Origin: Lutibacter flavus
GTDB lineage: Bacteria; Bacteroidota; Bacteroidia; Flavobacteriales; Flavobacteriaceae
Length of the DNA stretch: 64,000 bases
Assembly: GCF_900188355.1 (NCBI RefSeq)
Contig: NZ_FZNX01000001.1
Span: 1,204,003 to 1,268,002 of the forward strand
Reading direction: 5' to 3'
The position numbers and the translations under genes were made by a program. This document shows, in pieces, positions 1 through 64,000 of this stretch. The notes below the pieces were generated by a model, which ran no database searches, was not told the DNA's origin, and saw only the letters and a program-made list of their open reading frames with translations. Each line of letters opens with the position of its first letter. The stretch's first letter is position 1.

Positions 1-239
1 ATAATGCAGTTGATAAAGTTATTGGAGAACTTCTAATTAACCAATCTATTAAAAATGCAAATTGTTTATTAGTGAGCGGCCGTGTTTCTTATGAAATAAT
101 CTCTAAAGCTTTTATTGCTAAAATACCTTATGTAATTGCTATTTCAGCTTGTTCAACTTTGGCTGTAGATTTTGCAAAAGAATTTGGAATTTGCCTTATT
201 GGATTTTCAAGAGGTAAAAAAGCAACCTTCTACTCTTAG
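1..239 (+). CDS. fdhD: FdhD C-terminus (5' truncated by window edge)
   Basis: Only the last 78 codons are present, in the frame starting at base 3; the stop is TAG at 237-239. The visible part has the FdhD C-terminal signature: VSGRVSYEI, then an alternating helix/strand ending ISACSTLAVDFAKEFGICLIGF and a basic RGKK tail. FdhD is the sulfurtransferase that moves sulfur from IscS to the molybdenum cofactor of formate dehydrogenase-type enzymes, so a molybdoenzyme is probably encoded upstream outside the window. The catalytic cysteines would lie in the missing N-terminal part and cannot be checked. Confidence 0.88.
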   Translation, partial: NAVDKVIGELLINQSIKNANCLLVSGRVSYEIISKAFIAKIPYVIAISACSTLAVDFAKEFGICLIGFSRGKKATFYS

Positions 240-293
240 AAAAATAAACAAAATACACGATTTAACACATAAAATGCATATTTTTATAAATAC

Positions 294-324
294 TTGGTAA
301 ACATTAATATTTATTATACCTTTG
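294..324 (+). promoter_or_regulatory. Bacteroidota-type promoter
   Basis: TTG at 294-296, 20-nt spacer, TACCTTTG at 317-324. This fits the Bacteroidota primary sigma factor consensus TTG-N19-21-TAnnTTTG. No open reading frame follows for more than 300 bases, so the transcript would begin around 330 as a noncoding RNA or a very long leader. Confidence 0.6.
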
Positions 325-570
325 TTTTGTAAGAGCGTCCCTATAATTGCAAATTTTTACGGAGAGAATTTGTAATTCACTGATTTTGACAGTAGAATAC
401 CCAATTTTATTGATAAATAAGTCAGTTTTGCTTTTAATTATCTCCAAAATAGAAGTTTTATTTATTAAAATTTTGAAACGTTTTCAACTCAAATTACAAA
501 TTAAATAACTGTAATAGAGATGATTAAAAGTTTAAATTTTCTTTATTTTTAAAAATAGTTAAAAATAAAG
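325..570 (+). ncRNA. candidate structured noncoding RNA or long leader
   Basis: There is no credible reading frame here, but there are three stems. The first is 346-355 with 367-376 (10 pairs, one wobble). The second is 410-421 with 456-469 (about 12 pairs, two wobbles). The third is a perfect 12-bp arm pair 541-552/559-570 with a 6-nt loop. The GGAGA in the first loop (361-365) is complementary to TCTCC at 441-445, so a pseudoknot is possible. A promoter lies at 294-324, and a separate promoter for the next gene (581-611) sits after the last hairpin, so this looks like its own unit. I do not recognise it as 6S RNA, SRP RNA, RNase P RNA or tmRNA. That it is transcribed and functional is inference. 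Confidence 0.33.
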
Positions 571-580
571 CAGGACATTT

Positions 581-611
581 TTTGATTAAACGTAAGTTTT
601 TTCTAAATTTG
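581..611 (+). promoter_or_regulatory. promoter of the 43-codon peptide gene
   Basis: TTTG at 581-584, 19-nt spacer, TAAATTTG at 604-611. Both elements and the spacing match the Bacteroidota consensus exactly. The predicted start of transcription is near 618, giving a leader of about 27 nt before the ATG at 645. Confidence 0.7.
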
Positions 612-644
612 AGGTTCTTACTAATCATTTAATTCTTACAAATA

Positions 645-776
645 ATGAAAAAATTAAAATTAATTTTCGGATTGCTTATGGTATCTGCTTTTGTTGCAGT
701 AACAGTTTTAACTATCACTTCTTCAGACGATCAAGCTATTAGAAAAGACAGAATTGTTGTTCCTAGAAACGGATAA
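645..776 (+). CDS. 43-aa exported or membrane-anchored peptide
   Basis: The peptide begins MKKLKLIFGL, has a hydrophobic segment at about residues 6-24, then a short polar tail rich in Asp, Arg and Lys that ends VVPRNG. The gene has its own strong promoter (581-611) and a hairpin terminator (826-856), so it is a complete monocistronic unit despite its size. The hydrophobic segment could be a signal peptide, leaving a mature tail of about 18 residues starting near TSSDDQ, or a membrane anchor. I know no named family. The function is unknown; a secreted peptide or a small membrane-protein regulator are possibilities only. Confidence 0.62.
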   Translation: MKKLKLIFGLLMVSAFVAVTVLTITSSDDQAIRKDRIVVPRNG

Positions 777-825
777 ATAAGTTTTTAACAACATATAACA
801 CTTATTTTTTATTTAAAAATTTGAC

Positions 826-856
826 ACCACAAAGAATTTATTTTTTTGTGGTTTTC
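826..856 (+). terminator. hairpin terminator after the small peptide gene
   Basis: The arms ACCACAAA (826-833) and TTTGTGGT (845-852) are perfect complements around an 11-nt loop and are followed by a short T run. The hairpin lies between the small peptide gene and the next membrane protein gene. Confidence 0.55.
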
Positions 857-918
857 TGTTGTTTTAATTTGAAATATTAATTTATAGTTATATATTTATT
901 GATTAAATACCCCGATCA

Positions 919-1401
919 ATGATTAAGAATACAAAAAAATCCTCATTACTTATAGGAAGTATCATTATTGTAATGATCATTTTTATACCATATTTACTTT
1001 ATATTCATGCATTTATAGATGAGAATATTGAAAATTACAGCACATTCTTCGGTACTATAAAAGGTGGACAATATACATATGCTCAAACTTACATTTATAT
1101 ATTATTCTCAAAATTAGCACCTTTATTTTTTCTTTTCATTTGGTTTTTAACCAATAAACATTGGTGGGTTCACGCGCTGATTATACCAATATCAGTTTAT
1201 ATTTTTCAAACAGTATCAATAATTAATGATAGTGAAGAAGTTGTTGATAATGTTGAATTTATTTACACGGTACCAATTGCTGTAGTTGTACTGTTAATTT
1301 TGTATTTTGTAAGAAGTAAAATATCTACTTATATTCAAGCTGTTGATTTAAAAAGAGAAATGGATGAAAATATGCAAGGCCCTAAAACCTTTGGGGAGTA
1401 G
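919..1401 (+). CDS. conserved four-TM membrane protein, function unknown
   Basis: 160 residues with four hydrophobic helices at about 11-31, 58-78, 84-101 and 114-131. The loops carry acidic residues, and the charged C-terminal tail (about 135-160) is predicted cytoplasmic. There is no catalytic motif and no lipobox. I recall similar small integral membrane proteins as hypothetical proteins in Flavobacteriaceae, but I cannot name a family. It sits between the small peptide gene and manA with intergenic gaps on both sides, so it is probably transcribed alone. The start is the first ATG after an AT-rich leader with no alternative nearby. Confidence 0.75.
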   Translation: MIKNTKKSSLLIGSIIIVMIIFIPYLLYIHAFIDENIENYSTFFGTIKGGQYTYAQTYIYILFSKLAPLFFLFIWFLTNKHWWVHALIIPISVYIFQTVSIINDSEEVVDNVEFIYTVPIAVVVLLILYFVRSKISTYIQAVDLKREMDENMQGPKTFGE

Positions 1402-1459
1402 CATTAACTTTATAATAACTACTTTTTTATTTAAAATATCAATGATTGCATAAATATCA

Positions 1460-1491
1460 TTGAATTTTACATATTTATTCATTTATTTTTG
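1460..1491 (+). promoter_or_regulatory. manA promoter with overlapping inverted repeat
   Basis: TTG at 1460-1462, 21-nt spacer, TATTTTTG at 1484-1491, predicting a leader of about 47 nt before manA. The TTG is also the end of an inverted repeat, CAATGAT (1440-1446) and ATCATTG (1456-1462) with a 9-nt spacer. A protein bound there would cover the upstream element. Operator function is inference. Confidence 0.45.
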
Positions 1492-1544
1492 TCTTCTAAA
1501 ATTTATTTTACAATTATTATTATCAATTTTTCTATACAAAAAAA

Positions 1545-2516
1545 ATGAACTTATATCCTTTAAAATTTGAGCCACTTTATAAATATCGTATTTGGGGTGG
1601 TGAAAAATTAAAAACTGTTTTAAATAAAAATTATAACGACCAAAACATTGGTGAATCTTGGGAAATCTCTGATGTTAAAGGAGATGAAACTAAAGTTATA
1701 AACGGAGATCTTGAAGGTTTCACTTTAAAACAATTGATTCAAAAATTTAAAGGAGATTTTGTTGGAAAGCATGTTTATGAAACTTACGGTGATGAATTTC
1801 CATTACTTATTAAATTTATTGATGCTAAAACACCGTTATCAATTCAGGTTCATCCTAGTGATGAATTGGCAAAAGAACGACATGATTCATTTGGAAAAAA
1901 TGAAATGTGGTATATTATGCAATCAGACGAAGGAGCTGAGCTAATTGCTGGTTTTAAAGGAAAAGTTTCAAAAGAAACTTATAAAAAACATCTTAAAAAT
2001 TCAACTATTACCTCTATTTTAAATGTTGAAAAAGTAAAAGAAGGAGATACTTTTTATATTCCTACTGGAAGAGTTCATGCGATTGGTTCTGGAGTTCTAT
2101 TAGCCGAAATTCAGCAAACCTCTGATATTACTTATCGAATCTACGATTATGATAGAGTTGATAGTAAAACTGGAGAACAAAGAGAATTACATAATGATTT
2201 AGCAATTGATGTTATTGATTATAAGGTACATGATAATTATAAAACAGAATACTTAAAAGAGAAAAATGTTTCAAACACTTTAGTCCATTCTCCTTATTTT
2301 AAAACAAATATCATTTTTTTAGCAGGCGAAATTGAAAAAGATTATTCCAAACTCGATTCTTTTGTTATTTATATTTGTGTTGACGGTGAATTTGATTTAG
2401 AATGTGAAAATACAATATATTCATTAAAAAAAGGGGAAACTATTTTAATACCTGCTTCAATTGATACTATTAGATTAAAAGGAGATTCAGCAAAAATATT
2501 AGAAGTTTCTTTATAA
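1545..2516 (+). CDS. manA: mannose-6-phosphate isomerase, class I
   Basis: This cytoplasmic zinc enzyme interconverts mannose 6-phosphate and fructose 6-phosphate, feeding mannose into glycolysis or GDP-mannose synthesis for surface polysaccharides. At 323 residues it is the short bacterial form. The cupin zinc site is visible: Q101 and H103 in QVHPSD, E120 in KNEMWY and H178 in GRVHAIG. The N-terminal motif EPLYKYRIWGG is typical of the family. A promoter lies at 1460-1491, and the gene ends at a long palindromic terminator shared with the convergent peroxiredoxin gene. Confidence 0.95.
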   Translation: MNLYPLKFEPLYKYRIWGGEKLKTVLNKNYNDQNIGESWEISDVKGDETKVINGDLEGFTLKQLIQKFKGDFVGKHVYETYGDEFPLLIKFIDAKTPLSIQVHPSDELAKERHDSFGKNEMWYIMQSDEGAELIAGFKGKVSKETYKKHLKNSTITSILNVEKVKEGDTFYIPTGRVHAIGSGVLLAEIQQTSDITYRIYDYDRVDSKTGEQRELHNDLAIDVIDYKVHDNYKTEYLKEKNVSNTLVHSPYFKTNIIFLAGEIEKDYSKLDSFVIYICVDGEFDLECENTIYSLKKGETILIPASIDTIRLKGDSAKILEVSL

Positions 2517-2524
2517 ACTACTAA

Positions 2525-2580
2525 AGAAGAAATTTAGGGTTAACATTATTTATAAATAATGTTAACCCTAAATTTCTTTT
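2525..2580. terminator. two-way terminator, near-perfect long palindrome
   Basis: The arms 2529-2552 and 2553-2576 are exact 24-base reverse complements with no unpaired centre. An A-rich flank lies on the left and a T-rich flank on the right, so the hairpin can end transcription from both directions. It separates manA (+) from the peroxiredoxin gene (-), whose TAG stop at 2568-2570 lies inside the right arm. Confidence 0.9.
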
Positions 2581-3095
2581 AGTTTTTTCAAGGCATTTTT
2601 GATATGCTTTTCGGCCCCAAACTGACTATTAAATATATATTGAACAATTCCATTTTTATCAACAATATAAGTTACTCTACCCGGTAAAAAAATTAAACTA
2701 TTTGGCACTCCAAAAAGTTTTCGAACTTTATTTTCTGTATCAGCTAATAAAATAAAAGGCAAATTATATTTCTCTTCAAACTTTTTATGCGATGCAACAT
2801 TATCACCACTAATTCCTATTACTAAAGAACCTAAATCGGTAAATTTTTCAAAATCATCCCTAAATTTACAAGCCTCTTTTACACATCCTGGAGTATCCTC
2901 TTTCGGGTAAAAATAGATAACCATTGGTTGATTTATTTCATCATTTACAGTAAATAAATTTCCGTTTTGATCTATTAAGGTAAATGCAGGAACAGTATTT
3001 CCAACTTCAATTTTCTTCATGGCTGAATTATTATTTTTTGAAATAAGGATTAATGCTAATATAATAATGGCAATTATAAAAATTATTTTTTTCAT
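2568..3095 (-). CDS. membrane-anchored thioredoxin-dependent peroxiredoxin (Bcp/PrxQ type)
   Basis: This is a thiol peroxidase that reduces hydrogen peroxide and organic peroxides. The N-terminus MKKIIFIIAI and following residues to about 20 form a membrane anchor or uncleaved signal, placing the catalytic domain in the periplasm. The domain shows YFYPKEDTPGC with peroxidatic Cys71 and resolving Cys76 five residues later, the atypical 2-Cys arrangement of PrxQ, and a later VIGISGD motif. The ATG at 3095 is chosen because the only upstream in-frame start (TTG, 3119) would put eight polar residues before the anchor. It is divergent from the deaminase gene with 55 nt between starts. Most family members are cytosolic, so the anchor is a notable addition. 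Confidence 0.88.
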   Translation of the reverse strand: MKKIIFIIAIIILALILISKNNNSAMKKIEVGNTVPAFTLIDQNGNLFTVNDEINQPMVIYFYPKEDTPGCVKEACKFRDDFEKFTDLGSLVIGISGDNVASHKKFEEKYNLPFILLADTENKVRKLFGVPNSLIFLPGRVTYIVDKNGIVQYIFNSQFGAEKHIKNALKKLKEI

Positions 3096-3150
3096 TTTTA
3101 AATTTTCAACAAATATCAAATAAAAATAATGAAATACGTATTTTCGTAAA

Positions 3151-4158
3151 ATGAAGTTATTTATTGAGAATTTACCTAAAGCAGAATTACATTTACATAT
3201 CGAAGGATCCTTTGAGCCTAGTTTAATGTTTAAAATTGCTGAAAGGAATAAAATAGAAATCCCTTTTAATTCTATTGAAGAAATTGAAAAAGCTTATAAT
3301 TTTAATTGTTTACAAGATTTTCTTGATATCTATTACCAAAGTGCTAATGTGTTAATTAAAGAGCAAGATTTTTACGATTTAACCTATAGTTATTTAGAAA
3401 AATGCGCAGCACAAAATGTTCGACATACCGAAATTATGTTTGACCCTCAAACACATACTAAAAGAGGAGTTTCTTTTAAAACAGTAATTGATGGAATAAC
3501 AAAAGCTTGTGAAGCTGCTGAAGAAAATATAGGTGTAACTTCTTTATTAATAATGAGTTACTTACGTCATTTAAGCGAAGAAGATGCATTTAAAACATTA
3601 AAAGAATCGATACCGTTTAAAAATAAAATAACTGCAGTAGGCTTAGATTCCTCCGAACAAGGAAACCCTCCATCAAAATTTAAAAATGTTTTTGAAGCTT
3701 CTGTAAATGAAGGGTATATTCCGGTAGCACACGCAGGTGAAGAAGGTCCGGCAGCATATGTTTGGGAGGCAATTGATATTTTAGGAATTAAAAGAATTGA
3801 TCACGGAAACAATTGTTTGCAAGATGAATCTTTAATAAAAGAAATAGTGAAACGCGATATGGCCTTAACTATTTGCCCACTTTCTAATACTTCTTTGCAT
3901 GTTGTTGATGATTTAAAAAACCATCCATTAAAAAAGATGCTTGATTTAGGTTTAAAAGCAACCATAAACTCGGATGATCCAGCTTATTTTGGGGGACAGG
4001 TAAATAGAAATTATATAGAAATCCAAAAAGCTCTAAACCTTAGTAAATCAGACTTATACCTGTTAGCTCAAAACTCTTTTAAGTATTCATTACTAAATGA
4101 AGATAAGAAACAACAATATTTGAACGAATTAGAAGTTTATTACATAAATAACAAGTAA
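3151..4158 (+). CDS. add: adenine/adenosine deaminase family protein (features of adenine deaminase)
   Basis: This cytoplasmic zinc aminohydrolase of purine salvage releases ammonia from adenine or adenosine. The metal and catalytic residues are all present: H14 and H16 in ELHLHIEG, H194 and E197 in HAGEEG, H218 in RIDHGN, and D275/D276 in NSDDPAYFGG. The segments GLDSSEQGNPPSKF and SDDPAYFGG are closer to the yeast Aah1-type adenine deaminases than to classical adenosine deaminase, which would make hypoxanthine from adenine. Annotation pipelines usually call such proteins adenosine deaminase; the substrate is therefore an inference. Confidence 0.85.
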   Translation: MKLFIENLPKAELHLHIEGSFEPSLMFKIAERNKIEIPFNSIEEIEKAYNFNCLQDFLDIYYQSANVLIKEQDFYDLTYSYLEKCAAQNVRHTEIMFDPQTHTKRGVSFKTVIDGITKACEAAEENIGVTSLLIMSYLRHLSEEDAFKTLKESIPFKNKITAVGLDSSEQGNPPSKFKNVFEASVNEGYIPVAHAGEEGPAAYVWEAIDILGIKRIDHGNNCLQDESLIKEIVKRDMALTICPLSNTSLHVVDDLKNHPLKKMLDLGLKATINSDDPAYFGGQVNRNYIEIQKALNLSKSDLYLLAQNSFKYSLLNEDKKQQYLNELEVYYINNK

Positions 4159-4194
4159 TTTTAGCCCCTAAAATAAAATCAAATTAAAAATCAA

Positions 4195-4785
4195 ATGAAA
4201 AAAAGTACATTTTCACTATTAATTATCTTATTTATCTCAATTAATTTATTTAGTCAAACTAACAAACAATTTGATGATTCAGGATCTATAAAAGATCAAT
4301 TTGACAATTTAATTAACAATTCTAACAAATACCAAGATTACAAGGTTGTTAAGTTAAATTGGCTGCAACAACTTAAAACTAACGTAAATGATTCTTTAAG
4401 TGTTTCGAAAAAAGAGATTTTGAGTTCTTCTAATATTATAAACTCTCAAAAAAATAAAATTGATAGTTTAAAAACAGCACTGAGTTCAACAAAAACGGAG
4501 ATAAGTACATTAAATAGCCAAATTGAAAGTATTTCGTTTTTAGGAATTCAATTTGAAAAGGGATTATTTAAAACAATAATGTTATCTATAATTGGTGCAT
4601 TAGCTTTAATTTTAATATTCTTTATTTCTAAATTTAAACAAAGTAATAGTATTACTAAACAAACTAAAAATGATTTAAAGGAAGTTGAAGAAGAATATGA
4701 AGATCATAGAAAAAAAGCATTAGAAAGAGAGCAAAAAGTAATGCGAAAACTACAGGATGAACTAAATAAACAGAAAAAAGACTAA
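4195..4785 (+). CDS. exported coiled-coil protein with one TM segment
   Basis: 196 residues. A signal peptide (about 1-20, ending LFSQT) is followed by a polar stretch with NRYQ-like NKYQDYKVVKLNWL, a predicted coiled coil (about 78-112), a transmembrane helix (about 124-145) and a second charged helical tail rich in Glu, Lys and Arg (about 155-196). I recall close homologues across Flavobacteriaceae, often labelled tRNA (guanine-N1)-methyltransferase. No SAM-binding or TrmD knot motif is visible, so that label looks wrong. The architecture suggests an envelope protein that passes through the inner membrane. The role is unknown. Confidence 0.78.
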   Translation: MKKSTFSLLIILFISINLFSQTNKQFDDSGSIKDQFDNLINNSNKYQDYKVVKLNWLQQLKTNVNDSLSVSKKEILSSSNIINSQKNKIDSLKTALSSTKTEISTLNSQIESISFLGIQFEKGLFKTIMLSIIGALALILIFFISKFKQSNSITKQTKNDLKEVEEEYEDHRKKALEREQKVMRKLQDELNKQKKD

Positions 4786-4861
4786 CTGAATTAACATTCT
4801 ATTATATTTATCTTAAATTATACCTTAAATTTAAACCACATTAATTAAAAATTTTTTGACA

Positions 4862-5071
4862 ATGAAAAAAAACATGGGAAACTCAGATAAATTGATAAGA
4901 TTATTAATTGCTGTTGTAATTGCTGCTTTGTATTACACAAAAGTAATTGATGGTACAGTTGCTATTGTTTTAATGGCGGTTGGTATAATTTTACTATTAA
5001 CCAGTTTACTAAATTTTTGTCCGCTTTACAAAATATTTGGATTAAATACCTGTAAAATCCCTAAAAATTAG
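4862..5071 (+). CDS. DUF2892 small membrane protein
   Basis: 69 residues. The pattern is that of DUF2892 (YgaP-like inner-membrane domain): MKKNMGNSDKLIRLL at the start, two hydrophobic helices at about 11-30 and 34-54, and the ending FCPLYKIFGLNTC, whose FCPLY...GxNTC motif is typical. The function of the family is unknown; fused versions accompany rhodanese domains. The ATG at 4862 is preferred over an in-frame TTG six bases upstream. Confidence 0.85.
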   Translation: MKKNMGNSDKLIRLLIAVVIAALYYTKVIDGTVAIVLMAVGIILLLTSLLNFCPLYKIFGLNTCKIPKN

Positions 5072-5099
5072 GCGATTTCTATACGTTTTTCATCAAAAA

Positions 5100-5510
5100 T
5101 TAATCTCCGGAATAAGTTACGAAGTTTCTTGGCGTTTCATAAAGTGTAATTGTCAATTCTAAATTATTTTCGATTTTAGATCGTAATTTATTCCAAATAA
5201 TAACTGAAATATTCTCTGCAGTTGGGTTTAAAGTTTTAAACTCAGGAACTTCTTCATTTAAATTTTTATGGTCAAATTGGTCTTCAATTTCAGTTTCAAT
5301 AAGAGATTTTAAAATTTTCATATCCATTACAAATCCAGTCTCCGGATGTATTTCACCTTTTACAGATACAATTAATTCATAATTATGACCGTGATAATTA
5401 GGATTTGCACATTTTCCAAACACATTAGCGTTACGGGCATCGGTCCAATCAGCATTGTATAATCTATGTGCTGCGTTAAAATGTGCTTTTCTATTTACGG
5501 TTACTTTCAT
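5100..5510 (-). CDS. queD: 6-carboxytetrahydropterin synthase (QueD/PTPS family)
   Basis: This enzyme converts 7,8-dihydroneopterin triphosphate to 6-carboxy-tetrahydropterin, the second step to queuosine in tRNA. The 136-residue protein shows the zinc histidines in FNAAHRL and HGHNY, the catalytic cysteine in FGKCANPNYHGH, and the pterin-binding end ETPRNFVTY. Related eukaryotic enzymes make 6-pyruvoyl-tetrahydropterin; QueD is the usual bacterial role. It follows idi by 2 nt on the minus strand, so the two are co-transcribed. Confidence 0.88.
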   Translation of the reverse strand: MKVTVNRKAHFNAAHRLYNADWTDARNANVFGKCANPNYHGHNYELIVSVKGEIHPETGFVMDMKILKSLIETEIEDQFDHKNLNEEVPEFKTLNPTAENISVIIWNKLRSKIENNLELTITLYETPRNFVTYSGD

Positions 5511-5512
5511 TT

Positions 5513-6031
5513 TTATTGCTTTATAAAATCGTAAAATTTTTCAAAAATTATTTTAAACCACTCTGTATAAATCTCAGGTTTTAAATCAATATCTTCTTTA
5601 ACCTCTTCAACAGTCATAAATTTATAACTTTCTACCTCTTCCCTATTTATTTTAGGCTTACCATTATAATAACCAACCATAATATGGTCTAATTCATGTT
5701 CGGTCAATCCATTATCAAAAGGAGCTTTATAAATAAATGAAGTTTTTTCTTCCAACTCACAAACAAAACCCATTTCTTCTTGCAAACGTCTTTTACCAGC
5801 TTCAATATTTGTTTCTCCATTCCGTTGATGACTACAACAGGTATTTGTCCATAATAAAGGTGAATGGTATTTATCAGCTGCACGTTGTTGCAACATTAAT
5901 TGGTTTTTATTATTAAAAACAAATACAGAAAATGCTCTATGTAAAACAGCTTTTTCATGTGCTTCCATTTTTGGCATTAACCCAATTTGTTCATCTTTCT
6001 CATTCACTAAAATTACTTGTTCTTCTATCAT
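5513..6031 (-). CDS. idi: isopentenyl-diphosphate delta-isomerase, type I
   Basis: This enzyme interconverts IPP and DMAPP, supplying isoprenoid precursors for menaquinone side chains, undecaprenyl carriers and carotenoids. It has a Nudix fold with the active-site cysteine in WTNTCCSH, the metal-binding glutamates of the Nudix box around AGKRRLQEEMG, and the second conserved motif TEHELDH. The ATG at 6031 is chosen: a GTG at 6046 is in frame, but it overlaps a TAAATTTG box (minus strand, 6046-6053), which places the mRNA start just upstream of 6031. It is the first gene of an idi-queD pair. Confidence 0.92.
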   Translation of the reverse strand: MIEEQVILVNEKDEQIGLMPKMEAHEKAVLHRAFSVFVFNNKNQLMLQQRAADKYHSPLLWTNTCCSHQRNGETNIEAGKRRLQEEMGFVCELEEKTSFIYKAPFDNGLTEHELDHIMVGYYNGKPKINREEVESYKFMTVEEVKEDIDLKPEIYTEWFKIIFEKFYDFIKQ

Positions 6032-6046
6032 ATTTTTATAAAACAC

Positions 6047-6355
6047 AAATTTACAATTTTAAACATAGAGAATAAAATAAAATTAAAATTTTATATATCG
6101 CTTATTATCATATACTTACGTAGTTTAACATAATATTTAGAAAACATTAACAATTTATATGTTGTAACATCTAATGTTTAAACTTATTTTTGCATTGAAA
6201 ATATATGTTATTACAATTAGCTATATTTTAAGTTAAATTGTTCTTCTGGAGCAATTAATTAATGTTCTTTTTTATTAAATAGATTGTGTAAAATAAACTA
6301 TAACTAGTTGAAAATTGCACAGTCTTTTTTTTATTTTTGTATAAATTAAGTATTT
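6047..6355. other. 309-nt intergenic region with divergent promoters
   Basis: This stretch separates idi (-) from the MarR gene (+). On the minus strand a TAAATTTG box lies at 6046-6053. On the plus strand there are two promoter-like pairs: TTG 6162-6164 with TATTTTTG 6185-6192 (20-nt spacer), and TTG 6308-6310 with TATTTTTG 6332-6339 (21-nt spacer). The downstream pair would give a very short MarR leader; the upstream pair would give a leader of about 155 nt or a small RNA. No reading frame or strong hairpin is visible between them. Confidence 0.5.
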
Positions 6356-6802
6356 ATGAAAGTTCCAGATGAATTAAAAAGTGCAAAAGATAATGAATTC
6401 CTTAGAGCAAGGTTAAACATACATTTTACTCATAATTATTTAAAATATCATTTATTAGATGTTATAAAACCAATAAAATTACCTCTTAATCAATTTACGG
6501 TTTTAAGAATCTTAAAAGTTGAATACCCTGAAAACTGCTCAATAAACGGTATTAAAGAACAAATGTTTGATAAAAATTCTGACGTTAGCCGGTTGGTTGA
6601 TAGATTATTAGTTAAAAAATTGGTTGTTAGAAAAGAATGTAAAACAGACAGAAGACAAAAAGAGATTCAAATTACCCAACGTGGTATTGATTTATTCAAA
6701 AAAATAAACAATCATGATGACCTTTTAAACAGTAGAATAAATCATTTATCGCTTGAAGAAGTTACGCAATTAAATAATCTTTTAGAAAAAATTAGAATTT
6801 AA
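6356..6802 (+). CDS. MarR-family winged-helix transcriptional regulator
   Basis: 148 residues. The helix-turn-helix and wing are clear: the recognition-helix region DVSRLVDRLLVKKLV is followed by the wing RKECKTDRRQKEIQITQRG, which has the conserved DRRQ of MarR proteins. The flanking N- and C-terminal helices would form the dimer interface. The protein binds DNA in the cytoplasm; its ligand and targets are unknown. Members usually regulate a neighbour, but here the divergent idi-queD pair is 300 nt away and prfC has its own promoter, so the target may be elsewhere. Confidence 0.88.
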   Translation: MKVPDELKSAKDNEFLRARLNIHFTHNYLKYHLLDVIKPIKLPLNQFTVLRILKVEYPENCSINGIKEQMFDKNSDVSRLVDRLLVKKLVVRKECKTDRRQKEIQITQRGIDLFKKINNHDDLLNSRINHLSLEEVTQLNNLLEKIRI

Positions 6803-6825
6803 CTCTTCTTATCTTAAAGTTCCAA

Positions 6826-6856
6826 TTGCCAATTCATCTATTTAGCCATATATTTG
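6826..6856 (+). promoter_or_regulatory. prfC promoter
   Basis: TTG at 6826-6828, 20-nt spacer, TATATTTG at 6849-6856. It lies entirely in the 73-nt gap after the MarR gene, and predicts a leader of about 13 nt before the ATG at 6876. Confidence 0.65.
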
Positions 6857-6875
6857 CCCACTTAAAAATTAACAG

Positions 6876-8465
6876 ATGAGTTTTTTAAAAGAAATAAAAC
6901 GCAGAAGAACTTTTGGAATTATATCACATCCAGATGCTGGTAAAACAACTTTAACTGAAAAGTTATTATTGTTTGGTGGTGCAATTCAGGAAGCTGGAGC
7001 TGTAAAAAACAATAAAATAAAGAAAGGAGCAACTTCCGATTTTATGGAAATTGAGCGCCAACGTGGTATTTCTGTTGCTACATCTGTTTTGGCTTTTATT
7101 TATAAAGACAAAAAAATAAATATTCTGGATACTCCAGGACATAAGGATTTTGCTGAAGATACTTTTAGAACACTAACTGCTGTAGACAGCGTAATTGTTG
7201 TAATTGATGTTGCAAAAGGTGTTGAAGAACAAACGGAAAAATTGGTTGAAGTTTGTAGAATGCGTAAAATTCCAATGATTGTTTTCATCAACAAAATGGA
7301 TCGTGAAGGAAAAGATGCTTTTGATTTATTGGATGAGGTGGAGCAAAAATTAGGTTTGCGCGTTACTCCTTTAAGTTTTCCTATTGGAATGGGATACGAT
7401 TTTAAAGGTATTTACAATATCTATGGAAAAAAAATAAATCTATTTTCTGGGGATAATAAACAAACTGTTTCTGCAGGTGTCGAATTTACTGATATTTCTA
7501 CCCCTGAATTAGACGGAATTATTGGAGGTAAGGCTGCCGAAACATTGAGAGAGGAATTAGAATTAGTTACTGAGGTTTATCCTGATTTTAACAAAGAAGA
7601 ATATTTAAATGGAGATTTACAACCTGTGTTTTTTGGATCTGCATTAAATAATTTTGGAGTAAAAGAATTATTAGACTGTTTTATAGAAATTGCTCCTACT
7701 CCACAACCTAAAAAATCAGAAGAACGATTAATTGATTCAAAGGAAGAAAAATTAACTGGTTTTGTATTTAAAATACATGCCAATATGGATCCAAATCATA
7801 GAAATCGATTGGCTTTTATAAAAATTGTTTCTGGAACGTTTAAACGAAATGCACCCTATTTACATGTGCGTTTAAATAAAAAAATGAAGTTTTCCAGTCC
7901 AAATGCTTTTTTTGCTGAAAAGAAAGAAATTGTTGACGAATCATTTCCTGGAGATATTGTTGGTATTCAAGATACTGGAAATTTTAAAATTGGAGATACC
8001 TTAACTGAAGGTGAAAACTTAAACTTTAAAGGTATTCCTAGCTTCTCTCCTGAACATTTCCGTTACGTAAATAATGCTGACCCATTAAAATCTAAACAAT
8101 TATATAAAGGTTTAGACCAATTAATGGATGAAGGGGTTGCGCAATTATTTACACTCGATTTAAATGGAAGAAAAATAATTGGAACTGTTGGAGCTTTACA
8201 ATATGAAGTTATTCAGTACAGACTTGAGCACGAATATGGAGCAAAATGTAGTTATGAAAACTTACCGGTTCACAAAGCTTGTTGGGTTGAGCCACAAGAT
8301 CCTAAAAACGAAGAATTTAAAGAATTTAAGCGCGTAAAACAACGATTTTTAGCAAAAGACAAACAAGGACAATTGGTGTTTTTAGCTGATTCTTCGTTTA
8401 CAATTCAAATGACTCAAAGCAAATATCCTTCAGTAAAATTGCACTTTACAAGTGAGTTTAATTAA
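6876..8465 (+). CDS. prfC: peptide chain release factor 3
   Basis: RF3 is the GTPase that recycles RF1 and RF2 from the ribosome after stop-codon hydrolysis. At 529 residues it is the usual length. The GTPase motifs are SHPDAGKTTL (G1), the conserved RGISVATS (switch I), DTPGHKDF (G3) and NKMD (G4), followed by EF-G-like domain II and the RF3 C-terminal domain, whose end reads QLVFLADSSFTIQMTQ. It is transcribed alone from 6826-6856. A dispersed palindromic repeat follows the stop. Confidence 0.96.
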   Translation: MSFLKEIKRRRTFGIISHPDAGKTTLTEKLLLFGGAIQEAGAVKNNKIKKGATSDFMEIERQRGISVATSVLAFIYKDKKINILDTPGHKDFAEDTFRTLTAVDSVIVVIDVAKGVEEQTEKLVEVCRMRKIPMIVFINKMDREGKDAFDLLDEVEQKLGLRVTPLSFPIGMGYDFKGIYNIYGKKINLFSGDNKQTVSAGVEFTDISTPELDGIIGGKAAETLREELELVTEVYPDFNKEEYLNGDLQPVFFGSALNNFGVKELLDCFIEIAPTPQPKKSEERLIDSKEEKLTGFVFKIHANMDPNHRNRLAFIKIVSGTFKRNAPYLHVRLNKKMKFSSPNAFFAEKKEIVDESFPGDIVGIQDTGNFKIGDTLTEGENLNFKGIPSFSPEHFRYVNNADPLKSKQLYKGLDQLMDEGVAQLFTLDLNGRKIIGTVGALQYEVIQYRLEHEYGAKCSYENLPVHKACWVEPQDPKNEEFKEFKRVKQRFLAKDKQGQLVFLADSSFTIQMTQSKYPSVKLHFTSEFN

Positions 8466-8484
8466 TTTTCGGTTGAAATTATTT

Positions 8485-8510
8485 GTCATTCCTGCGTAGG
8501 CAGGAATCCA
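8485..8510. repeat. short palindromic dispersed repeat
   Basis: The arms ATTCCTGC (8488-8495) and GCAGGAAT (8500-8507) surround a GTAG loop. The core is much richer in G and C than its surroundings and sits between convergent prfC and the permease gene. The same core sequence is a familiar interspersed element in many bacterial genomes, including Flavobacteriaceae (recalled, not searched). It may also act as a hairpin at the mRNA ends. Confidence 0.6.
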
Positions 8511-8527
8511 CCTATTCTAAACAAAAA

Positions 8528-9763
8528 CTATTCGAATTTTATAGATTTAACTGGGTCAATTTTTGAAATAATTAATGTTGGTATTATTAACATTATTAAA
8601 CAAAGTAACAACGTTCCTATATTTAATAAAATTATATACCAAAAGTCCAAATATACGGGAGCTTCACTAACGTAGTAAGTTTCCGGATTTAAGGTAATTA
8701 CACCAAAATACTTTTGAATAAATAAAATTGTTAATCCAATTAAATTTCCCCAAAAAAGCCCTTTTAAAACTAAATAAGCAGCATTGTATAAAAATACTTT
8801 TCTTATACTAACATTATTACTCCCTAAGGCTTTTAAAATACCAATCATTTGAGTTCTTTCCAGTATTAAAACTAACAAAGCAGTAATCATATTAATACCT
8901 GCAACCAAAATCATAATAACAATTATTAGGTAAATATTATTATCAAAAAGGCTAATCCACTCAAATATACCTGGATATTTATCCATAATACTTTGGCTAT
9001 TTAACGTTGAAGCTGTTTGAGTATAAACTTCATCACTTTTTATTTTAATATCCTTAAAATCATTTATTAAAACTTCAAAACCTCCAACTTCATCTTCAGT
9101 CCATCTATTCATTTTTTGAATATGTCTAATATCGGCAATTACAAAATTCTCATCAAACTCCTGAAAACCAGAATTGTAAACACCAACTACCTTAACTACT
9201 CGTATCCAAGGAGCTTTTGACGGATTTTCTTTTACAAAAAGGATATTGAATTTATCCCCCAAATTAATATTTAAACGGTTCGATATTTCTTTGGAAATTA
9301 AAACATCATTTGATACTTCCCCATAAAAATCAGGAATTTTCCCTTCAACTAAATATTCTTCAAAAAAAGTCCAATCATAATCTTTAGCAACACCTTTAAA
9401 GATGATTCCTTCAAAATCGGTTTCAGTTCTTATAATTCCACCTTTTGTGGCAAATACCTGAACGTTTTTAATATCACTAACATTCTTAAATTCCGGATAA
9501 AATTCCTGATTTTTAGAAACAGGTTCTAGCGTTATCTCCGAATTATTATTATCGAAATTTGTGATTTGAATATGGCCATTAAAACCCGAAAGCTTTTCAC
9601 GAATTTTCTGTTGTAGTCCAAAACCAGTTGCAATTGCAATCATCATAACAACCATTCCCACTGCAATAGCCAAAATTGCAATTTTTATTATTGGTGATGA
9701 AATACTACTTTTATACTGTTTTGCAGCAATTATACGTTTTGCAAGAAATAATTCGTAATTCAA
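8528..9763 (-). CDS. LolC/LolE-type ABC transporter permease
   Basis: 411 residues in the MacB/FtsX topology: one N-terminal helix (about 25-50, IIKIAILAIAVGMVVMMIA), a large periplasmic domain (about 50-275), and three C-terminal helices forming the FtsX domain. The N-terminus MNYELFLAKRI is characteristic of LolC/E in this phylum. Such proteins extract lipoproteins from the inner membrane for transport to the outer membrane; the ATPase LolD is not adjacent. The start appears to be TTG at 9761-9763, since it begins exactly at the conserved N-terminus. A TATTTTTG box on the minus strand at 9789-9796 lies inside the divergent muramidase gene, so the two promoters overlap the neighbouring gene. 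Confidence 0.88.
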   Translation of the reverse strand: MNYELFLAKRIIAAKQYKSSISSPIIKIAILAIAVGMVVMMIAIATGFGLQQKIREKLSGFNGHIQITNFDNNNSEITLEPVSKNQEFYPEFKNVSDIKNVQVFATKGGIIRTETDFEGIIFKGVAKDYDWTFFEEYLVEGKIPDFYGEVSNDVLISKEISNRLNINLGDKFNILFVKENPSKAPWIRVVKVVGVYNSGFQEFDENFVIADIRHIQKMNRWTEDEVGGFEVLINDFKDIKIKSDEVYTQTASTLNSQSIMDKYPGIFEWISLFDNNIYLIIVIMILVAGINMITALLVLILERTQMIGILKALGSNNVSIRKVFLYNAAYLVLKGLFWGNLIGLTILFIQKYFGVITLNPETYYVSEAPVYLDFWYIILLNIGTLLLCLIMLIIPTLIISKIDPVKSIKFE

Positions 9764-9771
9764 TTTTATTT

Positions 9772-11013
9772 ATGATTTCAATGTCGTTCAAAAATACATA
9801 TTTCTTATTGGTTTTTTTATTGTTTTTTAGTTTGATTTCTTGTGGGCAATCTAAAAATTCTAAAACACAATCAAACCCAACAAATATTGCAAGCAAAACT
9901 GACTCAATTTTAATTGAAGATATTCTTTCTGGAGCCCAGCAAACTAATTTATATTTACAACTTTTAAAAGATAAAAACATTGCCGTAGTTGCAAATCAAA
10001 CTTCTGTAATTTTTAAAGACGAACACTATACACATATGGTTGATAGCTTATTAACTAAAGGGATTACCATAAAAAAAGTGTTTTCTCCAGAACATGGTTT
10101 TAGAGGGAAAGCTGATGCCAGTGAAGAAATAGCAGATGGAATTGATCTAAAAACAGGTCTGCCAATTGTTTCTTTATACGGTAAAAACAAAAAGCCAACC
10201 AACGAACAATTAAATGGAATTGATATTGTTGTTTTTGACATACAAGATGTTGGAGTGCGGTTTTACACCTATATTTCAACATTACATTATGTTATGGAAG
10301 CCTGTGCCGAAAATGGAATTCCTGTTATTGTTTTGGACAGACCAAACCCAAACGGACATTATGTTGATGGGCCAACCTTGGAAACTGAGCATAAAAGTTT
10401 TGTTGGTATGCACCCTGTTCCGTTGGTTTATGGTTTGACAATTGGAGAATATGCTCAACTAATAAATGGAGAAAAATGGCTAAAAAACAATGTAAAATGT
10501 GATTTAACTATTATTCCTTTAAAAAATTATACACATAATAGTGAGTATAATCTCCCAATCAGACCTTCTCCAAATTTACCAAATAATAAGTCTATAAACT
10601 TATATCCAAGTCTTGGTTTTTTTGAAGGAACAACAATAAATGCAGGAAGAGGAACTGAAAATCAGTTTCAACAATATGGCGCTCCATTTTTTTCTGAAAG
10701 TGATTTTAGCTATACCCCACAGCCAAATTTCGGTTCAAAATATCCAAAACATGATGGGAAATTATGCTATGGTGTAAATTTAAAAAATGTTGAAAAATTA
10801 AACTCTGTGAACATTGAGTATTTAATTGATGCCTATAATAAAACCCCTAAAACTGAAAACTTTTTTGGCCCAACATTTACAGTTCACGCGGGTAATACCA
10901 AATTAGAAAATCAAATTAAGAACGGATTAACTGCCAAAGAAATTCACGATTCCTGGCAACCAAAAATTGAAGCGTTTAAAAAAATTAGAGCAAAATACTT
11001 AATGTATAAATAA
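9772..11013 (+). CDS. DUF1343 exo-beta-N-acetylmuramidase-like lipoprotein (NamZ family)
   Basis: The N-terminus MISMSFKNT, a hydrophobic core and the lipobox LISC predict a lipoprotein. The rest is a full DUF1343 domain: VVANQTSVI, the FSPEHGFRG motif, GLPIVSLYG, FDIQDVGVRFYTYISTL, LDRPNPNG and NAGRGTENQFQQYGAPF. Family members such as NamZ (GH171) release N-acetylmuramic acid from the ends of peptidoglycan fragments for cell-wall recycling. The ATG at 9772 is used; an ATG at 9781 is equally possible. The divergent permease starts 8 nt away. The activity is inferred from family membership. Confidence 0.87.
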   Translation: MISMSFKNTYFLLVFLLFFSLISCGQSKNSKTQSNPTNIASKTDSILIEDILSGAQQTNLYLQLLKDKNIAVVANQTSVIFKDEHYTHMVDSLLTKGITIKKVFSPEHGFRGKADASEEIADGIDLKTGLPIVSLYGKNKKPTNEQLNGIDIVVFDIQDVGVRFYTYISTLHYVMEACAENGIPVIVLDRPNPNGHYVDGPTLETEHKSFVGMHPVPLVYGLTIGEYAQLINGEKWLKNNVKCDLTIIPLKNYTHNSEYNLPIRPSPNLPNNKSINLYPSLGFFEGTTINAGRGTENQFQQYGAPFFSESDFSYTPQPNFGSKYPKHDGKLCYGVNLKNVEKLNSVNIEYLIDAYNKTPKTENFFGPTFTVHAGNTKLENQIKNGLTAKEIHDSWQPKIEAFKKIRAKYLMYK

Positions 11014-11019
11014 ACGTTT

Positions 11020-12546
11020 TTAGTTTTCAGAAATTGAATCAATTGGATAAATAGTTACCAACTCTGCATCACCACTAATAGAAATACTTTTATAAGGTTC
11101 GTTTGGAAAAACCAATTCTGTAATTACTCTTTCTCCGTTATTAATAAAAATTTCTATAGATGCCTTATCAACAAAAACCTCTATTTTATGAATTCTAATT
11201 CCATTAAGAGGAACTTCATGAATCGCAGGAAACACATCATTAAAAGAACCAATTCCTGCTAATTTTCTATCAACAAATAATTTATCTTCAATCACAGATA
11301 TTTTCAAAACTTCATTTAAACGATTCGCTAAATTTATACTAAACGCTTCCGAAGTAATTTTATCAATTTCTAATAAATAAGTAGCTGCTAAAACTTCAAA
11401 TTCGTTGTTTTTTTCAATAATTCCTTTTGATAAAATCGATTGAAGTTCTTCAACTGGTATACTATTTACAATATATCCATTTTCAGTTTCTTGCAATGTT
11501 AATTCTCTAGGAATCGTCATTGCGCTTCTCCAACTATATGTTGGCACTTCTCTTGCATACTGCCAATTACTAAGCCATCCCATAAATAATCTTCTTCCAT
11601 CATTTTCAGGTATATCGCTAAACGTAATTCCTGCATAATTATCAGCGCCGTAATCTAACCACTTAATTTCCTTTTCAGATGTTGTAAATGTGTTTCCGTC
11701 AAAATCACCTATAAAATATTGTGTAGCAGAACCTCCTTGTGGACCTCCCGGATTAATACTGACTAATAACACCCATTTTTCAACTCCATTTTGATCTATT
11801 AACGGAAATAAATCCGGGCATTCCCAAACACCGTCATGACTTCCATTATCAGCACCAAACTGGCCTTCAAGCTTCCAACTTTTCAAATCCTTTGAACTAT
11901 AAAACGCTATGTGGTTTTTAACAGCCAAGCTCATTATCCATTTATTTTCTTTCGCATACCAAAATACCTTAGGGTCTCTAAAATCTTTAATCCCTGGATT
12001 TGTAATTACTGGATTATTTTGATACTTAATCCAGGTCCGACCTTTATCTATACTATATGCAATTCCTTGTGTTTGAAAATCTATAGTTCCAGCTTTTTCA
12101 CCTTCCATACTATGATACGTAAAGATTGCAACCATTGGAGAATTTTTTTTTGTCCCAAATCCAGAAGTATTTTCCCAATCAATTACCGCACTACCACTAA
12201 AAATATAACCCAATTCATCTGGATATAACGCTATAGGTAAATGTTCCCAACGTATTATGTCTTTTGAAACTGCATGTCCCCAGTGCATAGGCCCCCAAAC
12301 ATTATCATCAGGATAGAATTGATAAAAAAGATGATATTCACCTTCATAAAAAACCATTCCATTAGGATCATTCATCCAGCCCGTTTTAGGTGTAAAATGA
12401 AAATTTGGTCTGTATTGTTCCCCGGTAATTGAGTCTTTTAAAAAAGAAGGTTTTTCAGTTGCTGTTTTTGGTTTTTTATCGCAACCAACAAGCAACGTCA
12501 TTAAAAATGCAATTAGAAAAAGAAATTTAAAAGAATTAGTTTTCAT
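11020..12546 (-). CDS. glycoside hydrolase family 32 lipoprotein (fructan/sucrose hydrolase)
   Basis: 508 residues. The lipobox LVGC puts Cys22 as the lipidated residue, so the enzyme is probably at the outer membrane or in the periplasm. The three GH32 active-site motifs are intact: nucleophile D60 in WMNDPNG, D191 in FRDPKVFW and acid/base E242 in WECPDLF. An FSGSA motif lies between them, and a C-terminal beta-sandwich domain covers about 370-505. It would cleave terminal fructose from levan, inulin or sucrose. It lies 10 nt downstream of the sugar transporter gene, so the two form an operon. No SusC/SusD pair is adjacent, which argues for small substrates. Confidence 0.92.
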   Translation of the reverse strand: MKTNSFKFLFLIAFLMTLLVGCDKKPKTATEKPSFLKDSITGEQYRPNFHFTPKTGWMNDPNGMVFYEGEYHLFYQFYPDDNVWGPMHWGHAVSKDIIRWEHLPIALYPDELGYIFSGSAVIDWENTSGFGTKKNSPMVAIFTYHSMEGEKAGTIDFQTQGIAYSIDKGRTWIKYQNNPVITNPGIKDFRDPKVFWYAKENKWIMSLAVKNHIAFYSSKDLKSWKLEGQFGADNGSHDGVWECPDLFPLIDQNGVEKWVLLVSINPGGPQGGSATQYFIGDFDGNTFTTSEKEIKWLDYGADNYAGITFSDIPENDGRRLFMGWLSNWQYAREVPTYSWRSAMTIPRELTLQETENGYIVNSIPVEELQSILSKGIIEKNNEFEVLAATYLLEIDKITSEAFSINLANRLNEVLKISVIEDKLFVDRKLAGIGSFNDVFPAIHEVPLNGIRIHKIEVFVDKASIEIFINNGERVITELVFPNEPYKSISISGDAELVTIYPIDSISEN

Positions 12547-12556
12547 ACCTATATTT

Positions 12557-13873
12557 CTATTGTTTGATTAATTTTTTACTCAGCTCTTCCAACGAAACTC
12601 CTTTTGTTTCCGGCATTACATAAAATACAAATAGCAATTGGAAAACCATCATAATTGTAAATATTAAAAATACAACTCCAGCCCCAATTGTTGAGAATAA
12701 CATTGGCACTAAAGAAGGAATAATGGCTGCTAATACCCAATGTGTTGACGAACCAAATGATTGTCCGCTTGCTCTTAAATGATTCGGGAATATTTCAGAA
12801 ATAAATACCCAAATTACAGCACCTTGTCCTATTGCATGTGAAGCTATAAATAAAAATAAAAATATTGGAACTGCCATTCCCTGCCATCCTAGAAAAAATG
12901 CTGTTGATACTAATCCTAATGATATAATATATCCAACAGAGCCAATGTACATTAATGTTTTTCTACCTAATTTATCTATTAAAGAAACACCTAACAAGGT
13001 AAATATTAAGTTGGTAACACCAATACCAATACTACTTAACAATGCTGTACTTTCTCCTAGACCAGCCTCTTCAAATATTCTTGGCGCGTAATATAAAAAG
13101 GCATTTATACCTGAAAGTTGATTGAAAAATGCTATAAAAAATGCCAAGATTAATGGAAACCTATATTTTTTCATAAAAATAGTTTCTCCAGGGAGCTCTC
13201 TCTCATTTTCGGCCTTAATTTCGGCAAGAACTTCATCTATATTCTCATTCGGATTGATAATTTCCAATACTTCCTTAGCTTCTGAAATTTTGTTTTTTGA
13301 AATAAGCCATCTTGGACTTTTAGGAACGTAAAACACTAATAATGTGTATATAATAGCAGGAAATGCCTCTATTCCTATCATCCAACGCCAAGCATTTTCA
13401 CCAATATTTCTTAATAAATAATTAGACAAAAAAGCGATTAAAATACCCAAAACAATATTAAATTGGTAGAGTGCTACTAAACGACCTCTATTTTTTGCCG
13501 GTGCAATTTCAGAAACATAAGCCGGTGCCGCAATGGTTGATGCTCCAACACCTAAACCTCCCAAAAACCTAAAAAAAGCAAAACTCCATGGGTCATTGAC
13601 CAATGATGAGCCTATTGCTGAAACCACATAAAATAAACCGATAATTATTAAGGTGTTTTTTCTTCCTAGCTTGTTGGTTGGAATTCCCCCAAACAAGGCT
13701 CCTACAACAGTTCCCCATAAAGCCATTGCCATTACTACAGAACCATGAAAAGCATCTGAAGAACCCCATAATAATTGTAATTTTTTATCTGCTCCGGAAA
13801 TAACAACTGTATCAAAGCCAAAAAGAAAACCTGCCAAAGCAGCAACAATTGACCATCTTAAAATTTTATTCAT
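12557..13873 (-). CDS. MFS sugar porter (sugar:H+ symporter)
   Basis: 438 residues with twelve predicted membrane helices. Sugar-porter signatures are present: NKLGRKNTL after TM2, RFLGGLGVGAS, VPKSPRWL before the central loop, DKLGRKTLM in the second half and PETKGVSLEEL at the C-terminus. It carries a monosaccharide or sucrose across the inner membrane; coupling to the GH32 gene suggests fructose or sucrose. It is the first gene of the two-gene operon, and a LacI-like operator lies about 110 nt upstream (13984-13993). No LacI-family regulator is in the window. Confidence 0.92.
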   Translation of the reverse strand: MNKILRWSIVAALAGFLFGFDTVVISGADKKLQLLWGSSDAFHGSVVMAMALWGTVVGALFGGIPTNKLGRKNTLIIIGLFYVVSAIGSSLVNDPWSFAFFRFLGGLGVGASTIAAPAYVSEIAPAKNRGRLVALYQFNIVLGILIAFLSNYLLRNIGENAWRWMIGIEAFPAIIYTLLVFYVPKSPRWLISKNKISEAKEVLEIINPNENIDEVLAEIKAENERELPGETIFMKKYRFPLILAFFIAFFNQLSGINAFLYYAPRIFEEAGLGESTALLSSIGIGVTNLIFTLLGVSLIDKLGRKTLMYIGSVGYIISLGLVSTAFFLGWQGMAVPIFLFLFIASHAIGQGAVIWVFISEIFPNHLRASGQSFGSSTHWVLAAIIPSLVPMLFSTIGAGVVFLIFTIMMVFQLLFVFYVMPETKGVSLEELSKKLIKQ

Positions 13874-13983
13874 AATTAATCATTTGAACTTTGTTAATTC
13901 TGCTATTCAATAACATTTTAAATATAAACTATTAAAATAAGTACAGATTGTTTAAAAACAATAACAAGACATTTTGTAGTACA

Positions 13984-13993
13984 AAAACGTTTT
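13984..13993. promoter_or_regulatory. LacI-like operator upstream of the sugar operon
   Basis: AAAACGTTTT is a perfect 10-bp palindrome centred on CG, the hallmark of LacI/GalR-family operators. It lies in the 168-nt region upstream of the sugar porter gene. A related TTGAAA-CGT-TTTCAA site at 473-487 shares AAACGTTTTC. The assignment is by pattern only. Confidence 0.42.
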
Positions 13994-14041
13994 CGATTTA
14001 TAAAATGCTAAATAAAAAACCCGTTAAAATAAATTACTATT

Positions 14042-14539
14042 TTATAATGGTAATTTCAGTTTTAATGCCTCAATAATATTATAAGTAGCCGGACAAAGTT
14101 CTATATTCTTTAAGGTTAAATCTGTAATTTGAATGAATTTTCTTCGGTTAGTGTGTGGGTATTCACTACAGGCTTTAGGTCTTACATCATAAATCATACA
14201 AGAATTATCATTCAAATCTAAAAAAGAACAAGGTGAAGTTTTTAAAACATAAAAATCATCGGCATCTCTTTCTAAATATTGTGAAACAAAATTCACAACT
14301 TTCATTTTAAAATGCTTTGATATACGCTGAATATCTTTTTCTGTAAATATTGGACTGGTTGTTTTACAACAATTTCCACAAGTTAAACAGTCCGTTTTTT
14401 TAAACTCTTTAGTATGTAATTCTTGCATAACCACATCTAAATTTTTTGGTGTTCTCTTTTTTAGTTTCTGAAAATATTTTTTATTCTCAACTAATTTTTC
14501 CTTTGCTAATTCTGGCAGTTCATTTAAAAAATTTTCCAT
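14042..14539 (-). CDS. YkgJ-family cysteine cluster protein
   Basis: 165 residues. The metal-binding cluster of the YkgJ/CxxCxxCC family is present: TDCLTCGNCCK near residue 50, then CSFLDLNDNSCMIYDVRPKAC with CSEYP following. Such proteins bind zinc or an iron-sulfur cluster; their cellular role is not established. A TATATTTG box on the minus strand (14544-14551) lies only 4 nt before the ATG, so the mRNA may be leaderless. It is divergent from the serine hydrolase gene. Confidence 0.85.
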   Translation of the reverse strand: MENFLNELPELAKEKLVENKKYFQKLKKRTPKNLDVVMQELHTKEFKKTDCLTCGNCCKTTSPIFTEKDIQRISKHFKMKVVNFVSQYLERDADDFYVLKTSPCSFLDLNDNSCMIYDVRPKACSEYPHTNRRKFIQITDLTLKNIELCPATYNIIEALKLKLPL

Positions 14540-14615
14540 ACTGCAAATATATAAATGTTAGTTGTTTGTATCAGCAATTATATTTATTATTAAATTCGTA
14601 ACCTAAATCTATTTT

Positions 14616-16145
14616 ATGAAATTTTTTAAACTTTTTATCCTTCTTTCTTTTGTTAGCATTACACTGTTTTCACAAACAAAAGAACAATTAAATCATTTAG
14701 ACACTTATTTTCAAAAATCTTTAGACGAATGGCAAGTACCCGGAATGGCAATTGCAATAGTAAATGCCGATTCTATAGTTTTTAGCAAAGGATATGGTTT
14801 TGCAAATATTATAAAAAAGACAAAAGTAGATAACCATACTTTATTTGCAGTAGCTTCCAATTCTAAAGCGTTTACAGCGGCTGCAATTGCGAAGTTAATT
14901 GAAGAAGGCAAGCTAAATTGGGATGATAAAGTGATTGATTATTTACCCTATTTTAAAATGTATAACGATTATGTAACTGCAAATTTTACTATTACAGATT
15001 TGTTATGCCATAGAAGTGGATTAGAAACTTTTAGTGGAGATTTATTATGGTATGGAACTACTTTAACTGCAGAAGAAATAATTGCTGCTCAAAAATATTT
15101 AAAACCTAAATACGAATTTAGAACAACATTTGGCTATTCTAACATTGCCTATTTAACCGCTGGAATAATTATTGAAAAAATCTCTGGTAAATCTTGGCAA
15201 GAGTACATTAAAAATAATTTTATTGATCCTCTTGAAATGAATAGAACTTTAACTTCAACCACTCAAATTAAAAAAACAACAAATGTTGCAACACCTTATT
15301 ATTATGAAAATGAAAAAAACCAAGAACTTAATTGGGTAAATTGGGATAATATTGCTCCTGCAGGAGCAATAATTAGCTCAGTTAACGACTTTTCTAAATG
15401 GTTACAGTTAAATATTAATAAAGGTAATTTCAAAGAAACATCTTTTTTTAATGAAAATAGCTTCAATAAATTAACAACACCACATGTAAACTTTGAAGTT
15501 GGTAAAAACACAGAAAATGTACATTTTAAATCCTATGGATTAGGATGGAATCTTCAGGATTATGAAGGAGTTAAAATTATTTCACACGGAGGTGGTTACG
15601 ATGGTATGATTTCAAAGTCATTTTTTATTCCTGGAAAAGAACTGGGAGTTGTAATACTAACCAATAGTTTAAACTGGGTTCCAAGTGCTTTAACAAAGAA
15701 AATTTTAGAAGTTTTAATCACCAATAATTTAAATGGAAATGACTGGTCAGCTAATTATTTAAATTATAAAAAATCTAGTGATAGTATTGCTATAGTAAAA
15801 CATAATAAAAGTGAATTACAAAGAGGCAAATTAAATAAAAACCACTTTGAATTAAAGAAATATACGGGTGTTTTTAAAGATATAATGTATGGAACGGTTA
15901 CGGTTTCAGAACAAAATAACCTACTTCATTTTAAAATGGATGCAACCCCAATTTTTTATGCTTATTTAAATCATTGGAATCACCACATTTTTACATTCAG
16001 ATTTCCAAAGCACTTAAGTTCTTTACCAGAAGGAAAATTATGGTTTGATTTAAATAAAAATGGAGAAATTACTAAGTTGCATATAGATGTTCCAAATCCA
16101 GATTTTGATTTTACTGAATTTGAGTTTATAAAACAGTTAAAATAA
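14616..16145 (+). CDS. secreted serine hydrolase (beta-lactamase class C fold) with C-terminal DUF3471-like domain
   Basis: 509 residues. A signal peptide (about 1-20, ending LFSQ) precedes a penicillin-binding-protein-like domain with S81 and K84 in SNSKAF (SxxK), YSN in FGYSN (the YxN motif), and HGG in ISHGGGYDG (the KTG equivalent). Residues about 405-505 form a separate beta-rich domain resembling DUF3471. Family members include D-aminopeptidases, esterases and D,D-peptidases, so the substrate cannot be assigned. It acts in the periplasm or outside the cell. Confidence 0.87.
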   Translation: MKFFKLFILLSFVSITLFSQTKEQLNHLDTYFQKSLDEWQVPGMAIAIVNADSIVFSKGYGFANIIKKTKVDNHTLFAVASNSKAFTAAAIAKLIEEGKLNWDDKVIDYLPYFKMYNDYVTANFTITDLLCHRSGLETFSGDLLWYGTTLTAEEIIAAQKYLKPKYEFRTTFGYSNIAYLTAGIIIEKISGKSWQEYIKNNFIDPLEMNRTLTSTTQIKKTTNVATPYYYENEKNQELNWVNWDNIAPAGAIISSVNDFSKWLQLNINKGNFKETSFFNENSFNKLTTPHVNFEVGKNTENVHFKSYGLGWNLQDYEGVKIISHGGGYDGMISKSFFIPGKELGVVILTNSLNWVPSALTKKILEVLITNNLNGNDWSANYLNYKKSSDSIAIVKHNKSELQRGKLNKNHFELKKYTGVFKDIMYGTVTVSEQNNLLHFKMDATPIFYAYLNHWNHHIFTFRFPKHLSSLPEGKLWFDLNKNGEITKLHIDVPNPDFDFTEFEFIKQLK

Positions 16146-16157
16146 TATTGAATTTAG

Positions 16158-16165
16158 TACTTTTG
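16158..16165 (+). promoter_or_regulatory. argS -7 box
   Basis: TACTTTTG fits TAnnTTTG and lies 27 nt before the argS ATG, just after the end of the serine hydrolase gene. No good upstream TTG stands at the usual distance, so only the -7 half is supported. Confidence 0.45.
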
Positions 16166-16192
16166 CATTTCGAAATAATTTAGCAAAAAAAT

Positions 16193-17962
16193 ATGCAAAA
16201 CATTTTAGAAACAGCAATTAAAGCAGGGTTTAAAGAAATTTACAAAACAGATATTGAATCTGTCGAATTTCAAGCTACAAGAAAAGATTTTGAAGGAGAT
16301 ATAACAATTGTTGTTTTTGCATTTTTACGCTTTGTAAAAGGGAACCCAGTAGAAATAGGTACACAAATTGGTGAATATTTAAAAGAAAACGTTGATGAAG
16401 TTTCCGATTTTAATGTTGTAAAAGGCTTTTTAAATTTAGTGATTTCTGATTCTTATTTTGTATCAAATTTCAATACTATAAAAAATACTAAAGAGTTTGG
16501 ATTTTCTTCGCCAAAAGCTAATGAAAAAGCTGTAATGGTGGAATATTCTTCACCAAACACTAACAAACCTTTGCATTTAGGTCATATTAGAAATAATTTA
16601 TTGGGTTATTCAGTTGCCGAAATAATGAAAGCTTCAGGTAAAAAAGTTTATAAAACTCAAATTATTAACGATCGTGGAATTCATATTTGCAAAAGTATGT
16701 TGGCTTGGCAACGATTTGGAAACGGGGAAACTCCTGAAAGTACAGGTTTAAAAGGTGATAAATTAGTTGGTAATTATTATGTAGCTTTTGATAAAGCATA
16801 TAAAAAAGAAATAGCTCAACTTATTGCTGAAGGAAAAACTGAAGAAGAAGCAAAAAAACAAGCTCCAATTTTATTAGAAGCTCAGCAAATGCTTTTAAAA
16901 TGGGAAGCTGGAGATGAAGCTGTAGTTAAACTTTGGAAAACAATGAACCAATGGGTTTATGAAGGTTTTGACCAAACATATAAAGAACTTGGTGTTGATT
17001 TTGACAAGAACTATTATGAAAGTAACACCTACTTATTGGGAAAAGATGTAGTTGCTGACGGACTTAAAAAAGGTGTTTTTTATAAAAAAGAAGATGGATC
17101 TGTTTGGATTGATTTAACTGATGAAGGTTTAGATGAAAAAATAGTTTTAAGATCCGATGGTACTGCTGTTTATATGACTCAAGATATTGGAACTGCTATT
17201 GAGCGTTTTAAAGATTTCGATTTAGACGAACTTGTGTATACCGTTGGAAATGAGCAAGATTATCATTTTAAAGTCTTATTTTTAATTTTAGAAAAATTAG
17301 GATTTGATTGGGCTAAAAATTTATACCATTTATCTTATGGAATGGTAGATTTACCAAGTGGAAAAATGAAATCTAGAGAAGGTACTGTTGTTGATGCAGA
17401 TGATTTAATGATAGAAATGACAAATACTGCCAGAGAAATTTCACAAGAACTAGGTAAATTAGAAGGTTATAAAATAGAAGAAAGAGAAGAATTATACAAA
17501 ACTATTGGATTAGGAGCTCTAAAATATTACATATTAAAAGTAGATCCAAAGAAAAGAATTTTATTTGACCCTGAGGAATCTGTTGATTTTGCAGGAAATA
17601 CCGGGCCTTTTATTCAATATACCTATGCAAGAATTCAATCTATTTTAAGAAAAGCAGATTTTGACTACTCTATAGAAATAACTGATATTGAATTACATAG
17701 CAAAGAAAAAGAATTAATGAAACAAGTTTTATTATTTCCAGAAACAATTCAAAGTGCTGCTAACAATCACAGTCCGGCATTAATAGCTAATTATACATAC
17801 GAATTAGTAAAGCTTTATAATTCTTTTTATCAAACAGTGCCAATTTTAGGATGTGAAGATTTGAATGAAAAAATATTTAGAACGCAATTATCTTCTAAAG
17901 TATCAGAAATTATAAAATCAGCATTTAAATTATTAGGAATAAATGTTCCTAGTAGAATGTAG
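16193..17962 (+). CDS. argS: arginine--tRNA ligase
   Basis: This class I aminoacyl-tRNA synthetase charges tRNA-Arg. At 589 residues it has the N-terminal Arg-tRNA-synthetase domain, the HIGH motif as HLGHIRNN within VEYSSPNTNKPLHLGH, the signature of the second motif as KMKSREGT, and the C-terminal DALR anticodon-binding domain ending LLGINVPSRM. It is likely transcribed alone, with a -7 box at 16158-16165 and a strong terminator at 17970-18020. Confidence 0.97.
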   Translation: MQNILETAIKAGFKEIYKTDIESVEFQATRKDFEGDITIVVFAFLRFVKGNPVEIGTQIGEYLKENVDEVSDFNVVKGFLNLVISDSYFVSNFNTIKNTKEFGFSSPKANEKAVMVEYSSPNTNKPLHLGHIRNNLLGYSVAEIMKASGKKVYKTQIINDRGIHICKSMLAWQRFGNGETPESTGLKGDKLVGNYYVAFDKAYKKEIAQLIAEGKTEEEAKKQAPILLEAQQMLLKWEAGDEAVVKLWKTMNQWVYEGFDQTYKELGVDFDKNYYESNTYLLGKDVVADGLKKGVFYKKEDGSVWIDLTDEGLDEKIVLRSDGTAVYMTQDIGTAIERFKDFDLDELVYTVGNEQDYHFKVLFLILEKLGFDWAKNLYHLSYGMVDLPSGKMKSREGTVVDADDLMIEMTNTAREISQELGKLEGYKIEEREELYKTIGLGALKYYILKVDPKKRILFDPEESVDFAGNTGPFIQYTYARIQSILRKADFDYSIEITDIELHSKEKELMKQVLLFPETIQSAANNHSPALIANYTYELVKLYNSFYQTVPILGCEDLNEKIFRTQLSSKVSEIIKSAFKLLGINVPSRM

Positions 17963-17969
17963 TAATTAA

Positions 17970-18020
17970 TTTATAAAACAAAAAAAGGTTAGCATTGCTA
18001 ACCTTTTTTTGTTTTATAAA
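17970..18020. terminator. two-way terminator, 24-bp perfect stem
   Basis: The arms 17970-17993 and 17997-18020 are exact reverse complements around an ATT loop. The GC-containing core GGTTAGC is flanked by A and T runs on both sides, so it serves both argS (+) and the small helical protein gene (-), whose stop is at 18024. Confidence 0.93.
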
Positions 18021-18023
18021 TTT

Positions 18024-18392
18024 CTATACCTCTATATTATCAGATAAGTCTTCTTCTATTTTATCTGTTGTATTTTTACCTTTTTCTTTTACTTTTTTAG
18101 CAATATTTTTTCCACCTTTCGCGAAATCTTCAACTTTATCAGATACAGTTTCGACAACATCACCAACTTTATCTTTAGTTTTTTTAAATACTTCTTCCGC
18201 AGATTCCGAAACATCATCAGCAACATCTTTCACCTTATCCATAGCTTTACTTGCCATTTCTTTTGCATTTTCACGCACATCTTTTGTGGCTTCCATAGCA
18301 TCTTCAGCTAAATCTTTAACTTCTTCAAAAGTATTTTTTGTAACTTTTTTAGCGCTACCGAATAATTTTTTAATTGAATCTAATATTCCCAT
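18024..18392 (-). CDS. small amphipathic-helix repeat protein (LEA/apolipoprotein-like)
   Basis: 122 residues from ATG 18392; an upstream TTG would add three residues. The sequence is almost entirely charged heptad- or 11-mer-like helix: repeated K/E/D-A-x-D-K-V-K-D blocks, with no Cys, Trp, Tyr or Pro and an acidic C-terminus (SDNIEV). The opening MGILDSIKKLFG is amphipathic. Proteins of this composition (LEA-like, YtxH- or apolipoprotein-like) are linked to desiccation or envelope stress, but the low complexity makes any homology claim weak. It is transcribed towards argS and shares its terminator. Confidence 0.7.
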   Translation of the reverse strand: MGILDSIKKLFGSAKKVTKNTFEEVKDLAEDAMEATKDVRENAKEMASKAMDKVKDVADDVSESAEEVFKKTKDKVGDVVETVSDKVEDFAKGGKNIAKKVKEKGKNTTDKIEEDLSDNIEV

Positions 18393-18502
18393 AGTTAACA
18401 ATTTAAATATATGTGTACTATTTATGTATTTCTTATATCATTATAAGTTTTTTTATTGAAAATCTTTGTAAATTCGCGCTGTAATTTACTAAAGATTAAA
18501 GA

Positions 18503-19891
18503 ATGAAATACGACGTAATTATTATTGGAAGTGGTCCTGGAGGATACGTTACCGCTATTAGAGCTTCTCAACTTGGATTTAAAGTTGCTGTAGTTGAAAA
18601 AGAAAATTTAGGTGGGATTTGTTTAAACTGGGGTTGTATTCCAACCAAAGCGCTATTAAAAAGTGCTCAAGTTTATGACTATCTGAAGCATGTAGACGAA
18701 TATGGTTTAAAAGCTGAAGCAATCGATAAAGATTTTGATGCAGTTATTAAACGTAGCAGAAACGTTGCTGAAGGAATGAGTAAAGGAGTTCAATTTTTAA
18801 TGAAAAAAAATAAAATTGACGTTATTGATGGTTTCGGAAAAATTAAAACTGGTAAAAAAGTTGATGTTACTGATGCTGATGGTAAAGTAACTGAATACAG
18901 TGCTACTAATATAATAATTGCGACTGGAGCGCGCTCTAGAGAATTACCTAATTTACCGCAAGATGGTAAAAAAGTTATTGGATATAGACAAGCCATGACC
19001 TTACCAAAACAACCTAAAAAACTTATTGTTGTAGGTTCTGGTGCTATAGGTGTTGAGTTTGCTCATTTTTACAATTCAATGGGAACAGAAGTTACCATTG
19101 TAGAATTTTTACCAAACTTAGTTCCTTTAGAAGATATTGATGTTTCAAAACAATTTGAACGATCTTTCAAAAAATCTGGAATTAAAGTAATGACTAATTC
19201 ATCTGTAGAGTCAGTTGATACTTCAGGAAAAGGTGTAAAAGCAGTTGTTAAAACCAAAAAAGGTGAAGAAATTTTAGAAGCTGATATCGTTCTTTCTGCT
19301 GTCGGAATTAAATCTAATATTGAAAATCTTGGATTAGAAGATGTTGGTATTGTAACTGATAGAGATAAAATACTAGTAAATGACTTTTACCAAACAAATA
19401 TCCCGGGATATTATGCAATTGGTGATGTTGTACCTGGTCCTGCATTAGCACACGTTGCTTCTGCTGAAGGTATTACTTGTGTAGAAAAACTTGCTGGTTT
19501 ACATACTGAAAAAGTTGATTATGGAAACGTTCCGGGTTGTACATATGCTACACCTGAAATTGCAAGTGTTGGTTTAACTGAAGTACAAGCCAAAGAACAA
19601 GGATACGATTTAAAAGTTGGAAAATTCCCGTTCTCTGCATCTGGAAAAGCAAAAGCTGCTGGAACTCCTGATGGTTTTGTTAAAGTAATTTTTGATGCAA
19701 AATATGGTGAGTGGTTAGGTTGCCATATGATTGGTGCTGGTGTTACTGATATGATTGCTGAAGCTGTTTTAGGTAGAAAACTAGAAACTACAGGACATGA
19801 AGTTTTAAAGACAATTCATCCTCATCCAACAATGAGTGAAGCTGTTATGGAAGCTGTTGCTGATGCGTATGATGAAGTGATTCACTTATAA
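18503..19891 (+). CDS. lpdA: dihydrolipoyl dehydrogenase
   Basis: This is the FAD-dependent E3 component of 2-oxoacid dehydrogenase and glycine cleavage complexes; it reoxidises dihydrolipoamide with NAD. The 462-residue protein shows the FAD site GSGPGGY, the redox disulfide C40/C45 in GGICLNWGCIPTK, the second dinucleotide site GSGAIGVEF, AIGDVV, and the C-terminal catalytic HPHPTMSE (H439, H441) supplied to the partner subunit. No E1 or E2 gene is adjacent. It is followed directly by a hairpin terminator. Confidence 0.96.
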   Translation: MKYDVIIIGSGPGGYVTAIRASQLGFKVAVVEKENLGGICLNWGCIPTKALLKSAQVYDYLKHVDEYGLKAEAIDKDFDAVIKRSRNVAEGMSKGVQFLMKKNKIDVIDGFGKIKTGKKVDVTDADGKVTEYSATNIIIATGARSRELPNLPQDGKKVIGYRQAMTLPKQPKKLIVVGSGAIGVEFAHFYNSMGTEVTIVEFLPNLVPLEDIDVSKQFERSFKKSGIKVMTNSSVESVDTSGKGVKAVVKTKKGEEILEADIVLSAVGIKSNIENLGLEDVGIVTDRDKILVNDFYQTNIPGYYAIGDVVPGPALAHVASAEGITCVEKLAGLHTEKVDYGNVPGCTYATPEIASVGLTEVQAKEQGYDLKVGKFPFSASGKAKAAGTPDGFVKVIFDAKYGEWLGCHMIGAGVTDMIAEAVLGRKLETTGHEVLKTIHPHPTMSEAVMEAVADAYDEVIHL

Positions 19892-19910
19892 TATAAGTTA
19901 AATATATTTT

Positions 19911-19945
19911 AAAAGTCCAAGCGCAATTGTTTGGACTTTTTTATT
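19911..19945 (+). terminator. lpdA terminator
   Basis: The arms AAAAGTCCAA (19911-19920) and TTGGACTTTT (19931-19940) are perfect complements with a 10-nt loop and are followed by a T-rich tail, 20 nt after the lpdA stop. Confidence 0.8.
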
Positions 19946-20044
19946 AAAATCAAGAATATATAGGAAATTAAAGGGAATTTTATTTTTATTATATTTGGAA
20001 TCAATTTTTAATTTCTTGAGTAATCAAAACTCTAAATAAACTTT

Positions 20045-20461
20045 ATGAAAACATTTAAAATATTTTTACTATTAATTTGTGTAATCTCATTTTCTTGTAA
20101 AGAAGAAAAACCAAAAACAACTGTAAAAGACTCAAAACAAACTGCAAAAGTGCAACATTATATTTGTGCTAATAAATGCGAAAATAGCGGAGGAGCGGTT
20201 GCTGGAAATTGTGCTACCTGTAATACACCATACACTCACAATCAGGCTTTTCATAATGACGATTTTTTAAAAAACGGACCACTTAACGTCCCAAAAAATA
20301 CTCAGACTACAACAAATACTGCAGCTCCATCTCCTGCTCAAAATGCTTTAGGAGTATATCATTATACTTGTAGTAATGGTTGCACTGGTGGTGCTGGAGA
20401 AGCATCTAATTGTAAATCTTGTGGAAGCGCATTAGCACACAACACAGCATATCATAATTAA
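20045..20461 (+). CDS. lipoprotein with two Cys/His metal-binding-like repeats
   Basis: 138 residues. The lipobox SFSC marks lipidated Cys19. The mature part holds two copies of one motif, HYICANKC...GNCATCNTPYTHNQAFHN (about 37-70) and YHYTCSNGC...SNCKSCGSALAHNTAYHN (about 104-138). Each has four Cys arranged Cx3C and Cx2C plus terminal His residues. The spacing resembles heavy-metal-binding or rubredoxin-like knuckles, so zinc or copper binding outside the inner membrane is plausible. A low-complexity Thr/Pro linker joins the copies. The next gene follows after 21 nt, probably in the same operon. The exact family name is unknown to me. Confidence 0.78.
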   Translation: MKTFKIFLLLICVISFSCKEEKPKTTVKDSKQTAKVQHYICANKCENSGGAVAGNCATCNTPYTHNQAFHNDDFLKNGPLNVPKNTQTTTNTAAPSPAQNALGVYHYTCSNGCTGGAGEASNCKSCGSALAHNTAYHN

Positions 20462-20482
20462 TAAAAAAAGTAATTGCAAAAT

Positions 20483-20905
20483 ATGGCATTCTCATTTTCA
20501 AAAATATTTAAACCAAAAGAGGCAACTGTAGTAGCTGCAAATGTTATTGATCAAATAGATTATAAAGGTGGTACAAAATACGCCAAAAACGAAACCAATA
20601 TTGTATATGCTGATATTGAAGAACTTGGTGGGTTTCCATATTTAAAAACAGTAATTATTGGTGATACAAAAGCGAATATTAAAAGAACTGGCTGTACTAT
20701 TTCTTTTATATTTAAAAATGAAGAAATTACTTTAGCATCAGATAACACTACAATAGAATCAAATAAAATAAAAAATTCAAATGTCTTTTATACAGAAATC
20801 GATTTTGAATTAGATGAAAATGATGCTAAAAAAATTAAAACTCAAAAAGTAAATGAGGTTAAATTTACTTTTAAAAAGTCAGTGGCTGTTTTTAAAACGA
20901 TTTAA
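20483..20905 (+). CDS. conserved hypothetical protein
   Basis: 140 residues from ATG 20483; a TTG nine bases upstream is less likely. There is no signal peptide, membrane segment or known catalytic motif. The composition is beta-rich with many Lys, Asn and Ile, and short repeats of GDTKANIKRTGCTISFIF type suggest a beta-sandwich. It follows the metal-binding-like lipoprotein gene by 21 nt and overlaps the convergent bshC gene by 4 nt at the stop. I cannot assign a function. Confidence 0.72.
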   Translation: MAFSFSKIFKPKEATVVAANVIDQIDYKGGTKYAKNETNIVYADIEELGGFPYLKTVIIGDTKANIKRTGCTISFIFKNEEITLASDNTTIESNKIKNSNVFYTEIDFELDENDAKKIKTQKVNEVKFTFKKSVAVFKTI

Positions 20906-22491
20906 TTTTCTATCACTAAAAACTCAAGTTTCAAAGGTTCTTGTGCATTTAAAAGCATAGGAATTAATGTTTCGCCAAACTCCAAATATATTTCTGAAAA
21001 ATTACGAGTACGTTCTTCTAAACTGTTGTTTGGAAATAATTCATTTTGCAACAATTTAATGCGATTAACTTCATCAGTAAGTTTTCGTTTTTGTGCTTTC
21101 AATAACCTTTTCTCTAAATTCTCTAAACCTTTTAATTGTTTAGCTTCCTGAGCGTTAACTGCTCCAATAAAAGAAAAATCAGTTTGTTTGGCAAGTTCTT
21201 TCAAGGAATCAAATTGCTGCTGTAAAAATATTTTTTGATTGGAAAAATCAATATTTATTTCTGAAATTTCATTTACTTTTTTATTGACTAAATTCTCTTG
21301 TTTTAGAAATATTTCAGATAAAGAAATATTCAATTTATCTAACTTACTAAGTTGCTTTTTTGATACTAACAACACCGAATTTCTTAATAGTAAAATTGGA
21401 AATGGTGTATTTACTTTATCAAAATATTCTTTTAATTGAAACCAATAAGCCAATTCTCCACCACCGCCAATATAACATAGATTTGGTAAAATTGTTTCTT
21501 GGTAAAGTGGTCTCATAATCACATTTGGACTAAATCTTTCAGGATGATTTTTTATTTCCTCTAATATTTCATCCTTGGTGAAAGTAATTAAAGTATCATT
21601 TACTTTATACAAGTCATTTTCAAATACAATGCGTTCCCTTAAATTATCTTTTAAATAAAATAAATTTATTTCCCTTGGGTTTACTTGAATTTTATAATCC
21701 CTTCCTAGATTTTTTATTGTTTTTGTAACTTCTGTAAAGGAGGTATTGTTTAATAATTCATCTTTAACAATTGGAGCAAATTCCTTTTTTAAATCAACAT
21801 CATCACCGTCTATTATTACCAAACCATATTTTCCAAATAACTCATTTACCAAATAACGTGTTGCATCCGTTAAATTGTCATGTTTTAAATAAGACTCTTT
21901 AAATAAATTTTTAATATAATTTTCATTTGTTGAATTTCCTAATTGTGAACAAAACTCGTTATAAACGGTATCAAAACCATCAGTTTTCAATCTTCCAACT
22001 CCTCCACTACTTTCTCTATTCCAACTAATTTTATGCTGTTTAAAATTAAAATAATTAATCTCATCAAAATCGTGGTCTTCGGTTGCCATCCAATAAATAG
22101 GTACAAAATTACTTGATGGAAATGCTGCTTTTAATTGTCTTGCTAAATTAATAGTTGAAACTATTTTATATAAAAAATAAAGCGGACCTGTAAAAATATT
22201 TAACTGATGACCTGTTGTTATTGAATAGGTATTTTCCTGCTTTAATAAATCAATATTGTTATTTGTTTGTTCACTTTCACTAATTGATTTATATTGATTT
22301 ATAAGCGATGAAACCAGCGTTTTTCTTTTTGCTTTATCAAAATTGGACTTTAATTCAATCTGGTTTTTAAAACCAGCTATTTCTGGAAAATTCCCGTAAT
22401 AATTAGACAAATTCGGATTTTTATCCAAATAGTCACAAATAAGTTTTGAAAAATAACCTGTACTTTGAAAAGGTAGATGATGAACTTTCAT
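20902..22491 (-). CDS. bshC: bacillithiol biosynthesis cysteine-adding enzyme BshC
   Basis: 529 residues, the normal length. BshC adds cysteine to glucosaminyl-malate to complete bacillithiol, the low-molecular-weight thiol that replaces glutathione in this phylum and in Bacilli. Family motifs include SITTGHQLNIFTGPLYFLYK (nucleotidyltransferase-like core), PIYWMATEDHDFDEINYF, GVGRLKTDG and the C-terminal coiled coil. The start overlaps the stop of the methyltransferase gene as TAATG, so translation is coupled. BshA and BshB are not in the window. Confidence 0.94.
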   Translation of the reverse strand: MKVHHLPFQSTGYFSKLICDYLDKNPNLSNYYGNFPEIAGFKNQIELKSNFDKAKRKTLVSSLINQYKSISESEQTNNNIDLLKQENTYSITTGHQLNIFTGPLYFLYKIVSTINLARQLKAAFPSSNFVPIYWMATEDHDFDEINYFNFKQHKISWNRESSGGVGRLKTDGFDTVYNEFCSQLGNSTNENYIKNLFKESYLKHDNLTDATRYLVNELFGKYGLVIIDGDDVDLKKEFAPIVKDELLNNTSFTEVTKTIKNLGRDYKIQVNPREINLFYLKDNLRERIVFENDLYKVNDTLITFTKDEILEEIKNHPERFSPNVIMRPLYQETILPNLCYIGGGGELAYWFQLKEYFDKVNTPFPILLLRNSVLLVSKKQLSKLDKLNISLSEIFLKQENLVNKKVNEISEINIDFSNQKIFLQQQFDSLKELAKQTDFSFIGAVNAQEAKQLKGLENLEKRLLKAQKRKLTDEVNRIKLLQNELFPNNSLEERTRNFSEIYLEFGETLIPMLLNAQEPLKLEFLVIEN

Positions 22492-23126
22492 TAACTATTA
22501 ATTCTTTGAAATAATGTATAAACGTATTCGCGTGTATTCCCAGATGGCTGAATATAAGTATAATTAAAAGAATTTAACAATTTAAAATCTTCTCCTAGTC
22601 TGTCTTGTAACATTGTTTCATTATAGTTAAAAACATCTAATCCACTACACTTTTTGGCGCCATTTAGATTAAATTCTGCTAAAATAACATAACCGTTGGG
22701 TTTCAACACTTTTTTTAACAAATTAAAATAAGTGTCTTGTTGTTCTTGCTCAATAAAAAAATGCAATACTGCCCTGTCATGCCATAAATCAATATTTTTA
22801 AGTTTAAATAATTCATTTGGATTTGTTAAATCATCAACTACAAATTTTATACTAGAATTTTTATATTTACTTAAACCATTACTCAATTCAGTGAGCGCAG
22901 ACGATGCAATATCATTTACAATTAAATTAGAATACCCTTCTTTTAATAACTGCTCAATTAAAGTTGTTGCTCCAGCTCCTGCATTAAAAATAGCGGCATT
23001 ATTAGGTAAGTTACATTCATTAATTAAACTCAATGAGGGAGTAGACTTTTCTTCATACCAGCCTAAATTATTTATAGGGGTTTTTCTATAAGCATTATTC
23101 CAATGCTCTTCAAGATTAGTGCTCAT
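22491..23126 (-). CDS. class I SAM-dependent methyltransferase
   Basis: 211 residues. Motif I is AIFNAGAGATTLIEQLL with an acidic residue ending strand 2 (VNDIASSAL), followed by FVVDDLT and DLWHDRAVLHFF. This pattern is typical of small-molecule methyltransferases resembling the thiopurine/TehB group. The gene precedes bshC with overlapping stop and start (TAATG), which hints at a role linked to thiols or detoxification. That link is inference from position only. Confidence 0.85.
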   Translation of the reverse strand: MSTNLEEHWNNAYRKTPINNLGWYEEKSTPSLSLINECNLPNNAAIFNAGAGATTLIEQLLKEGYSNLIVNDIASSALTELSNGLSKYKNSSIKFVVDDLTNPNELFKLKNIDLWHDRAVLHFFIEQEQQDTYFNLLKKVLKPNGYVILAEFNLNGAKKCSGLDVFNYNETMLQDRLGEDFKLLNSFNYTYIQPSGNTREYVYTLFQRINS

Positions 23127-23534
23127 TCTAAATAAAATTTTATTTTATAAAAGTAAACATTTTAGGTTGTTTGTCGCAATAATATAAATTATCTAACATT
23201 TTTTTAACTTAAAAAACCAGGTTTATTAACTTAAAAAGATGATGAATAAAAAAACTATTTAGCCATTTAAATAAAAATAATTAAAGTAGGAATTATGCCC
23301 TTTAATCCTATAAAGTTCACAAAATTTACAACACCTTGTTATTCAGATAAATACATTTTTAACGTACTGATTAAAACCTTAGATCTTTGAAAATTGCTTG
23401 TATTGGTGATAACAATCATTAATATTTTTGGTTGATATCATTGTATCTCATCAAATTTATATCTTTTTTAGTAATTGATTTCTCACTCCTAAAATAACAA
23501 CCCATAAGTTAGAATTGAATTAAAATTAAATATT
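23127..23534. other. 408-nt intergenic region with CRP/FNR-like dyad
   Basis: This stretch lies between the methyltransferase gene (-) and the first LRR gene (+). It contains the dyad TGAT-AACA-ATCA (23407-23418), followed 15 nt later by TGATATCA (23433-23440) and TTGTATC. The element ATATCATTGTA/T recurs upstream of the second LRR gene at 25631. The only reading frame seen is about 30 codons near 23294 and is not convincing. No clear TAnnTTTG box stands close to the start. Confidence 0.5.
23407..23440. promoter_or_regulatory. CRP/FNR-like site upstream of LRR gene 1
   Basis: TGAT-AACA-ATCA at 23407-23418 fits the CRP/FNR superfamily core TGAT-N4-ATCA. A second short palindrome, TGATATCA, is at 23433-23440. 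Similar elements lie upstream of the paralogous LRR gene. Regulator identity and function are inferred. Confidence 0.35.
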
Positions 23535-25484
23535 ATGAATAATGTAAAGAGAGTAACAAGTTGTCAATTGTGCTTATTTTCGCTATTGATTGGATTTACA
23601 TTTCTATTGCAAAATTGCCAAGAAGATGAGCTCTTAAATTCTCAAGTAGAAGAATTATCAAGCAAGAAAGAAACTGCCTCAAAAGGTAGTATATACTTTA
23701 AAGTCCCTGATTCAAATTTTGAACAGTATCTAATTTTGGAAGGATATGATGATATCTTGGATGGCCAAATGTTAAAAAGTAACGCCCTAGGTGTAACAAA
23801 TATAAATATTCCAATAATGAATATTTCAGATTTAAAAGGAATAGAATATTTTGAAAGTTTAACATACCTTAATTGCGCTAAAAATAATCTTGTTAAATTA
23901 GATTTAAGTAAAAATGAGAAACTTGAGATTTTGGTTTGTTATAATAATCAACTTAAAATCTTAAAATTGTGTAAATCAAATTCCTTGGAAGAATTATTAT
24001 GTTTTAATAACCAGCTTAAACATTTAAATGTTGGAAATAGCCCTAATTTAGTGACAATAAGATGTTTTGATAACCAACTCGAAAATTTAAACATAAGTGG
24101 AGCTCCATCATTAACTATTTTGGATTGTTTTAATAACCATCTTGAAAGTTTGGATGTAAGCCAAAATCAGGAATTAGTTTATTTGCATTGCTATACGAAC
24201 AATCTTACAATGTTAAAAGTTGGTCAGAATCCAAAATTAGAAATTTTACATACTACTAATAACAAGTTGAAAAATTTGGATGTTAGTCAAAGTGAAGCAC
24301 TTCGTATTTTGTGGTGCGATGATAACGAACTTCAAAGTATTAAATTGGGTAAGCACAATTCTCTACAGAATATTGACTGCTCAAACAACAAAATTAAGAG
24401 TTTGGATGTTAGTCAATTTGCATTTTTAGAATATCTACAATGTTATTCCAATCGCTTAACTAATTTGAATGTAAGTCAGAATATAGATTTGGTACTTTTA
24501 GCATGTCACTTTAACTTATTAACTTGTATTGAAGTTAACCAAACGCAATTAGAAAATATACCCATAAGCTGGACAAAGGATGACGGTGCTGATTATTCAT
24601 TAAATTGTTCTTCAAATTATTCTTTAACCTATGTGCCAGATGACAATTTTGAACAAGCACTAATTGATTTAGGGTATGACTTTGGACCATTAGATGATTA
24701 TTTACCTACGGTAAATATTAATAAAATAACAACCTTAGTTGTAAATAATAAGAATATTAGTGATTTAACTGGAATTGAGGATTTTGAAAGTTTAACCGAG
24801 TTAAATTGCAATTGGAACAATCTCACTAAATTAGACTTAAATAATAAGCGTCTAGAATATCTGTCATGCTGGGGTAATTCGCTCGAAACGCTGGATGTTA
24901 GGAAGTGTACTAACTTAATAAAGTTAGTTTGCATTAATAACCAACTCACTAGTTTAAATTTAAGTAAAAATAATGCTTTATCATATCTTGATTGCCAAAG
25001 TAACCATCTAACAAGTTTAAATATAAGCAAGAATGCTGCTTTGGCCTATCTTGGTTGTCAAAATAACCAACTAACTAGTTTAAATGTCAAGGGCGCAAAA
25101 GATTTAATCATTTTAAGATGCTTTGAAAACCAACTTATCAGTTTAAATATAAAAATGTGTACAAATTTATTAGAGTTAGATTGTTCTGATAACCAACTCA
25201 CTAATTTAGATGTAAGCACAAACACTGCTCTAAATGAATTTGTTTGTATTTCGAACGAATTAGTTAGTTTAGATTTAAGTAGTCTTAAAAATTTAGGTCA
25301 TTTATTCTGTACAAATAATCAATTAACCAATTTGGATGTAAGTAAGAATATTAATTTGTTGGAATTAGAATGTTCTGATAACCTTTTAACCTGTATTCAA
25401 GTAAATCAAGATCAAATTGACACAAAAGTAGGAGATTGGGACTCGGGACTATCTCTCGATGCTTATAAACTAAATTGTAATTAA
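23535..25484 (+). CDS. leucine-rich repeat surface lipoprotein, two-module
   Basis: 649 residues. The N-terminal hydrophobic segment ends at LLQNC, a plausible lipobox. Two similar modules follow. Each opens with a VPDxNFEQxLIxxGYD signature (about residues 57 and 366), runs through Bacteroidota-type LRRs of about 21 residues (consensus LxxLxCxxNxLTxLDVSxN, with a conserved Cys on the inner face), and closes with LLTCIxVNQxQ. There is no T9SS sorting domain. Such proteins are usually exported, surface-exposed and used for protein or matrix binding. The paralogue follows directly. The NFEQ cap lets module borders be placed with confidence. Confidence 0.86.
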   Translation: MNNVKRVTSCQLCLFSLLIGFTFLLQNCQEDELLNSQVEELSSKKETASKGSIYFKVPDSNFEQYLILEGYDDILDGQMLKSNALGVTNINIPIMNISDLKGIEYFESLTYLNCAKNNLVKLDLSKNEKLEILVCYNNQLKILKLCKSNSLEELLCFNNQLKHLNVGNSPNLVTIRCFDNQLENLNISGAPSLTILDCFNNHLESLDVSQNQELVYLHCYTNNLTMLKVGQNPKLEILHTTNNKLKNLDVSQSEALRILWCDDNELQSIKLGKHNSLQNIDCSNNKIKSLDVSQFAFLEYLQCYSNRLTNLNVSQNIDLVLLACHFNLLTCIEVNQTQLENIPISWTKDDGADYSLNCSSNYSLTYVPDDNFEQALIDLGYDFGPLDDYLPTVNINKITTLVVNNKNISDLTGIEDFESLTELNCNWNNLTKLDLNNKRLEYLSCWGNSLETLDVRKCTNLIKLVCINNQLTSLNLSKNNALSYLDCQSNHLTSLNISKNAALAYLGCQNNQLTSLNVKGAKDLIILRCFENQLISLNIKMCTNLLELDCSDNQLTNLDVSTNTALNEFVCISNELVSLDLSSLKNLGHLFCTNNQLTNLDVSKNINLLELECSDNLLTCIQVNQDQIDTKVGDWDSGLSLDAYKLNCN

Positions 25485-25503
25485 TCTCAATAAAAGAAAA
25501 CCT

Positions 25504-25540
25504 AGAGAGTAACCCAAATTGAAGCTCTCACTTTTTTATT
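25504..25540 (+). terminator. probable terminator after LRR gene 1
   Basis: GAGAG (25505-25509) can pair with CTCTC (25525-25529) just before a T run at 25532-25537. An alternative, longer-range pairing AGAGTAAC (25506-25513) with GTTACTCT (25544-25551) is also perfect. The two structures exclude each other. Confidence 0.4.
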
Positions 25541-25600
25541 AGAGTTACTCTATTATTTGAATAAGAAAAAATCCAAAACTTATTGGTAAATATCTTTTTG

Positions 25601-25635
25601 ATGATTTAAATCATTTCACCTTTGATTAATATCAT
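25601..25635. promoter_or_regulatory. tandem CRP/FNR-like dyads upstream of LRR gene 2
   Basis: ATGAT-TTAA-ATCAT at 25601-25614 is a perfect palindrome. TTGAT-TAAT-ATCAT at 25622-25635 is near perfect. Both carry the TGAT-N4-ATCA core, and their centres are 21 bp apart, two helical turns, so two dimers would bind on the same face of DNA. The gene starts about 100 nt downstream. Confidence 0.48.
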
Positions 25636-25733
25636 TGTACTATATTATTTTTATTTCTTGTTTTGTACATGAAATTCTCGCCCTTTAATTAAACCTCATA
25701 ATATTTGTAGGATAAAATAATATTAAAAATGAA

Positions 25734-27932
25734 ATGAAAATGAAAAATGTTCTAAACCTAAAACCTATAGTATATACCTTACTATTATTACTTTTTGTGG
25801 TTTGTACAGAAGATGATCCAATTCAATACAAACTAACTACCCATGTGAATCCTCCTGAAGCCGGAAGTATTTCTCCATCATCAGGTTTTTTTGAGGAGGG
25901 AACAGAAATCACATTAACCGCAACGCCATCTGCAGAATATAATTTTAAGAATTGGTCTGATGGAATTACCGGAACCGAAAACCCCATTACCTTTGTATTT
26001 AATACACACAAAAATATTACTGCAGAATTTGAAAAGAAAAATTATTCGTTAAACATTGAAATTGTTGGAGAAGGAACAGTTACTGAAGAAATAATTCAGG
26101 CTAAGCCGGCAACAGATTATCCCTCAGGAACTATCGTAAAACTTAATGCTGTTCCAAGTGATGAATGGGAATTTTTGGAATGGAGTGGAGATTATCAGGG
26201 AACTGAAAATCCACTTCAAATAACAATTGATGAACCCATAAATTTAATTGCAAAATTTGAAAAGAAAAATTACTCGTTAAACATTGAAATTGTTGGAGAA
26301 GGAACAGTTACTGAAGAAATAATTCAGGCTAAGCCGGCAACAGATTATCCCTCAGGAACTATCGTAAAACTTAATGCTGTTCCAAGTGATGAATGGGAAT
26401 TTTTGGAATGGAGTGGAGATTATCAGGGAACTGAAAATCCACTTCAAATAACAATTGATGAACCCATAAATTTAATTGCAAAATTTGAAAAGAAAAATTA
26501 CTCGTTAAACATTGTAATTGTAGGAGAAGGAACAGTTACTGAAGAAATAATTCAGGCTAAGCCGGCAACAGATTATCCTTCTGGAACTATTGTAAAACTA
26601 ACTGCAATTCCAAGTGAAGGATGGGAATTTGACAATTGGAATGGCCATTATGAAGGAAATGAAAATCCGCTTGAAATAACGATAGACAAACCAACAAGTT
26701 TAACTGCAAAGTTCGTTGACACTAGTCCCAAAACATATATTTCTGATGATAACTTTGAACAAGCTTTAATTGATTTAGGATATGATGATATTTTAGATGA
26801 TTATGTAGACACTTATAAAATTGATAAAATTATTGAATTAAGTATTATTTCAAAAAACATTTCAGATTTAACAGGAATAGGCGATTTTATTGGTCTTGAA
26901 ACTTTATGGTGTTCACAAAACCAATTGACTAGCTTAGATGTAAGTGCTAATAATTCTTTAACAGATTTATTTTGTGATAACAATAAAATTGTTTCATTAG
27001 ATTTATCCAATAATACAGCTTTAACAAGTTTATATTGCGGGAATAACTTTCTAAATTCCTTAAATGTCGCATATAACAAAACCTTAAGTTCGTTGCATTG
27101 TGAGGGAAATCAGTTTTTTCTATTAGATGTTTCTAACAATACTGCTTTAGTTGGGTTGAATTGTGAGGGAAATATGCTAACTGAATTAGATGTTTCTTCC
27201 AATACAGAGTTAATATATTTGAATTTTAAAAATAATCAGCTAACAACTTTAGATATATCTAATAATACTAATTTAACGACATTGGATTGTTCAAGTAATC
27301 AATTAACATCATTGAATATATCTAATAATAATTTGTTAGGAACAATACCTTTTTTTAGTTTTTTAGATTGCACTAATAACCAACTTGATTGTATACAGGT
27401 TAATGAAGAACAATTAGCTGATATTGGAATTGACCCTCCAATATATTTTTGGGTAAAAGATGATAGCGCTTTTTATTCCTTAGATTGTAATCCTAAAACA
27501 TATGTTCCAGATGATAATTTTGAACAAGCTTTAATAGATTTGGGATATGATGATATTTTGGATGATTATTTAAAAACTGAAATAGTTGAAGCAATAACTG
27601 AATTAAATATTTCATCAAAAAATATTTCAGAATTAACAGGCATCGAAGATTTTACAAGTTTAGAATATTTTACATGCGAAGATAATCAACTTACTAGTTT
27701 AAATCTAAGTGCAAACACAGAGTTAAAACAGTTATATTGCAATAATAATCAACTCACATCACTTGATGTGTCGAACAGTATTTTAGTTGTATTAATTTGT
27801 ACTGATAATCAACTCAATTGTATTCAAGTTAGTCAAACACAATTAGGTCTTATAAATGCTCCACCTGGACCTGATCATATATTATGGTCTACTGATGAAG
27901 GAGTTACAAACTCTTTAGATTGCAATTATTAA
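25734..27932 (+). CDS. LRR surface lipoprotein with InlB-B-type repeats
   Basis: 732 residues. The N-terminus is hydrophobic to about residue 23 and ends VVCTEDD, a weak lipobox. Residues about 32-98 hold one divergent, and about 100-327 three closely similar, beta-grasp repeats of the divergent InlB B-repeat type (GSGTV...YPSGTIVKLNAVPSDEWEFLEW...NLIAKF). Two LRR modules follow, each opening with (I/V)xDDNFEQALIDLGYDD (about 337 and 590), like the upstream paralogue. The first two similar repeats encode identical protein and differ by one base in 228, a very recent duplication. Likely role: binding at the cell surface; ligand unknown. Confidence 0.86.
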   Translation: MKMKNVLNLKPIVYTLLLLLFVVCTEDDPIQYKLTTHVNPPEAGSISPSSGFFEEGTEITLTATPSAEYNFKNWSDGITGTENPITFVFNTHKNITAEFEKKNYSLNIEIVGEGTVTEEIIQAKPATDYPSGTIVKLNAVPSDEWEFLEWSGDYQGTENPLQITIDEPINLIAKFEKKNYSLNIEIVGEGTVTEEIIQAKPATDYPSGTIVKLNAVPSDEWEFLEWSGDYQGTENPLQITIDEPINLIAKFEKKNYSLNIVIVGEGTVTEEIIQAKPATDYPSGTIVKLTAIPSEGWEFDNWNGHYEGNENPLEITIDKPTSLTAKFVDTSPKTYISDDNFEQALIDLGYDDILDDYVDTYKIDKIIELSIISKNISDLTGIGDFIGLETLWCSQNQLTSLDVSANNSLTDLFCDNNKIVSLDLSNNTALTSLYCGNNFLNSLNVAYNKTLSSLHCEGNQFFLLDVSNNTALVGLNCEGNMLTELDVSSNTELIYLNFKNNQLTTLDISNNTNLTTLDCSSNQLTSLNISNNNLLGTIPFFSFLDCTNNQLDCIQVNEEQLADIGIDPPIYFWVKDDSAFYSLDCNPKTYVPDDNFEQALIDLGYDDILDDYLKTEIVEAITELNISSKNISELTGIEDFTSLEYFTCEDNQLTSLNLSANTELKQLYCNNNQLTSLDVSNSILVVLICTDNQLNCIQVSQTQLGLINAPPGPDHILWSTDEGVTNSLDCNY
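26031..26714 (+). repeat. three tandem 228-bp in-frame repeats
   Basis: The copies start at 26031, 26259 and 26487. Copies 1 and 2 differ by a single T/C; copy 3 matches the first part with few changes and then diverges after about 130 bases. Each encodes 76 residues, so copy number changes keep the frame and alter stalk length. Confidence 0.95.
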
Positions 27933-27953
27933 TATCATAATAAATAATTATAG

Positions 27954-27984
27954 AAAAGGGTAGCTAAAGAGTTACCTTTTTTTT
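27954..27984 (+). terminator. terminator after LRR gene 2
   Basis: A stem of about 12 pairs, 27954-27965 with 27970-27981 (two G-U wobbles), has an AAAG loop and is followed by an uninterrupted T run, 22 nt after the stop. Confidence 0.75.
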
Positions 27985-28118
27985 ACACCAAATTATTATA
28001 CATAAATGATAACAAAACTTTTCAGTATAGATTCCTGAAATAACTAAAAACTATTTTTCTTTCTAATGAAAAATATATTGGCTTCTTTTATTAATCAAAA
28101 ATTTCAAGTTTAATTAAG

Positions 28119-28126
28119 TACATTTG
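28119..28126 (+). promoter_or_regulatory. -7 box of the M14 peptidase gene
   Basis: TACATTTG fits TAnnTTTG and ends 18 nt before the ATG. The upstream TTG is not evident at the normal distance. Confidence 0.42.
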
Positions 28127-28144
28127 GTTTTTAAAATTTAATAA

Positions 28145-30607
28145 ATGAAAAAACTAATCTTTTCCTTCTTAGCAGTTACAGCTATTTTTTTTTCAGTACA
28201 AGCTCAAAACATTAAATCTCCCTCAGATTTTTTGGGCTATGAATTAGGTTCAAATTTCACAAGACACCATAAAGTTGTGGAATATTTTAATTATGTAAGT
28301 GAAAATTCTTCTAATGTTATTTTAAATAAATATGGAGAAACCAACGAACAAAGACCTTTATACGTTTCGTTTATTTCTTCAGAAGAAAATATTAAGAATT
28401 TAGAAAATATTAGAACTGATAATTTAAAAAGAACTGGAATTTTAGAGGGCACTTCTATTTCAGAAATTGGAATTGTTTGGTTGAGTTATAATGTTCACGG
28501 TAATGAAGCTTCAAGTACAGAAACAGCTATGCTAACTATTTATAAACTAATAACCGAAAAACAAGATTGGTTAGAAAATACTGTGGTTATTATTGATCCA
28601 TGTATAAATCCTGATGGACGAGACCGGTATGTGAATTGGTACAATCAAACCAAAAGTACTCCATTTAATACCAATCCAGATGTTTCTGAACATAATGAAC
28701 CTTGGCCTGGAGGAAGACCAAATCATTATTTATTCGATTTAAACCGTGATTGGGCTTGGGCTACTCAAATTGAAACGCAACAACGTTTAAAAGTTTACAA
28801 CAAATGGATGCCTCACATTCACGTTGATTTTCATGAGCAATTTATAAACAATCCATATTATTTTGCACCAGGAACAGAACCATATCACGAAATTATAACC
28901 GATTGGCAACGCAGTTTTCAGACTGAAATTGGAAAAAACCATGCAAAATATTTTGATGAAAAGGGATGGAGATATTTTACTAAAGAGTCTTTTGATTTAT
29001 TTTATCCAAGTTATGGAGATACGTACCCAACCTATATGGGAGCAATTGGAATGACCTATGAGCAAGCAGGTCACGGAAGAGCAGGCTTAGGAATAATTAT
29101 TGAAAACAATACTATTTTAACATTAAAAGATCGAATCGCGCATCATACAACAACTGGACTCTCAACTATTGAAATTGCTTCAAAAAACACGAATAAAATG
29201 CTTGCTGAGTTTAAGAAATTTTTTAATAATTCTAATTTAAAAAACAAAAGCTATATTTTAAGAGGTGATGCCGAAAAGATTTCTAAAGTTTCAAAATTCT
29301 TACAAAAACATGAAATTATAAGTTATCCCTCTGAAGAAAAAATAGTTAAAGCATTTTACTATAACTCAAATATTATTAAACCATTAAAAACTACAATTAA
29401 TGATTTAGTGATTCCAACAAATCAACCTAAGGGAAAAATGGTAAAGGTTTTATTTGAGCTTGAGGCACAACTTTCTACACCAATTACATACGATATTACA
29501 GCTTGGAATATTCCCTTAGCATATGGTTTAGAAGGTTTTTCCTCTGAATATGAATTAGTTCGTAACAAAAATTTAAATGCTAAAAAGCAACCTATAATAA
29601 ATGAAGTAAATAAAAATGCATATGCTTACATTAACAAATGGAATGAGGTTTCTGATGCTACATTTTTAGGTGATTTAATTGAAGAAGGTTTTAATGTAAG
29701 ATTTAGCTCTAAAGATTTTTCGGTTGACGGAAAACAATACAAGAAAGGTTCTTTAATTGTTATGAGAGGAGAAAATAAGCATATTGCGAATTTTGATGAC
29801 GCAATTGTTGAAATTGCTAATAGACTAAACAAAAAAATTACATCTGCATCGACAGGTTTTGTTGATTCTGGATCAGATTTTGGATCATATAATGTTTCTC
29901 TTATAAAAACAAAAAATGTTGCCGTATTAGCTGGCGAAGGTACTTCTTCATTAAGTTTTGGAGAGATTTGGCATTTTTTTGAAACTCAATTGAATTTCCC
30001 TTTAAATGTTATAAATACCAAAAATTTAAAACGAACTGATTTATCAAAATACCAAGTTTTAATTTTACCTAATGGTTATAATGCTACTAAAGAAACTTTG
30101 AAAAAATTTACCTCATTCACTTCTGGTGGAGGAACTTTAATTGCAATTGGAAGTGCTGTCAATAGTTTTGCTGACAAAGAAGGTTTTAAATTGAAAAAGA
30201 AAAAAACTGAAGAAAATGAAAAATCAAAAGAAAATTTAATCCCATTTGATAAACGCGAACTTGAAAATATTAAAAATAAAATTACCGGAAGTATTTTTAA
30301 AAGTACAATTGATGCTTCTCACCCATTAGCCTTTGGATATAACGATACTTATTACAGTTTAAAATTAAGTTCAAATGCCTATGAATTATTAGAAACTGGT
30401 TATAATGTAGGATACTTCCCTGAGAACTCCACAAATATTTCTGGCTATACCGGGGTTAACGCTTTAAAACAAGTACCAAATTCTTTATTATTTGGAATTG
30501 AAAATAAAGGGAGAGGTAAAATAATTTATATGGTAGATAATCCTCTTTTCAGATCCTTTTGGGAAAATGGAAAACTCTTTTTTACTAATGCTGTATTTTT
30601 TAATTAA
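28145..30607 (+). CDS. secreted M14-family zinc carboxypeptidase with C-terminal extension
   Basis: 820 residues with a signal peptide (about 1-20, ending VQAQ). The M14 zinc site is visible: H118 and E121 in NVHGNEASS and H230 in HVDFHEQ, with the substrate-binding NPDGRDRY and LFDLNRDWAW segments. The region about 590-690 (TKNVAVLAGEGTSSLSFGEIW, then YQVLILPNGY) has a class I glutamine-amidotransferase-like fold seen as a C-terminal domain in these large peptidases. There is no T9SS sorting domain. It probably digests peptides in the periplasm or medium. It is transcribed alone, between terminators at 27954 and 30744. Confidence 0.9.
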   Translation: MKKLIFSFLAVTAIFFSVQAQNIKSPSDFLGYELGSNFTRHHKVVEYFNYVSENSSNVILNKYGETNEQRPLYVSFISSEENIKNLENIRTDNLKRTGILEGTSISEIGIVWLSYNVHGNEASSTETAMLTIYKLITEKQDWLENTVVIIDPCINPDGRDRYVNWYNQTKSTPFNTNPDVSEHNEPWPGGRPNHYLFDLNRDWAWATQIETQQRLKVYNKWMPHIHVDFHEQFINNPYYFAPGTEPYHEIITDWQRSFQTEIGKNHAKYFDEKGWRYFTKESFDLFYPSYGDTYPTYMGAIGMTYEQAGHGRAGLGIIIENNTILTLKDRIAHHTTTGLSTIEIASKNTNKMLAEFKKFFNNSNLKNKSYILRGDAEKISKVSKFLQKHEIISYPSEEKIVKAFYYNSNIIKPLKTTINDLVIPTNQPKGKMVKVLFELEAQLSTPITYDITAWNIPLAYGLEGFSSEYELVRNKNLNAKKQPIINEVNKNAYAYINKWNEVSDATFLGDLIEEGFNVRFSSKDFSVDGKQYKKGSLIVMRGENKHIANFDDAIVEIANRLNKKITSASTGFVDSGSDFGSYNVSLIKTKNVAVLAGEGTSSLSFGEIWHFFETQLNFPLNVINTKNLKRTDLSKYQVLILPNGYNATKETLKKFTSFTSGGGTLIAIGSAVNSFADKEGFKLKKKKTEENEKSKENLIPFDKRELENIKNKITGSIFKSTIDASHPLAFGYNDTYYSLKLSSNAYELLETGYNVGYFPENSTNISGYTGVNALKQVPNSLLFGIENKGRGKIIYMVDNPLFRSFWENGKLFFTNAVFFN

Positions 30608-30646
30608 TTAAAAGGGAGCAGTTAAAAAGATAAAATTTCATGTATA

Positions 30647-30713
30647 ATTGAGCTTGTAGAAATGTTAAAACTATTTGATATTGAAATAAACTTCGACAAG
30701 CTCAGTTTGACAA
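30647..30713. repeat. dispersed inverted repeat, family A copy 1
   Basis: The left arm TTGAGCTTGTAGAA (from 30648) and the right arm TTCGACAAGCTCAGTTTGA (30692-30710) are near-complementary across about 30 nt. The core matches the copy at 48908-48976. It lies between the peptidase stop and the terminator. This is a familiar interspersed palindrome in Flavobacteriaceae (recalled). Confidence 0.7.
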
Positions 30714-30743
30714 AACGTATATTCAGTATTACTGAACTAAACT

Positions 30744-30773
30744 AAAAAAAGCGAGCTACTGCTCGCTTTTTTT
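30744..30773. terminator. two-way terminator between peptidase gene and rimO
   Basis: The GC-rich stem GCGAGC/GCTCGC with a TACT loop is flanked by seven A and seven T, symmetric in both directions. It serves the M14 peptidase gene (+) and rimO (-). Confidence 0.92.
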
Positions 30774-30796
30774 ATATAAAATATTATAATTGTCAA

Positions 30797-32110
30797 TTAA
30801 CTAACTGGTTCCCCATAAAGATCAAACTCCGTTGCTGAAGTAATTTTAATATTGGCAAACTTTCCAACTTGCACATAATGCTCTGTTGCATCAATTAAAA
30901 CTTCATTATCAACATCTGGTGAATCAAATTCTGTTCTACCAACAAAATAATTACCATCTTTTCTATCAATTATAACCTTATAAGTATTATTTACTTTCTC
31001 TTGATTTAACTCAAAAGAAATCTGACTTTGCAACTCCATAATTTCATTTACACGTTGCTGTTTCACTTCTTCCGGAACATCATCTTCTAAGTTTGCAGCG
31101 TGTGTATTTTCTTCATGTGAATAAGCAAATGCACCTAAACGCTCAAAACGCATTTCTTGAACCCAATCTTTTAATTCTTGAAATATTTCTTCAGTTTCTC
31201 CCGGATAACCAACAATTAAAGTAGTCCTAATTGCCATATCTGGAACAGATTTTCTAAATTCAGCAATTAAATTGGTTGTTTTTTCATGAGAAGTACCTCT
31301 ACGCATTGATTTTAAAATTGCATCGTTAATATGCTGCAATGGAATGTCCAGATAATTACAAACTTTAGGTTCGTTATGAATTACTTCCAATACATCCAAA
31401 GGAAAACCTGTTGGAAAAGCATAATGTAAACGAATCCATTCAATTCCTTCAATTTTAGCCAACTCTTTTAATAAATCTGCTAACGCTCTTTTCTTGTAAA
31501 TATCTAAACCATAATAAGTTAAGTCCTGAGCAATTAAAATTAATTCTTTAATTCCCTTTTTTGCTAATTTAGTTGCTTCTATAACTAAACTCTCTATTGG
31601 AGTAGAAACGTGTTTCCCTCTCATTAAAGGTATTGCACAAAATGAACAAGGTCTGTCACAACCTTCAGCAATTTTTAAATAGGCATAATGTGTTGGAGTT
31701 GTAGTTAAACGTTCTCCTATTAACTCATGTTTATAATCAGCATCTAAAACCTTTAATAAATTTGGCAAATCATGTGTTCCAAAATACTCATCAACGTTTG
31801 GTATTTCTTTTTGTAAGTCTGGTTTGTAACGCTCACTTAAACAACCAGAAACATAAACTCTATCAATTTCCCCTAACTCCTTTTTATTTACGTAATGTAA
31901 AATTGTATTTACAGATTCTTCTTTAGCATCTCCAATAAAACCACAAGTGTTTATAACAACAATATTACCATCATCATTTGCATCTTCATGTACAACATTC
32001 TTATTATTAGCTTTTAATTGCCCCATTAAAACCTCACTGTCGTAAACGTTTTTTGAACAACCTAAAGTAACTACATTGATTTTATTCTCTTTTTTTGATT
32101 TGGTTCTCAT
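30797..32110 (-). CDS. rimO: ribosomal protein uS12 methylthiotransferase RimO
   Basis: This radical-SAM enzyme adds a methylthio group to the conserved Asp of ribosomal protein S12. At 437 residues the order of domains is standard: N-terminal UPF0004 domain with cysteines in VVTLGCSKNVYDSE, NTCGF and SGCLSERY (auxiliary cluster), radical-SAM domain with EGCDRPCSFCAIP (CxxxCxxC), and C-terminal TRAM domain. The sequence LGCSKNVYDSE rather than LGCKVN separates it from MiaB and MtaB. The promoter is at 32130-32159. Confidence 0.95.
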   Translation of the reverse strand: MRTKSKKENKINVVTLGCSKNVYDSEVLMGQLKANNKNVVHEDANDDGNIVVINTCGFIGDAKEESVNTILHYVNKKELGEIDRVYVSGCLSERYKPDLQKEIPNVDEYFGTHDLPNLLKVLDADYKHELIGERLTTTPTHYAYLKIAEGCDRPCSFCAIPLMRGKHVSTPIESLVIEATKLAKKGIKELILIAQDLTYYGLDIYKKRALADLLKELAKIEGIEWIRLHYAFPTGFPLDVLEVIHNEPKVCNYLDIPLQHINDAILKSMRRGTSHEKTTNLIAEFRKSVPDMAIRTTLIVGYPGETEEIFQELKDWVQEMRFERLGAFAYSHEENTHAANLEDDVPEEVKQQRVNEIMELQSQISFELNQEKVNNTYKVIIDRKDGNYFVGRTEFDSPDVDNEVLIDATEHYVQVGKFANIKITSATEFDLYGEPVS

Positions 32111-32129
32111 CTTCTCTATTTAAGGATGG

Positions 32130-32159
32130 CAAAAATACTACTTTTTAGTTGTTAACCAA
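32130..32159 (-). promoter_or_regulatory. rimO promoter
   Basis: Read on the minus strand: TTG at 32159-32157, a 19-nt spacer, TATTTTTG at 32137-32130. Both halves match the Bacteroidota consensus. The leader is about 15 nt. Confidence 0.68.
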
Positions 32160-32176
32160 CTTTTTACCTAAACTCT

Positions 32177-33826
32177 TTATTTATAGCTTTTTGGAAATTT
32201 ACGAACCTTTGTAAATTGTTCAAAAGCATATCCTAATTCGAGTAATTTCTCTTCATGAAAAGGCTTAGCAATAAAAGTCAAACTTATTGGCTCTCCTGAA
32301 TTTTTATAACCCATTGGAACTGTTAAACACGGATACTTGGCAACAGCCGCAAAACCTGCGTGATAATTATTGATTGATAATATGGCATCCAATTCATAAT
32401 CTTCAATTGGTGTATTTAAAAATTCAACGCCACTTTCATGTAAATTTTGTTTCACTAAACTAAACTTTTCCTTTGAAGTTGTATCTTGTAATATACCTTC
32501 AAATAATTGCTGTCCATACGGTGCTCGCTTAATTGAATCTAATAAATTTAGTTTTACTACATCATCTACAGAAGTAATTTGAATATTTTTATCGGCATAA
32601 TTTTTTAAATAGTTTGGTAAATCATTTTTCATATCAATATTTAACAATGTTAAAAAACCATTTAATCCGATTTGTGGAGGCTCAAACTCAATAATTTCGG
32701 CTCCTGCTCCTTTTAATTTATCAATTGTAATTTTATAAATTGAATCGGATAGCAATTGTTTAATGACCCCCAATCTTTTCCCTTTTAATGTAGCAGATTT
32801 TAATGCTTCTACATAATTGAGCTCCAGAATATTTCCTTTTGTTGTGGTGTCCTTAATATCTTCGCCTGTCATTGCCGAAAGAAAAATTGCGTTATCTATT
32901 ACACTTTTTGTCATAGGGCCAGGAGTATCTAGTGTGCTAGAAATTGGTACAATTCCTGTTCTACTTAACAACCCAATTGTTGGCTTTAAACCAACTACTG
33001 AGTTCTGACTGGAAGGTGATAAAATTGAACCAGAAGTTTCTGTCCCAACAGCTGCAATGGCATAATTAGCAGCAATACTAACCCCACTTCCAGAACTTGA
33101 CCCACCCGTTTCAAAAACTTTTCTTCCATACGGATTTAATGTTTGCCCACCAATGGCACTATATCCAACAGGACAACCACTACAAAAATAATAGGCCCAC
33201 TCACTTAAATTAGCTTTACCCAAAATTAGTGCTCCGTTTTCTTTTAACTTTTTAACAATAAAAGCATCATCAGTGCTGTTGTTATCTTTTAAAGCAAATG
33301 CACCAGCAGTTGTAGGCATTCCAGCCGTATTTATATTGTCCTTTAATAAAATGGGTAAACCGTAAAGTGTGTTTATAATATTTTCTGGCCTTTTTAAATC
33401 CTTTTCACGGGCTTGATTAATTACCTCAGGATTTAAAGAAATAATACTATGAAGCGCTAATTCATTATTACTTTCAAATTTTCTAATTCTATATAAATAA
33501 AACAGTACAATTTTTTCATATGTTAATATCCCGCTTTTAACAGATTGTTGAATTGAAGGAATGTCTTTTTCTAAAATATAAGGCTCTAAGTTGTAATAAT
33601 CTTTCTCAGAAAAATAGGCTAATTCTTCTTCAAAAGGTTTGAAAACCAAATTCATATCTAAATATTTTGATTGAATTAGTTTAAATTTCATTCTGTTAAT
33701 TTGATGATTTTGTTGTTCGGCAATTTCTGATGACTCATCATAATGACTAAAAACAACTGGTAATTCTTTCTTTTTACAAGAAATAAATAGGATTAATATT
33801 CCTAAAATAATGGTTAGTTTTCTCAT
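32177..33826 (-). CDS. amidase-signature-family lipoprotein
   Basis: 549 residues. The lipobox LFISC (Cys17) predicts a lipoprotein. The amidase signature is complete: Lys in LLKDNINT, GGSSSGSGVSIAAN with the cis-Ser, and the nucleophile Ser in VGTETSGSILSPSS, giving the Ser-cisSer-Lys triad. Exported amidases of this type probably hydrolyse small amides or peptide amides in the periplasm; the substrate is unknown. It stands alone, with the ftsY terminator upstream. Confidence 0.9.
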   Translation of the reverse strand: MRKLTIILGILILFISCKKKELPVVFSHYDESSEIAEQQNHQINRMKFKLIQSKYLDMNLVFKPFEEELAYFSEKDYYNLEPYILEKDIPSIQQSVKSGILTYEKIVLFYLYRIRKFESNNELALHSIISLNPEVINQAREKDLKRPENIINTLYGLPILLKDNINTAGMPTTAGAFALKDNNSTDDAFIVKKLKENGALILGKANLSEWAYYFCSGCPVGYSAIGGQTLNPYGRKVFETGGSSSGSGVSIAANYAIAAVGTETSGSILSPSSQNSVVGLKPTIGLLSRTGIVPISSTLDTPGPMTKSVIDNAIFLSAMTGEDIKDTTTKGNILELNYVEALKSATLKGKRLGVIKQLLSDSIYKITIDKLKGAGAEIIEFEPPQIGLNGFLTLLNIDMKNDLPNYLKNYADKNIQITSVDDVVKLNLLDSIKRAPYGQQLFEGILQDTTSKEKFSLVKQNLHESGVEFLNTPIEDYELDAILSINNYHAGFAAVAKYPCLTVPMGYKNSGEPISLTFIAKPFHEEKLLELGYAFEQFTKVRKFPKSYK

Positions 33827-33852
33827 TGATTATTAATTTTAATTAAAGGTAT

Positions 33853-33899
33853 AAAAAAAAGGTCTCATTTGTTTTGAAAACAAATGAGACCTTTTTTTT
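33853..33899 (-). terminator. ftsY terminator, 23-bp perfect stem
   Basis: The arms 33853-33875 and 33877-33899 are exact reverse complements around one base, with A and T runs outside a GGTCTCATTTG core. It lies between the ftsY stop and the amidase start, both on the minus strand, so it mainly ends ftsY transcription. Confidence 0.92.
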
Positions 33900-33914
33900 A
33901 TAATGAATATTATA

Positions 33915-34868
33915 TTAATTGAAAAATGAATCTACAAATTCAATTTTATTAAATACTTGTAAATCATCAATTCCTTCTCCAACACCAATATATTTTACCG
34001 GAATTTGAAATTGATCTGAAATACCAATAACAACTCCACCTTTTGCAGTACCATCTAATTTTGTGACTGCTAAAGATGTAACTTCTGTTGCTTTCGTAAA
34101 CTGTTTAGCTTGTTCAAATGCATTTTGCCCAGTTGAACCATCTAAAACTAACAATACATCATGTGGAGCATCCTCAATAACTTTTTGCATCACCCTTTTT
34201 ATTTTGGTAAGCTCATTCATTAAGTTTACTTTGTTGTGTAATCTACCCGCAGTGTCAATAATAACTACATCGGCATTTTGAGAAACACCTGATTTTAAAG
34301 TATCAAAAGCAACTGAAGCTGGATCACTTCCCATATTTTGACGAACAATTGGAACTCCTACTCTATCGGCCCAAACCTGTAATTGATCAATTGCTGCTGC
34401 TCTAAATGTATCTGCTGCTCCAAGTACAACTTTTTTACCACTTTTATGAAACTGAGCTGCTAACTTACCAATTGTAGTTGTTTTACCAACTCCGTTTACG
34501 CCAACAACCATAATTACATATGGCTTTTTACCTTCAGGAATTGAAAATTCAGTTTCATTTCCAACATTAGTTTCAGCAAGTAAACCTGCAATTTCCTCAC
34601 GAAGAATCTCGTTTAATTCTTCAGTTCCTAAATATTTATCTTTAGCGACTCTAGCTTCAATTCTAGTTATAATTTTTAAGGTAGTTTCAACACCTACATC
34701 CGATGAAACTAAAATTTCTTCTAAATTATCAAGTACATCATCATCAACTTTTGTTTTACCCGCAACTGCCTTAGATAGTTTAGAAAAAAAAGTAGTCTTA
34801 GTTTTTTCTAAACCTTTATCTAAAGTTTCTTTTTTCTCTTTTGAAAATATTCTTTTAAATAAACTCAT
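33915..34868 (-). CDS. ftsY: signal recognition particle receptor FtsY
   Basis: This SRP receptor GTPase docks ribosome-nascent-chain complexes at the inner membrane. At 317 residues it has a short charged N-terminus, the N domain, and the G domain: VNGVGKTTTIGKLA (P-loop), AADTFRAAAIDQL, IDTAGRLHNK (G3) and TKLDGTAKGG (G4). The long acidic A domain of the E. coli protein is absent, as is common in this phylum. It follows the rpmB-rpmG-DUF4295 genes with a hairpin between. Confidence 0.96.
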   Translation of the reverse strand: MSLFKRIFSKEKKETLDKGLEKTKTTFFSKLSKAVAGKTKVDDDVLDNLEEILVSSDVGVETTLKIITRIEARVAKDKYLGTEELNEILREEIAGLLAETNVGNETEFSIPEGKKPYVIMVVGVNGVGKTTTIGKLAAQFHKSGKKVVLGAADTFRAAAIDQLQVWADRVGVPIVRQNMGSDPASVAFDTLKSGVSQNADVVIIDTAGRLHNKVNLMNELTKIKRVMQKVIEDAPHDVLLVLDGSTGQNAFEQAKQFTKATEVTSLAVTKLDGTAKGGVVIGISDQFQIPVKYIGVGEGIDDLQVFNKIEFVDSFFN

Positions 34869-34892
34869 TTTAATATTTTAATCTGGTAAATA

Positions 34893-34932
34893 TAAAAAAG
34901 AAAAGCTACTCTCAATAGAATGAAAGTAGCTT
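34893..34932 (-). terminator. terminator after the ribosomal-protein genes
   Basis: Read on the minus strand, AAGCTACTTTC (34932-34922) pairs with GAGAGTAGCTT (34913-34903) with one imperfect pair, and a T-rich run follows. It lies between the DUF4295 stop and the ftsY start. As no clear ftsY promoter is visible, it may only reduce read-through into ftsY. Confidence 0.68.
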
Positions 34933-34955
34933 AATATTATTTTATAAACAAAAAT

Positions 34956-35108
34956 TTATTTTTTGCTCAAAAAGTCTTTTACGTTAGCCGGATCCAATAT
35001 AGCTTCTACAAAAGTGTAAGCCCCAGTTTTTGGAGATTTCACCATTTTAATAGCTTTTGATAATCTTTTTGATCCAGTTTGTAACGATGCTACTGATTTC
35101 TTTGCCAT
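34956..35108 (-). CDS. DUF4295 small protein
   Basis: 50 residues starting MAKKSVASLQ and ending DPANVKDFLSKK, very basic, with SPKTGAYTFVEAIL in the middle. This is the DUF4295 family, found directly after rpmG in Bacteroidota and thought to be ribosome-linked because of this constant position and charge. The gap to rpmG is only 9 nt, so it is in the same operon. Too small for most gene finders, but conserved in the phylum. Confidence 0.92.
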   Translation of the reverse strand: MAKKSVASLQTGSKRLSKAIKMVKSPKTGAYTFVEAILDPANVKDFLSKK

Positions 35109-35117
35109 GGTCCTTTA

Positions 35118-35303
35118 TTATTTAATTTCTTTATGAACAGTCATTTTCTTCAAGATAGGATTGAATTTTTTAATTTCCATTCTATCTGGAGTATTCTTTT
35201 TATTCTTAGTAGTAATGTATCTAGAAGTACCTGCTTGCCCTGAAGCCTTGTGCTCAGTACATTCTAAAATTACTTGAATTCTATTTCCTTTAGTCTTTGC
35301 CAT
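35118..35303 (-). CDS. rpmG: 50S ribosomal protein bL33
   Basis: A short basic protein of the large ribosomal subunit. It shows the L33 pattern [29 protein letters not shown] and the C-terminal [16 protein letters not shown]. The Cys pair of zinc-binding L33 forms is reduced to one Cys, so this is a zinc-free type. It lies 7 nt after rpmB. Confidence 0.95.
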
Positions 35304-35310
35304 TACTTAA

Positions 35311-35550
35311 TTATTTTTTTAAAAAACCATTATCTCTTGCTTCTTTAATCACAGCAGAGATTCCTTTTTTATTGATATTCTTTAAAGCAGAAGTAGATAC
35401 TTTTAAAGTTACCCATTTATCCTCTTCAGGAATATAAAAACGCTTTTTAATTAAATTAGCGTCAAATTTTCTTTTAGTTCTATTCATGGCATGAGAAACA
35501 TTGTTTCCAACCATTGCTTTTTTTCCAGTAAGTTCACAAACTCTTGACAT
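35311..35550 (-). CDS. rpmB: 50S ribosomal protein bL28
   Basis: 79 residues, large-subunit protein. Family signatures are MSRVCELTGKKAMVGNNVSHA, NRTKRKFDANLIKKRFY and VTLKVSTSALKNI. It is the first gene of rpmB-rpmG-DUF4295, with a strong promoter at 35589-35620. Confidence 0.96.
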   Translation of the reverse strand: MSRVCELTGKKAMVGNNVSHAMNRTKRKFDANLIKKRFYIPEEDKWVTLKVSTSALKNINKKGISAVIKEARDNGFLKK

Positions 35551-35588
35551 ATATCTGTACCTTTTTATTGTATTCTCAAAACGAGATG

Positions 35589-35620
35589 CAAAATTAATTT
35601 TTTAAATCTAAATACACAAA
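35589..35620 (-). promoter_or_regulatory. rpmB operon promoter
   Basis: Read on the minus strand: TTTG at 35620-35617, a 20-nt spacer, TAATTTTG at 35596-35589. It is squeezed between the cinA stop (35630) and rpmB, giving the ribosomal genes their own start of transcription. Confidence 0.7.
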
Positions 35621-35629
35621 CTTATTTTA

Positions 35630-36874
35630 CTAGTTTTTTAAAATTTCTTTTCTAAGGAGTTCCAATGCTTTAATTGAAGCTCGTTCAATTACCTTTTCTC
35701 TTGGTTTTCCGAAGAAATATTCTTTTGAGAAAATTCTAGTTGGAGTTGCAATTGCAATAAAAACAGTCCCCACAGTTTTATCAGTTAAATCGGTTGTTGG
35801 GCCCGCATTACCAGTGGTTGCAATGGCATAACTAGTATTGTATTTTTTTTGAATTCCTCTTGCCATTGCCTCCGCAACTTGTCCGCTAACTACTGTATTT
35901 TCTTCAATTAATTCCTTCGAAACATTCAATTCTAACGTTTTTATAAAAGCTTGATATGCCACAACAGAACCCACAAAATATTTCGAAGAACCTGGAATTA
36001 ATGTAATCATTTTAGAAATATTGCCGCCAGTACAGCTTTCTGCAATAGCCAAAGTTTGCTTTTTATCGGATAATAAGGCTCCAATTGCAACTTCGATTGT
36101 TTCGCTATCATCAAATCCAATTATAATATCTGGTATTATTTTCATCAGGTTTTCAACTTCTTTATTAATCCTTTTTTCCAGTAATTCTTTATAATCGCCT
36201 TTTGCTGATAATCTTAATCTAAGCTTTCCATATCCTGGTAAATAAGCTAATTTTATAAAATTAGGCAAATTATTTTCCCAATCCTCAATCCGTTCTGCAA
36301 CCATGCTTTCACCCATTCCATAAGTTAAAATGGTTTTATGAAGAATATACGGTAAATGAAACGTTTCTGTTAATTTTGGCAACACACTATTTAGCATTAA
36401 ACCTTTCATCTCATTTGGAACACCAGGTAAAGAAATTGTTACTTGATTATTATAATGAAACCACATTCCGGGTGCAGTTCCCCAATTATTTTTTAAGGGG
36501 GTACATTTTGAAGGAACCAATGCTTGATCCCGGTTTAAATCTGAAAAAGGATAATTGATTTTTGCAAACATTTTTTTTATATGCTCAACAATTTCAAGAT
36601 TTAATTCTAAATGGTCATCAAAATACTCAGTTAAAGTTAATTTAGTTATATCATCTTTGGTTGGCCCAAGTCCTCCTGTTAAAATAACAATATCTGATTT
36701 AGACTTTGCTTCTCTTAAGGCTTTTAAAATATGTTCTTTATTATCTTGTATTGAAGTTATTTGATATACTGAAACTCCAATTTTGTTCAATTCTTCTGCA
36801 ATCCACTTTGAATTTGAATCCAATATTTGACCAATTAAAATTTCATCTCCAATAGTAATTATTTCTGCCTGCAT
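35630..36874 (-). CDS. CinA family protein (nicotinamide-nucleotide deamidase-like)
   Basis: 414 residues, two domains. The N-terminal MoaB/MogA-like domain shows ITIGDEILIGQILDSNSKWIA and LTGGLGPTKDDITK. The C-terminal CinA (PncC) domain shows IAESCTGGNISKMIT, VVSGQVAEAMARG and ATTGNAGP. The C-terminal domain deamidates nicotinamide mononucleotide in pyridine-nucleotide recycling; the N-terminal one hydrolyses ADP-ribose in some homologues. Full-length fusions are normal in this phylum. Confidence 0.93.
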   Translation of the reverse strand: MQAEIITIGDEILIGQILDSNSKWIAEELNKIGVSVYQITSIQDNKEHILKALREAKSKSDIVILTGGLGPTKDDITKLTLTEYFDDHLELNLEIVEHIKKMFAKINYPFSDLNRDQALVPSKCTPLKNNWGTAPGMWFHYNNQVTISLPGVPNEMKGLMLNSVLPKLTETFHLPYILHKTILTYGMGESMVAERIEDWENNLPNFIKLAYLPGYGKLRLRLSAKGDYKELLEKRINKEVENLMKIIPDIIIGFDDSETIEVAIGALLSDKKQTLAIAESCTGGNISKMITLIPGSSKYFVGSVVAYQAFIKTLELNVSKELIEENTVVSGQVAEAMARGIQKKYNTSYAIATTGNAGPTTDLTDKTVGTVFIAIATPTRIFSKEYFFGKPREKVIERASIKALELLRKEILKN

Positions 36875-36978
36875 TTTTATTAAAATATTTTGATAAATGT
36901 ACTAATTTCAACGCAACCTTTTAAAAAAATAGTCATCTATAAATTAAAAGATTAAGTAATAAAAAATAAACAACAGCT

Positions 36979-37392
36979 ATGATATCACCAGATGAATTAA
37001 ATGACAATGAACTTTTGGAGCAAATTGAAAATTGCACTTTAAGTCCATCTTTTTTTACACACGAGGTTCTTTTAAGAATGTCTTGGATTTTAATTAAAAA
37101 ATACGGATTAGAAACTGCTATTTTAAAAAATTGTGAAATAAAGGAAAACTATTTTAAAAACGCCTTAAATAGTAATAAGTTCAATTATACTTTAACAAGG
37201 GCTTACACAGAAATTGTATATCATTTTATAGAAAATTCCTCAAATAATAACTTTGATAAATTATTACGAGATTACCCTAGATTAAGATATAATTTCAAAA
37301 ACTTGGTTAAAACTCACTATGGTTACGATATTTTAAAAGAACACAGAAATGAAGCTCCTGAATATAAAGGGCCTATTTTATTTACTTTCTAG
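36979..37392 (+). CDS. conserved hypothetical protein
   Basis: 137 residues, soluble, no signal peptide. The region FFTHEVLLRMSWILIKKYGLETAI followed by FNYTLTRAYTEIVYHFI resembles a small all-helical family in which a 'F-x-H-x-x-H-L-x-x-A-W' pattern is conserved; here the second His is replaced. I recall such proteins only as hypothetical. The C-terminal part has RDYPRLRYNFKNL. It stands alone between cinA (divergent) and the FAH-family gene (convergent, 5 nt between stops). Confidence 0.72.
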   Translation: MISPDELNDNELLEQIENCTLSPSFFTHEVLLRMSWILIKKYGLETAILKNCEIKENYFKNALNSNKFNYTLTRAYTEIVYHFIENSSNNNFDKLLRDYPRLRYNFKNLVKTHYGYDILKEHRNEAPEYKGPILFTF

Positions 37393-37397
37393 TTTTT

Positions 37398-38009
37398 TTA
37401 TTTTATTTTAATTGAGAATGCTTCTTTATTGGATATTTTACCAACTAGTATATCATTTTCATGAACTCTTCCAACACCAGCGGGAGTCCCTGTAAAAATA
37501 ATATCGCCTTTTTTTAAGGTGAAAAACTGTGATACGTATGCAATTAGTTCATCTATCTTCCAAAGCATTGCATTGGTATTTCCATCTTGAACTATCACAT
37601 CATTTAAAGTCATATTAAACTTTAAATTACTTAAATCACCTAACTCTTCTTTTGGAAAAAAATCACCAATTACTGCACTTCCATCAAAACCTTTTGCTTT
37701 TTCCCAAGGCAATCCTTTTTCTTTTAATTGACTTTGCAAGTCCCTTGCTGTAAAATCAATTCCCAATCCAATCTCATCATAATATTTATGAGCAAATTTC
37801 TCATCAATATATTTACCAACTTTATTGATTTTAACTAAAACCTCAACCTCATAATGAATATCGTTTGAAAATGGCGGAATAAAAAATGGCTGACTTTTAG
37901 CCAATATTGCAGAATCCGGCTTTAAAAAAATTACTGGATTTTCAGGTTTTTCGTTTTGTAATTCTTCTATATGTTTAGCATAATTACGACCTATGCATAT
38001 TATTTTCAT
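37398..38009 (-). CDS. fumarylacetoacetate hydrolase family protein
   Basis: 203 residues, the short single-domain form. Metal ligands of the FAH fold are visible: the Glu pair in HYEVEVLVKI (ExE) and the Asp in GIDFTARDLQ, with KGFDGSAVIG and FTGTPAGVGRVHENDIL. Relatives include acylpyruvases and oxaloacetate decarboxylases acting on short 2,4-dioxo acids. The substrate cannot be chosen from sequence alone. It lies downstream of menB with a 69-nt gap. Confidence 0.88.
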   Translation of the reverse strand: MKIICIGRNYAKHIEELQNEKPENPVIFLKPDSAILAKSQPFFIPPFSNDIHYEVEVLVKINKVGKYIDEKFAHKYYDEIGLGIDFTARDLQSQLKEKGLPWEKAKGFDGSAVIGDFFPKEELGDLSNLKFNMTLNDVIVQDGNTNAMLWKIDELIAYVSQFFTLKKGDIIFTGTPAGVGRVHENDILVGKISNKEAFSIKIK

Positions 38010-38078
38010 GTGCCCCTTTTTAATTTCCCCAAAGAGGAAAATTTAATTATTCATTCTTAATTATTAATTGTCAATAAA

Positions 38079-38918
38079 CTAAGGAATCCATTTTTTTTCA
38101 AAACTAGGTTTCCGTTTTTCTAAAAAGGCATTTCTGCCTTCTTTAGCTTCATCTGTCATATATGCTAAACGTGTTGCTTCACCTGCAAAAACTTGTTGCC
38201 CAACCATCCCATCGTCCGTCAGATTCATTGCAAATTTTAACATTTTTATAGATGTTGGCGATTTTTCTAATATTTCTTGCGCCCATTGGTAAGCAGTGGC
38301 TTCTAATTCATCGTGAGGAATTACGGCATTTACCATTCCCATTTCAAAGGCTTCCTCAGCAGAATAGTTTCTACCTAAGAAAAATATTTCACGTGCTTTT
38401 TTTTGTCCAACCATTTTAGCTAGATATGCTGACCCATAACCTCCATCAAAACTGGTTACATCTGCATCTGTTTGTTTAAAAATAGCATGTTCTTTACTTG
38501 CTAAAGTTAAATCACACACAACATGCAAACTATGTCCACCACCAACTGCCCAACCTGGAACAACTGCAATTACTGCTTTTGGCATAAAACGAATTAAACG
38601 CTGAACCTCTAAAATATTCAATCTATGATAACCATCTTCACCTACATAACCCTGATGTCCACGTGCTTTTTGATCGCCTCCACTGCAAAATGAATACACT
38701 CCATCTTTAGTTGAAGGCCCTTCTGCGGAGAGCAAAACTACACCAATAGATGTATCTTCTCCAGCATCATAAAAAGCATCATACAATTCTTTGGTTGTTT
38801 TTGGTCTAAAAGCATTTCTAACATTTGGTCTGTTAAAAGCTATACGGGCAACATTACCACATTTTTTATAGGTTATATCTTCAAATTCTTTAACTGTCTC
38901 CCAAATAATTTTACTCAT
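38079..38918 (-). CDS. menB: 1,4-dihydroxy-2-naphthoyl-CoA synthase
   Basis: This crotonase-fold enzyme closes the second ring in menaquinone synthesis. At 279 residues it carries MenB-specific features: RIAFNRPNVRNAFRPKT, FCSGGDQKARG, the oxyanion-hole stretch VPGWAVGGGHSLHVVCDLTLAS, and TDADVTSFDGGYGSAYLAKMVGQ. Together these separate it from generic enoyl-CoA hydratases. The other men genes of the window lie 10-15 kb downstream. Confidence 0.96.
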   Translation of the reverse strand: MSKIIWETVKEFEDITYKKCGNVARIAFNRPNVRNAFRPKTTKELYDAFYDAGEDTSIGVVLLSAEGPSTKDGVYSFCSGGDQKARGHQGYVGEDGYHRLNILEVQRLIRFMPKAVIAVVPGWAVGGGHSLHVVCDLTLASKEHAIFKQTDADVTSFDGGYGSAYLAKMVGQKKAREIFFLGRNYSAEEAFEMGMVNAVIPHDELEATAYQWAQEILEKSPTSIKMLKFAMNLTDDGMVGQQVFAGEATRLAYMTDEAKEGRNAFLEKRKPSFEKKWIP

Positions 38919-39034
38919 TATTTAATATTTTAAAAAGGTAAAAATAACCTATTTTTATGTGATTATAAAACAACTAAAATAAAAGTTTAATGTTACAAAA
39001 ATTACAAGGAAACTATAATCAATAATTAAAACAG

Positions 39035-39042
39035 TAATTTTG
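39035..39042 (+). promoter_or_regulatory. -7 box of the GAF-domain gene
   Basis: TAATTTTG fits TAnnTTTG and ends 50 nt before the ATG at 39093. No clear upstream TTG is at the right distance. Confidence 0.4.
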
Positions 39043-39092
39043 TCTACATAAATACGACAAAATAGCTATTATACTGACTAAATTAAAAAGAT

Positions 39093-41483
39093 ATGAGGAT
39101 TTTAAAATCTAATTATAAAAAGAATTCGGATTTACCATTAAAACTTAAAATAAGTTTTAAACCTATATTTGAATACCTTGAAAAAATTGCTGTCGATAAT
39201 AATCATTTTTTAAAACCTTCGGCAATTCAATTATTAGAAGAATATCAAAACTATCCAGAACTTAAGGAAGGTTTTGACGATTTTAATCAGTTAGAAAAGT
39301 ATAATAAAGAAGTAGATAAAATTTTAGATATTTTATTTCCAGATTTATTACAAGAGAACGAAATTAAAGCAGCAAGTATTCCTTTTGAATTTACCTCTTT
39401 TAAACTTTCAAAACGGTTTTCTCAAATTATTGAAGATGCTGGTGAAGATTATGAATTTAAACTTCGAAATTACGAAGAGTCTAAATTTTATATTTTAGCT
39501 TGTACCTTTATTCTTGCATATTGTCATGACACGCACATAGATTTTAGAAGACCCTTTTATTTTGACATTCCAGATAAAAATACAGGAATCACTAAACATT
39601 ACAGGACTTTATTTAATGGTGATTTTTTTAAAGTATCACCACTTGAAAACGCACCAAAAATAACAACTGAAGATATTAATTTACTATTAGATAACTTTGA
39701 TAATATTGATATTTGGATGGAAAAATTTCCTCCAAATAGTTATCAATTTGAAGGTTTTGGAATTATGAATTTATTTGATGTTACCTCAGATCAGGCAATA
39801 TCAAACTTAAGAGAAAACCTTTTAAAAAAGGATGATGATTCTTTTCAAGAATTGGAAAAAAGCATTTCTCATTTATATGGATCTTCAACAGTTCAATTCG
39901 GATTTTCAACCTATAATTCAAATATTAACGGGTTACAATTTAAAAATCATAAAATAAAGAAAAGTTTTATTCAACAAGATAAATTCGGTCAAGAATGTCA
40001 AGGCTTTTTCTGTGATGAAATACTAAATAAAGTACTTAAAAACAATGAATTAATCGCCATTTCTGATATGGAAAAATATGGAAATAATTCTAACTACAAT
40101 GGTTTTTACAAAGTGCTTAAGGATCAAAATATTCAAAGTATTATATTAGTTCCAATACAATTAAAAGAAGATTTACTCGGAGTTTTAGAATTAGTGTCAA
40201 CCAAGAAATACGAATTAAATTCTATAAATGCTTACAAATTAAAAGATGTTATTCCTGTATTCAAAATATCGATTGAAAGATATTTGGAAGAATATGAAAA
40301 CAAGCTAGAATCAGTAATTCAAGAAAACTATACTGCATTACATTCTTCAGTAAAATGGAAATTTTATGAAGAAGCCGAAGAATATCTTTTTAATTTAGAT
40401 TTAGGAAACAAACGAAATTACAATTTAAAAGAAATAGTTTTTGATAACGTTGTTCCGTTATATGGTCAAATTGATATCAAAGGATCATCAGTTGCCAGAA
40501 ATATAGCAATACAAGAAGATCTGGTAAATCAATTAAATTTAGCTTCAATAATAATAGAAAAAGCTCATGCTTTATATAATTTACCTATATACAATGATTT
40601 ATTATTTAGAATTGATGAATGCTTAACTAACATAAAAGATGGTTTAAATTCTGGAGATGAATTAACTCTGACTGATTTTTTAAACAAAGATATTTACCCC
40701 GTTTTTAATCATTTAAAAGCTTTAGATAACAATTTAAAAAGTGATATTGATATTTATATGCAACAAATTGATGACACACTTCATGTTGTTTATGATAAGC
40801 GAAAAAAATATGAAGAAAGTGTTAATATCTTAAATGAGGAATTAGCCAAATTTATTGATAAAAAACAAGTTGAAGCTCAAAAAATGTTTCCTCATTATTT
40901 TGAACGCTATAAAACTGATGGTATTGATTATAACATGTACGTAGGTCAATCATTAGTTAAAAATTGCACTTACAACAAAATTTATTTGTACAATTTTAGA
41001 TTATGGCAATTACAATTAATGTGCGAATTAGAAAATATTGCAACTAATTTAAAAGATACTTTAGAGCATCCTTTAGATGTAGCCTCTTTAATTTTAGTAC
41101 ATAGCAATCCTTTAGCTATTAAATTTAGAATGGATGAAAAACGCTTTGATGTTGATGGAGCTTATAATATTAGATATGAAATAATTAAAAAACGAATTGA
41201 CAAAGCTCATATATTAAACACCAATGAGCGATTAACACAACCTGGAAAAATCGCAATTGTATATAGCCAAAATAAAGATGCTGCCGAATATTTAAAATAC
41301 ATTAAGTATTTACAATCTAAAAACTATTTATTAAAACCTGTTGAAAAATTGATTATTGAAGATCTTCAGGGCATTTCAGGATTAAAAGCATTAAGAGTCG
41401 CTGTCAATTACAATAATACTCCAGAAAACAAGATTACACTTAATGATTTAATGAAAGTTATAACTAACGATAACTTAAATTAA
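39093..41483 (+). CDS. large GAF-domain protein
   Basis: 796 residues, cytoplasmic, no signal peptide or membrane helix. A GAF-like sensor region spans about 240-405, ending with NIQSIILVPIQLKEDLLGVLEL, a typical GAF strand pattern. The flanking parts are mainly helical. The N-terminal part (about 15-190) and C-terminal part (about 440-790) have no domain I recognise, and no kinase, HTH, GGDEF or phosphatase output is visible. I recall conserved proteins of this length in Flavobacteriaceae annotated simply as GAF domain-containing. The gene overlaps the convergent HD-PycTM gene by 9 nt. Confidence 0.8.
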   Translation: MRILKSNYKKNSDLPLKLKISFKPIFEYLEKIAVDNNHFLKPSAIQLLEEYQNYPELKEGFDDFNQLEKYNKEVDKILDILFPDLLQENEIKAASIPFEFTSFKLSKRFSQIIEDAGEDYEFKLRNYEESKFYILACTFILAYCHDTHIDFRRPFYFDIPDKNTGITKHYRTLFNGDFFKVSPLENAPKITTEDINLLLDNFDNIDIWMEKFPPNSYQFEGFGIMNLFDVTSDQAISNLRENLLKKDDDSFQELEKSISHLYGSSTVQFGFSTYNSNINGLQFKNHKIKKSFIQQDKFGQECQGFFCDEILNKVLKNNELIAISDMEKYGNNSNYNGFYKVLKDQNIQSIILVPIQLKEDLLGVLELVSTKKYELNSINAYKLKDVIPVFKISIERYLEEYENKLESVIQENYTALHSSVKWKFYEEAEEYLFNLDLGNKRNYNLKEIVFDNVVPLYGQIDIKGSSVARNIAIQEDLVNQLNLASIIIEKAHALYNLPIYNDLLFRIDECLTNIKDGLNSGDELTLTDFLNKDIYPVFNHLKALDNNLKSDIDIYMQQIDDTLHVVYDKRKKYEESVNILNEELAKFIDKKQVEAQKMFPHYFERYKTDGIDYNMYVGQSLVKNCTYNKIYLYNFRLWQLQLMCELENIATNLKDTLEHPLDVASLILVHSNPLAIKFRMDEKRFDVDGAYNIRYEIIKKRIDKAHILNTNERLTQPGKIAIVYSQNKDAAEYLKYIKYLQSKNYLLKPVEKLIIEDLQGISGLKALRVAVNYNNTPENKITLNDLMKVITNDNLN

Positions 41484-42710
41484 ATCAGGTGTAACTCCAG
41501 AATTTTTCATTATTTCAAAAGCAATTACAAAGGCAATTACTGAAATAATTATCCCAACCATAAAAATATTATAGGCTATACGCAATAGCCTATATTTTTT
41601 TTCTAGTACTATTCCAAGAAAATATAAATCTTTCATTAAAGTTTTGTAAAGGTATTCCCTATCTTTCATTAACTCAGTCATTCCCTCTTGAAAATCTTCC
41701 AAAGGCATTTGATGAAAATTACCAAAAAACAATAAATTTACTTTTTTATTTTTAACATCTTCTTTTGTAAACTTACCTGAAGTAACCTTTGGCCGTGTAG
41801 ACAAGATAGAATAAATCATTGTTATTACTGTAATAAATAAAAAAAACAACGTAGGGTAAATTAAATAGTAATTGTCAGGTTTATCCAATTTTGGAAACAA
41901 ACTAGAAAGCGCAATTGACAAAATAATTGCACTAACGGACAACAATATATTTGCCTTAGTATCAGCTATATCACTTAATTTAATATGATTTTTCAATGTT
42001 ACCCGATACATTGTTTCAATACCTCGTTCTGGTCTGTCACTCTTATCCTTCTTTCTTTTTAATTCTTCTTTTTTTAATTTATTTTTAACCCTTAACTCTT
42101 CATTTTTAGCAATTGTTTTGCGTAAATCCTTTTTAACTTTTAACCAATTTGCTGTTTTTTGCTTATTTAAATTAGCAAAGGCATAATTTGTAAAATATGT
42201 ATGCTCACTTAAAAAAATTTCATTTTCTTCTAAATATTCAATATCTGTTAAAGTCTTATCACATAATTGTTCCCATTCAGAACGAAGTAAATTCGATTTT
42301 TCATTAAAATCTTCAGCTCCTAAATGGTATAAATCAGCATCACAGATAATTTCCTCTAATTTATTAGTAGGTTTCTGTGGTATTTTGGTAGCATCAATTA
42401 ATAAATTGACTTTTGATATTTTATCTAAAGAGAAACCCTTTTCACTTAAATATTTTTCTGAAATTTCTTTACTCTTTGTTTCATGATTTTCAAATCCGTA
42501 TATAAAACCTGTATCATGAAACCAAGCTGCAAGCAATACTATTTCTAACTCCTCTTCGGTAATATTTTCAGCTAAACCAATTTCATAAGTATTTTTAACA
42601 ACTTGAAATGTATGTTCAAAATTATGGTAAACCACTTTCGGAGAAAGTTCGTTTTTAAACAAATTAAACACAAAGGCTTCTATCTCCTTAAAAAAATCGT
42701 TTTCTAACAT
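41475..42710 (-). CDS. HD-domain protein fused to Pycsar-effector-type TM domain
   Basis: 411 residues. The N-terminal half (about 1-190) is an HD phosphohydrolase: YHNFEHTFQV, LLAAWFHDTGF (HD pair) and EEIICDADLYHLG. A very basic linker (about 195-225) follows. The C-terminal part (about 230-411) matches the DUF5706/Pycsar system effector domain: KLSDIADTKANILLSVSAII (TM), LIYPTLFFLFITVITMI (TM), the NLLFFGNF segment and a last TM near 380-400. Pycsar effectors respond to cyclic CMP or UMP; the HD domain could hydrolyse a nucleotide. No cyclase gene is adjacent. The ATG at 42710 is set because a TATTTTTG box (42739-42732) overlaps the only upstream TTG. Confidence 0.85.
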   Translation of the reverse strand: MLENDFFKEIEAFVFNLFKNELSPKVVYHNFEHTFQVVKNTYEIGLAENITEEELEIVLLAAWFHDTGFIYGFENHETKSKEISEKYLSEKGFSLDKISKVNLLIDATKIPQKPTNKLEEIICDADLYHLGAEDFNEKSNLLRSEWEQLCDKTLTDIEYLEENEIFLSEHTYFTNYAFANLNKQKTANWLKVKKDLRKTIAKNEELRVKNKLKKEELKRKKDKSDRPERGIETMYRVTLKNHIKLSDIADTKANILLSVSAIILSIALSSLFPKLDKPDNYYLIYPTLFFLFITVITMIYSILSTRPKVTSGKFTKEDVKNKKVNLLFFGNFHQMPLEDFQEGMTELMKDREYLYKTLMKDLYFLGIVLEKKYRLLRIAYNIFMVGIIISVIAFVIAFEIMKNSGVTPDLI

Positions 42711-42731
42711 AGTAAAAAATATAGTTGAATT

Positions 42732-42739
42732 CAAAAATA
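42732..42739 (-). promoter_or_regulatory. -7 box of the HD-PycTM gene
   Basis: TATTTTTG on the minus strand overlaps an in-frame TTG at 42734 and so rules it out as the start. It gives a leader of about 16 nt to the ATG at 42710. Confidence 0.5.
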
Positions 42740-42780
42740 CATAAATTTACGTACTTTTAAACTTTTAAACTTAATACTTA

Positions 42781-45700
42781 ATGAATCGAGTTCTTATTTG
42801 TAAACTTACTTTTTTATTTGTTTTCCTATTTTTAGGTAGTTGTGCAACTTATAATGCCCAATATGAAAATTCGAATTTGAAATGGGATACAAATTCAGCT
42901 GATAAGAATTTAGAAATTGACCATACTTTTTATTTAATTGGTGATGCCGGAAATGCTTTAAAAGGAGAGATTTTAACACATTTTAATTTATTAAAAGAAG
43001 AACTTTCCAAAGCAAATGAAAACACTACTGTACTTTTTTTAGGTGATAATTTATATGAAAAAGGATTACCTAAAAAAGATGATCTAAACAGAGAATTGGC
43101 TGAACACAGATTAGATGCTCAAATTGAATTAGTGAAAAATTTTAAAGGTCAGCCAATTTTTATTCCAGGAAATCACGATTATTACAGCAACGGAATAAGT
43201 GGTTTAAAAAGAGAAGAAAAATATATTACAAATAAGTTAGATGATAAAAAATCCTTTTTACCAAAAGATGGCTGCCCAATTGAAAAAGTTGATATCTCAG
43301 ATGAAATTGTATTGATAATTGTTGATTCTCAATGGTATTTAGAAAATTGGGATAAAAACCCAACAATGAATGATAATTGTGACATTAAAACCCGAGAACA
43401 TTTTTTTGATGAATTTGAAAGTTTAATTAAAAAAAATGAAAGTAAAACAACTATTGTAGCAATTCACCATCCACTTTTTAGCAATGGTTCTCATGGCGGT
43501 CAATTCTCATTTAAATCACAATTTTACCCTGTTAATAATAAAATTCCTTTGCCTGTTCTTGGTACAATAGCTAATGTATTTAGAAAAACCAGTGGTGTTT
43601 CTATACAAGATATGAACAACTCACTTTATTTAGAGTTAAAAAACAGAATTGTTACACTTTCTCAAAAAGCTGAAAAAGTAATTTTTGTGTCTGGTCACGA
43701 GCATAATTTACAATATATATTTAGAGATAATATTCCTCAAATTGTTAGTGGATCGGGTTCCAAAACATCAGCAGCAAGAGTTATTAATGGAAGTAAATTT
43801 TCGATTGGAAAATTGGGATATGCAAAAGTTGACGTTTATAAAAATGGTGCTTCTTGGGTATACTTTTATACTGAAAAAAATGAAACTAAAAAGTTAGAAT
43901 ATAAAACTGAAATTTACCCTTCAAACATAACTGAAAAGCAATACAATTTTGAAAACCATTTTCCAAAAACTGTTTCGGCATCTATTTATAGTAAAGATGA
44001 AATTTCAAAAGGAAAAGTTTTTTTGGGCTTATGGGGTAAACATTACAGAAAATATTATGGCACAAAAGTAACAGCTCCAACTGTTTTATTAGATACTCTT
44101 TTTGGAGGTTTAACTCCCCTAAAAACGGGAGGAGGAAATCAATCCAGATCTTTACGCTTATCTGATAAAACCGGTAAAGAATACGTAATGAGAGCATTAC
44201 GGAAAAGCGCAACCCAATATATTCAAGCTGTCGCCTTTAAAAATCAATATATTGAAGGTCAATATGATAATACTTATACAGAAAGTTTGTTATTGGATAT
44301 TTATACCACATCGCATCCTTATGCTCCTTTTACAATTGGTCAATTAGCTGAAGCTATAGATGTTTATCACACAAATCCAACCTTATATTATGTTCCAAAA
44401 CAAAATGCATTAAAACACTTTAATGAAGAATTTGGTAATGAATTATATATGATTGAAGAACGTGCTTCAGATGGACATGGTAACGTTAAAAGTTTTGGTT
44501 TTTCAGATGAATTAATAAGTACAAGTGATTTATTAAAAAAACTTAGAAAGTCTGACGATAATTCAGTTGATGAAGATACATACATTAGAGCTCGATTATT
44601 TGACATGTTAATTGGAGATTGGGACAGACACGAAGATCAATGGAGATGGGCAGAGTTTAAACAAAACAAAAGAACAATTTATAAACCAGTTCCAAGAGAT
44701 AGAGATCAGGCATTTTCAAAAAACGATGGATTTATTCTTGGTTTTTTAACACGAGCTATTCCTGCTTTAAAATTAATGCAAGTGTATGATGAAGAAATTC
44801 GAAATGTAAAATGGTTTAACTTAGAACCTTACCCACTTGATATGGCACTTATAAATAACGCCACATATAAAAATTGGGAACAACAAGTTGCCTATATTCA
44901 GCAAAATATTACAGATGAAGTAATTGACGCTGCTTTTGAGAACTTTCCTGATGAAGTAAAAGATAAAACTATTGACGAAATAAGAACCAAGCTAAAAGGA
45001 CGGTTAAAAAACTTGCCTAAAATTGCCAAAACATATTATAAACATTTATCTAAATATGCCATAGTAAAAGGAAACGATAAAGACAATTGGTTTGATATTG
45101 AACGTTTAGAAAATGGACAAACATTGGTAAAAGTATTTAATATTAAAAATGATAAAAAAGGAAACTTACTATTTGAAAAATCATTTAATAAGAAAACTAC
45201 ATCAGAAATTTGGGTATATGGATTAGATGATAAAGATAAATTTTATGTAACAGGATTATATAATAAGGTTATTCCATTAAGAATTATAGGGGGGCAAAAT
45301 AATGATGAATATTATATCGAAAACGGAAAAAGAGTAACTGTTTATGACTTTAAATCAAAGAAAAATACAATAGTTAAAAACAAAGCCCGATTAAAACTAG
45401 TAAACGATTACGAAACAAATGTTTACAATTATAAAAAATTAAAATACAGCCAAAATCAATTAATTCCTGCAATAGGTTCTAACCCAGATGATGGAGTGAA
45501 AATTGGAATTAATGATGTTTTTACGGTTTACGGCTTTGAAAGAAATCCGTTTACTCAACAGCACACATTAAATGCAGCTTATTATTTTGCTAACAAAGGA
45601 TTTGATATTTTATACAGTGCAGAGTTTGCAAATATTTTTAAAAAATGGAATTTCTTAGTTGAAACTAAATTTACAAGCCCAAACTATAGCATTAATCATT

Positions 45701-46482
45701 TTGGTTATGGTAATGAAACTATTAATTTTGAGAAAAGTTTTGACGAAAACTACCATAGAGTTAGGTTAAGTACTTATGCAATAGCACCTTCATTAAAATG
45801 GAATGGTCGTTTAGGGGCTATGTTTAAAATTGGAACAACCATTGAAAGTATAGAGGTTGAAGCATCAGCCGATAGATTTATAAATTCACTTCCATATACA
45901 CTAGATAAGCGCAAAAATTTTATTGGTGTAAAGACTTCATATTTATATGAAAATTATGATAATAATGTTTTTCCAACACTTGGCATGAGCTTTTCTATTG
46001 ATACTGGCTGGAAAACAAACTTTAAAAATAAAAACGAAAATCACATTTATGTAACACCTTCCTTAGGAATAAATTACAAGCTAATTGCGAGCGGAAAAAT
46101 TATTTTTGCAACAATATTAAAGGGAAATGTAATAATTGGTAATAACTTTGAGTTTTATAATGCAGCAAGTATTGGTGGACTTGACGGTTTACGTGGTTAT
46201 AGAAACCAGCGTTTTGTTGGAGATAAATCGTTTTATCAAAATACGGATATTCGATTTAATTTAAGAAATGTTAAAACTGAATTGATACCATTAAAATTTG
46301 GTTTATTTACTGGATTTGATTATGGCAGAGTTTGGCTTAAAAATGAAAATTCCAGTGACTGGAAAACCTCATATGGAGGAGGCTTTTGGCTTGTTGGAGC
46401 AGAATTAATTAATTTAAATTTATCTATTTTTAAGTCAAAAGAAGGTACCTACTTCAAATTTGGTTTAGGTTTTGGATTTTAA
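42781..46482 (+). CDS. phosphoesterase / kinase-like / Omp85-type barrel fusion lipoprotein
   Basis: 1233 residues with lipobox GSC. Region 1 (about 45-360) is a calcineurin-like phosphoesterase: GDAGN (D55), GDN (D89, N90), GNHD (N131-D133), HHPLFSNGSHGG and GHEH (H306, H308). Region 2 (about 440-720) is unassigned but has kinase-like marks: Gly-rich KTGGGNQ (448-454), YVMRALRK (K475), E501 on a following helix, GDWDRHEDQ (D615, Q620) and RDRDQAF (640-645). Region 3 (about 880-1233) is a beta-barrel with the Omp85 signature GLDGLRGYR and a C-terminal Phe. It is likely on the outer membrane. First gene of a three-gene operon. Confidence 0.85.
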   Translation: MNRVLICKLTFLFVFLFLGSCATYNAQYENSNLKWDTNSADKNLEIDHTFYLIGDAGNALKGEILTHFNLLKEELSKANENTTVLFLGDNLYEKGLPKKDDLNRELAEHRLDAQIELVKNFKGQPIFIPGNHDYYSNGISGLKREEKYITNKLDDKKSFLPKDGCPIEKVDISDEIVLIIVDSQWYLENWDKNPTMNDNCDIKTREHFFDEFESLIKKNESKTTIVAIHHPLFSNGSHGGQFSFKSQFYPVNNKIPLPVLGTIANVFRKTSGVSIQDMNNSLYLELKNRIVTLSQKAEKVIFVSGHEHNLQYIFRDNIPQIVSGSGSKTSAARVINGSKFSIGKLGYAKVDVYKNGASWVYFYTEKNETKKLEYKTEIYPSNITEKQYNFENHFPKTVSASIYSKDEISKGKVFLGLWGKHYRKYYGTKVTAPTVLLDTLFGGLTPLKTGGGNQSRSLRLSDKTGKEYVMRALRKSATQYIQAVAFKNQYIEGQYDNTYTESLLLDIYTTSHPYAPFTIGQLAEAIDVYHTNPTLYYVPKQNALKHFNEEFGNELYMIEERASDGHGNVKSFGFSDELISTSDLLKKLRKSDDNSVDEDTYIRARLFDMLIGDWDRHEDQWRWAEFKQNKRTIYKPVPRDRDQAFSKNDGFILGFLTRAIPALKLMQVYDEEIRNVKWFNLEPYPLDMALINNATYKNWEQQVAYIQQNITDEVIDAAFENFPDEVKDKTIDEIRTKLKGRLKNLPKIAKTYYKHLSKYAIVKGNDKDNWFDIERLENGQTLVKVFNIKNDKKGNLLFEKSFNKKTTSEIWVYGLDDKDKFYVTGLYNKVIPLRIIGGQNNDEYYIENGKRVTVYDFKSKKNTIVKNKARLKLVNDYETNVYNYKKLKYSQNQLIPAIGSNPDDGVKIGINDVFTVYGFERNPFTQQHTLNAAYYFANKGFDILYSAEFANIFKKWNFLVETKFTSPNYSINHFGYGNETINFEKSFDENYHRVRLSTYAIAPSLKWNGRLGAMFKIGTTIESIEVEASADRFINSLPYTLDKRKNFIGVKTSYLYENYDNNVFPTLGMSFSIDTGWKTNFKNKNENHIYVTPSLGINYKLIASGKIIFATILKGNVIIGNNFEFYNAASIGGLDGLRGYRNQRFVGDKSFYQNTDIRFNLRNVKTELIPLKFGLFTGFDYGRVWLKNENSSDWKTSYGGGFWLVGAELINLNLSIFKSKEGTYFKFGLGFGF

Positions 46483-46499
46483 CAAATAACTATTTAACT

Positions 46500-47678
46500 A
46501 TGAAAAAAAATCTTTCAACAATTTTAATAATTTTTATTTCTTCTGTACTCTTTTCTCAGAATATTAAAACAAAAAAGTTTAATTCAGAAATCCTTCAAAA
46601 TGATCGTTATTTAAAAATATATCTTCCACCGAGTTATGATTCTGAAGAAACCAAATTTTATCCTTTAGCTATTGTATTAGATAGTGAATTTTTATTTGAT
46701 GTATATGTGGGCAATTCAATCATGTTTGCAAATAGGGAAGAAGCACCTGAGCAAATAGTTGTAGGTATAAATCAAAATCATAATGGAGAACGTTTTCAAG
46801 ATTGTTCTTATCAAAAAGAAAATAGCTTTCCAACTCAAGATGGCGAAGCTTTTTATCAATTTATTAAAATTGAACTATTGGCATATTTAGAAGAAAACTA
46901 TAGAATTTCACCTTTTAAAACTCTTGTTGGGAACACTTTAACTGCAAATTTTACTAACTATTTTCTAATTGAAGATTATCCTAGCTTTAATGCATTTATA
47001 AATATTAGCCCTTATTATGCATTAGATATGCCATTATTATTGCATCAAAAGGTGTCTGGCTTAAAAGATGAAAACATATACTACTATCTTTCAAATAATA
47101 AAGATAATACTGAAGAAAGACAGCAAATTATTAAAGATACAGACACTATATTAAAAAGTGCAAATAATGCTAAATTTAAATATAAATTTGATGCTTTTAA
47201 AAACAGCTCTAAAACTGCTGCTATAGGACAATCGATCCCTAGTGCTTTGTCATTTATTTTTGAACTATTTTCTACAATTTCTGATGAAGAATTTGATAAA
47301 AATATAAAGGATTTATCGCCTGCAGATGCAATTGCATATTTAGAAAATAAATATGTAGAAATTGAATATTTATTTGGGAGTAATTTAAAAATTAGAGAAA
47401 AAGATATTTATGCTGTAGAAGGTATTATTTTAGATAAAGAAAATGGAGATTATTTAAAAAACTTTGGTGAAATGATTAACAAACTTTATAAAGAATCGCC
47501 TATTGGAGATTATTATATTGGACGTTATTATGAACTAGGAAAAAAATATAAATTAGCCCTAAGATATTATAAAAGCGGTTATATGAAACTAGATGAAGGT
47601 GATCCAAATTCTGATGGCTATTATGAAAATATTGAACGAGTACTGCAAAAAAGAGATGGTACTTATAGTGATGAATAA
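46500..47678 (+). CDS. esterase-D-like alpha/beta hydrolase, nucleophile replaced, with TPR-like tail
   Basis: 392 residues, signal peptide about 1-19 (ending LFSQN). The fold is that of putative esterases (esterase D/IroE type): RYLKIYLPPSYD, YPLAIVLDSEF, and a core ending FNAFINISPYY. At the nucleophile elbow, where GHSxGG is expected, the sequence reads VGNTLTA, placing T146 instead of Ser and losing both glycines. The protein is therefore probably not a normal esterase. The last 70 residues (YYIGRYYELGKKYKLALRYYKSG) look like a TPR hairpin. It lies 17 nt after the fusion gene and 15 nt before the protease gene. Confidence 0.8.
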   Translation: MKKNLSTILIIFISSVLFSQNIKTKKFNSEILQNDRYLKIYLPPSYDSEETKFYPLAIVLDSEFLFDVYVGNSIMFANREEAPEQIVVGINQNHNGERFQDCSYQKENSFPTQDGEAFYQFIKIELLAYLEENYRISPFKTLVGNTLTANFTNYFLIEDYPSFNAFINISPYYALDMPLLLHQKVSGLKDENIYYYLSNNKDNTEERQQIIKDTDTILKSANNAKFKYKFDAFKNSSKTAAIGQSIPSALSFIFELFSTISDEEFDKNIKDLSPADAIAYLENKYVEIEYLFGSNLKIREKDIYAVEGIILDKENGDYLKNFGEMINKLYKESPIGDYYIGRYYELGKKYKLALRYYKSGYMKLDEGDPNSDGYYENIERVLQKRDGTYSDE

Positions 47679-47693
47679 AATAATAAATACAAA

Positions 47694-48845
47694 ATGAAAA
47701 AAGCTTTTTTAACGCTACTTTTAGTAGCAACTACAACTTGTTTTTACGCACAAGAAGATAATGTTGTTACCATAAAAATACCTAATGAACAAAAGTATGA
47801 ATTTACCCCAATTATTGATATTGAAGCGTCTGCTGTAAAAAGTCAGGGAATTACTGGAACGTGCTGGAGTTTTTCTGCATCATCATTTATTGAATCCGAA
47901 ATATTTAGAAATACTGGTGAAATGATTGATATTTCTGAAATGTATAATGTTAGATATACCTATCCTGCAAAAGCCTGGAACTATGTTATGCGTCAAGGAA
48001 AAATTCAATTTAGTGAAGGAGGATTGGCTCACGACGTTTTAAATTCAGTTTCAACTTTTGGTTTAATGCCGGAAAGCGCTTATTCAGGGTTAATTGGAGA
48101 GGCAAAAAATCATAACCATTCTAAAATAGTACCAGAATTACAAAAGGTTTTAGATGCTTATATTAAAAATGATAAAAAATCTGAATACCCAAATTGGAGA
48201 ATTGCTGTCGATTCTATTTTAGATTTGCATTTAGGCAAAACACCAAATACTTTCTTTTATGAAGGTATAACTTATGATGCAAAATCTTTTTTAGAAAAAA
48301 CTAAATTAAATACATCAAATTATGTAACCTTAACTTCTTTTAGCCATCAACCATATAACTCAAATTTTGTATTAAATATTCCAGATAATTTTTCAAACGG
48401 AATGTTTTACAATATAAGTTTAGATGAATTAGTAGCCGAAACTGACAATGCGCTAAAAAAAGGATATACAATTGCCTTAGATTGCGATGTTTCAGAAAAA
48501 ACATTTTCATCTAAATATGGAGTTGCTGTTATTCCAAAAAATATAGATGATACTAAAAAATCTCTGACTTATATTGTAGTTGAAAATGAAATAACTCCAG
48601 AATACAGACAACAAGAATTTGAAAATTACAATACTACTGACGACCATTTAATGCACATAGTTGGTATGGTAAAAGACCAAAATGGCAACGAATACTACAA
48701 GGTTAAAAATTCTTGGGGAAACAATAGCGAACGCATTGGTAATGATGGCTATGTTTATATGAGCAAAGCTTTTTTTAAGTTAAAAACAATTTCCGTTTTA
48801 GTAAATAAAGAAGCTTTAAGTGAGGAATTGAAAAAAGAGATTTAA
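47694..48845 (+). CDS. exported papain-like (C1) cysteine peptidase
   Basis: 383 residues, signal peptide about 1-18 (ending CFYAQ). The C1/bleomycin-hydrolase-like catalytic residues are in place: Q51 and C57 in SQGITGTCWSFSA, His in DHLMHIVGM, and Asn in VKNSWGNN. The closest group is the aminopeptidase C/bleomycin hydrolase type, which is normally cytosolic; here it is exported. Last gene of the operon with the phosphoesterase fusion and the pseudo-esterase, so it may process a shared target at the envelope. Confidence 0.9.
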   Translation: MKKAFLTLLLVATTTCFYAQEDNVVTIKIPNEQKYEFTPIIDIEASAVKSQGITGTCWSFSASSFIESEIFRNTGEMIDISEMYNVRYTYPAKAWNYVMRQGKIQFSEGGLAHDVLNSVSTFGLMPESAYSGLIGEAKNHNHSKIVPELQKVLDAYIKNDKKSEYPNWRIAVDSILDLHLGKTPNTFFYEGITYDAKSFLEKTKLNTSNYVTLTSFSHQPYNSNFVLNIPDNFSNGMFYNISLDELVAETDNALKKGYTIALDCDVSEKTFSSKYGVAVIPKNIDDTKKSLTYIVVENEITPEYRQQEFENYNTTDDHLMHIVGMVKDQNGNEYYKVKNSWGNNSERIGNDGYVYMSKAFFKLKTISVLVNKEALSEELKKEI

Positions 48846-48907
48846 AAAAATATTGAACTAATTTGAGCAAAAAAGAGATTTTCTAGAAATTGCAAAAAAC
48901 ACTTATT

Positions 48908-48976
48908 GTCAAACTGAGCTTGTCGAAATATTATAACTTTTCGTATTATAAAAAACTTCGGCAAGCTCAGTTTGAC
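48908..48976. repeat. dispersed inverted repeat, family A copy 2
   Basis: The arms 48908-48927 and 48957-48976 are 20-base near-perfect complements (one G-U type mismatch) with a 29-nt loop. The core matches copy 1 at 30647-30713. It sits between convergent genes and may form a hairpin in both transcripts. Confidence 0.78.
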
Positions 48977-48990
48977 TTAAAATTTTATTT

Positions 48991-49416
48991 TTAAGAATAC
49001 GTTTCAACAAACTTTATTCCTTCATCTGAAATTGTAATCAATTTTTGTCTAAATAAACCACCTACAGCACTTTTAAATGCCTTTTTGCTCATTCCTAATT
49101 GATATTTTATTTCATCTGGACTACTTTTATCATGCAAAGCTAACTCTCCATTATTTTTCCTTAATGCATTTAATATTGTAATTTCATTCTTAACAATAGT
49201 ATGCTTAAAACCAACTGCCTGTAAACTCACATCCAATTTTCCATCTTCACGAATTTTCTTTATATAACCTACTAATTTCTGACCTTCTTCTAATTTTTGG
49301 TATAATTCATTTCTATAAAGCATTCCTTCAAATTCTTCATTTACCAAAACTGTAAATCCAATACCTGTTAGTCTAACAACAATTAAATCTACCTTATCTC
49401 CTACTTTTAAATCCAT
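48991..49416 (-). CDS. S1-like RNA-binding protein, short CvfB-type
   Basis: 141 residues. The first part (about 1-70) is an S1/OB fold (VGDKVDLIVVRLTGIGFTVLVNEEFEGMLYRNEL, then DGKLDVSLQ). The second part (about 75-141) is a winged helix resembling the CvfB C-terminal domain (LGMSKKAFKSAVGGLFRQKLI). Full CvfB has about 280-300 residues with several S1 folds, so this is a half-length version. A role in RNA binding or regulation is likely. It lies 5 nt after menD in the same operon. Confidence 0.83.
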   Translation of the reverse strand: MDLKVGDKVDLIVVRLTGIGFTVLVNEEFEGMLYRNELYQKLEEGQKLVGYIKKIREDGKLDVSLQAVGFKHTIVKNEITILNALRKNNGELALHDKSSPDEIKYQLGMSKKAFKSAVGGLFRQKLITISDEGIKFVETYS

Positions 49417-49421
49417 TTTTT

Positions 49422-51086
49422 TTATTTTAAATTGTTAAAATATGCTTTTAATATAATATCATTCTCCTCCCTTGGAGTAAATACCTCTAATAATTTTGGA
49501 CTATCAGACTCTGTATAAAAAACAGATAATTCTTTATTTAATTCAATTTCATTATTAGCTGTTGAATATTCAAAATTATACATTTTACATAAATGCTCAG
49601 CTGTTAAATTATGAAGTGTTTCAAAGTAATCCAATGCATTAGAATTTTGTGGCCCTGGAATAAATCTAAAAATACCTCCGCCATTATTGTTTATTAAAAT
49701 AATTCTAAAGTTTATAGGAATATATTTATTCCAAAGTGCATTGCTATCATAAAAGAAACTAATATCCCCAGTAATAAATATGGTGTTTTTATCAACCACT
49801 GAAGCAGCACCTATAGCTGTACTTGTACTTCCATCAATTCCGCTAGTTCCCCTATTGCAAAAAATAGGTAGCGTTTTATTAATATCAAACAACTGCGTAT
49901 ATCTAATAACTGAACTATTACTAATTTGTAACTGTGAATTATCTGGAATTGCTTTTAAAATAGCATCAAAAACCTTTAAATCTGAAAACTCACAATTTGC
50001 AATAAATTCGATATGCTTTTTTAACCTGATTGCTTTTTTATTTAACCAAAACTCTTGATAATCACTCTTTAAACTTTCTGTTAAAAAGAAAAACTGACTA
50101 AAAAATAATTGTGGAGTTATTTTAAAATGATGATTTAAACAATGAAACGTATTAAAGGCTCTTTTTGAATCTACATGCCAATGCCGTTTAGGTTTAAACT
50201 TTCGTAAATGTTGTTTTATTTTTTTTGAAACTATTAACCCTCCTAAACTCAATAAAATATCAGGTTGAAAATGTTCTAATTCATTATCTTCAAGCGGAAA
50301 TATTAATTTATCAATACTGTTTATAAATTTTGGATGAGAAACGTTAGCAGTGTTCTCTATCAACACTAAAACCGAAGGATCTTTTGTTAAATGCTCCAAC
50401 TGAATTTGTAATAATTCATTTGGAAAATGTTCCCCAACAAGTACTATTTTTCTATCTGAATTATTCCAAACTTTTGCAAATTTTTCTAATTCATCAACAT
50501 TTAAAGGCTCTTCTACAAACTCAATAGTTTCTTTTTCAAAAACCAAGATTTCATCAATTGTTTCATATAAAGGCTCATCAAACGGAATATTTATATGAAC
50601 AGGCCCTTTTTGCAATATAGAAACTTTTAAAGTTTCATCAATCATTTCCTTAATTGATTCATCTATATTCAAATTTTCAACTAAACTAATAGCTTCCAAA
50701 ATGTGATTTTCAAACACATTTTCTTGTCGTATAGTTTGCCCATCTCCAATATCAATTAAATGAGCCGGCCTATCTGCTGAAATTACAACTAACGGAATAT
50801 TACTATAAAAAGCCTCGGCAATTGCTGGATAATAATTTAACAATGCAGAACCCGAAGTACAAACTATTGCAACTGGTTTTTGCAGTTGTTGCGCCATACC
50901 CAATGCAAAAAATGCCGCACAACGCTCATCTACAACACTATATGTTTTAACTTTTAAATGATTTGTAAATCCAATAGTTAATGGTGCATTTCTTGAACCC
51001 GGAGAAATTACAACGTGTTCAATATTATTTGCAACACAAGATGCAATTAAAGTTTGAGCAAGGAAATTTTTAGGAAATTGAGGCAT
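49422..51086 (-). CDS. menD: MenD, 2-succinyl-5-enolpyruvyl-6-hydroxy-3-cyclohexene-1-carboxylate synthase
   Basis: This thiamine-diphosphate enzyme joins 2-oxoglutarate and isochorismate in menaquinone synthesis. At 554 residues it has the SPGSRNAPLT start, the catalytic-Glu stretch VDERCAAFFALGMAQQ, VCTSGSALLNYYPAIAEA, RGTSGIDGSTSTAIGAA and the ThDP motif GDISFFYDSNALWN. A TAACTTTG box (minus strand, 51119-51112) precedes it by 25 nt. A CRP/FNR-like dyad stands further upstream at 51167-51180. Confidence 0.95.
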   Translation of the reverse strand: MPQFPKNFLAQTLIASCVANNIEHVVISPGSRNAPLTIGFTNHLKVKTYSVVDERCAAFFALGMAQQLQKPVAIVCTSGSALLNYYPAIAEAFYSNIPLVVISADRPAHLIDIGDGQTIRQENVFENHILEAISLVENLNIDESIKEMIDETLKVSILQKGPVHINIPFDEPLYETIDEILVFEKETIEFVEEPLNVDELEKFAKVWNNSDRKIVLVGEHFPNELLQIQLEHLTKDPSVLVLIENTANVSHPKFINSIDKLIFPLEDNELEHFQPDILLSLGGLIVSKKIKQHLRKFKPKRHWHVDSKRAFNTFHCLNHHFKITPQLFFSQFFFLTESLKSDYQEFWLNKKAIRLKKHIEFIANCEFSDLKVFDAILKAIPDNSQLQISNSSVIRYTQLFDINKTLPIFCNRGTSGIDGSTSTAIGAASVVDKNTIFITGDISFFYDSNALWNKYIPINFRIILINNNGGGIFRFIPGPQNSNALDYFETLHNLTAEHLCKMYNFEYSTANNEIELNKELSVFYTESDSPKLLEVFTPREENDIILKAYFNNLK

Positions 51087-51166
51087 TTAAATTCTACTAA
51101 TTTTAATGTTGCAAAGTTACACAAACTTATTGTAGAAATATTAATGAAATAAAATAAGATGCATAC

Positions 51167-51180
51167 TTGATTTTTATCAT
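51167..51180. promoter_or_regulatory. CRP/FNR-like dyad between menD and the AraC gene
   Basis: TTGAT-TTTT-ATCAT fits the core TGAT-N4-ATCA. It lies 81 nt upstream of menD (-) and 58 nt upstream of the AraC gene (+), so it could serve either. If the binding protein is FNR-like, oxygen or redox control of menaquinone synthesis would make sense. Pattern-based only. Confidence 0.4.
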
Positions 51181-51237
51181 ATACTTTTTTAAATATTAAT
51201 TGTACTTTTCGTTGTTATATCAACTAAACCAATTACT

Positions 51238-52368
51238 TTGATAAAAATAATAGCTTTATTATCAACATTATTTTTAAACTTATATGGTTCATTTTTTTTA
51301 ATTTCTTCTTCAAATAAAAAATTTAAAAATCGTTTTTACCTAGCTCTTTTCTTTTTTAATAGTTTTGTTTTATTTGTTGGACATTTTTTATCTTTTAATG
51401 AATATTGGAGGGCTTTTAGATATTTTGATTTTATTTTTTTAGCCTCTTTACTCGCTTTTTACCCATTTTATTATCTATACCTTTTTAGCGCATTTAATTT
51501 TAATATTGTAAAATCTAAGTGGATATATCATTTTATTCCCTCAATTTTAATTGCTTTTTTAATGTTAATTGCAACAAGTCTTTCAAGCTGGGAGAATTAC
51601 GATATTTATATGAATAACAATTTACATGGCACTAAACTTACTAGTAATTCATCGGTAATACTTGCATATTTATATAAAGGAAGTAGAGCTTTTCATCTAA
51701 TTCAAATTTTAGTTTATAACTATTTAGCTATTCGTTATATTTTAAAAGCAAAATCTCAAATGAACAATTCATTCTCCGACTTAGACAGCTTTCAATTACG
51801 CTTTTTTTATATCGCAAATATTTCATTTATCTTATTAATGTCAATCCCAGGTTTTTATGCTACAATAATTGGAAGAACTCCATTTAACACCAACGAATTG
51901 TCACTTTTATTTTTATGTTCATTATTTACAGCACTTTATTTAATACTGGCTTTTGTTGGTTTAAGACAAATTCCTGTAAATGTAAATTTATCTGTAAAAA
52001 ATAGGAATGCAACATTAGAAATTCATCCAAATGATTTAATTCAAATTGAAAAGCAGTTATTAGATTATTTTAACAATGATAAACCATGGTTAAATCCCAA
52101 TTTAAATATTTGGGATGTAGCAAGTAAAATTGGTACAAACCGATCTTATGTTTCAAAAATTATTAATGAAAGTATGGGCTTTAATTTTAATCATTTTGTA
52201 AATTATTACAGAGTAAAAGAAGCCAAGTCTATTTTAATAGCAAATCCCGATCTTTCCATTGTTGAAATTAGTGAATTATCTGGCTTTGGATCTATGAATT
52301 CATTTATAAGAATCTTCAAAGAAACAGAAAACTGTACGCCCACTGAATTTAAAAAAAATTCTAATTAA
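51238..52368 (+). CDS. AraC-family regulator with N-terminal membrane domain
   Basis: 376 residues. About seven hydrophobic helices fill residues 1-235, starting MIKIIALLSTLFLNLYGSFF. The C-terminal part (about 265-376) is an AraC DNA-binding domain with two HTHs: WDVASKIGTNRSYVSKIINESMGFNF and LSIVEISELSGFGSMNSFIRIFKETENCTPTEFKK. Membrane-bound AraC proteins of this layout occur in Flavobacteriaceae; the signal is unknown. The start appears to be TTG at 51238, since the next Met is at codon 104, inside the membrane part. It separates menD from the isochorismate synthase gene. Confidence 0.87.
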   Translation: MIKIIALLSTLFLNLYGSFFLISSSNKKFKNRFYLALFFFNSFVLFVGHFLSFNEYWRAFRYFDFIFLASLLAFYPFYYLYLFSAFNFNIVKSKWIYHFIPSILIAFLMLIATSLSSWENYDIYMNNNLHGTKLTSNSSVILAYLYKGSRAFHLIQILVYNYLAIRYILKAKSQMNNSFSDLDSFQLRFFYIANISFILLMSIPGFYATIIGRTPFNTNELSLLFLCSLFTALYLILAFVGLRQIPVNVNLSVKNRNATLEIHPNDLIQIEKQLLDYFNNDKPWLNPNLNIWDVASKIGTNRSYVSKIINESMGFNFNHFVNYYRVKEAKSILIANPDLSIVEISELSGFGSMNSFIRIFKETENCTPTEFKKNSN

Positions 52369-52572
52369 TTTTTACGATTTGAAACCTTCTTTATACGATT
52401 TAAAAGTTACAATATTACGGTTCTTAATAAATTTACATCATAAAACAAGAAATACTAAGTTCTTAGTTAAACATTTGGGAACGAATTGCTAGAATCTGTT
52501 TTAACGTGCTACCTCACAGCCTATTTAAAATTTAAATTGCTATAAAATAACTTTGAGTTTAGTATTTCTGTT

Positions 52573-53637
52573 TTATAAAACTTTTCTCATTATTTCAGCT
52601 TTTGATACTGTTTCAACCCACTCATTTTCAGCAATACTTTTACAAGTTATTCCTCCTCCAACAAATATTGAAGCACTATTATTTTCTAGTTGCATACATC
52701 TTAAATTTACAAAAAGATTGGTTGAATTATTCATATTTAATTCACCTAAATAACCCGAATAATAAGCTCTATTATAACCTTCATGTTCTAATATAAAATC
52801 TGTTGCCACTTTCTTTGGAATCCCACAAATTGCAGGTGTTGGATGCAATGAGTTAATTAAGGTCTCTAATAAATTCGAAGATTTTAATGTGCCCGAAATA
52901 TCTGTTCTTAAATGCAACAAACTACCTGCTTGCACAGTATATGGTCCAACTGTTTTGAAAGATGTTAGTTTGGGTTTTATATTTTCTACAATGTAATCTG
53001 TAACATATCGTTGCTCATGCAATTCCTTCTCCTGCCAAATAACATCTAATGTTCCTTTAAATTTTTGGGTTCCAGCTAGCGACATAGTTTTTAGCTTATT
53101 CTCGCTAATACTTATTAAACGTTCTGGTGTTGCTCCCATCCATAATCCAATTTTTGGATGAAACCATACATATACAAATGCATTTTTATAATTGTTAAGC
53201 ATTTGTTTTAAAGTATAAATTACATCTATGGTATCACTTTCAAGAGTTTCTTTTCTAGATAATACAATTTTTTTTGCTTTATTACTTTTTATAAACTCAA
53301 CCGCTTTTTCTATTATTGAAATATGATTTACTTGTGCGTTATCTTTAGTGGTTGATTTTAGAACTGTTGACTTTTCATTTAGCTCAAAATCATTATCTAA
53401 ATTGGTAATTAAAACATCACATTTTTCGAGTGGAAAAATAATTTTCAATCCATTTTTATTAAAAGGAGCAAAAATAAACCCGGATTGATCAAATGATTTT
53501 AATTCAAACAGTTCGTTTGTTTTTTGGCAAAGAGCAGTAACCTTATTTTCATTAGGTTTTCTAAACACAATAAATGGAAAATTGCTATTAAAAACAGTTT
53601 CTATTTTATCAAAAAAAATCTCATTAGTCTGTTGCAC
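52573..53637 (-). CDS. menF: isochorismate synthase
   Basis: This magnesium enzyme converts chorismate to isochorismate, the first committed step to menaquinone. At 354 residues it shows the chorismate-binding fold: KKIVLSRKETLES, VWFHPKIGLWMGATPERLIS, MSLAGTQKF, the Glu-rich ELHEQRYVTDYI, LRTDISG, HPTPAICGIP and VGGGI. It could equally serve a siderophore (DhbC/EntC), but menB and menD nearby favour menaquinone. The start codon appears to be GTG at 53637. The thioesterase gene lies 46 nt upstream on the same strand. Confidence 0.93.
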   Translation of the reverse strand: MQQTNEIFFDKIETVFNSNFPFIVFRKPNENKVTALCQKTNELFELKSFDQSGFIFAPFNKNGLKIIFPLEKCDVLITNLDNDFELNEKSTVLKSTTKDNAQVNHISIIEKAVEFIKSNKAKKIVLSRKETLESDTIDVIYTLKQMLNNYKNAFVYVWFHPKIGLWMGATPERLISISENKLKTMSLAGTQKFKGTLDVIWQEKELHEQRYVTDYIVENIKPKLTSFKTVGPYTVQAGSLLHLRTDISGTLKSSNLLETLINSLHPTPAICGIPKKVATDFILEHEGYNRAYYSGYLGELNMNNSTNLFVNLRCMQLENNSASIFVGGGITCKSIAENEWVETVSKAEIMRKVL

Positions 53638-53683
53638 TTCCTTTAATTTAATTGTTGATTTAATATGTTTTCCGGTTAAAAAA

Positions 53684-54100
53684 CTATTTAGCCAAAATAT
53701 AGTTTGTTAACTTACATAATGAAATAACTCTACCTCTGTCATCCACAACTTTAATTTCAACCAAATGTATAGTTTTTCCTTTATGAATTATTCTTGCCGT
53801 TGCGGTTACAGTTCCGCTTTTAACACTTCTTAAATGGTTTGCAGAAAACTCAATTCCTCTTACACTATATTTATCCATATCAACAGCCAACATTGATGTT
53901 GGACTGCCAACACTTTCTGCCAATGCCATTGTTGCACCTCCATTTAAGATTCCATCTGGCTGATGAACCCTCGAATCTACAGGCATTGTGGCAACTAAAA
54001 AATCATCTCCAATATCTGTGTATTTTATATTTAAGGTTTCATTTAAAGTGTTTTCACACATTTTATTTAACTTATTTAAAGTTACTTCTTTAGAATTCAT
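53684..54100 (-). CDS. hotdog-fold thioesterase (PaaI/MenI type)
   Basis: 138 residues. The active-site region HQPDGILNGGATMALAESVGS and the later RGIEFSANHLRSVKSGTVTATARIIHKGKTIHLVEIKV match small hotdog thioesterases of the PaaI/YbdB/MenI group. Next to the isochorismate synthase gene, hydrolysis of 1,4-dihydroxy-2-naphthoyl-CoA in menaquinone synthesis is the best guess. It is probably co-transcribed with the synthase. Confidence 0.88.
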   Translation of the reverse strand: MNSKEVTLNKLNKMCENTLNETLNIKYTDIGDDFLVATMPVDSRVHQPDGILNGGATMALAESVGSPTSMLAVDMDKYSVRGIEFSANHLRSVKSGTVTATARIIHKGKTIHLVEIKVVDDRGRVISLCKLTNYILAK

Positions 54101-54176
54101 ACATAAAAAGTTAGTTGGTAAAAATAAGAATTAAAACTTTAAATACTACCTTTGCATTTTAATTGTATTATATAAA

Positions 54177-54680
54177 ATGGCTTATAAAATTAGAGTTATA
54201 TTAGATGTTGATCAAGATGTTTTTAGAGATATTATTGTAAATGAGACTATTAATTTAGAAGAACTTCATTTTACAATAGCAAAATCTTTTGGCTTTAAAG
54301 GACAAGAAATGGCTTCTTTTTATTTGAGCGACCATAACTGGGAACAAGGTGAAGAAATTCCTTTGTTTGATATGTCGGAAGATGAAAATTCATTTTCAAT
54401 GGCAACTTGTACTACTTCAATGGTTCTTAAAAAAGTAGGTGATAAACTTATTTATGTGTACGATTTCTTTTCAATGTGGACATTTTTTGTTGAATTGACA
54501 GATATAATTGAACATACTGATGACGATTTACCGGTTATTGCACTTTCCTTTGGAACCCCACCAGATGAAGCTCCTGAAAAAGAATTTATAGGCGAATCAA
54601 CGAACAAAGATGATTATGATGTTTTTGATGATGAAAACAATTTTGATAATATTGATGATATTGACTTAGACAACTATTAG
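54177..54680 (+). CDS. plasmid pRiA4b ORF-3-like protein
   Basis: 167 residues. The N-terminal 120 residues follow the PRiA4_ORF3 pattern: YKIRVILDVDQDVFRDIIVNETINLEELHFTIAKSFGF, then DHNWEQGEEIP and KLIYVYDFFSMWTFFVEL. The tail (about 130-167) is strongly acidic (Asp/Glu/Asn). The family is found on plasmids and chromosomes and is often labelled IS1096 passenger protein, but its function is unknown; no transposase is near. A TACCTTTG box (54147-54154) precedes the ATG by 22 nt. Confidence 0.82.
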   Translation: MAYKIRVILDVDQDVFRDIIVNETINLEELHFTIAKSFGFKGQEMASFYLSDHNWEQGEEIPLFDMSEDENSFSMATCTTSMVLKKVGDKLIYVYDFFSMWTFFVELTDIIEHTDDDLPVIALSFGTPPDEAPEKEFIGESTNKDDYDVFDDENNFDNIDDIDLDNY

Positions 54681-54771
54681 TTTAAAACTTGCTGTTTATT
54701 GTTTACCATTCCTTAATCCTGTCCAAAGGAGAGAATACTTTGTACCTTTGTACCTTTGCTACTAAACTAAT

Positions 54772-55836
54772 TTAACGAATAATATAAGTATTCACATTTT
54801 CATAATTTCTTGTAACAAAATCAAAAGCAACTTTTAATATTTCACCCATAGAATTACACTTTTTAAAGTTTTTATCCTTCGTGTAATCAATCAAATCCGT
54901 TTTTAATTGTTTAATTTTTGCTGGAGTTGAAATATTATCATTTACCATGCAATCCATTAAATCATTTATTCTTTCCTGTGAACCTCTGATTCTTCTTGCT
55001 ATTGCAGATCTTTCTTCCTTTTTATATTGTTCAACAGATTCAATTTGTAGATTTTCTGAAACCATTTTTACAAATGGATAGTTTTCTTTAAAAAACTGTG
55101 GATAATAAACTTTTAAATTACCTTCAAAACTTTGTTGATCAAAATCCATTGCTCTAATTCTATATTCAACTTGGTCAAAATCATACGAAGCAACAATTAC
55201 ATAATTATATGAACGCATATCACCTAATAAACGAATCATGCAACGTTCATTAAATTTCACAAACTCTTTAGAAAGTCTTTTTTTACCACTAACTGAAACC
55301 GTTTCAAGGTTTTCTGCAACAAACTGGTCTCCAGGAATTCCCAACACATGCTCTTCAATTAGGGTATCCTTATATACCAAGAAATTTATATTATTTGGCG
55401 ATAAAATATGCTCTAGTTCCAATCCATAAACTCTAGATGCATCCGCTTTTTTAATATATAAATAAGTATGGTTATCGTTTAAAATATTTCTAATTTTTAT
55501 TCTAAATGGCTTCGAGTTTCCAAATGTGCAATAATCAATAGCATCAACAGTTAAAAAAGGAATTGAATCTTCACTTCCATCAGCATGTAAAATTAAATAC
55601 ATCCGTTTTAAACTTAAATCAATTTCATCACGCTCATGTTCCGCATAATAAACTCGTACCCATAACGTATCATCTCCATTCTTATCATACACAACAATTG
55701 CACCTGCAAAACGTAACAAATCATCATAAAAAACTGGAATTTTAATATTTCTATTATAATCCGTTAAATAATCATACAATTGCTGATTAATTGGGAAAGC
55801 CGGTTTTTTTTGTGAAATTAATTTTTGTTCTTCCAT
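54772..55836 (-). CDS. conserved hypothetical protein of Flavobacteriaceae
   Basis: 354 residues from ATG 55836; an ATG at 55848 would add MFYY. A TAAATTTG box on the minus strand (55867-55860) fits either. No signal peptide or membrane segment. The protein is mixed alpha/beta with many Tyr and Asp residues: YDKNGDDTLWVRVYY, MRSYNYVIVASYDFDQVEYRIRAMDFDQQSFEGN, and a helical C-terminal region from about 270 (SAIARRIRGSQERINDLMDCM). The MDFDQQ motif recalls an acidic active site but matches no family I know. I recall homologues only as hypothetical proteins. Confidence 0.76.
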   Translation of the reverse strand: MEEQKLISQKKPAFPINQQLYDYLTDYNRNIKIPVFYDDLLRFAGAIVVYDKNGDDTLWVRVYYAEHERDEIDLSLKRMYLILHADGSEDSIPFLTVDAIDYCTFGNSKPFRIKIRNILNDNHTYLYIKKADASRVYGLELEHILSPNNINFLVYKDTLIEEHVLGIPGDQFVAENLETVSVSGKKRLSKEFVKFNERCMIRLLGDMRSYNYVIVASYDFDQVEYRIRAMDFDQQSFEGNLKVYYPQFFKENYPFVKMVSENLQIESVEQYKKEERSAIARRIRGSQERINDLMDCMVNDNISTPAKIKQLKTDLIDYTKDKNFKKCNSMGEILKVAFDFVTRNYENVNTYIIR

Positions 55837-55928
55837 ATAATAAAACATCTAATAAATTTCAAATTTACTATATTGCTGTAACAAAATTAAAAAATCATCG
55901 TCTTAATTTTATACTAAACTAATTTATA

Positions 55929-56831
55929 TTGGAAACTATTCTATCAATTAAAAATCTTGACAAAAGATTTGGAAACATTCATGCAGTAAATAATTTATCG
56001 TTTGACATAAAAAAAGGCAACGTTTATGGAATTTTAGGCCCAAATGGAAGTGGAAAATCCACTACATTGGGAATTATTCTAAATGTTGTAAACAAAACAT
56101 CTGGAGAATTCAGTTGGTTTGATGGAAAACTTTCTACACATCAGGCATTAAAAAAAGTAGGTGCAATTATTGAACGACCTAACTTTTATCCATATATGAC
56201 CGCAATTCAAAACCTTGAATTAGTATGTAAAATTAAGGAGATTCCATACAATAAAATTGAAGAAAAACTTAAAACAGTTAATCTTTTTGAACGAAAAAAC
56301 AGCAAGTTTAAAACCTATTCTTTAGGTATGAAACAACGTTTGGCAATTGCATCTGCACTTTTAAATGATCCGGAAATTTTAATTTTAGATGAACCAACCA
56401 ATGGATTAGATCCTCAAGGAATTCACGAAATTAGAAAAATAATTAAGGATATTGCTGCACAAGGAACAACTATATTATTGGCTTCTCATTTATTAGATGA
56501 AGTGGAAAAAGTATGTTCTCATGTTGTTGTAATACGTGAAGGAATAAAATTATATTCAGGGAGTGTCGATGAAATGACAGCTTCACACGGATTATTTGAG
56601 CTTAAAGTAGCTACAGATTCTGACAAATTAATGGAAATATTATCTATTTACGATGGGATTTCATCTCTAAAAAACGAAGAAGAATTAATAATTGCAACAT
56701 TAAATAAACAGATTTCGGCCTCAGAAATAAATAATTATTTATTTAAAAATGGAATTATCTTATCTCATTTAGTAAAAAGAAAACCAAGTTTAGAGCAACA
56801 ATTCTTAACACTAACTAACAACAAATCATAA
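55929..56831 (+). CDS. ABC transporter ATP-binding protein
   Basis: 300 residues. Walker A GPNGSGKST (about 37-45), the ABC signature YSLGMKQR, Walker B LILDEPTNGLDPQG, and the H-loop ASHLLDE identify an ABC-2-type exporter ATPase (BcrA/CcmA-like). The start appears to be TTG at 55929, matching the usual N-terminus METILSIKNL. Its stop overlaps the start of the permease gene (TAATG), so the two are coupled. The cargo is unknown. Confidence 0.93.
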   Translation: METILSIKNLDKRFGNIHAVNNLSFDIKKGNVYGILGPNGSGKSTTLGIILNVVNKTSGEFSWFDGKLSTHQALKKVGAIIERPNFYPYMTAIQNLELVCKIKEIPYNKIEEKLKTVNLFERKNSKFKTYSLGMKQRLAIASALLNDPEILILDEPTNGLDPQGIHEIRKIIKDIAAQGTTILLASHLLDEVEKVCSHVVVIREGIKLYSGSVDEMTASHGLFELKVATDSDKLMEILSIYDGISSLKNEEELIIATLNKQISASEINNYLFKNGIILSHLVKRKPSLEQQFLTLTNNKS

Positions 56832-57676
56832 TGCTACGATTATTAAATATAGAAATTCATAAATTAAAATATAATAGAGCGAGTAGAATTTTAACGCTTA
56901 TCTATTTTTTATTATTAACTTCAATAGCATTAATCGCTGCTATAAAATTTGATATTGGTCCAATTCAATTTCATTTAGCAGAACAAGGAATTTTCAACTT
57001 CCCGTACATTTGGCATTTTAACACATTTATGGCTGCAATATTCAAATTCTTTTTGTTGCTTGTAATTGTTTCTATGATGGCTAATGAATACAGTAACAAA
57101 ACATTAAAACAAAATTTAATTGACGGTTTAAGTAAAAAAGAATTTATTTTATCAAAGTTTTACACAGTAATTGCACTTGCACTTATCTCTACAATATTTG
57201 TGTTTGTAGTCTCTTTAATATTAGGTTATAGCTACTCCGATTTTAATGAATTTGCAATTGTAACTACCGATTTAGAATATTTATTTGCCTTTTTTATTAA
57301 ACTTACTGCATTCTTTTCTTTTGGATTATTTATGGGAATTTTAGTAAAACGTTCAGCGTTTGCAGTTGGAGGCATCCTAATTTGGTTCTTTGGAGAAAGT
57401 ATGCTGAAAGGTTACTTATTTTGGCAGTTTAAAGATGCTACTGAAACAACTGAAAGCGTAAATAGTGTAATGCAATTTCTTCCTTTGGAATCTATGTCGA
57501 ATCTAATAAAAGAACCATTTACGCGTTTAAGCGCAGTAAAATCAGTAGCAAAACAAGTTGGTGAAGATTTATCAAAAGATTTTTCAGTTCAACCATTAGA
57601 CATACTAATTGTATTGGCGTGGACTGCTTTATTTATTTATTTATCCTATGCTTTATTAAAAAAGAGGGATTTATAA
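56831..57676 (+). CDS. ABC-2 type transporter permease
   Basis: 281 residues with about six membrane helices: near 20-38, 65-85, 110-135, 150-175, 180-197 and 255-275. The short MLRLLNIEIHKLKYNRASRIL start is typical of ABC-2 permeases in this phylum. It is translated with the ATPase gene (1-nt overlap). Likely an exporter of a lipid, peptide or antimicrobial; no substrate-specific motif is visible. Confidence 0.9.
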   Translation: MLRLLNIEIHKLKYNRASRILTLIYFLLLTSIALIAAIKFDIGPIQFHLAEQGIFNFPYIWHFNTFMAAIFKFFLLLVIVSMMANEYSNKTLKQNLIDGLSKKEFILSKFYTVIALALISTIFVFVVSLILGYSYSDFNEFAIVTTDLEYLFAFFIKLTAFFSFGLFMGILVKRSAFAVGGILIWFFGESMLKGYLFWQFKDATETTESVNSVMQFLPLESMSNLIKEPFTRLSAVKSVAKQVGEDLSKDFSVQPLDILIVLAWTALFIYLSYALLKKRDL

Positions 57677-57738
57677 ATTTCATTATTATTTTTAACTCCT
57701 ATAAGTTAAAGAAATAATACTATGTACTAGGTTATTTA

Positions 57739-57746
57739 TATATTTG
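57739..57746 (+). promoter_or_regulatory. -7 box deciding the start of the T9SS protein gene
   Basis: TATATTTG overlaps an in-frame TTG at 57744 and so excludes it. Transcription would start near 57753, leaving ATG 57768 as the start. Confidence 0.5.
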
Positions 57747-57767
57747 AGTATTATATTTAAACTTAGA

Positions 57768-60602
57768 ATGAAAAAAACAGTATCCGTAATTTTCTTTTTA
57801 ACTAGTATTATTGCTTTCTCGCAAGGTGAAGCTAATATTTGGTATTTTGGACAAAATGCTGGTATCGATTTTAAATCTGGTAATCCTATCGCAATTTCTG
57901 ATGGACAACTTAATACGCTTGAAGGTTGCTCTTCTTTTTCTGATGCCAATGGAAATTTACTATTTTATTCTGATGGTACAACGGTTTGGAATGCAAATCA
58001 TGTTTCAATGCCAAATGGTGTATTTTTAAGAGGAGATTCATCCAGTACACAATCTGCTATGATAATTCCCAAACCGAACAGCACAACTGAATATTATATT
58101 TTTACTGTAGGGTCTTTACCTGGTCGGAATCCAGGTTTCAACTATTATACCATTGATATGAGTAAAGACAGCGGCTTAGGTGATGTTGTTGCAGGCCCTA
58201 TAGATTTAAATGAAGGTAGAGCAGATGAATGGTCTGAAAAAGTTGCAGCCATAAATGGTGAAGAATGTGAAACATTTTGGGTTATTTCCTACGTGTCTAA
58301 CGAATTTAAATCTTATAAAATTACAAAAAATGGAGTTGCTACAAACCCAGTTTCATCTATAGTTAATTATACTGCTCAAGATAGACGTGGGTATCTAAAA
58401 ATATCTCCAGATGGAAAAAAAATAGCAATCGCTCATATGGCTGATCAACAAATGATTTTATATGATTTTGATAACTCAACCGGCATTGTCTCAAACCAAC
58501 AATTTTTAAATCTGCAAGCTCCCTCTAACAAGCCTTATGGAGTAGAATTTTCTGGAAATGGAGAAAAACTTTATGTTCATGCTACAAATGATTTTTATAG
58601 TGATGATTTTATTGAATGGAATAATCCTAGCAATCATTTTTCAACTTTATACCAATTTGATGTGAGCCTACCTACAATTCAAGAAATTAATAATTCGAGA
58701 TTTGAAATTGATTCACAAAACTTATATAGAGGTGCTTTACAATTGGGACCAGATCAAAAAATATATAGAGCTTTATCGGCTTCATATAATAACGGTGGAT
58801 CTTATTTGGGAGTTATTGAAAATCCAGAAAATGATGGCTTAAGCTGTAATTATAAACACAATGCAGTAAATTTAGGTACAAAAAAATCTACACAAGGACT
58901 TCCTCCTTTTATTGCTTCAATTTTTTATTTAATAGAAATTACTAACGAAGCATCTAATGAAATAATCACCAATCAATCCATAAAATTATGCACTGGAAGC
59001 GATTATACATTTAATGCACAAAGTTTATCCGGAGATCCTGTTTTTAATTGGAAATACAAGGACTCAATTATTAGTAATCAGCCCTCAATTACTTTTTCGA
59101 ACATTCAAAAATCAGAAGCCGGGTTGTATAAATTAGAAGTCGATTTAGTTGATGATTGTGATAAAATTATACTTTATAAAGGTGAATTTGAAGTTGAAGT
59201 TTTTGATCCTCCAGTTGCTCCCACAACTATTATTTATGATCAATGTGATATTGACGAAAATAGTTTAGACGGGGTTACTGTTTTTAACCTTAATTCTAAA
59301 ATTCCTGAAATTACAAATAACGATTCTAATCTAGAAGTTACTTTTTTTGAATCTGAAGAAGCTATAGAAAACAACAAACCTATTGAGAATCCAACTGAAT
59401 ATATTACTGCAAGTAATCCACAATTATTTTTTAAAATGATTGATACACGATCTGACTGTTTTGCAATTGAATCAATGGAATTAAATGCCTACCCAACTAG
59501 TTTAGATATTTATAATAACATTTATGTTTGTGAAAATGATTTAGGTTTTGATACTGAAACAAGCAGTGGAAGTGGAAATGGCACATTTGATTTTGAAGCA
59601 AAAAGAGCTTCTATAGATGATATATTTTTCAATTACGACATTATTGTTGAGTTTTATGAAAACTCCCAAGATGCGCAGCTTCAAACAAATAAAATAGTTG
59701 GCATACAGGATTATTCAGATATGGAAATCTATGTTAGAATTTCCAATAAAGATAATAACAATTGTATTTCAGCAGGAAAATTTAATTTGGTTGTCAATGA
59801 AATTCCATTACCAAATAGCGTTAATGAAAATGTAATATTGTGCATTGGAAATAAAGAAGATGCTCCTCAAGAATATACGGTTGAATTAGATGGTAATACT
59901 TATGTTCAAGGAGATCAATTCCAATGGTATTTTAATAATACACCTATTGCTAATGCTACAAACCCAATCCATTTTGCTAATAAAGAAGGCCAATATCAAG
60001 TTATTGTAACAAGAAATTTCGAAAATGATTTAAATACTTTTATAGATAACAGCTCGTGTAATGGTTTTAGTAAATTTAAAGTTGTAGCATCAAATATTCC
60101 TGTAATTTATTCTGAAAATGTGTTAATAAAAGACGATTCTGACAATAACACAATTTTAATAAACCCCTATGAATTAGGTATTGGAAACTACGAATATTCT
60201 CTAGATGATTATTATGGAACCTATCAGGACGAACCTTATTTTGAAAATGTTTCAGCTGGATTCCATACTGTTTTTGTTTTCGATAAAAATGGTTGCGGAT
60301 TTGATCAATTAGAAGTTTCCATATTAGGTTTTCCAAAATTCTTCACTCCAAATAATGATGGCACCAACGATACGTGGAGAATTCCGGGCGCAAATACTGA
60401 CTTTTACCCTACTTCAAACATTTATATTTTTGACAGGTTTGGTAAATTAATCACAATTATCAATCCAAATAGCGAAGGCTGGGATGGAACTTTTAATGGT
60501 AAATTACTACCTTCTTCAGATTATTGGTTTTCTGTAGAACTTATTGACAAACAAGGAAATACACGTCTAAAAAAGGGGCATTTTAGTTTAATAAGACGGT
60601 AA
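57768..60602 (+). CDS. T9SS-secreted protein with type B sorting domain
   Basis: 944 residues. The signal peptide (about 1-19) is followed by a beta-propeller-like region (about 25-390: WYFGQNAGIDF, FYSDGTTVWNA, ISPDGKKIAIAHM), an Ig-like segment (about 410-475), further beta domains, and the type B sorting domain at the end: FFTPNNDGTNDTWRI, IYIFDRFGKLI, GWDGTFNGKLLPSSDYW, and a final basic GHFSLIRR. Such proteins pass through the type IX system and are attached to or released from the cell surface, often with a link to gliding motility. The ATG at 57768 is chosen because a promoter box covers the upstream TTG. Confidence 0.92.
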   Translation: MKKTVSVIFFLTSIIAFSQGEANIWYFGQNAGIDFKSGNPIAISDGQLNTLEGCSSFSDANGNLLFYSDGTTVWNANHVSMPNGVFLRGDSSSTQSAMIIPKPNSTTEYYIFTVGSLPGRNPGFNYYTIDMSKDSGLGDVVAGPIDLNEGRADEWSEKVAAINGEECETFWVISYVSNEFKSYKITKNGVATNPVSSIVNYTAQDRRGYLKISPDGKKIAIAHMADQQMILYDFDNSTGIVSNQQFLNLQAPSNKPYGVEFSGNGEKLYVHATNDFYSDDFIEWNNPSNHFSTLYQFDVSLPTIQEINNSRFEIDSQNLYRGALQLGPDQKIYRALSASYNNGGSYLGVIENPENDGLSCNYKHNAVNLGTKKSTQGLPPFIASIFYLIEITNEASNEIITNQSIKLCTGSDYTFNAQSLSGDPVFNWKYKDSIISNQPSITFSNIQKSEAGLYKLEVDLVDDCDKIILYKGEFEVEVFDPPVAPTTIIYDQCDIDENSLDGVTVFNLNSKIPEITNNDSNLEVTFFESEEAIENNKPIENPTEYITASNPQLFFKMIDTRSDCFAIESMELNAYPTSLDIYNNIYVCENDLGFDTETSSGSGNGTFDFEAKRASIDDIFFNYDIIVEFYENSQDAQLQTNKIVGIQDYSDMEIYVRISNKDNNNCISAGKFNLVVNEIPLPNSVNENVILCIGNKEDAPQEYTVELDGNTYVQGDQFQWYFNNTPIANATNPIHFANKEGQYQVIVTRNFENDLNTFIDNSSCNGFSKFKVVASNIPVIYSENVLIKDDSDNNTILINPYELGIGNYEYSLDDYYGTYQDEPYFENVSAGFHTVFVFDKNGCGFDQLEVSILGFPKFFTPNNDGTNDTWRIPGANTDFYPTSNIYIFDRFGKLITIINPNSEGWDGTFNGKLLPSSDYWFSVELIDKQGNTRLKKGHFSLIRR

Positions 60603-60673
60603 TTAGAGTACTTCGAAAAAATTAAATATTCGTTAAAATAAATCGCTTTTCTACGTTCAAGTAGAATTTAACT

Positions 60674-60681
60674 TATTTTTG
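60674..60681 (+). promoter_or_regulatory. uvrB -7 box adjoining the start codon
   Basis: TATTTTTG ends only 4 nt before the uvrB ATG (60686). The transcript would begin at or within a base or two of the ATG, making uvrB a candidate leaderless mRNA. The upstream half is weak. Confidence 0.42.
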
Positions 60682-60685
60682 CAAA

Positions 60686-62674
60686 ATGCAATTCAAATTA
60701 GAATCAAATTTTAAACCAACAGGAGATCAACCTGAAGCAATAAAACAATTGGTAAGTGGTATAAATTCTAACGAAAAATATCAAACCTTACTTGGTGTAA
60801 CTGGTTCAGGAAAAACATTTACTGTAGCTAATTTGATTGAGCAAGTTCAAAAACCAACCTTGGTTTTAGCACATAATAAAACATTGGCTGCACAGCTTTA
60901 TTCAGAATTTAAACAATTTTTCCCTTCTAATTCAGTAGAATATTTTGTTTCCTATTACGATTATTATCAACCAGAAGCTTTTTTACCTACAACTGGAACC
61001 TTTATTGAAAAGGATTTGTCTATTAATGAAGATATTGAAAAGCTAAGAATTAGTGCTTCATCTGCCCTACTTTCAGGAAGAAGAGATGTAATTATTGTTG
61101 CATCGGTTTCATGTATTTATGGTATCGGAAACCCTGTAGAATTTAAGAAAAATATCATTTATATTGAAGTTGATCAAACCATTTCAAGAACACAATTTTT
61201 AAAATTATTGGTTGCCAGTTTATATTCCAGAACCGAAACTGAGATAAGTAGTGGGACTTTTAAAGTAAAAGGAGACACGATAACTGTGTACCCATCTTAT
61301 GGTGAACACGCATATCGAATTCATTTTTTTGGAGATGATATTGAAGAAATTGAAAGCTTTGATGTTACTAATAACCAAGTTGTTGAAAAATTTGAGCAGC
61401 TTACAATTTATCCTGCAAATTTATTTGTTACCTCTCCTGATGTTTTACAAAATGCGATTCATGCTATTCAGGAAGATTTAGTAAAGCAAGTTGATTATTT
61501 TAAAGAAATTGGTAAACATTTAGAGGCAAAACGACTAAAAGAACGTACCGAATTTGATCTAGAAATGATTCGTGAATTGGGTTATTGCAGTGGAATTGAA
61601 AATTACTCTCGTTATTTAGATGGAAGAGAAAGAGGAACAAGGCCCTTCTGTTTATTGGATTATTTTCCAAATGATTATTTAATGGTTATTGATGAAAGTC
61701 ACGTAACAATTCCTCAGGTACATGCAATGTATGGTGGAGACCGATCCAGAAAAGTAAATCTGGTAGATTATGGATTTAGATTACCGGCAGCAATGGATAA
61801 CAGACCTCTAAAATTTGAAGAGTTTGAGGAAATTCAAAATCAGGTAATTTATGTGAGCGCCACACCAGCGGATTATGAATTACAAAAAACTGAAGGTGTT
61901 TTTGTAGAACAAATAATCAGGCCGACAGGTTTACTGGATCCAGAAATTCAAGTACGTCCAAGCCTCAACCAAATAGATGATTTAATTGAAGAAATTCAGG
62001 TTAGAGTTGAAAAAGATGAACGTACTTTGGTTACGACTTTAACCAAAAGAATGGCTGAAGAATTAACCAAATATTTAAGTAGAATTCAAATTAGATGCCG
62101 TTATATTCATTCTGATGTAGATACTTTAGAGCGTGTTGAAATAATGCAAGATTTAAGAAAAGGTTTGTTTGATGTTTTAATTGGTGTAAACTTATTACGT
62201 GAAGGATTGGATTTACCTGAAGTTTCATTAGTTGCAATTTTAGATGCTGATAAAGAAGGTTTTTTACGCTCGCACCGTTCTCTTACACAAACAATTGGTA
62301 GAGCAGCAAGAAATGTAAATGGAATTGCAATTATGTATGCTGATAAAATTACTAGAAGTATGCAATTAACAATAGATGAGACCGAAAGAAGGCGCGAAAA
62401 GCAAATTGCCTATAATACTGCAAACAATATTACACCAACTCAAATTAAAAAAAGCATTGAAAATACGCTGGCAAAAAACACAGTGTCATCCTATCATTAT
62501 GACAATTCAATAGATATGGCTGCTGAAGAAGAATTAGCTTATTTAAGTAAAGATGAAATTGAAAAGCGAATTAGAGAAAAGCGTAAACAAATGGAAGCAG
62601 CTGCAAAAGCGTTGGATTTTATTGTTGCGGCCAAACTTCGTGATGAAATAAAATTATTAAAGGAAAAAATTTAG
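60686..62674 (+). CDS. uvrB: excinuclease ABC subunit UvrB
   Basis: This is the damage-verification helicase of nucleotide excision repair, partner of UvrA and UvrC. At 662 residues it has the Walker A GVTGSGKT (about 37-44), the beta-hairpin region YFVSYYDYYQPEAF, the DESH box as VIDESHVTIPQ, motifs V-VI (GVNLLREGLDLPE, QTIGRAARN) and the C-terminal UVR domain (KQMEAAAKALDFIVAAKLRDEI). A large dispersed repeat and a terminator follow the stop. Confidence 0.97.
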   Translation: MQFKLESNFKPTGDQPEAIKQLVSGINSNEKYQTLLGVTGSGKTFTVANLIEQVQKPTLVLAHNKTLAAQLYSEFKQFFPSNSVEYFVSYYDYYQPEAFLPTTGTFIEKDLSINEDIEKLRISASSALLSGRRDVIIVASVSCIYGIGNPVEFKKNIIYIEVDQTISRTQFLKLLVASLYSRTETEISSGTFKVKGDTITVYPSYGEHAYRIHFFGDDIEEIESFDVTNNQVVEKFEQLTIYPANLFVTSPDVLQNAIHAIQEDLVKQVDYFKEIGKHLEAKRLKERTEFDLEMIRELGYCSGIENYSRYLDGRERGTRPFCLLDYFPNDYLMVIDESHVTIPQVHAMYGGDRSRKVNLVDYGFRLPAAMDNRPLKFEEFEEIQNQVIYVSATPADYELQKTEGVFVEQIIRPTGLLDPEIQVRPSLNQIDDLIEEIQVRVEKDERTLVTTLTKRMAEELTKYLSRIQIRCRYIHSDVDTLERVEIMQDLRKGLFDVLIGVNLLREGLDLPEVSLVAILDADKEGFLRSHRSLTQTIGRAARNVNGIAIMYADKITRSMQLTIDETERRREKQIAYNTANNITPTQIKKSIENTLAKNTVSSYHYDNSIDMAAEEELAYLSKDEIEKRIREKRKQMEAAAKALDFIVAAKLRDEIKLLKEKI

Positions 62675-62678
62675 TTAC

Positions 62679-62774
62679 GTCATTGCGAAAGAAACGCAGT
62701 GAAATGAAGCAATCTGCAACTTATAAAACCATATTGCTTCAGTCATTCTTCCTTCGCAAAATATTCAAAATGAC
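62679..62774. repeat. dispersed imperfect palindrome, family C
   Basis: The element opens GTCATTGCGAA (62679-62689) and closes with ...TTCGCAAAA...ATGAC at 62774, with inner arms AAGCAAT (near 62707) and ATTGCTTC (near 62733). This matches the well-known bacterial interspersed element of the GTCATTGCGA...GAAGCAATCT kind (recalled). Both halves have decayed slightly. It lies between convergent uvrB and the transaldolase gene. Confidence 0.7.
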
Positions 62775-62794
62775 AATAAAACCATTAATAGAAT

Positions 62795-62826
62795 AAAAAA
62801 AAGCCTCACAATGTGAGGCTTTTTTT
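62795..62826. terminator. two-way terminator between uvrB and the transaldolase gene
   Basis: The stem GCCTCAC/GTGAGGC with an AAT loop is flanked by A and T runs (62796-62826) and works in both directions, 22 nt before the transaldolase stop. Confidence 0.9.
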
Positions 62827-62848
62827 ATATCTAAATTCGAAAATCGAA

Positions 62849-63502
62849 TTAGTTTCCTTTTTGGTAATCAGCTAAAAACTGGGCTAAACCGCTATCCGTT
62901 AAAGGGTGTTTTAACAATCCTTTAATTGCACTTAATGGTCCTGTCATTACATCAGCACCAATTTTTGCACAATCAATAATATGCATTGTATGACGAACTG
63001 ACGCTGCTAAAATTTGAGTTTCAAAACCATAATTGTCATAAATATGTCTTATTTCAGAAATAAGGTGCAAACCATCTGTAGAAATATCATCTAAACGACC
63101 AATAAAAGGTGACATATAAGTTGCCCCTGCTTTTGCAGCTAGCAATGCTTGACCTACTGAAAAAATCAACGTTACATTTGTTCTAATTCCTTTGTCAGAA
63201 AAATATTTACACGCTTTTACTCCATCAGCAATCATTGGTAATTTTACCACAATTTGAGGGTGCAAGGCTGCTAAAGCTTCTCCTTCTTTAACCATTCCTG
63301 CAAAATCTGTTGCAATTACCTCTGCACTTACATCTCCATCAACAATATTACAAATATCTACATAGTGTTTTAATATATTGTCTGAACCTGTAATTCCTTC
63401 TTTAGCCATTAAGGATGGGTTTGTAGTAACTCCATCTAAAACCCCTAAGGCTTGTGCTTCTTTAATTTGATCTAAGTTTGCTGTGTCAATAAAAAATTTC
63501 AT
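62849..63502 (-). CDS. fsa: transaldolase / fructose-6-phosphate aldolase
   Basis: 217 residues, the short (subfamily 3B) form. Family motifs are [27 protein letters not shown], the Schiff-base Lys87 in [28 protein letters not shown] and ILAASVRH. It moves dihydroxyacetone units between sugar phosphates or splits fructose 6-phosphate; in this phylum the short form serves as transaldolase in the pentose phosphate pathway. A TATATTTG box (minus strand, 63536-63529) lies 26 nt upstream. Confidence 0.93.
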
Positions 63503-63955
63503 TCTCCTATTTTTAATTAATTAAGTTACAAATATAAAATAATAGAATGGATAAAAAATGAATAAAAGTGAAAAAAGAAGTTTGTAAGTGTGTTTTTAAC
63601 ACTTTTAAAAGAAAAACAACAAAAATATCATTTTATCTCCAAATAAATTTAAATGATAATGTTTCATTAATAAATTCTCATAAATCTTATCGGGTAATGC
63701 ATTTTTTAAAATAATAGAAAATTTCTGCATAAAATTCCCTACTTCGCGTATTATTTATTAATTCTCACTTATTTTCTTCTATAAAAAGTAGACAAATCTT
63801 TGGTTTTTGAACCGCTAGGGAAGAAAAAAATATCATTCATTTAAAACAGAATTTTAATTTACATATAATACTACCTGATTTAAAGCCTAAGAAAGTTGTA
63901 TTTTTGTTAAAGATTTTTTATATTAAAGTGCTATTTTGAATTATATTGAGGACCT
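63503..63955. other. 453-nt intergenic region
   Basis: This stretch lies between the transaldolase gene (-) and the gene entering at 63956 (+). It holds the transaldolase -7 box (63529-63536, minus) and a TATTTTTG box on the plus strand (63899-63906) that would give a leader of about 43 nt. An 8-bp inverted repeat, TATCATTT (63626-63633) and AAATGATA (63651-63658), lies between. No reading frame or tRNA is visible. Confidence 0.45.
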
Positions 63956-64000
63956 ATGAAAAAAAATATTTTTATTACAGCTATTTTATGTTTCTTTTTA
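63956..64000 (+). CDS. start of an exported protein (3' truncated by window edge)
   Basis: Only 15 codons are present: MKKNIFITAILCFFL, the beginning of a signal peptide. A promoter box lies at 63899-63906. The identity cannot be told from this part. Confidence 0.5.
   Translation, partial: MKKNIFITAILCFFL

Follow-up and report, generated by a model that had tools for sequence, protein, structure and literature searches.

The locus analysed here raises the question of whether an outer-membrane protein can carry a kinase-like module as well as a phosphatase, both held outside the cytoplasm. Little is known about bacterial phosphorylation outside the cytoplasm, since ATP is believed to be in short supply in that setting. 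The window, a 64,000-nucleotide stretch of Lutibacter flavus DNA, contains at 42781–46482 a single open frame for a three-domain lipoprotein/outer-membrane protein of 1233 residues, on the forward strand like all of its features described below; its closest relatives are from Lutibacter, and all the motifs named in an earlier, sequence-only reading of this DNA were located in it. A signal sequence with the lipobox LGSC (Cys21; 42781–42843) is followed by a metallophosphoesterase, by a domain of ∼330 residues to which neither Pfam nor NCBIfam gives a name, and by an Omp85 barrel. A lipobox-like pattern is present in 100 of the 120 rows of the long class (long-fusion homologues). The phosphoesterase, which had been called complete at about residues 45–360, is matched by Pfam Metallophos (PF00149; E = 2.1e-7, residues 50–245) and carries the motifs GDAGN, LGDN, GNHDYY, HH and GHEHN, which we take to be purple-acid-phosphatase-like. 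Foldseek matches the full-length model to GAP50, among others; in that model the phosphoesterase strands reach about residue 379 (model number + 35 = protein residue), giving domain limits of about residues 46–380 (42916–43920).

At the other end of the protein, NCBIfam, the strand count of the model and Foldseek all point to an Omp85-type barrel of 16 strands at about residues 891–1233 (45451–46479). BamA and TamA also appear when the full-length model is searched with Foldseek, and GLDGLRGYR at residues 1133–1141, placed in the barrel by the sequence-only reading, contains the GLRGYR loop motif, which we take to mark Omp85. The profiles matched were ShlB (E = 4.3e-5) and NCBIfam Omp85_fam (E = 3.7e-20; 72.8 bits, below the cut-off of 200); no POTRA domains were seen in the protein. 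A β-rich linker at about residues 759–873 (45055–45399), taken from the secondary structure of the full-length model, connects the barrel to the domain before it. The lipobox, the signal sequences and the barrel fit the proposed placement outside the cytoplasm. Since the predicted barrel is even-stranded, the globular part N-terminal and the lipid at the N-terminus, both modules would most simply lie on the periplasmic face. Alternatively, the barrel could carry the phosphoesterase and the kinase-like domain out to the cell surface, with extracellular ATP being used; such export was raised as a possibility for the ‘Metallo’ subfamily of Omp85 proteins by analogy with patatin–Omp85 proteins (PMC4104836). 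The N-terminal lipid and the even-stranded barrel nevertheless favour the periplasmic side, and stand-alone copies of the middle domain start with what reads as an inner-membrane-type anchor; we consider surface export very unlikely.

The AlphaFold2 model of the middle domain (modelled residues 415–770, 44023–45090; query core 431–760; assigned by conservation and predicted fold) has a protein-kinase-like fold, with a pTM of 0.78. The top Foldseek match in the PDB was the HipA-type kinase CtkA (E = 3e-5, probability 1.00), with RIO2 and others next; of the 510 matches with E ≤ 10, the best 50 include named kinases, and the rest of those best 50 are presumably chains or proteins of kinase fold. 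The TM-scores, 0.41 by query and 0.50 by target (rmsd 9), are moderate, and residues 235–245 and 247–267 of the domain model have a pLDDT below 50. In the full-length model (pTM 0.81) the elements of the kinase-like region come in the same order. For the window protein, to which fold prediction was applied, the models predict, with moderate TM-scores, the two-lobed fold of the protein-kinase-like superfamily in the middle domain.

The catalytic residues expected of a kinase are strongly conserved. Among 155 aligned domains, K475, the candidate ATP-binding lysine of YVMRALRK (residues 468–475; K475 at 44203–44205), is kept in 154. Within GDWDRHEDQ (612–620; 44614–44640), a catalytic-loop motif that aligns with the DRH loop of CtkA and with the CotH loop, D615, R616, H617 and Q620 are kept in 151, 154, 151 and 154 rows, respectively, while D640 and D642 of RDRDQAF (639–645; 44695–44715) are kept in 155 and 154. 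The counts in the 45 most diverged rows are 44 for K475, 41 for D615, 44 for R616, 41 for H617, 44 for Q620, 45 for D640 and 44 for D642; mean column identity is 44% in a diverse alignment of 49 rows. The glycine-rich loop TGGGNQ (449–454; 44125–44142), assigned by motif position and alignment, includes G450 and G451 (154 rows each) and Q454 (151), and G443 is kept in all 155. The conservation of these residues and the predicted fold together rule out a chance motif. The sequence-only reading had named the lysine, D615 (correctly placed), D642 and the replacement of the usual Asn after DRH by Gln. It had put the glycine-rich loop at 448–454 and the two acidic motifs at 615–620 and 640–645. E501, put forward as a helix Glu, had to be abandoned as the helix-C Glu: it is kept in 108 of 155 rows overall and in seven of the 45 diverged ones, and the invariant acidic residues in the first half of the domain are D506 and E559. 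D640 is also more likely than D642 to be the DFG-type metal Asp, because it is kept in every row and falls on the CotH Asp; the CtkA Asp falls one column ahead of D640 in the profile alignment with CtkA.

Membership of the HipA, CotH or Fam20 families is not supported by sequence. The window protein matches no kinase family in Pfam up to E = 10, including HipA_C, CotH and Fam20C, and phmmer with the full protein gives no match to PDB sequences up to E = 10. A profile built from 49 diverse domains places CtkA first among PDB chains (E = 0.023), DRH on DRH. When the 49 members were compared with Pfam, two matched HipA_C (best E = 0.18) and one CotH (E = 0.011) among the 25 of 31 families listed; among these matches neither was commoner than unrelated families such as EnY2, matched by three members. 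HMM–HMM comparison (hhalign) with Bacteroidota CotH scored 30.0, aligning the catalytic loop and the DFG Asp of the two families with each other, against 16.6 and 21.7 for reversed decoys, 17.8 and 21.4 for unrelated domains and 24.1 for HipA–CotH, although hhalign itself gives this match a probability of only 5.9% (E = 0.0064); the score with HipA, 20.1 (probability 0.5%), lies within the decoy range. The domain resembles CtkA and HipA in fold and in its DRH loop, but differs in being exported, in its fusion to a phosphoesterase and a barrel and in having Gln for Asn. CotH, its highest-scoring HMM–HMM partner among those tested, includes kinases that work in an extracytoplasmic setting, as is proposed here. 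Fam20 kinases also act outside the cytosol, and the Golgi casein kinase chains 4kqb and 4kqa are among the fold matches (E = 0.0075–0.018), whereas the present protein is bacterial and barrel-fused. Lani_1194, a recently described bacterial kinase-like family, is also found in Flavobacteriales, and its description gives a methyltransferase domain in 94% of members (PMC9758233). Pfam finds none in the window protein, and identity with Lani_1194 was set aside, the two being told apart by described architecture alone.

The fusion of phosphoesterase and barrel is itself not new. The ‘Metallo’ subfamily, in which PF00149 is joined to an Omp85 barrel, has been known since 2014 (Heinz and Lithgow, PMC4104836), and the window protein has both elements. 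In that paper the PF00149 domain is called a metalloprotease, conservation is reported at genus level only, and the word ‘kinase’ is absent from the main text (PMC4104836). What sets the present protein apart from that description is the ∼330-residue domain between the two, which, on sequence and models, appears to be the new part. Among the hits listed by a literature search whose reach excluded preprints and most subscription journals, no earlier report of it was found.

The domain is widespread in Bacteroidota, being present in 143 of 394 genomes and, with or without PF00149, in 75 of the 172 genera sampled, across many families. It occurs in four architectures (the long fusion, a domain–barrel form, proteins of 518–570 residues, and proteins of 423–425 residues with an N-terminal hydrophobic anchor), and most of the proteins that carry it have export signals. 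In two genomes (L119 and L120, the latter assigned by homology and gene order) the kinase-like domain, phosphoesterase and barrel are encoded by three adjacent genes. A plasmid collection gave five matches, all presumably from Bacteroidota, judging by genus names.

Degenerate copies also occur. D615 is absent from four of the 155 rows, each degenerate at two or more of six checked sites; three of the four adjoin an intact copy divergently, and three genomes pair an intact copy with a D615S/H617R one. The long-branch row L135 has lost K475, D615, H617, Q620 and D642 together. The clear degeneracy in one lineage, the loss of five sites in L135, the replacement of the catalytic Asn by Gln and the scarcity of ATP in the periplasm would all suit a pseudokinase-type sensor, in which the binding of a nucleotide or phospholigand would control the gating of the barrel or of the phosphoesterase and no phosphoryl group would be transferred. 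Binding alone, however, would not keep D615, D640 and D642 in 151–155 of 155 rows, and each of the three D615S copies adjoins an intact one. We consider such a sensor unlikely. The paired copies, in family f9, resemble the pseudokinase–kinase complex of Fam20A and Fam20C (PMC7948968).

We favour, with a probability of roughly 55%, an exported enzyme anchored in the outer membrane, in which a metallophosphoesterase and a new kinase-fold family are carried on an Omp85 barrel and act on an envelope substrate. Fold and conserved residues support the proposal that an outer-membrane protein carries both a phosphatase and a kinase-like module; of the two findings that the sequence-only reading had named as fatal to it, neither a fold unlike that of kinases nor a lack of conservation at the named residues was observed, E501 excepted. 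Kinase activity itself is a prediction, against which weigh the scarcity of periplasmic ATP and the weakness of the sequence resemblance to established kinase families. The glycine-rich loop and K475 would bind nucleotide, D615 would serve as base, and the metal would be held by D640 together with Q620, which replaces the usual Asn. The kinase-like domain may phosphorylate a protein, a glycan or a lipid head group of the envelope, and the phosphoesterase may remove the same mark or hydrolyse a by-product, so that one barrel-anchored protein would combine two opposed phosphate-handling modules. With the catalytic set intact and fused to phosphatase and barrel across many Bacteroidota families, extracytoplasmic phosphorylation becomes testable in tractable flavobacteria.

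Divergent from the frame, at 41475–42734 on the reverse strand, lies a gene for an HD domain with a PycTM membrane domain (Pfam; PycTM E = 2.1e-35, HD E = 1.7e-7), and in 87 of 110 genomes compared the domain gene has a membrane gene of the HD-PycTM or PycTM-only type no more than 6 kb away, linking the ‘Metallo’ subfamily, now with its additional central domain, to an HD-PycTM membrane protein. In 22 of 49 genomes compared, from seven families, ppk1 is found no more than 15 kb from the domain gene, and a gene cluster including a SixA-type histidine phosphatase (Pfam) is found at nine of 35 loci. Both associations would fit a kinase fold that draws on another phosphate source, polyphosphate or pyrophosphate, or performs other chemistry such as AMPylation or glutamylation; SelO and SidJ are precedents for kinase-fold enzymes with other chemistry. 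Yet 11 of the 22 linkages come from one family (f24), the remaining 27 genomes show none (contig ends hide some), and a PP_kinase_C search of the genome that contains the window gave nothing at E ≤ 1e-3, meaning that PPK1-made polyphosphate cannot be a requirement in that genome. Another donor or chemistry is, in our view, distinctly improbable. An extension of the favoured enzyme reading, offered tentatively as rather doubtful, is an outer-membrane phosphorylation switch that would mark and unmark an envelope component and be tied to inner-membrane HD-PycTM, often with ppk1, its extracytoplasmic donor possibly not being ATP.

A role in defence was set aside, as PADLOC finds nothing for the 1233-residue protein itself, and so were the downstream esterase and C1-peptidase as partners, which accompany the domain at only 10 and eight of 80 loci, respectively. 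Of the two components of a Pycsar system, a PycTM effector and an adjoining pyrimidine cyclase, the first is present beside the frame. Pfam detects no pyrimidine cyclase in the scanned neighbours at 46500 and 47694; one cyclase-domain gene does lie near the domain in L121, within a loose cluster that spans six of 35 loci.

The gene at 42781–46482 (+) encodes a single protein of 1233 aa in one uninterrupted frame, and all the motifs named in the sequence-only reading were found in it, at positions slightly shifted from the original numbering. Pfam identified a metallophosphoesterase (E 2.1e-7), matched the barrel stretch to ShlB (4.3e-5) and gave two weak matches below cut-off, PAN2_N and Aca2_YdiL; the NCBIfam match to Omp85_fam (3.7e-20) scored 72.8 bits, where the cut-off for this family is 200. 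Neither Pfam nor NCBIfam assigned a family to the ∼330 residues between phosphoesterase and barrel, here called the kinase-like domain. The closest relatives found, in Lutibacter genomes (L002–L009), are 73–81% identical over this domain.

Residues 415–770 were modelled with AlphaFold2 from 81 sequences (pTM 0.78, mean pLDDT 77.8; pLDDT <50 at model residues 235–245 and 247–267). Foldseek found 510 PDB matches for this model at E values up to 10, and eight of these were at E≤0.001. The earlier suggestion of a kinase-like middle region was borne out, in that a kinase-type structure, CtkA (3akk), came first (E 3e-5, probability 1.00), superposing with TM 0.41/0.50 and an rmsd of 9. RIO2, YihE and ADCK3 were also among the matches at E≤0.001, and PI4K-II (0.0015) and Golgi casein kinase (0.0075) followed. 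We consider it highly probable (roughly 0.93) that the middle domain has a kinase fold. The full-length model (residues 36–1233; pTM 0.81, pLDDT 83.3) matched, among the structures listed, BamA, TamA and Sam50-type barrels (best E 1.5e-10) and also GAP50 (8.1e-10), the latter probably reflecting the phosphoesterase part. Sixteen barrel strands were counted from its elements, starting at about residue 891, and the linker at ∼759–873 is beta-rich.

CtkA was also the first PDB hit (E 0.023) of a profile built from 49 diverse members; the two DRH loops align, with the CtkA Asp one column ahead of D640. In HMM–HMM comparison by hhalign, CotH scored 30.0 (probability 5.9%, E 0.0064), above reversed decoys (16.6 and 21.7), unrelated domains (17.8 and 21.4), other unrelated pairs (11.9–19.5) and HipA against CotH (24.1), whereas the likeness to HipA raised in the sequence-only reading did not rise above the controls (20.1, 0.5%). 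On these scores the domain was assigned to neither the CotH nor the HipA family. We read the sequences as lending weak, in-register support to the kinase-like fold.

The domain alignment comprised 150 loci (one from the window's own genome, 80 close, 29 and 40), giving 155 rows because four loci carry second or third copies. As this set leans on Flavobacteriaceae, the 45 most diverged rows give the fairer count, shown second. The candidate ATP-binding K475, R616 and Q620 of the catalytic loop, D642 and the glycines G450 and G451 of the Gly-rich loop were each kept in 154/155 and 44/45 rows, D615 and H617 in 151/155 and 41/45, and D640 in all (155/155, 45/45). The proposed helix Glu, E501, did not hold, being kept in only 108/155 rows and 7/45; D506 and E559, unlike E501, are invariant. 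Only four of the 155 rows deviate at the six sites checked. L135 lacks K475, D615, H617, Q620 and D642, and three rows share D615S and H617R (L116 8439+, L117 7433−, L118 7498−). In these three genomes of one family the degenerate copy divergently adjoins an intact one, an arrangement that, judged from sequence, looks like a pseudokinase–kinase pair. That the domain is catalytic as a kinase we regard as only somewhat favoured.

The domain was present in 143/394 sampled Bacteroidota genomes and 75/172 genera (E≤0.001). A 65-row tree, with architectures labelled by our own length rules, held 33 phosphoesterase–domain–barrel forms, 18 domain–barrel forms (one, L123, starts close to the end of a contig and is possibly truncated), nine of 518–570 aa and five of 423–425 aa; the labels required 8 changes against a shuffled mean of 28.1, and a fully supported branch sets the 423-aa form on one side. 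Three consecutive genes for domain (518 aa), phosphoesterase (403 aa, PF00149 1.6e-6) and Omp85 barrel (394 aa, 2e-11) occur at L119:5838–9793, and in identical order at L120:8051–12097. The stand-alone 423–425 aa form (L111–L115) carries a C-terminal CFxC motif besides its N-terminal anchor; in genome G118 this form and ppk1 are 6 kb apart.

A lipobox-like pattern occurs in 100/120 rows of the long class and in 9/11 of the class cut as ‘K540’, which includes two contig-truncated long forms, one of them with the pattern. It was found in 0/19 domain–barrel rows, of which two (L071 and L123), lying close to contig ends, are fragments and the remaining 17 appear to start with signal-peptide-like sequence, and in 0/5 rows of the 423-aa form, where a hydrophobic anchor stands at the start (n = 5). 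Our best reading is of an exported kinase–phosphatase, mounted on an outer-membrane barrel, that would act on an envelope substrate.

Heinz and Lithgow (2014; PMC4104836) described an Omp85 ‘Metallo’ subfamily with PF00149, there termed a metalloprotease; ‘kinase’ is absent from the main text. The available text of a Bacteroidota BAM paper (PMC12611786) contains neither ‘kinase’ nor ‘phosphoesterase’, and that of PMC3482391 has the words Omp85 and kinase domain and nothing of this arrangement. No earlier report of the domain was found in the literature searched, as far as its accessible text goes.

The divergent neighbour (41475–42734, −) encodes an HD–PycTM protein, with homologues in the flanking DNA of 52/80 close loci. 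Among 110 genomes with both gene types in the compared lists, the nearest pair lay within 6 kb in 87 (33/36 in the window's own family, 54/74 elsewhere) and within 15 kb in 99; simple arithmetic, taking 6 kb to either side of a gene and a genome of 4 Mb, gives ∼0.3% by chance. At least one pair within 6 kb, with the partner whole or as its PycTM half, occurs in 18/21 Bacteroidota families compared, and in many distant genomes the partner matches over the PycTM half only (frames of ∼190–280 aa). No cyclase was identified among the few window neighbours scanned around these genes.

A second partner cluster occurs in 16/35 distant loci (e.g. L138:4885–5796, L127:6625–7467), and its three scanned members are SdiA-regulated beta-propellers. 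Among the loci listed, the propeller gene adjoins the kinase-like gene on the same strand in 11/12, upstream in 10. An 11-row alignment of this cluster, whose genes in distant genomes are often operon neighbours of the kinase-like gene, has several invariant acidic residues. ppk1 lies within 15 kb of the kinase-like gene in 22/49 genomes from seven families, one of which accounts for 11 of the 22, and within 6 kb in 10/49, and this linkage invites the idea of polyphosphate as phosphate donor; the lack of a PP_kinase_C match in the window's own genome (E≤0.001) speaks against polyphosphate as the donor in general. The frames of the window gave no match to either the propeller or the ppk1 clusters. 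PADLOC and NCBIfam gave no match for the 796-aa protein encoded at 39093–41483 (+), nor did Pfam at E≤0.01 for its L137 relative; relatives occur in 35/80 close loci and in L137, L144, L149 and L150.
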